Virus record (IMG/VR): IMGVR_UViG_3300042327_000356 | Coordinates: 1-20,164 of that record | Origin: a virus | Direction: 5' to 3' (one strand) | DNA length: 20,164 nt | Shown: positions 1-20,164 of the stretch, piece after piece | Layout: each line of letters begins with the position of its first letter | How positions within the stretch are numbered: position 1 is the stretch's first letter | Notes under the pieces: generated by a model | Database searches by the model: none | Seen by the model: only the letters and a program-made list of their open reading frames with translations | Told to the model about the DNA's origin: nothing | Made by a program: the position numbers and the translations under genes

Positions 1-3000
1 TTGAGAAGTATCCAGAAGCAGAAGTTTGTCTTACGTCCTGAATAGCCCTAGCTGCTGCAGAAAGATCGCCACGAGTAATGGCTTCTGCAACTGATAGCTT
101 GCCCTTTTCTTGATCAAGAACTTTTTGATTTGCTTTGCGTACCTTTTCTAGTGCTTCTAGCTTATCGTCATAAGTCTTGTTAATAGCATCCTCTTGCTGC
201 TCAATACCACGCAAATCTGCTTCGTAATCGTCAAGCTGGTATCTTATTCCATCTATCTGATTTTGAGCATCTTCAATAATTTTTTGATCATCTGCTATCT
301 TTAGCTCATACTCTAGAGTTAGTTTTTTCTCTTGAACGTCAAACGCTTCCATTGCCTTATTAAAGCCTTCATCAAAAACCTGTTGTTTTCCTTCTGGAGT
401 TAGCCTTTCAAATTGCTTTGCTGCTTCTGCAGTTGCTCTCTGTAATGCAAGCATCTCAGCTATTTGTTGTTGGGTGTAATCTCCAGCAACTATGCCTGCG
501 GCAAGCGCTGCATCCTGAATTGCTTCATACGCTTCTGCAACAGAATATCCAGACGACCTTAACTGGTTAAATGCTAATACCTGATTCTTTGACTCTTGAG
601 CCTGTTTCTGCTGCTGGTTAACATATTGACCAATAGCGATTGCAGAAAGAGCTTTTCCAATATTCTTTAACTGATTTTTAAATCCTATAATTTCTCCAGT
701 TTGCTTGTCAAAATTAAATAGGGTATTCTTTTTCTTTTCAAACTCTTCTGGATCCATTCCAGCTATAAGGCTGATTAGGTCTTCTCCAGCCCCTAGTCGT
801 CTCATGTCATTTTCAATACCGCTGAAAAGATTGATTCCAGCTCCGCCTCCAAACAACTTATTGATTGCGTTAGCTGATGCTTCAAAGCCCTTGGTTACAC
901 CAATTTGGTTTTTACGAATATCTCTAAGTTTTTTCAAGAGGTCGTCTAGTGGGGATGCAGATGGTCCTCCGCCACCGCCTCCGCTAGTGTCTTCTTGTTC
1001 TATGTCTACCGCCGATGCGTCTTTCCCAGCCTCAGTAACTCTTACTGCAGTAACAGTTGCAAAGTCTTCAAAGGCCCTAGCCTTTTGATCTGCAGGTAGT
1101 GTTTTCTGCCATGCTCTCCAAGCATCTTGCATATCCTTATCACCACGCAACTCCATGGTATTAACAAATGCAGAAACATAGTCTTTTCTTTGTTCATTGT
1201 CCAGACTTTCGAAATAAGCTTGGTTTTGTTTAAAGGCTTCAAACTGTGCTTCTCCAACTAGATTTTGAACAAAGTCCATGGTCAACTCTCCCCCATAAGA
1301 GTTTATTTGCTCTATCATGTCTTCCATTTTTTTCTGTGCTTGTGGATTCTTATTGTAGAATTGCATAATTACGCTAGCTTCAAGAACGTTAGCTCCACCC
1401 AGCTTTGCCACTTCTTCAAACATGGCCAAGGCTTTTTGAGCTTGTGCTGGAGTTTTAGACTCTATATTTGCAATAAATGTTTTTTGTTGATCTGGCAAAG
1501 CCTCGCCATCTTTATCAACAAACGCATTCATTAATGCGATTGCACGATTTCCATCAGCGGATCCGATGTTGGTCATGATATTAAGGACCTTTGTCAACTG
1601 TTCGCCATCATTACCAAAACTAGATAGTAGCTGAGTAGCAACCATTGGGTCTAGCTCCTTGCTTGCAAGCATGAGCGTCATCTGGTACTTTTGAGTTTGG
1701 TCTAAGGCTGCACTGCCTATTTGTCCCGTAGCACCCTTAGCAATCTGTCCCTTAACGGGATCGTCTGCGTAAGCCACATCAACAGCCTTCTTGGCTGCAT
1801 CCATATAAGCACCTTGTCCAAAAAACACGTCTTGCTTAGCAAAGTTGTCAAGAACCATTTGAGTTGTTTCCGCATTCTTGATAAGAAGGGCTTCCCTGTC
1901 TCGTATATGCTGTGTTGTAAGCTCTTCTGCTCTTGCCACGTCCCCAGCTGCAACGGCATTGGCAATTCGTTTCTGATATTCTAGATCTAGAGAGTCTACC
2001 ATTTCTTGCTGCTGCTGCATAGCAATCATTCCCATGGCAACATTGGTACCAGAGACTTCTCCCAGCTTTGCCATTCTGTCTACTCCAGCTGCAATACCAG
2101 TTCCTAAAAGGACTGCTGCAGACGATGCAAGAAGTATTCCACTGGCAACTTGTCCGACTACTGGAACAGCGTTTGCCATTAAGCCAGTAGCCCCTAGGGC
2201 TGCGGATAACGCAAGTCCTTCGCTAACTAAAGGAGTTGCAGTAGAGCTTCGAACCTGGCCAGCTTTTATAGTAGCTCCAACCTGATCCTGAGTTTGCTCT
2301 ATCATTTTTACTCTAACCTCAAGGGGCTCGTTTATAAGATTTTCTCCATTTGGACCGAATATTTCAATGAGCTTTGCATTAACGTTAATGCCAAAAGATT
2401 GATTCCCTAATTCTTTTCCAATACTAGCTGCAATGCTTCTTGCTTGTGCTTCATTTAATGCCCCAGAGGCAACGGCAGTTCCTAGCTGATTTACAAGTTG
2501 AGCTTGTGTTGCAGAAGACCCAGAAGTTGCAACACTCTTTCTTAGTGACTCTAGCATACCCTTACCCTGTTCGCTAGTTACAAAAGATTCTCCAAATGTT
2601 GTTTTACCCTGCTGAACAGAAAAGGGAGAAGCGTTATTGGCTCTTTGCTTATCCATAACTTCTCCAGCTGATGCCGTTCCTGCAAATTCTGCATAAGCAA
2701 GAATTGCTTTTGAACCAGAGCCCAAAGTTTCTGTTAATTCTATCGCCTCTTTTTGAGCGGTGTCAAATGCACCCTTTAGAGCAAAGGCAGCCATGGCCAA
2801 TCCAGAAATAGCAGCAACTGCAATAGCTACTGGGCCTGGCAACATTGGCAAAATCATTGAAAGTGCCATGATTGGCATCATTAGGTCTTGTGCAACTTTT
2901 CCTGCGGCACCAGGCAACATTGACCCACCCATTACGGCTCCAGAAGCCACCATGCCAACCATACCAGCCCTTCCACCACCAGAGCCTCTTTGCTGAGCTT

Positions 3001-6000
3001 GAGGAGCCTGGGACCTTAGTGCAGCATTAGCCCTTCTTGTCTCTACACCCTTTGCAGCCCCCTGCTGTCTGTTATAGGTTGTTTGTCCAGCTTTTTGGTC
3101 TGCAACTAATTTGTTTCCAGAGTAGTAACGTGTGCCAGCTTTTGTTTCTCTAGCTGTAATTCTTTGAGACTGTCCTGGACCAGCAGGGGTTGCCAGCTTT
3201 TGCTTTGCCTTAGTCTCTTTGACTGTTTCTTTTTTGTTTTCTTTTACTGCCTTTGTAGCTGCAACTTTTTCTTTTGTTGCTTTTTCTGTAGCTTTTGTTT
3301 CTTTGTTAATTACAGAAGCTTGTTTTGCGGTAGCACTTGTTTTTGCTTTTTCTGCTTCTTGAGATTTTGCGAATGCCCTAGCAGACTCGTCTTTTTGAGC
3401 TTTAGTAAGTTTGTCAACTTTGGCCTTTGCCCTAGCGTCAGCCTTTGCTGTTGCCGCTTCTTGATTTTTCTTAACAGCTTCATCCTTAGAAGGATCGTAT
3501 TTTCTACTTCCTAATGTTTCATAAAAACCTTTTCCTGGATTCTTCTTTGCAAAATCATCCCTAGATTTTAGAACTGACGCAGCAAGCCTTCCTTGATTTG
3601 GTTTTGGATCTCTTCTTGCCAGCTCTTGCATAACTTTTGATCCGCCAGCAGTAGAAGGAGATATTCCCTGACTTAACAGCTTTAACTGTTTGTTAAGTTC
3701 TTTTTGCGATACGCCCAGCTTTTTGGCTAGAGCCTCTTGCCCCTTTGGATCCATCATGCCCTTTAAAGCATTCTGGGTGCTTTTTGTTCCGCCGCCGCCT
3801 TTTTCTAGATTAGCTTGAGCAGCGTACCTATTAACCATTGGGTCATCTGCCAGCAAGCTCCTGGCCATCCAGGACTTGGTGGGGACTTGTCTTCCAGCTA
3901 CTGAAATCTTGTAGCTAGACTGCTTAACGTGAGCAGCATCTGGAGTTGCTTTAAGGAGAGATCGTTCTTGACTTGAAGAAATTTTTCTTCCCTCTTGTCT
4001 CATTTTTTCAAGTTCTGCTTTTTTGGCAGCCATTTCTTTATCCATGCCAGCCCAGGACTTTAGTTCGGTTTGCCTTCTGACCTCGTCTGGAGAGCTACTG
4101 AACCCACTACCCGCAACTTCTCTTTTTGCAATTGCCCTAACATAGTCTACGTCGCCCGTACCGTTTCTAAACCCAGGAATATTTCCAGAAATTAATGCTT
4201 GAATAAATCCACGATATTTTTCTGCTTTTTCTGCTGGGATAACTGCTTCTCCAGGAGAGAGCATGGCTGGAACAACGTCTCCAGCACCCTTTGGCCCAGG
4301 CACTGAAAGAATTCCAGAAGCTAGCTTCTTAGGAGATTTTGCTCCTCTTCCTATAGCCATTGGAGTTCCAGCAAAAGCAGCTTGCTTTAAGATTGCTCTT
4401 TCGTATGCGGCAGTCAATCCATTTATAGCTGCTGCTTCAGAAGTAAATGTTTGTTTTAGTTTTGTATGCACCTGATCTAGAGAGGCTGCTACTGCAGCTG
4501 CCTCTAGCTGTTGCTGAGTCATGTACTCAGTTTGCATTCCTAGCTGTGTGCTAGCACTTCCAGCTTTATTCATTGCGGTTTTAAAGAATACAAATCCCTT
4601 TATTACGTTTGCTACACCGTTAGCAATAAGACCAAAGCCCATTAGGAATATTGGACCAATTACTCCAGCAATAGCTGTTAGGCCAACAACAAATCCCTTT
4701 GCGCCTTCATCTAGCTCATCAAACTTTTTAAGTACGCTAGTTCCAAACTCTAGCAGTGGGGTAACTGCCTTTAGGAATGCCTCGCCAAGTGGTACGAGAG
4801 TTACTTTAATGTCTTCCAAAGCTTTTTGGAATTTAAACATTGGAGAGTCTTCAATTTTCTTAAGCTCTCTTTCGGAAAGAACTGCTAGTTCAGCAGTGGT
4901 GGCATTTGTTAGCTTTAAGACACGACTTGCTTGGTTTCCATCCTTAATAACGTTTTGGAATAAAGTTGATAGACGAGAGAATTGAAACTTTCCAAATAGC
5001 TGTTCAATTGCTCGTGCACGATCTAGGGGGGCTAGCTCATCGAGTGCTGAAGCAAAGTCTATAACTAGACCTTTTACATCTCCAGCATTTGCTTCAACAA
5101 TGCCCTTGATGTTAATACCAAACCCTGCAAGCATCTCGGACGCTTTTCCAGTTGGGTTAATAAGAGCTGCAAGACCAGACTTTAGTGCGTTAGCACCTTC
5201 AGAGGCATTGATTCCACCCTCACGCATAGCTGTTAGGAAGAACGTAAGGTCTTCAACATCTCCACCAAGCTGTTGTACGACTGGACCAGCTTTGGGAATA
5301 GCAATGGTTAGGTCTTCAATAGAAGTAATAGTTTGGTTTTCAACAGCGTTTAGGAAATCAATCTTCCCTGCTAGATCTTCTGCAGAAACTCCAAAGGCGT
5401 CTGTTAATGATATTGTTGCTTGTAGGGCCTCTGCTTGCTCTACCCCACCAAGCACGGCTAGCCTTGTTGTTTCTGCAACTTGAGCGGTAAGCTCTGCACC
5501 CATCTTGCCAGTAGCTGCAATGTCAGCAGCCAGTTCCATAGTTTTTGATACAGCGACACCATACTTTGTAAACTCATTTGCAAGATTCTTTATATCCTGA
5601 AGAGCCTTATTGGTTTCCTCTGTTGTAGTAAACATTTCGCCATAGACACGCTTAAATCTTACAGCTTGCTTTTCCATGTCCATGAATGTTTTAGCTGCAA
5701 CGCTACCAAGCATTATTAGGGGTACGGTAAAACCAACCATAAGCTGACGACCAGCCCACTGGGTATTCTTACCAAAGTTTAGAAGATTAGTAGATCCCTG
5801 CTTAAGCATTTGATTAAGAAGGGCTTGGCGCTGAGCAGCAATTTGAGTTTTTGTTGCTAGGTTTTCCATGTCAAGCGATAGCGGTCTAACCGCAATGGCT
5901 CGCATCGCTCCATTTGCATCTCTACCCATTTTAATATACTGGGTCTGCAAATCCTTAACACGTTCACGTGCTACCTTGTTTATTGTCTCAAACTCTGATG

Positions 6001-6322
6001 AGAAAAATCTTCCAAAGCTCTTTGTGGCTGCAGCAGAATACCTAAAGTATTCCCCCATAGAGAGTTTATTTTTTTGAAGCGAATTGGTAAAAGAGTCTGT
6101 GGTAGTTTTTATAGTTTTAATACCAGCAGAAAATTGACCAGTCTTATTTATACCATTAATTAGGCTTTGCTGCAACTGTAAAGAAGATGCAGTAGCCTGC
6201 GCACTGGACTTTGCCAGAGAGGTGTGGAAAGTTGATATCTGCCGTTGGAGATTCTTAATATTGGCCAGCGCTGCGGCTGTGTCAATATCGACTCTTATTC
6301 TGGCATTGGCGTCTTCAGCCAT
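1..6322 (-). CDS. Tail tape measure protein (partial, C terminus beyond left edge)
   Basis: This protein sets tail length and is packed inside the tail tube before DNA ejection. The frame is open from the ATG at 6322 to the window edge, so at least 2107 residues are encoded without a stop; I checked the frame at several points. Residues about 210-410 match the TP901-type tape measure core (PhageMin_Tail), with the alternating Ala/Gly-rich helices and the stretch AMREGGINASEGANALKSGL. Three hydrophobic segments lie near residues 542-580, 1147-1183 and 1365-1413. A Lys/Ala/Glu-rich helical region spans about 963-1042 and a long charged coiled coil about 1985-2107. The motif AMLSPGEAVIPAEKAEKY starts near residue 686. 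A Shine-Dalgarno AAAGAGGG lies 9 nt upstream of the start. The gene follows the chaperone genes, the standard position. The 3' end and any C-terminal domain are not visible. Confidence 0.95.
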   Translation of the reverse strand, partial: MAEDANARIRVDIDTAAALANIKNLQRQISTFHTSLAKSSAQATASSLQLQQSLINGINKTGQFSAGIKTIKTTTDSFTNSLQKNKLSMGEYFRYSAAATKSFGRFFSSEFETINKVARERVKDLQTQYIKMGRDANGAMRAIAVRPLSLDMENLATKTQIAAQRQALLNQMLKQGSTNLLNFGKNTQWAGRQLMVGFTVPLIMLGSVAAKTFMDMEKQAVRFKRVYGEMFTTTEETNKALQDIKNLANEFTKYGVAVSKTMELAADIAATGKMGAELTAQVAETTRLAVLGGVEQAEALQATISLTDAFGVSAEDLAGKIDFLNAVENQTITSIEDLTIAIPKAGPVVQQLGGDVEDLTFFLTAMREGGINASEGANALKSGLAALINPTGKASEMLAGFGINIKGIVEANAGDVKGLVIDFASALDELAPLDRARAIEQLFGKFQFSRLSTLFQNVIKDGNQASRVLKLTNATTAELAVLSERELKKIEDSPMFKFQKALEDIKVTLVPLGEAFLKAVTPLLEFGTSVLKKFDELDEGAKGFVVGLTAIAGVIGPIFLMGFGLIANGVANVIKGFVFFKTAMNKAGSASTQLGMQTEYMTQQQLEAAAVAASLDQVHTKLKQTFTSEAAAINGLTAAYERAILKQAAFAGTPMAIGRGAKSPKKLASGILSVPGPKGAGDVVPAMLSPGEAVIPAEKAEKYRGFIQALISGNIPGFRNGTGDVDYVRAIAKREVAGSGFSSSPDEVRRQTELKSWAGMDKEMAAKKAELEKMRQEGRKISSSQERSLLKATPDAAHVKQSSYKISVAGRQVPTKSWMARSLLADDPMVNRYAAQANLEKGGGGTKSTQNALKGMMDPKGQEALAKKLGVSQKELNKQLKLLSQGISPSTAGGSKVMQELARRDPKPNQGRLAASVLKSRDDFAKKNPGKGFYETLGSRKYDPSKDEAVKKNQEAATAKADARAKAKVDKLTKAQKDESARAFAKSQEAEKAKTSATAKQASVINKETKATEKATKEKVAATKAVKENKKETVKETKAKQKLATPAGPGQSQRITARETKAGTRYYSGNKLVADQKAGQTTYNRQQGAAKGVETRRANAALRSQAPQAQQRGSGGGRAGMVGMVASGAVMGGSMLPGAAGKVAQDLMMPIMALSMILPMLPGPVAIAVAAISGLAMAAFALKGAFDTAQKEAIELTETLGSGSKAILAYAEFAGTASAGEVMDKQRANNASPFSVQQGKTTFGESFVTSEQGKGMLESLRKSVATSGSSATQAQLVNQLGTAVASGALNEAQARSIAASIGKELGNQSFGINVNAKLIEIFGPNGENLINEPLEVRVKMIEQTQDQVGATIKAGQVRSSTATPLVSEGLALSAALGATGLMANAVPVVGQVASGILLASSAAVLLGTGIAAGVDRMAKLGEVSGTNVAMGMIAMQQQQEMVDSLDLEYQKRIANAVAAGDVARAEELTTQHIRDREALLIKNAETTQMVLDNFAKQDVFFGQGAYMDAAKKAVDVAYADDPVKGQIAKGATGQIGSAALDQTQKYQMTLMLASKELDPMVATQLLSSFGNDGEQLTKVLNIMTNIGSADGNRAIALMNAFVDKDGEALPDQQKTFIANIESKTPAQAQKALAMFEEVAKLGGANVLEASVIMQFYNKNPQAQKKMEDMIEQINSYGGELTMDFVQNLVGEAQFEAFKQNQAYFESLDNEQRKDYVSAFVNTMELRGDKDMQDAWRAWQKTLPADQKARAFEDFATVTAVRVTEAGKDASAVDIEQEDTSGGGGGGPSASPLDDLLKKLRDIRKNQIGVTKGFEASANAINKLFGGGAGINLFSGIENDMRRLGAGEDLISLIAGMDPEEFEKKKNTLFNFDKQTGEIIGFKNQLKNIGKALSAIAIGQYVNQQQKQAQESKNQVLAFNQLRSSGYSVAEAYEAIQDAALAAGIVAGDYTQQQIAEMLALQRATAEAAKQFERLTPEGKQQVFDEGFNKAMEAFDVQEKKLTLEYELKIADDQKIIEDAQNQIDGIRYQLDDYEADLRGIEQQEDAINKTYDDKLEALEKVRKANQKVLDQEKGKLSVAEAITRGDLSAAARAIQDVRQTSASGYFS

Positions 6323-6331
6323 CCACTAGCA

Positions 6332-6339
6332 CCCTCTTT
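6332..6339 (-). promoter_or_regulatory. Ribosome binding site of the tape measure gene
   Basis: On the minus strand AAAGAGGG stands 9 nt before the ATG at 6322. It fixes the start of the tape measure gene, which follows the short chaperone stop codon by 19 nt. Confidence 0.6.
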
Positions 6340-6341
6340 AC

Positions 6342-6662
6342 TTAGGCATTTACAAGACCAAGAGATGCCTCTGAGAGCTTAACCCCAGATGCTTCTTCTA
6401 CAATCTTGTAGACTGTTGGAAGATCTAGATTATCTTCCAAAGCCTTTAAATCTTCAGCCATTTCTGGCTTGTACTGTCTCATTGCAATTTGAACACATTC
6501 CATCAGTAGGCTCATAGACTTGTCGTTGTCTTCTGCTACTGCTGTAATACCCTCAAACTTTTTCATAAATGGACGTAGCAAAGAAATCTTTAGTGGGCGC
6601 ACCTTAACTTCTGTTCCGTCAATTAACTTAATTGTTTTCTCTTCGTATACTTCTGTACTCAT
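6342..6662 (-). CDS. Short tail assembly chaperone paralogue (gpG-like)
   Basis: This 106-residue protein is homologous to the N-terminal half of the chaperone gene just upstream. Shared features in the same order are LIDGTE, PLKI, LR.FM..FE, an (A/S)M.QY.P segment, LED..DLP and YK.(L/V).E.A.G(I/V)K. It lacks the C-terminal T domain. In siphoviruses the short chaperone form (lambda gpG type) coats the tape measure protein during tail assembly and is needed in large excess over the long form. The next gene is the tape measure. A purine-rich AAGGA is 10 nt before the ATG, and an extended -10 element lies in the 52-nt gap upstream, so it may also have its own promoter. It could be a diverged copy with a different role, but its position argues for the gpG role. 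Confidence 0.75.
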   Translation of the reverse strand: MSTEVYEEKTIKLIDGTEVKVRPLKISLLRPFMKKFEGITAVAEDNDKSMSLLMECVQIAMRQYKPEMAEDLKALEDNLDLPTVYKIVEEASGVKLSEASLGLVNA

Positions 6663-6696
6663 ATTTTTGTATTCCTTCCGCTATGAGGCTTTATTA

Positions 6697-6702
6697 ATTA
6701 TA
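6697..6702 (-). promoter_or_regulatory. Extended -10 promoter element before the short chaperone
   Basis: The minus strand reads TGTTATAATTAA here, a consensus TATAAT preceded by TGT. Transcription would start near 6690, giving a leader of about 28 nt that holds the AAGGA ribosome binding site. The same 12-mer occurs before the gene at 11271. No good -35 hexamer is seen at 17 nt, as expected of extended -10 promoters. The call is from sequence pattern only. Confidence 0.45.
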
Positions 6703-6714
6703 ACACAAAAAGCT

Positions 6715-7416
6715 TTATTTTTTAGGCTTTTTAGTCAAGTCTTCATATCCAAGGCCCATTCCAATTCCAAAACCAGCCTTTTGAGCATTAACTCCTTGGA
6801 GGGCTAAGACGTCATTTCCGTCCTTAGCTTTTCCACCACTGAACACTCTGGCCTTCATGTCTTCCCACTTATTCTCTGGAGCTTGGCTATTGTTCTTATC
6901 TATGTCAACCCCCTGAATAGCGGCCAGGAACTTCTTTTCTTGATAGTCAAGTTCTCTTTTTGACTCTAAGGTTATTAGGAGCTCTGGCATAGACATGCTA
7001 ATTTCTAATTCTTCGTAGTCTTTCCAAATGCCCAGCAAAAAAGCTTCTGCTTCAAGCTTAGCTAAATCAAGCTTGTCCCAAGAAGATCCGCCATCCCCAG
7101 CCTGATCTTTTACAGAGTCTTCAGAATCTTCATTAATTTTTATTCCAGCAGCAATTTCTAAGACCTTGTATATTCCTGGCAAATCCATAGAATCTTCTAG
7201 CTCGGCAATTGTTGCTATTTTGGGATGGTACTGTTGCATTGATATAGCAGCACAATTTGACAGAAATATGATAGCTTCTTCATCGCTATCTGCAGTTTTT
7301 ACAAGCTCAAAGGCTTCCATAAATTCTCTAAGATACTTTATTTTTAATGGAGATAGGTTAATCTCAGTACCGTCAATTAAGCTGACTTTTCCCGTTTTAT
7401 ATATTGTTGTTGCCAT
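6715..7416 (-). CDS. Full-length tail assembly chaperone (gpGT-like, single frame)
   Basis: The 233-residue product joins a G-type N-terminal domain (about residues 1-95) to a T-type C-terminal domain (about 105-180) containing DKLDLAKLEAEAFLLGIW, then SMPELLITLE, DYQEKKFLAAIQGVD, followed by a Gly/Lys-rich tail. These are the usual marks of the long tail assembly chaperone, which recruits tube protein to the tape measure complex. In many siphoviruses this long form arises only by a -1 frameshift; here one continuous frame encodes it and a separate short paralogue follows. I chose the ATG at 7416: a longer reading would need a TTG at 7440 and would run through a TATACT hexamer. There is no Shine-Dalgarno; TATACT lies 6 nt before the ATG, so the mRNA is probably leaderless. 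The gene sits just after a terminator. Confidence 0.85.
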   Translation of the reverse strand: MATTIYKTGKVSLIDGTEINLSPLKIKYLREFMEAFELVKTADSDEEAIIFLSNCAAISMQQYHPKIATIAELEDSMDLPGIYKVLEIAAGIKINEDSEDSVKDQAGDGGSSWDKLDLAKLEAEAFLLGIWKDYEELEISMSMPELLITLESKRELDYQEKKFLAAIQGVDIDKNNSQAPENKWEDMKARVFSGGKAKDGNDVLALQGVNAQKAGFGIGMGLGYEDLTKKPKK

Positions 7417-7422
7417 TATATA

Positions 7423-7428
7423 AGTATA
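7423..7428 (-). promoter_or_regulatory. -10 element for leaderless tail chaperone mRNA
   Basis: TATACT is followed by exactly 6 nt (TATATA) and then the ATG at 7416. A start site 6-7 nt after the hexamer would coincide with the A of the ATG. It comes right after the tail tube terminator, so the chaperone and tape measure genes would need a promoter here. No convincing -35 box is seen. Confidence 0.5.
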
Positions 7429-7430
7429 CC

Positions 7431-7468
7431 GCAAAAACAAAATTACCCAGCCTAAAAAGACTGGGTAA
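7431..7468 (-). terminator. Rho-independent terminator after the tail tube gene
   Basis: The minus strand forms a stem of 10 bp: TTACCCAGTC pairs with GGCTGGGTAA (one G-U), around a TTTTTA loop. It is followed by the T-rich run TTTTGTTTTT. The arms are at 7459-7468 and 7443-7452. It starts 20 nt after the tail tube stop codon and directly precedes the chaperone promoter. Confidence 0.85.
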
Positions 7469-7488
7469 CTCTGCGTTGTTAGTTTGTA

Positions 7489-8157
7489 TTACGATACTGC
7501 TGGGATAGTGCGGTCTACGATCTTACCGTAGGATGCAGCATCGTTTGGCAGTAGACGGAATGAAACCTCGTACATAGTTGGCTCATCACGCTTTGCAGAA
7601 ACTGTAACACTCTCAATAGAAAGTGCACGGTATGCAACGTAAATACGCTCAATCTGCTCGTCTGGGTCACAGTCACCTGTACCTGGACCAACAGCAACTA
7701 GGCCACGCTCAACTGGACACTCACCGATGTCACCTGCTGATAGGTTTAGGGTTGGGGATCCAACCTTAATTCCTGTTGCTCCTGCGCTTGATGTGAGATC
7801 TGCATCTCTACCAGCCAAGGAGAACAGCAAGTTCTCTAGTGTTGCTTCAGCAAAAGCAGTGTTCAGGTTAACCTGCATACCCTGCTTGTATAGCTTTGCA
7901 ACGTCAAGAACCTGATCAACCTGTACCTCGCCAAAATCTGGCTGGAACTGTAGCTCTAGACCGTTCATTGTATAACCAACGTTACGGAAGGCTGCAGAGT
8001 CAGCTAGGGTTTCACGATATGTTCCTGTTGTGTTTCCAACAGATCCTTCAGCTTCATAAGCTGGAAGACCTGCGTCTGTCAATACTCCTGCTTCGTAAGT
8101 AAACAAAGCAGCTGCTCCAACAATAATGTTGGTGCTTGTACCTCTTGTATATGCCAT
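7489..8157 (-). CDS. Major tail tube protein
   Basis: The product has 222 residues, usual for a siphovirus tube subunit, which stacks as hexameric rings around the tape measure. It is beta-rich, with an N terminus MAYTRGTSTNIIVGAAALF, a central stretch with LELQFQPDFGEVQVDQ, and a C terminus in which a strand-rich TVSAKRDEPTMYEVSFRLLP segment is followed by a short tail. No catalytic motif is present. The assignment rests on size, beta-rich composition, position between the tail terminator and the chaperones, strong ribosome binding site (AGAGGTGA, 5 nt before the ATG) and a dedicated terminator, all expected of the most abundant tail protein. Confidence 0.85.
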   Translation of the reverse strand: MAYTRGTSTNIIVGAAALFTYEAGVLTDAGLPAYEAEGSVGNTTGTYRETLADSAAFRNVGYTMNGLELQFQPDFGEVQVDQVLDVAKLYKQGMQVNLNTAFAEATLENLLFSLAGRDADLTSSAGATGIKVGSPTLNLSAGDIGECPVERGLVAVGPGTGDCDPDEQIERIYVAYRALSIESVTVSAKRDEPTMYEVSFRLLPNDAASYGKIVDRTIPAVS

Positions 8158-8162
8158 TTATT

Positions 8163-8170
8163 TCACCTCT
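8163..8170 (-). promoter_or_regulatory. Strong ribosome binding site of the tail tube gene
   Basis: AGAGGTGA on the minus strand is 5 nt before the ATG at 8157 and closely matches the anti-Shine-Dalgarno complement. It supports high expression and fixes the start. Confidence 0.7.
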
Positions 8171-8207
8171 TCTTTTTATAGATAATAGGCGTGTTTCCTC
8201 AAGCTTA

Positions 8208-8213
8208 AGTATA
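8208..8213 (-). promoter_or_regulatory. Candidate extended -10 element before the tail tube gene
   Basis: The minus strand reads TGATATACT, an extended -10 (TGA plus TATACT), about 50 nt before the tail tube ATG in the 65-nt gap after the tail terminator gene. A second candidate, TATTAT at 8182-8187, has no TG extension. Either would give a short transcript for the tube gene ending at the hairpin at 7431-7468. Confidence 0.35.
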
Positions 8214-8222
8214 TCAGCTTAT

Positions 8223-8846
8223 TTAAATAATCTGTTTTACTGGTAAAATTCTTTCTGGAACCCAGTCTGAATTAGTCATGCTTGGCATCTGGTGGTAGTC
8301 ATATTCAATAATAATCTTGTTACCGCCATAGGTTCTAGCAGTTCCGAAGTCAATTATGTCTCTAGACTCTTCTAGCTGATACACCTTAAAATCGTGAAAA
8401 TAGAACATGTTATCTACAAGCAATTCTGGGTCAGTTGGATTACCACTACTGTCAAATCTGCCCAAATTTATCTGCCTATTTGCTGACCAGTTATTTACTT
8501 CTTGAGCTGTTTCATCGCCACGGTCCATTAGTCTCAAAACCTGCTCTTGAATCTGAACCATCTTTTCAATAGGGTTTTCTCCGTTTGCGTAGAAGTAGTA
8601 CATAATCTGCTCACACTTAATGTGTGGAAAACTCTTCTTGTTCATTTTAATTAGTCTGTCCCAGGTAGCCATTGTTCCACCAGTAGGAAAATAAGAAGTT
8701 AAGTCATTAATTGTAGAAGGCAGAGTTGGAAAAAATGGAGTATCTAAGCTAGTACTATCTAGAATCTTGCTTTGAAGATACTTGTTTATCCATAACACTG
8801 GAGTATTTAGTAATGAGTCATTAGCCAACCTTAGCCACCCCCGCAT
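8223..8846 (-). CDS. Probable tail terminator / tail completion protein
   Basis: This protein of about 207 residues lies between the neck protein and the tail tube gene, where siphoviruses encode the protein that caps the tail tube and joins it to the head. Recognisable stretches are SLLNTPVLWINKYLQ near the N terminus, SFPHIKCEQIMYYFY in the middle, then LRLMDRGDETAQEVNNW, and a beta-rich C terminus. The start is uncertain. The ATG at 8846 overlaps the upstream gene by 26 nt and gives an odd MRGWLRL leader. A TTG at 8828 preceded by GGGGGTGG would give a more natural MANDSLLNT N terminus and an 8-nt overlap. Function is from position and general resemblance; no motif is diagnostic. Confidence 0.65.
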   Translation of the reverse strand: MRGWLRLANDSLLNTPVLWINKYLQSKILDSTSLDTPFFPTLPSTINDLTSYFPTGGTMATWDRLIKMNKKSFPHIKCEQIMYYFYANGENPIEKMVQIQEQVLRLMDRGDETAQEVNNWSANRQINLGRFDSSGNPTDPELLVDNMFYFHDFKVYQLEESRDIIDFGTARTYGGNKIIIEYDYHQMPSMTNSDWVPERILPVKQII

Positions 8847-9498
8847 TTGCTACCCAGCGATATCCAGTAGACACTCCGCCTGCCTTGCCAGTTCTTTTTC
8901 CTTTTGACAAATTCTTTTTATATACTGTAGGGTTTTCCAGATAAGCTGCCATACCGCTGGCCCTCAAGAAAGCTTGAGTAAAGTATTTATTGAAGAAGTT
9001 ATCAAAAACTTCTTGAAACTTTCCTTCAGTATTTCCTCCAGGATTTTGAACATACACTGGTCCTTTTGTAAAGACTTCTTCTCCATTATCCATATACCTT
9101 AATACCTGAGCATTTACTGGAACTATGGTAACAGGAATACCCTCTTCCATAATTCGTGCCTTGTCATAAAACGGTGTGTTTGACCCATTTTGAATGGTTG
9201 TAGACTGTCTAAAAGAAGAGTTAAAAGAGAGCCCCAGATTGCTTACGGAATATCCTATGTCATAAAGTCTTGCGGTCGGACTACCGATCCTATTCCACTC
9301 ATAAACGTGATGAAGTATTGATGGGTTTACCTTTGCGTTAGAGTCTATATAGCTTTTTAAAATTTCTATTGTTTGAACTCCTAGAGAGTGCATAAGCTGT
9401 TGCTTGCCCATCTGTATACCATCTAGGAATCCAGCTGAATAGTCCATCATGTTTTTCATGTCTCTGCCAAACTGTCTTCCATCAAACTTAATCCTCAT
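8821..9498 (-). CDS. Probable HK97 gp10-like neck protein
   Basis: The 225-residue product sits after the probable stopper and before the tail terminator, the place of HK97 gp10-type neck proteins in siphoviruses. An N-terminal helical part with FLDGIQMGKQQLMHSLGVQT is followed by LHHVYEWNRIGSPTARLYDI, a beta-rich centre, and KARIMEEGIPVTIVP, then VFTKGPVYVQNPGG and a C-terminal Lys/Gly-rich tail. The start codon overlaps the upstream stop as ATGA, with AGGCGG 7 nt upstream, suggesting coupled translation. The family call is moderate; a minor capsid or tail-joining role is the alternative. Confidence 0.6.
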   Translation of the reverse strand: MRIKFDGRQFGRDMKNMMDYSAGFLDGIQMGKQQLMHSLGVQTIEILKSYIDSNAKVNPSILHHVYEWNRIGSPTARLYDIGYSVSNLGLSFNSSFRQSTTIQNGSNTPFYDKARIMEEGIPVTIVPVNAQVLRYMDNGEEVFTKGPVYVQNPGGNTEGKFQEVFDNFFNKYFTQAFLRASGMAAYLENPTVYKKNLSKGKRTGKAGGVSTGYRWVANAGVAKVG

Positions 9499-9944
9499 AG
9501 GTCTGCCGCCTGATTCTCTGATCTACGAACAACAACCTTGTAATACTCTACTGATCCAAATGGCCCCATAAAAGGCTCAACAGTTGCTACCTCAAATAGG
9601 GTAGACCTTCCAGCTCTTGGGCCTGCTGTTTCTAAAAAAACCTCATTAAGATTTCTGTCTTTTATGTTAGTCACAATAATGTTTGTAATTGAATTTTGAG
9701 CATTTTCATTTGAAAACCGAATGTCTGTTTTTACTCTGCCTAGCATTATGCTATCCTGTGTAATGTTTGCGTTAGGCTTTATGTCTTCTTTCCAAGCTGT
9801 TCCTGCTGAATTAAAATTACAGGCAATTGTTCTATCGTGAATCCAAGTTTTTTGAACATTTCCATATGCTCCTTGGTCAACAATTGGGTAGTATACGTCT
9901 GCAAGCATTGGAAAAATAATTGACGTATTTTCGCAGGTAGCCAT
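9495..9944 (-). CDS. Probable head closure (stopper) protein
   Basis: This 149-residue protein follows the head-tail adaptor with a TAATG overlap and is itself followed by the neck gene with an ATGA overlap. It is beta-rich, with IFPMLADVYYPIVDQGAYG near the N terminus, a central part with GRVKTDIR, and a C-terminal VEYYKVVVRRSE strand. Size, beta-barrel-like composition and place in the connector cluster fit a head closure or stopper protein (SPP1 gp16 type), which seals the packaged capsid and docks the tail. A Shine-Dalgarno GGAG is 7 nt before the ATG. No motif proves the function. Confidence 0.55.
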   Translation of the reverse strand: MATCENTSIIFPMLADVYYPIVDQGAYGNVQKTWIHDRTIACNFNSAGTAWKEDIKPNANITQDSIMLGRVKTDIRFSNENAQNSITNIIVTNIKDRNLNEVFLETAGPRAGRSTLFEVATVEPFMGPFGSVEYYKVVVRRSENQAADL

Positions 9945-10831
9945 TATAAGACTCCAAGTCTAGTAATAGACTTAGCATACTTTGAAAGTATCTTGTCTAC
10001 TATGATGTTTCCTGTTCCCTCGAATACCCTGCTATCAAACTGTAGTCTAAACTGGTCTGTGTTATAGGCAGAAATATATCTTTGGTAGTAGTCATTTCTG
10101 CCACACTTAATATCGTCAATAAGCAGAGTTGCTGCTCTAACGACGTCTGAGGGCACTGTAGGGTATCCCACCTCTAAAACAAACTTGTAGTCGTATCCAT
10201 TAGGAAAGCCCCGCAGAGGCGGCAGAACGGTGTCTACAAGGTCTGAGGCTGCTGCTGGCAAAATTAATAGAGCCTGCTCATTACGATTAACTCCGTCAAG
10301 AACTGTTTCTGTTATTGCAGTTTTATCTCTAGTTATTTCATAAGTACGATCTTCAACTAAAACATTATTTTCATAGACGGATAAAATTCTTTTTGCTTCC
10401 CACCACAAGGGGATGTAGTCTGCCCCGAGACCAACAACTTCCAGGGTTCTTTTTTTGTAGTAAAATCCTTCTGGAATAACAGAGTCAAGAATTGCTCTTG
10501 CAATTTCTTCATACTTAGTATATTCCGCAATTTCTGAGGCGGTTGTGCCCAAGGTATCTGGATTGACATATGGTCTACGTATCTCATATGTTTCATCGTG
10601 AATGACATCACCAGATGCATCTGTAATTACAACACGATAGTCTGTATCATATTTACCAGATAGACCTATTGTCCAAACATAGTTTGCATTGTCTGTTACG
10701 GTTTTTGTTGTAAAAGAAAGGTCCGCTAGATCAGTAATCGTTGCCACAAAAGCCTCATTTAAAACATAAGCAGCTGGAATTGTAAATGTAATATTTACGT
10801 CTTGATATGGCAGAACCCTTAAAATTTCCAT
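9944..10831 (-). CDS. Head-tail adaptor with an extra N-terminal beta domain
   Basis: At 295 residues this is longer than a typical head-tail adaptor (HK97 gp6 / SPP1 gp15 type, about 100-200). Residues 1 to about 90 form a beta-rich, Ig-like segment (VLPYQDVNITFTIPAAYVL to VIHDETYEIRRPYV). The rest begins with TKYEEIARAILDSVIPEGFY, continues through a beta-rich part with TYEITRDKTAI, and ends in a mostly helical stretch with VVRAATLLIDDIKCGRNDYY and ILSKYAKSITRLGVL. The adaptor ring binds under the portal and recruits the stopper. The ATG overlaps the upstream stop as TAATG. The helical C-terminal part and its position support the call; the Ig-like N-terminal domain is inferred only from residue pattern. 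Confidence 0.65.
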   Translation of the reverse strand: MEILRVLPYQDVNITFTIPAAYVLNEAFVATITDLADLSFTTKTVTDNANYVWTIGLSGKYDTDYRVVITDASGDVIHDETYEIRRPYVNPDTLGTTASEIAEYTKYEEIARAILDSVIPEGFYYKKRTLEVVGLGADYIPLWWEAKRILSVYENNVLVEDRTYEITRDKTAITETVLDGVNRNEQALLILPAAASDLVDTVLPPLRGFPNGYDYKFVLEVGYPTVPSDVVRAATLLIDDIKCGRNDYYQRYISAYNTDQFRLQFDSRVFEGTGNIIVDKILSKYAKSITRLGVL

Positions 10832-11271
10832 TAAATTCCGTACTCTCCAGCAACTTCTTCTGGAGTTGCAATTCTAATGTGGTCACGTTCTGCCCATTTT
10901 TCTGCGGCTTGCTTAGTGACAATATTATACCCCTTAGAAACCTGACCAACTCCAGACCAAGTAACATTTTTTGTAGAGTATACGGCTACGCTTTCTTTTT
11001 CAATAACTGGCTCTTGCTTGGCAGTTTCTTTTCTATCCGCACTACCAGAACCAATAACATTATCGTCGTTTGATACAACTGATGGGTTAGGGCTTGTGGC
11101 CAGCTTGTCAAAGGAAATTACGTTATTGATTTCTGACTCTTTAGACTCTTCAATATGTTTATTTTTAAGCTCTTCTACTGCTTCTTTGTATTTTTCAACA
11201 AGTGGGTGTGGAATTAGTGATTCGCCATCTTGTAGTTGGGCAGGAGCTACATCTATATTTTTTTCTGACAC
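10831..11271 (-). CDS. Unknown post-capsid protein
   Basis: I do not recognise a function for this 146-residue protein. Its first two thirds are acidic, polar and low in hydrophobics, with LVEKYKEAVEELKNKHIEES probably helical and the rest likely disordered. The last 50 residues look like a small folded module: YSTKNVTWSGVGQVSKGYNI, then AAEKWAERDHIRIATPEEVA. Genes with such a C-terminal module are often found just after the capsid gene in actinobacteriophages, but without a proven role; a head decoration or connector role is possible. The start is GTG at 11271 with AAGGAG 6 nt upstream. It overlaps the adaptor gene by one base (TAATG). The gap before it carries the capsid terminator and a promoter-like element. 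Confidence 0.7.
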   Translation of the reverse strand: MSEKNIDVAPAQLQDGESLIPHPLVEKYKEAVEELKNKHIEESKESEINNVISFDKLATSPNPSVVSNDDNVIGSGSADRKETAKQEPVIEKESVAVYSTKNVTWSGVGQVSKGYNIVTKQAAEKWAERDHIRIATPEEVAGEYGI

Positions 11272-11295
11272 TTAAGTCTCCTTCTTTATCTTTTA

Positions 11296-11301
11296 ATTAT
11301 A
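11296..11301 (-). promoter_or_regulatory. Extended -10 promoter element before the connector operon
   Basis: TGTTATAATTAA on the minus strand, directly after the capsid terminator and about 24 nt before the GTG at 11271. It would restart transcription for the connector genes. The 12-mer is identical to the one before the short chaperone gene. Confidence 0.5.
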
Positions 11302-11310
11302 ACAGATATT

Positions 11311-11349
11311 AAAAAAGGGAGCAGGAGATTTTACTCACCTGCCCCCTTT
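11311..11349 (-). terminator. Rho-independent terminator after the capsid gene
   Basis: The minus strand has a 12-bp stem, AAAGGGGGCAGG pairing with CCTGCTCCCTTT with one G-U pair, around a 15-nt loop, followed by TTTTTT. The arms are at 11338-11349 and 11314-11325. It lies 18 nt after the capsid stop codon. Confidence 0.9.
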
Positions 11350-11367
11350 AATAGGTTGCGTTAGACT

Positions 11368-12477
11368 TTAGGAATCGCTAGAGTTTGAGTCAGCGAACGC
11401 AATTGCGTCCTCTTCCTCCCACTGAATACCAAAACGTACGAATACGGTGTATTCAATAGTGTCCTTCTTAGGAACATACTGGCGGTTCACTGTGATGTCT
11501 CTCTGGAAACCCCATACACGGTTCTGTGGGAATGTAAGGTCTACATATCCTGCAGGGTAGTAAGGAACTTCCTGAACATCAATGCCTAGAACACGAGTAG
11601 TGCGAGCACCACCGAATGTCTGGCCCTGGCCGTCAAGGTAAGCCTGGGTATTAGCCTGGGTATTACCGTTCTGACCTAGTGCCTCAGCAATTGCATCTGA
11701 TAGGGTACCGTTGTTCTTAACAATTCCCTGGAATGCGTCTGTACCAGCATAGAACTTAAGATTGCTCTTAAGTGCACGGTACTTCCTTGGCAATGCAAGA
11801 ATAATCTTCTGCATTACGTCTGGTGTCCATGCGTTGTCCGCAACTGTTACAACTGCTTCGTGTGCGTCTCCAGTAGTAGCCTTGTTAACAAATCCGTCCA
11901 TGATGGATAGGAATGCGTCTGAGCCAGTGCCAGTACCGTTGATAGCTAGATCTTCGATGTCATTTGCAAATGCATTTGTCATCAAGCGAACTAGGTGATC
12001 TTCGAGAGCACCTCCTTCAACGTTGTCTTCTAGTGCTTCAGCTGAAACTTCCCAGTCCAGACGAATTTTCTTGGTAGAAAGTTCGACCTTTGAGAATGTT
12101 GCACCTGTGTTTGTGTATACGGCATCAGCCTGAGCTGCTGCACGAATTACACGTTCGCCTACGTTAACTTTTTCAAGTTCCATAGAGTTGGCTCGCATAG
12201 TTACACGACGACCATCTTTGGCGAGAATAGTAGCGTCCCATACGTAGTCAATAAAACGACGTGCCTGTTCAGGGCGTAGGATACCACTTGCCGCATCACC
12301 CGAAGGATTTACGGCATTTGGACCACTTGTTACTCCTAGTGTTGCTGTTGGGATGTTGCCCAGTGTGTCTGCACCTGGGTCAGTTACACCACCAATTCCT
12401 CCAGACGCAAATGCTCCTTGGCCATTGACCTCGTTAGCACCAGTACCTGGATAGTTTTTAATAATCTCTTCCGACAT
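11368..12477 (-). CDS. Major capsid protein (HK97 fold)
   Basis: The 369-residue product is the shell subunit. A Gly-rich flexible N terminus (residues about 1-70) precedes LRPEQARRFIDYVWDATILA, an N-arm/E-loop type region with RRVTMRANSMELEKVNVGER, then VELSTKKIRLDWEVSAEALE, the helical EDHLVRLMTNAFANDIEDLA, and VMQKIILALPRKYRALKSNL. The C-terminal P/A-domain part contains VLGIDVQEVPYYP and NRVWGFQRDITV and ends in an acidic tail. This order is usual for HK97-fold capsids of PBSX-like systems. I chose the ATG at 12477 over a GTG at 12486 because AGGAGGTGA lies 5 nt upstream of the ATG and covers the GTG. A terminator follows directly. No long N-terminal delta domain is present; the scaffold is supplied by the upstream gene. 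Confidence 0.93.
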   Translation of the reverse strand: MSEEIIKNYPGTGANEVNGQGAFASGGIGGVTDPGADTLGNIPTATLGVTSGPNAVNPSGDAASGILRPEQARRFIDYVWDATILAKDGRRVTMRANSMELEKVNVGERVIRAAAQADAVYTNTGATFSKVELSTKKIRLDWEVSAEALEDNVEGGALEDHLVRLMTNAFANDIEDLAINGTGTGSDAFLSIMDGFVNKATTGDAHEAVVTVADNAWTPDVMQKIILALPRKYRALKSNLKFYAGTDAFQGIVKNNGTLSDAIAEALGQNGNTQANTQAYLDGQGQTFGGARTTRVLGIDVQEVPYYPAGYVDLTFPQNRVWGFQRDITVNRQYVPKKDTIEYTVFVRFGIQWEEEDAIAFADSNSSDS

Positions 12478-12482
12478 AATTG

Positions 12483-12491
12483 TCACCTCCT
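12483..12491 (-). promoter_or_regulatory. Consensus ribosome binding site of the capsid gene
   Basis: AGGAGGTGA on the minus strand, 5 nt before the ATG at 12477. It is the best Shine-Dalgarno in the window, fits very high capsid expression, and decides the start. Confidence 0.8.
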
Positions 12492-12502
12492 AGTGATTTT
12501 CT

Positions 12503-13108
12503 TTATTTGAATAGATCGGCAGTTTTGAGGAAACGTCCGCCCCATAGGGATTTCTGAACCTGTTGTGGTTCAGATTCCTGAACGATCTCGCCTAGATCGC
12601 CAGACTTGCGGAAAGCGGTATCTGCTTCTACTGCGTCTACCCTCTTTCCAAACTCATTAAACTGCCCCTTGGCCTCTGTTACCTCATTTTTTACAGAGTC
12701 AATTGACTTGTTTAGTGCAGATACCTGCTCGTGTAGAGCTTTTACGGTATTTGCTAGATCGCTAAAGGCTGATGTTAGAGTACCCTGAATTTCAGCAACT
12801 GCATCAGCAATTACTTCATTCGACTTAGATACCTGATCTACCTCTGTTACAGCTTCTGCCTTCATTTCATCCTTAGACTTCATTTCTTCGTCTTCGTCCA
12901 TGTCGTCAGATTTCTTTTCCTCATCCATGTGTCCAGACTTAATTGCTTCGTCTTCGTCCATGTCGTCAGATTTCTTGTCTTCTTCAATAGAATAAGACTT
13001 CTCTGCTGTATCTTCAGTTGGGGCATCTGCCTCTGGAGCGACCTGTGATTCTTCTACTACCTCGTCAGACTTCTCAACGATGTCTTCTGTGATTGTTTTT
13101 TTACTCAT
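12503..13108 (-). CDS. Nested scaffold protein from an internal start (predicted)
   Basis: An in-frame ATG at 13108 inside the protease gene is preceded by AAGGAGG with an 8-nt spacer. Initiation there would give a 201-residue protein, MSKKTITEDIVEKSDEVVEE onward. It is highly acidic at first, has a 20-residue repeat and a heptad-like coiled coil, and ends in a short basic tail, the usual make-up of an internal scaffold that binds capsid subunits through its C terminus. Lambda C and Nu3 show the same arrangement. The protease domain ends before this start, so the nested product would be a scaffold without protease. The ribosome binding site is seen directly; expression is inferred. Confidence 0.6.
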   Translation of the reverse strand: MSKKTITEDIVEKSDEVVEESQVAPEADAPTEDTAEKSYSIEEDKKSDDMDEDEAIKSGHMDEEKKSDDMDEDEEMKSKDEMKAEAVTEVDQVSKSNEVIADAVAEIQGTLTSAFSDLANTVKALHEQVSALNKSIDSVKNEVTEAKGQFNEFGKRVDAVEADTAFRKSGDLGEIVQESEPQQVQKSLWGGRFLKTADLFK

Positions 13109-13867
13109 AGGACTTACCTCCTTCTTAATCTCAATTGTATTAATGCCTTTAGCACTATCAACCAAGAACTTTATCATATCTGTTTTTTCGTTATCGTCTT
13201 TCTCAACGAAACCTATGTTCTGCATTGGAGCACCAGATGTTGGGCTTTGCTCTGCTTCATTTTCTGACAACATGACTATGCCAGATTCTGCGTCCCAAAA
13301 GACATTTTCAATTGGGGTGTCTAAGCTTTCGCCCTTAATCATATCTACTCCGTTAACTTTTTCGACGGATAAAACATTTGCAAACTGATTTGCTGGATTA
13401 TCTACGAGAGACAATTCTACCAGATCATAGTCTTTAATTATTCGAATTTTTGAATCCATTTTTTCGTCATACCCGTCATCCCACTTGTTCATTTTTCCAC
13501 CAATGGAAAAACCAGAAAGTGTGCCGTCCAAAACTTTTTCCCAGGTGTTCTGAGCACCCTTTGAAATATATGTTGAGACATAAACACCAGAATAGAACTT
13601 CTTGGCTTCTGGGTCAAAATACTTGTCTTCTTTAAAAGAGATCATCTTTCCAACTGCTGTTGGCTGGTGCATTTCTCTGATGTTGCCACGAAACTTGGAG
13701 AAGGCCTTTACGCTGGCTTCTGTTGTAACTATGTCAGCCTGCTTGTCGATGTTATCAAGTGTGGCAAAGCCAGAGACAATACGTCTCTCTACGTCCACTT
13801 TACTGAACGGCATTGATAGGCGAACGTTGTCGCCCTCAGTGTCCCAATGGGCTTTTTGCATAGTCAT
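12503..13867 (-). CDS. Prohead maturation protease with C-terminal scaffold region
   Basis: This 454-residue protein joins a capsid maturation protease (HK97 prohead protease / XkdF-like, S78 type) to a scaffold-like region. Residues about 20-170 are the protease: RIVSGFATLDN, the His in IREMHQPTAVGK (His67), the Ser in LSGFSIGG (Ser121) and the conserved LVELSLVDNPAN block. Residues 170-250 are a linker. From about 254 the chain is strongly acidic with a 20-residue repeat containing KKSDDMDEDE, then a coiled coil (about 355-420) and a basic C terminus ending GRFLKTADLFK. An internal Shine-Dalgarno and ATG lie at the junction. Such proteases act inside the procapsid, cutting scaffold and themselves. 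TATAAT lies 9 nt before the ATG and no Shine-Dalgarno is seen. Confidence 0.9.
   Translation of the reverse strand: MTMQKAHWDTEGDNVRLSMPFSKVDVERRIVSGFATLDNIDKQADIVTTEASVKAFSKFRGNIREMHQPTAVGKMISFKEDKYFDPEAKKFYSGVYVSTYISKGAQNTWEKVLDGTLSGFSIGGKMNKWDDGYDEKMDSKIRIIKDYDLVELSLVDNPANQFANVLSVEKVNGVDMIKGESLDTPIENVFWDAESGIVMLSENEAEQSPTSGAPMQNIGFVEKDDNEKTDMIKFLVDSAKGINTIEIKKEVSPMSKKTITEDIVEKSDEVVEESQVAPEADAPTEDTAEKSYSIEEDKKSDDMDEDEAIKSGHMDEEKKSDDMDEDEEMKSKDEMKAEAVTEVDQVSKSNEVIADAVAEIQGTLTSAFSDLANTVKALHEQVSALNKSIDSVKNEVTEAKGQFNEFGKRVDAVEADTAFRKSGDLGEIVQESEPQQVQKSLWGGRFLKTADLFK
12886..12976. repeat. 60-bp direct repeat in the scaffold region
   Basis: A 31-bp perfect direct repeat occupies 12886-12916 and 12946-12976, with a period of 60 bp. 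It encodes two copies of a 20-residue unit that begins KKSDDMDEDE, so it is an in-frame coding duplication and not a regulatory repeat. Confidence 0.85.
13117..13123 (-). promoter_or_regulatory. Internal ribosome binding site for nested scaffold
   Basis: AAGGAGG on the minus strand, 8 nt before the in-frame ATG at 13108 within the protease gene. The full protease gene itself has no such site at its own start. Confidence 0.65.
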
Positions 13868-13876
13868 GTTATTTCA

Positions 13877-13882
13877 ATTATA
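13877..13882 (-). promoter_or_regulatory. -10 element just before the protease gene
   Basis: TATAAT on the minus strand followed by 9 nt and the ATG at 13867, in the 47-nt gap after the portal gene. No Shine-Dalgarno is present, so mRNA from here would be leaderless or have a leader of a few bases. Confidence 0.45.
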
Positions 13883-13914
13883 AGGCTCTTTTATGAAAAG
13901 TATCAAAAATGATG

Positions 13915-15546
13915 CTATTCTGAAGACCTTCCCTCTCCAGCTGGATTTCGTCCAGCCAAAGTGGCAGAGCTATCTGAAGAGTTATTGGCTCTTTCAGAAT
14001 CTCTTTCTCTGTTCTGAGAGGTGTTAGCTCTTGCATCTGCGGCTTGCCTAGTAGACATTTCAAATGGCTCATCGCCGTCTGGTCTCTGGGGTAGGCCAAG
14101 CTTTTCACGAGCTTCGTTGGGAACCATAATCTGAGTCTTTACATATCTTTCAAGGATCTGTGACTGAGCAATCTCGTCTGTCAGGGTTAGCTCATTAAAC
14201 TTAAAGTCTAGAATATCAGTCTTTTCTCTAACAACCTTCTGGATCATCTTTTCTAGATTTGCCTGAGCTGGCCTTGCTACCTGCTCTTTAAACGTACGGT
14301 CTTGTGCTAAAGCAGCTGCAATGTTAGAAGCATCTCCTCCACCAATCTTTGACAATGGCACTTGGTGCGCAACTAGTATGTCATCTCTATTTCTAAGCCG
14401 ATAGTCATTAAAGGAAGCCTCCTGAACGCCTGCCTCAATTGGCTCCATCTTGAACTCTACCTTATTAGTATCAGTATCTGCTGGCAAAGGAATATAAAGG
14501 GTTCTGTGAGACTGACCCTTTAGGCTAGTCTGAAGGAACCTAAACATCTTGTCTTCTGCGTCAGAGGATAGCTTGGCTCCCTTTAGTGTTACGATATATC
14601 TTGGGACACCCTTGTTTCCAAAGTAATCGATGTTGTACTGAGAGGCCAACTGGTCTCCATGCAAAGATGAAATTGCAGACATAATATCTGGAACTCCATA
14701 GAATGTGTTTAGCGGTGAGTATTCTTTGTAGTGAATAATCTCATTTGGTCTTGGGTCTGCAGTAATTGGGTTCTGATTCTTTGCCGCAAAGTTCTTAAAA
14801 TAAACAACCTTTTGACCAATAATCTGAACATAGCCATCACGAAGTCTTCGAACTCTCATAGTTGTGGATGGTATGTGACCAAGGTAACCAATCTCACCAG
14901 TTACGGTTCTTCCAACCTCTAGGTAACCATTTCCAGTTGCCTGAACGTCTGTGTAAAACTTCATCATTGTATTAGAGAAAGAGTCATCGCTATTCAGAGT
15001 TTCTAGCCATTCACGCATTTCAACTTTCGCTCTTTCAATACGCTTCCTGGCCTTGTCTGTTGCAGTTTCGCTAGTAGAAGCCTCAAGCTGCATCATGGTC
15101 CTTTTTGAAACCTGGAAGTCATATCCAAGGCCAACAATGTTTTCTACCTTTGCGTCAATTGCTGCATGATTAGCAAAAGAAGTGTCGTAATAATTTGCAA
15201 GCTCATAAAGGTTCCATGGCGGAGTAATAACGTCAAACATTCCATATCCGTTATGGAATACTGATCCAGGATTGATCTCTTTGGATCTTGCACCGTTTTG
15301 TCCAAAACTTGTAGCTAGAGCCCTATCCTGATATCCCTCGCTTAGGGTGTCTACTCCAGTAAAAGAAAGACTGTCGTATGCTTTTACAATACGATCAGAA
15401 CGTCTTTTAAAATTTTTCTCTAGGCCGTAAAAACCTTTTAGATCATCCCATTTTTTGCTAAAGGGGTCTTGCTTCTTAAAAAGATCTTCTTCTTGCTCAG
15501 GCTCTGGGGTAAAGGCCTGTATTGGATACTGATACTCATCAGACAT
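13915..15546 (-). CDS. Portal protein (PBSX-type)
   Basis: The 543-residue portal forms the dodecameric ring at one capsid vertex through which DNA is packaged and ejected. A charged N terminus leads to VFHNGYGMFDVITPPWNLYE, then HAAIDAKVENIVGLGY (about 127-142), YTDVQATGNGYLEVGR (198-213), the NEIIHYKEYSPLNTFYGVPD block (268-287), the stem-like helical part with LHGDQLASQYNIDYFGNKGV, and QVPLSKIGGG (395-404). The last 50 residues are polar and probably disordered. These are typical of the PBSX/YqbA-type branch of phage portals, and the length fits. The ATG overlaps the upstream stop codon as TAATG, with GGAG 10 nt upstream, suggesting coupled translation with the small protein before it. Protease and capsid genes follow. 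Confidence 0.93.
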   Translation of the reverse strand: MSDEYQYPIQAFTPEPEQEEDLFKKQDPFSKKWDDLKGFYGLEKNFKRRSDRIVKAYDSLSFTGVDTLSEGYQDRALATSFGQNGARSKEINPGSVFHNGYGMFDVITPPWNLYELANYYDTSFANHAAIDAKVENIVGLGYDFQVSKRTMMQLEASTSETATDKARKRIERAKVEMREWLETLNSDDSFSNTMMKFYTDVQATGNGYLEVGRTVTGEIGYLGHIPSTTMRVRRLRDGYVQIIGQKVVYFKNFAAKNQNPITADPRPNEIIHYKEYSPLNTFYGVPDIMSAISSLHGDQLASQYNIDYFGNKGVPRYIVTLKGAKLSSDAEDKMFRFLQTSLKGQSHRTLYIPLPADTDTNKVEFKMEPIEAGVQEASFNDYRLRNRDDILVAHQVPLSKIGGGDASNIAAALAQDRTFKEQVARPAQANLEKMIQKVVREKTDILDFKFNELTLTDEIAQSQILERYVKTQIMVPNEAREKLGLPQRPDGDEPFEMSTRQAADARANTSQNRERDSERANNSSDSSATLAGRNPAGEGRSSE

Positions 15547-15917
15547 TAATACTCATCTCCATAAAGCTCTAGGGTTTTCTTTGCTGCCATAACAGCGCCA
15601 ATGTCATTCATTGATGGAATTAGTCCTTGTTTCATTCTGTCTACCTGTTCGCTATATTCTTCATCGCTAATTCTTGATGTTCCTGGAAAAAACACGGGCG
15701 TTCCGTCGGGCTCACCGTGATAAGCAGCTGTTTGCTTTAGCTTAGCTATTTGATCTTTATCGCCCTTATTGGCTGGAATGTTTAAAATGTTGCCATTTCC
15801 ATCAGTGAACCACTTTCCGTTAGATTTTTTCCAAACGTATACTCCCCAAGCATACCCAGTTTGCTCAACTAGGGTTACTTTTGCTTTACCAATTGCTTCT
15901 GCGAATTTGTCTTCCAT
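15546..15917 (-). CDS. Small conserved-type protein before the portal, unknown function
   Basis: The 123-residue protein is charged and soluble, with no membrane segment. It contains WGVYVWKKSNGKWFTDGNGN, then AAYHGEPDGTPVFFPGTSR, and EEYSEQVDRMKQGLIPSMND, ending in a short helix. Proteins of this style precede the portal gene in some actinobacteriophages, but I know no assigned function. The start is chosen as the ATG at 15917: the GTG at 15923 would lie one base after a TATACT hexamer, whereas the ATG is 7 nt after it, the spacing of a leaderless promoter. There is no good Shine-Dalgarno. The stop codon overlaps the portal ATG by one base, so the two are probably translated together. Confidence 0.75.
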   Translation of the reverse strand: MEDKFAEAIGKAKVTLVEQTGYAWGVYVWKKSNGKWFTDGNGNILNIPANKGDKDQIAKLKQTAAYHGEPDGTPVFFPGTSRISDEEYSEQVDRMKQGLIPSMNDIGAVMAAKKTLELYGDEY

Positions 15918-15924
15918 GACCACT

Positions 15925-15930
15925 AGTATA
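15925..15930 (-). promoter_or_regulatory. -10 element for leaderless mRNA before the portal pair
   Basis: TATACT followed by 7 nt (AGTGGTC) and the ATG at 15917. A second hexamer, TATAAT at 15935-15940, overlaps the stop codon of the large upstream gene. Either could drive the head genes. Confidence 0.45.
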
Positions 15931-15935
15931 CCATA

Positions 15936-18900
15936 TTATACAGCAGGAAGGATACGGGTTTGCCAAGTAATTCCTTGATAGGCAGTATATTCATACTTAT
16001 TTACTGTTAAAGGCACATCGTCATCAATAATTATCTTGTTTGTTCCAGTATAAGTTTTATAAATATCTGATGGATTTACCCCAAAAATGTTTGACTGGCT
16101 TGCAATTAGAACACCATTCCAAGTAAAATCTTGATTCCAGAAGTTCCACTCTGTCAAATTAATCGAAGCCAGGAACCAGGATCTAAGGGTATTTCTTTGA
16201 ATTTCTTGCAAGCTAGTTGCTTGATATTGAGAAATGTTATTGACTAATACCGATCCAGTAAACCTGAGTCCGCCAGGATAAGAGTCAAAGTCTAGGACTC
16301 TTGCAAAGGACACACCAAGGACTCCCCAGTCGCTCAGGGTAATAACTGGCTCCCTGACAAGGTTTCCGTTCCAGTAAAAAGCGATTCCATTTTCAAAATC
16401 ACCAGTTTTAGCATTAATTCCATAGATACGTGCTCTTTTGCCACTAATGTCATTAGCAACAATATAAAATTTTATATATGTATCCTTGCTCTCAATTTCA
16501 AATATTTGCTCTGGCTCTGAAGGAAAGCTCTCTTTTCCGTATCTAAGAAAAGCCTGCATGGCAATAACCTTATAGCTATCAGCTACGTCTTTGTTGACTG
16601 GTACAGAAAAACCACGATTAACAAACTCATCGTAGTCCCCAACCTTTTCTATACCGCTATTTTTTGTGAGGTATAGGTATGGACTACTACCCTTATAAAT
16701 TCTATAAGGATTTCTAGATTTGTAGTCAAAGTAAGATCCATATTTTAGATAAGGGAAAACTGGAGAACCAAACCTTGTGCCAACAGGGTTTGAAGACACC
16801 TCGTTAAAAGCCTGAGACGCATACTGCATTTTTTTAACCACTAAAGGATTAGAGATAATTCCTGGAACAGTCCACTCCAAATGAGTTACAAGAGAGACAT
16901 CTGTAATTCTAATTCCTTTTGGAGGGTATATAATTGTTCCATCTACAACTTCATATTTTGTAGTTATCCATTCTGATCCAGGAGAAACCACATTATTTTG
17001 AGATGCTGGCATTGTTGTAAAGTAAGAGTTTTTTGCAGACGGATTATTTTTTAAATATTGAAAAGATACATAAGACTTAACCATGTTTTGAGAGGTATCG
17101 TACTGCCCGTTTTCAAAATTTTCTAATGCTGGATAGTCTATGTTAAATTGAACAAAGTCTACGTCATAATATTTCTTATCTTGAATGTCGGAGACGTACT
17201 GTGCAAAATACGTTAGTGGTTGGTAATCTTCCCAATATCCGTCTATTGCAATATCCATTATTATAGTATTAAAGTTTATTTTTGGAATTAGGGTATAGCT
17301 TGCAGTAAAGTCTTTTATCGCATCAAAGGTCAGGGAGCTATAGGAATTCCAAGCTCCACCGTCTAATTCGTCTGTAGGCAATAAGCTAGAGATTTCTCCT
17401 GCGTCATAAAAAGAGTCAACTATATGATCGTCAAAGTAGTTTTCATAATTAAAATAGGTTAGCAACCCTTTTTCATCAAACAAGGGTGAAATTTTGCTTA
17501 GGCTTCTTTCACTACAAAATCCTACTTTGTATATTTTTCCAGAGAATGTGTTGCCGAACTCCTGGCTTCCTCCAACAAACAAAGAGAGCTGATTCTTGTT
17601 TCCAAAAAACGTTAATGCCTGATTGCCAAAGTATTCCGAGAATGACTGTATGTTAATACCTACAGATAAGCTTTGTCCAGGAATAGCGGAGGCTTCTTGA
17701 TATAGAGTTGTTAACGTTCCATCAAAGTATAGTTTGTAACACAAAGTTCCCGATTCAGTGTATATTTCTAAATAGTTTGAGTTGCTGTTGTCCTGTATTT
17801 TAAAAAGTGTTTGTTTGGTTGATGGAAAAGATTCTGGGAGGCCAAATACACCAAAGAGCGCTTTTGCATCTTGTTTTATAACGTTCATGTTTTCAAAAAA
17901 CAAATATCCATTTTTATTAACAAAACTTATAAAAGGATCTGCTTGCTGACCACTACTCTGATATAGGCTTTGGTACCAAGAGCTGATTGTTGAGTTGTCC
18001 TGAAACACTGCAACTGGAAGCTTACATTCTGGTACAGAAATTGAATCGTCAACTATGGACAGGTTCTCAACAATGCCCTGATTCCAACGACCAATATCTG
18101 GATAGCTATAGTTGCTAGTATAGTCTGCAAAAGCATAATCTATAAGTACGGATGTTCCTCCATAAGCGCTATTTGCATTTTCTGGAAACTCAACTGCTTG
18201 TCCATAGGCAAATCTTCTTTTTGCAACTACTGCTGGGACTAGGTACGAATAGATAGCTACACAGTCAATATCTAAGAATGGGACATTTGGCGAAGCGTAA
18301 AACCCTAGCCAGTCATTGTTTTTTTCTGCACCACCCTGAACGATTGTCTCTGGTGCCAAAGATATATCTTCTGTTGAATAATTTATTTCTATAACCTGTT
18401 CTCCGTTTATTAATAATGATGCGGAGTTTTCGATAATTTTAAAATCTAGAAGCATTGGCCTATACCATTCTGTAATTGGATGAGCTCCAACAGAATCTCC
18501 TACTTTAATTTTTATGAAGGGACCATCTACATAAATTCCATCTTGTGATCCAATTGGACCAAATATTCTTGTTGCCGTTGTTGCTTTAGAATCAACCCTT
18601 ACCCACATTTCTGCAGTATATTCTCGATATCTACCAGATTCATTTAAAAATCCTTGTCCAGGAATAATCAGGGATGGATCAGTGCCGTTTGGCAAAACTC
18701 TTGTCACATTTGACGATCCATAAACAATTGGAACTCCAGAATTTCTTGCAGTAAGGGACCCATTATTGATAAAGTAGTACCCGTCCAAGTCTTGTAATCC
18801 ATAAGAGCTTGCCGTAATTGCAGAATAGGTAAATGGAACATCGGAGGGTAGGGCTTGACCAAAAACTCCAGAAGATATTGCTGAAAATTCTTCTGACCAC

Positions 18901-19481
18901 TGCCCAAAAGTTACCCCATTGATATAAAATTTGTATGTGCTTGGATCTCCGCCAGCATTAGCATGAGTAATTCTTATTACAATTTTTATTGGATTTGCTG
19001 TTGCTGGGATTCCAAAAGTTTCCGATATTAATCCCCACCTACCATCAACCTGAGAGTCAAATTTTCTTAAAACTGGAGCAGCTAGTCCGTCATAAGTATA
19101 ACCAATTTCATAGGAAAGAATGGTTGGGGTATCTGCAAAAACATAAGCTCCTATTGAAAAAGTTTCTAGAGAGCTATTCATTGCTAAGGGGCTAACCACT
19201 CCTGAACTTACTAATGTAATTACATTTGTTGTGTCTAATCCAAGAGTTGCTGTAACTGTTGTTACTGAGGTGTCTGGGAGTGGCTCATTGAGTATTGTAG
19301 AGTTTACAGCTTTTGTACCGCCCGAGATCGTCCAGGCATCTAGGCTTGGAGATGCTTGATAGGCATTTCTTTTAGAGTTTGTAATTAAAGATACATAGTC
19401 AGCCTGATCATCTAACGCCCACATCGCAATGGGATGTTCGCTAAAAATTTTTTCTGCATACAGATTAGATGGGTTTACCAT
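15936..19481 (-). CDS. Large LamG-like minor tail / host-contact protein
   Basis: At 1181 residues this is the second largest product here. It has no signal peptide or membrane segment and is almost wholly beta-rich, with many Asn, Ser, Tyr and Phe. The N terminus NLYAEKIFSEHPIAMWALDD is a pattern I associate with actinobacteriophage minor tail proteins. LamG/concanavalin-like stretches occur at about 285-415 (TAEMWVRVD, then FLDIDCVAIYSYLVPAVVAK and YGQ), about 535-660 (including TLFKIQD and GKIYKVGF), and about 1030-1140. Such folds bind glycans, so a role in adsorption is likely. Its place before the portal gene, rather than after the tape measure, is unusual. TAAAAT lies 6 nt before the ATG with no Shine-Dalgarno, so the mRNA is probably leaderless. 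A head fibre is the main alternative to a tail protein. Confidence 0.7.
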   Translation of the reverse strand: MVNPSNLYAEKIFSEHPIAMWALDDQADYVSLITNSKRNAYQASPSLDAWTISGGTKAVNSTILNEPLPDTSVTTVTATLGLDTTNVITLVSSGVVSPLAMNSSLETFSIGAYVFADTPTILSYEIGYTYDGLAAPVLRKFDSQVDGRWGLISETFGIPATANPIKIVIRITHANAGGDPSTYKFYINGVTFGQWSEEFSAISSGVFGQALPSDVPFTYSAITASSYGLQDLDGYYFINNGSLTARNSGVPIVYGSSNVTRVLPNGTDPSLIIPGQGFLNESGRYREYTAEMWVRVDSKATTATRIFGPIGSQDGIYVDGPFIKIKVGDSVGAHPITEWYRPMLLDFKIIENSASLLINGEQVIEINYSTEDISLAPETIVQGGAEKNNDWLGFYASPNVPFLDIDCVAIYSYLVPAVVAKRRFAYGQAVEFPENANSAYGGTSVLIDYAFADYTSNYSYPDIGRWNQGIVENLSIVDDSISVPECKLPVAVFQDNSTISSWYQSLYQSSGQQADPFISFVNKNGYLFFENMNVIKQDAKALFGVFGLPESFPSTKQTLFKIQDNSNSNYLEIYTESGTLCYKLYFDGTLTTLYQEASAIPGQSLSVGINIQSFSEYFGNQALTFFGNKNQLSLFVGGSQEFGNTFSGKIYKVGFCSERSLSKISPLFDEKGLLTYFNYENYFDDHIVDSFYDAGEISSLLPTDELDGGAWNSYSSLTFDAIKDFTASYTLIPKINFNTIIMDIAIDGYWEDYQPLTYFAQYVSDIQDKKYYDVDFVQFNIDYPALENFENGQYDTSQNMVKSYVSFQYLKNNPSAKNSYFTTMPASQNNVVSPGSEWITTKYEVVDGTIIYPPKGIRITDVSLVTHLEWTVPGIISNPLVVKKMQYASQAFNEVSSNPVGTRFGSPVFPYLKYGSYFDYKSRNPYRIYKGSSPYLYLTKNSGIEKVGDYDEFVNRGFSVPVNKDVADSYKVIAMQAFLRYGKESFPSEPEQIFEIESKDTYIKFYIVANDISGKRARIYGINAKTGDFENGIAFYWNGNLVREPVITLSDWGVLGVSFARVLDFDSYPGGLRFTGSVLVNNISQYQATSLQEIQRNTLRSWFLASINLTEWNFWNQDFTWNGVLIASQSNIFGVNPSDIYKTYTGTNKIIIDDDVPLTVNKYEYTAYQGITWQTRILPAV

Positions 19482-19487
19482 AAGTCT

Positions 19488-19493
19488 ATTTTA
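19488..19493 (-). promoter_or_regulatory. Extended -10 element for the large LamG-like gene
   Basis: TGTTAAAAT on the minus strand (TGT plus TAAAAT), then 6 nt (AGACTT) and the ATG at 19481. No Shine-Dalgarno is present in the 57-nt gap after the upstream gene. Confidence 0.45.
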
Positions 19494-19539
19494 ACACATT
19501 AAAGGGTTAAAGTTATAGGTTATTTTTAAATATTAGCTA

Positions 19540-19983
19540 TTAGCTTTCTTCTGGTGGAGAGAAGCTTTCTCCATCCCATGTCCACCAATAAGAGACATCT
19601 TCTGAAAAATCAGTTATATCCATTCCAATTACGGCACCCGTACTAAATGCAGCCTCAAAAGAATTTTTAAGCAGTGAAAGACTGTCCGTTAAGTCTAATA
19701 CCATAAAAACCAATTTTTCTTTGTCAAGCAAAGCGTACCTTTTTTGATTTGAATTAGTCTCAAAAATAATGCTATCCTCTGGGAGATGGGAGTTATCAAA
19801 GCTCTCGCCATTCCAAATTGATCCAATTGCTATATTTGGGATGCCGCTTATGTCTAGCCCTGTTGGCTCATTTAAAAAGCCATTTGACCATCTTAAAAAA
19901 ACCTCATCTTCATAATTGCCTGCTATTGGCATAATGTGAAAAATTTCATTTTCTACTAAAAAAGCATATCTTTTCTTTTCCAT
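19540..19983 (-). CDS. Two-repeat protein beside the adhesin, unknown function
   Basis: This 147-residue protein is built of two copies of one domain. Copy 1 (about 4-70) runs from KRYAFL to WNGESF...LPE; copy 2 (about 81-146) runs from KRYALL to WDGESFSPPEE. Both have a central G(L/M)DI and end in W.(N/D)GESF. The WDG..F.PP ending resembles short proteins and fibre C termini encoded near tail fibre genes, so a role as an accessory or chaperone of the neighbouring large protein is plausible but unproven. I chose the ATG at 19983: an ATG at 19992 overlaps a TATAAT hexamer, which then lies exactly 7 nt before the chosen start. No Shine-Dalgarno is present. Confidence 0.7.
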   Translation of the reverse strand: MEKKRYAFLVENEIFHIMPIAGNYEDEVFLRWSNGFLNEPTGLDISGIPNIAIGSIWNGESFDNSHLPEDSIIFETNSNQKRYALLDKEKLVFMVLDLTDSLSLLKNSFEAAFSTGAVIGMDITDFSEDVSYWWTWDGESFSPPEES

Positions 19984-19990
19984 ATTAATC

Positions 19991-19996
19991 ATTATA
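19991..19996 (-). promoter_or_regulatory. -10 element for leaderless mRNA of the two-repeat protein
   Basis: Consensus TATAAT followed by 7 nt (GATTAAT) and the ATG at 19983. It lies in the short gap after the stop codon of the PFFPP-repeat gene. Confidence 0.5.
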
Positions 19997-20022
19997 CCCT
20001 AATCTATCTATAAGTTTTATAA

Positions 20023-20164
20023 TTACGCTGCACACGTGCCAGCTAGACACCTGAATGGTGAGACGCACGGAGGGCTACAAGAGGCAAACCTAGGTGGGAA
20101 GAATGGTGGGAAGAATGGTGGGAAGAATGGGACCCTAGGTGGGAAGAACGGTGGGAAGAACGGT
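20023..20164 (-). CDS. C terminus of a PFFPP-repeat protein (5' end beyond the window)
   Basis: Read on the minus strand from the right edge, an open frame gives 46 residues before a TAA. It starts with PFFPPFFPPR, continues VPFFPPFFPPFFPPR, and ends with a Cys-containing tail, FASCSPPCVSPFRCLAGTCA. The four Cys are spaced C-x3-C-x5-C-x4-C and could form disulphides or bind a metal. Direction and spacing fit the other genes: the stop codon is 26 nt before the -10 element of the next gene. Pro/Phe repeats of this type suggest an extended fibrous surface or tail protein. Function is unknown, and the body of the protein is not visible. The opposite strand can be read as GGKN repeats, which I consider less likely. 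Confidence 0.55.
   Translation of the reverse strand, partial: PFFPPFFPPRVPFFPPFFPPFFPPRFASCSPPCVSPFRCLAGTCAA
20093..20164. repeat. 12-bp tandem repeat array
   Basis: The unit GGTGGGAAGAAT/C occurs three times at 20093-20128 and twice at 20138-20161, plus the first three bases of another at the edge. The two blocks are split by GGGACCCTA, and both are preceded by CCTA. The T/C difference at the end of the unit is synonymous in the minus-strand PFFP reading. The array continues past the window. Confidence 0.9.

Follow-up and report, generated by a model that had tools for sequence, protein, structure and literature searches.

A conserved internal start in the S78 prohead-protease gene of a large actinophage group probably yields a nested scaffold protein

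The S78 prohead-protease gene of a 20,164-nt viral DNA (IMG/VR record IMGVR_UViG_3300042327_000356; the whole stretch is termed the window) carries an internal Shine-Dalgarno (SD) sequence in front of an in-frame start codon, and this site is almost certainly used to begin a second, shorter protein. On the minus strand, AAGGAGG (13123–13117) is followed by an 8-nt spacer (13116–13109) and by ATG (13108–13106), codon 254 of the 454-codon gene, reading ...GAGATTAAG AAGGAGG TAAGTCCT ATG AGT AAA... The ATG codons at 13867 and 13108 are separated by 759 nt, or 253 codons, and are thus in the same frame. A first-pass annotation of the DNA had reported this motif with its spacing and frame, all of which are exact. 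The nested open reading frame encodes an acidic, helical product of 201 residues (22.2 kDa, pI 4.3) that has its C-terminus in common with the long protein. Judged by its position and composition, this product is very likely the scaffold of the capsid. We also strongly favor the two-product model as a whole, in which a leaderless fusion and an SD-led scaffold co-assemble and deliver the protease. This reading would name the missing scaffold of a large actinophage group comprising the Stanwilliamsviridae, their Rhodococcus relatives, and abundant freshwater viruses. The features discussed are collected in Table 1.

Table 1. Positions of the features at the protease-scaffold locus of the window
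Feature	Position	Strand	Observation
−35-like element TTGATA, weakly conserved	13901..13906	−	11/12 promoter match with 18-nt spacer
−10 box TATAAT, 9 nt before ATG 13867	13877..13882	−	TATAAT in 69/69 distinct close homologues
Full-length protease-scaffold gene	12503..13867	−	open frame, 454 codons including stop
Protease domain, residues 1–240	13148..13867	−	AlphaFold pLDDT mostly 70–86
Predicted stem-loop just 5′ of internal SD	13129..13167	−	complete outer stem in 52/52 distinct sequences
Internal SD AAGGAGG	13117..13123	−	88/88 distinct close homologues; GGAGG in all distant homologues but one
Possible 4-bp hairpin AGGA/TCCT over SD	13109..13122	−	TCCT right before ATG in 82/88
Nested candidate scaffold ORF, 201 codons, in frame, co-terminal	12503..13108	−	ATG kept 88/88; ATG/GTG after GGAGG 152/153
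Acidic disordered segment, residues 254–344	12836..13108	−	40% Asp+Glu; AlphaFold
Single long helix, residues 345–422, likely coiled coil	12602..12835	−	AlphaFold pLDDT about 80
Tail with conserved SLWGGRFLKTADLF, candidate capsid-protein-binding tail	12506..12601	−	putative function
Major capsid protein, HK97 fold, without delta domain	11368..12477	−	TIGR01554 48.1 bits

In-frame internal GGAGG-N5..11-ATG/GTG is absent from every other CDS of the window. In a single sequence, the chance of one such site among the few intragenic AGGAGG motifs is estimated to be of the order of 10%; because this is not very rare, the evidence beyond chance comes from the comparison of homologues. The close set comprises 88 distinct genes from a viral-contig scan, down to ~61% protein identity, and AAGGAGG and ATG are kept in register in every one of them. 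The Lys-Glu pair at the SD is written AAG GAG in 88/88, these codons accounting for 61% of Lys and 41% of Glu codons there. The next residue is variable (V/E/A/G/D) with a codon that always begins with G, so that the protein varies here without loss of the seventh SD base. Loss of the SD by synonymous change under conserved residues, which the first-pass annotation had named as evidence against a start, occurs in 0/88. Its further proposal, an alignment that asks whether the motif is kept beyond the demands of the protein, gives a clear answer in a wider set of 153 distinct genes, formed by the close homologues, a second freshwater clade, and the Streptomyces and Rhodococcus relatives. GGAGG with an in-frame ATG/GTG is found in 152 of these, against 36 expected from a gene-by-gene shuffle of synonymous codons.

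At the same junction, the second freshwater clade, the Streptomyces phages (both Stanwilliamsviridae subfamilies), and the Rhodococcus phages (34–43% identical) carry GGAGG followed 7–10 nt on by ATG/GTG. Distant relatives write the SD in other frames and residues (EGGVI, EGGNE, GGAEQ, GGQSN), and wherever Val occupies the internal start position its codon is GTG, although GTG makes up 5% of Val codons. The sole exception among the 153 is NiceHouse, in which AAAGGAGA precedes an ATG at this position by 11 nt. The viral-contig scan with the Rhodococcus protein as query returned two matches only. The conservation of Lys-Glu inside the window's clade is what a mere by-product of protein sequence or codon bias would predict; such an origin is highly unlikely, since other clades encode the same SD through other residues and the motif far exceeds its shuffled expectation. 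The nested start is unannotated in the database records of the relatives examined (Streptomyces phages, Rhodococcus phages, and freshwater viruses), and a literature search, with subscription journals largely outside its reach, turned up no paper that describes a nested scaffold for these phages.

Constraint at the DNA level points to the same site. Synonymous changes were counted along a minimum spanning tree in 7-codon windows, giving 5 against 93 expected around codon 252 in the window clade, 0 against 34 around codon 261 in the second freshwater clade, and 2 against 21 around codon 266 in the Streptomyces Loccivirinae. The lowest z is −10 to −12 at the internal start, compared with −4.9 in the portal gene control and −7.2 in the capsid gene, values that rank the sites and are not probabilities, as changes were treated as independent. 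A ribosome pause between domains, slowing translation while the protease folds, would account for this synonymous constraint on SD-like codons and for their location exactly at the domain boundary. Pausing, however, needs no start codon, yet an in-frame ATG/GTG follows at 7–10 nt in 152/153 genes and the Val codon there is invariably the rare GTG, which makes a pause site very unlikely and leaves a translation start as the preferred reading.

Further constrained stretches occur in the same gene. A short DNA-level island, GTCGCTCCAGAGGCAGATGCC, lies in the acidic linker at codons 276–282 (13042–13022), with GCT CCA GAG identical in 88/88. At the 3′ end of the gene, TCCCTATGGGGCGGACGTTTCCTCAAAACTGCC (12562–12518, codons 436–450, and downstream to 12477) is nearly invariant in DNA across 88 sequences, its lowest window having 8 synonymous changes against 134 expected. 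This island stands directly before the SD of the capsid gene and may serve the expression of that gene as an RNA element; in two further clades, too, the protease-scaffold gene is constrained at its 3′ end. Predicted pairing between the three synonymous islands was no better than shuffled for islands 1–2 and 1–3, and slightly better for islands 2–3 (−23.8 versus −18.1 ± 3.6).

The synonymous island at the internal start reaches back to codon 228, and in the window clade this upstream constraint is explained by a predicted stem-loop. Its 6-bp outer stem joins TCTTGG (13167–13162) to TTGAGA (13134–13129) and encloses an inner hairpin, AGTGC (13156–13152)/GCATT (13146–13142); 5 nt separate its 3′ foot from AAGGAGG. 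The outer stem remains intact although the 3′ arm codes for TIEI, LSKM, TSKI, or, where one codon is missing, KT-EI, and it is still complete in homologues with an indel in the loop. It is 98.5% paired, compared with 32–47% in slid controls, and the fold z is −2.7. Covariation is weak (3 double-sided cells only, with 27/500 shuffles as high), since the 5′ arm hardly varies; the case for the stem is therefore built on its pairing staying complete while the encoded residues change, and on the comparison with slid controls. The structure might keep the SD free, stabilize a processed 5′ end, or regulate ribosome entry. Over the SD itself, the possible AGGA/TCCT hairpin is paired in 97% of cells and absent from other clades. 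The predicted RNA structure leaves the internal SD only partly open, with a mean unpaired probability of about 0.45, a point against the two-product model. An Rfam search of 11000–14200 gave no match.

The herpesvirus gene UL26.5 has its own transcript, and the scaffold could likewise come from its own mRNA through a promoter inside the protease gene. A candidate, TTGATA-16-TACAAT (13161–13134), stands a short way 5′ of the SD and ranks with the best promoter matches of the region. TACAAT is, however, replaced in most homologues while the SD and ATG stay, it is absent where the linker is one codon shorter, and the upstream constraint is better explained by the stem-loop. With its −10 element not conserved, the candidate was rejected as a separate promoter of the UL26.5 type, and an origin of this kind is improbable; an extra internal transcript or a processed 5′ end may exist in addition. 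Stimulation by AAGGAGG of −1 frameshifting was likewise rejected. The slippery A AAA AAC (13101–13095) begins about 15 nt past the SD, which speaks for such a function, but this A7 run is not conserved in the alignment: it is private to the window's nearest kin, and homologues read ATGACTGACACA, ATGAATGAAACA, and the like while SD and ATG remain, so that frameshifting is scarcely credible.

The long gene appears to begin in a different manner. The first-pass annotation had noted that its start at 13867 lacks an SD, and the upstream sequence, ...TTATAATTGAAATAACATG, bears this out; what was overlooked is that this gene without an SD has a −10 promoter box 9 nt ahead of its ATG. TTGATA-18-TATAAT is the best promoter match of the scanned region, its −35 element varying between homologues. 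Among the close upstreams, T-4 and A-3 of the −10 box are present in 97%, and an SD core in 2/69 only. Across the whole family, TANNNT ends 5–11 nt before the long start in 102/102 distinct upstreams, compared with 35% after shuffling; in this count the Trina row matched the wrong ATG, and its leaderless reading comes from the alignment of homologues. Leaderless genes, which are common in Actinobacteria, are recognizable by TANNNT about 12 bp ahead of the start (PMC3160421). The long gene fits this class by sequence, with a −10 box 5–11 nt before its start and without an SD, and the position of the box would explain why the SD is missing. A transcription start is predicted near 13870, giving a leaderless mRNA, and we regard a leaderless long form as highly probable.

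The protease starts annotated in Trina, Grayson, and LukeCage fall within the −10 box or ahead of it, and leaderless translation there probably begins at the following in-frame ATG, which lies 6–10 nt past the box and lines up with the other homologues. These genomes are generally enriched in TATAAT-N6..10-ATG (96 sites against 36 for the reversed control, four records), so leaderless starts are not peculiar to the protease-scaffold gene. Elsewhere in the window, the mechanical ORF starts of 19540–19992 and 15546–15923 look too early, TATAAT-7-ATG (Met-Glu-Lys-Lys) and TATACT-7-ATG suggesting leaderless starts inside them.

At the protein level, the long product belongs to the S78 family by Pfam Peptidase_S78 (PF04586; 29.1 bits against a cut-off of 21), falls below the stricter TIGR01543 equivalog (25.6 bits against 59), and matches the PHROG 9427 head maturation protease with E 2e-119. 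Foldseek BFVD matches of the model are prohead/XkdF proteases, and H67, S102, and S121, putative catalytic residues, are invariant in 50 sequences. AlphaFold, run with a 50-sequence alignment, predicts a folded protease at residues 1–240, a disordered acidic stretch at 242–344, a helix at 345–422, and a disordered tail. In this model Met254 falls where the protease domain has ended and the disordered linker begins, in agreement with the earlier claim that the internal ATG marks the junction of the two parts. In the tail, F446 is invariant and S440, W442, G444, L447, and L452 are nearly invariant (50 diverse sequences). A PDB sequence search matched the helix to coiled-coil proteins only and the capsid protein to nothing; a PDB fold search with the model, half of which is disordered, gave no match below E 0.1. 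The tail half had no scaffold-family match of its own, and Phage_scaffold PF06810 was absent from two long relatives tested. The acidic linker contains an exact 10-residue repeat, KKSDDMDEDE, at residues 298–307 and 318–327 (12976–12947 and 12916–12887).

The gene neighborhood is consistent with a scaffolding role. The minus-strand order is portal (15546–13915), protease (13867–12503), and capsid gene (ATG 12477 to 11368), the last with its own SD, AGGAGG (12491–12486), likewise 8 nt before the ATG. The TIGR01554 alignment begins at profile position 103, residue 58 of the capsid protein, beyond the part that would correspond to the HK97 delta domain; a capsid protein without this domain leads one to expect a separate scaffold. 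As the protease-scaffold gene is the sole gene between portal and capsid genes in the window, its short product is the natural candidate, and acidity, the predicted helix, and analogy with known systems point the same way. In most Streptomyces relatives, an extra gene, often membrane-annotated, lies between portal and protease; the window has none (13915/13867). Further along, 6342–6662 and 6715–7440 are adjoining genes between candidate tail-tube and tape-measure-like genes that look paralogous by eye (...LIDGTE...LKI...), perhaps duplicated tail assembly chaperones that replace one frameshifted gene.

From these features we infer internal initiation in vivo, a scaffold-to-fusion ratio, and protease delivery along the following lines. 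The promoter with its −10 box 9 nt before ATG 13867 would produce an mRNA almost without a leader, which would be translated into the 454-residue protease-scaffold fusion, while a second ribosome entry on the same mRNA, at AAGGAGG/ATG 13108, would yield the 201-residue scaffold alone. Scaffold and fusion would co-assemble under the capsid protein through their common helix and tail, and a limited number of protease domains would thereby enter the procapsid and later degrade the scaffold. In the window clade, the stem-loop upstream of the SD may keep or regulate access to the internal site. M. tuberculosis genes of the leaderless and the SD type do not differ overall in how much protein each mRNA gives (PMC3898074), so the earlier expectation of little fusion and much scaffold need not follow from the start signals; an excess of the short form is plausible and somewhat favored, though not deducible from them. 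We offer only tentatively the further idea that two initiation modes on one mRNA set the ratio, with the stem-loop tuning the second. If this were true, the ratio of the nested shell proteins would follow the state of the host ribosomes. The gene would also offer leaderless and SD initiation side by side in nature, so that the use of one could be measured against that of the other.

Among known systems, TA-led leaderless genes of Actinobacteria resemble the long gene in carrying TANNNT at about 12 bp from the start codon; the window differs in that a predicted leaderless start and an SD start share one gene and would give two nested products. In HK97 (gp4/gp5), too, the gene for an S78-family protease adjoins that for an HK97-fold capsid protein. 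HK97, however, does without a separate scaffold and uses residues 1–102 of its capsid protein in that role (PMC8508860), whereas the capsid protein of the window is without the delta-domain part. Herpesvirus UL26/UL26.5 shares the protein layout, the long form consisting of an N-terminal protease and a C-terminal scaffold and the short form of the C-terminal part; its long form makes up about 10% of total scaffold, and the tails bind capsid protein (PMC12474303). In the window the signal is a ribosome site, and the comparison of homologues found no conserved internal promoter.

The closest parallel is lambda C/Nu3, with which the first-pass annotation had compared the gene. The likeness holds for the layout: an in-frame, co-terminal nested frame, in the window for a probable scaffold, within a portal-protease-capsid block, a second same-frame start at the end of the protease domain, and even the length, Nu3 also having 201 residues. 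It fails for the start strengths, which are reversed. Lambda C, an S49 peptidase, has a strong SD (GAGGAGGAGAAGA-GTG) and the annotated Nu3 start a poor one, whereas the window combines an S78 protease, a leaderless-type long start, and a perfect SD at the nested start; the reversal arises because the long gene looks leaderless. With the same layout and Peptidase_S78 in place of S49, the gene would work like C/Nu3 without being a homologue of C. The nested protease/scaffold arrangement is thus already known from lambda and the herpesviruses; its apparent occurrence on an S78 protease, where the start signals are reversed, suggests more than one origin for it.
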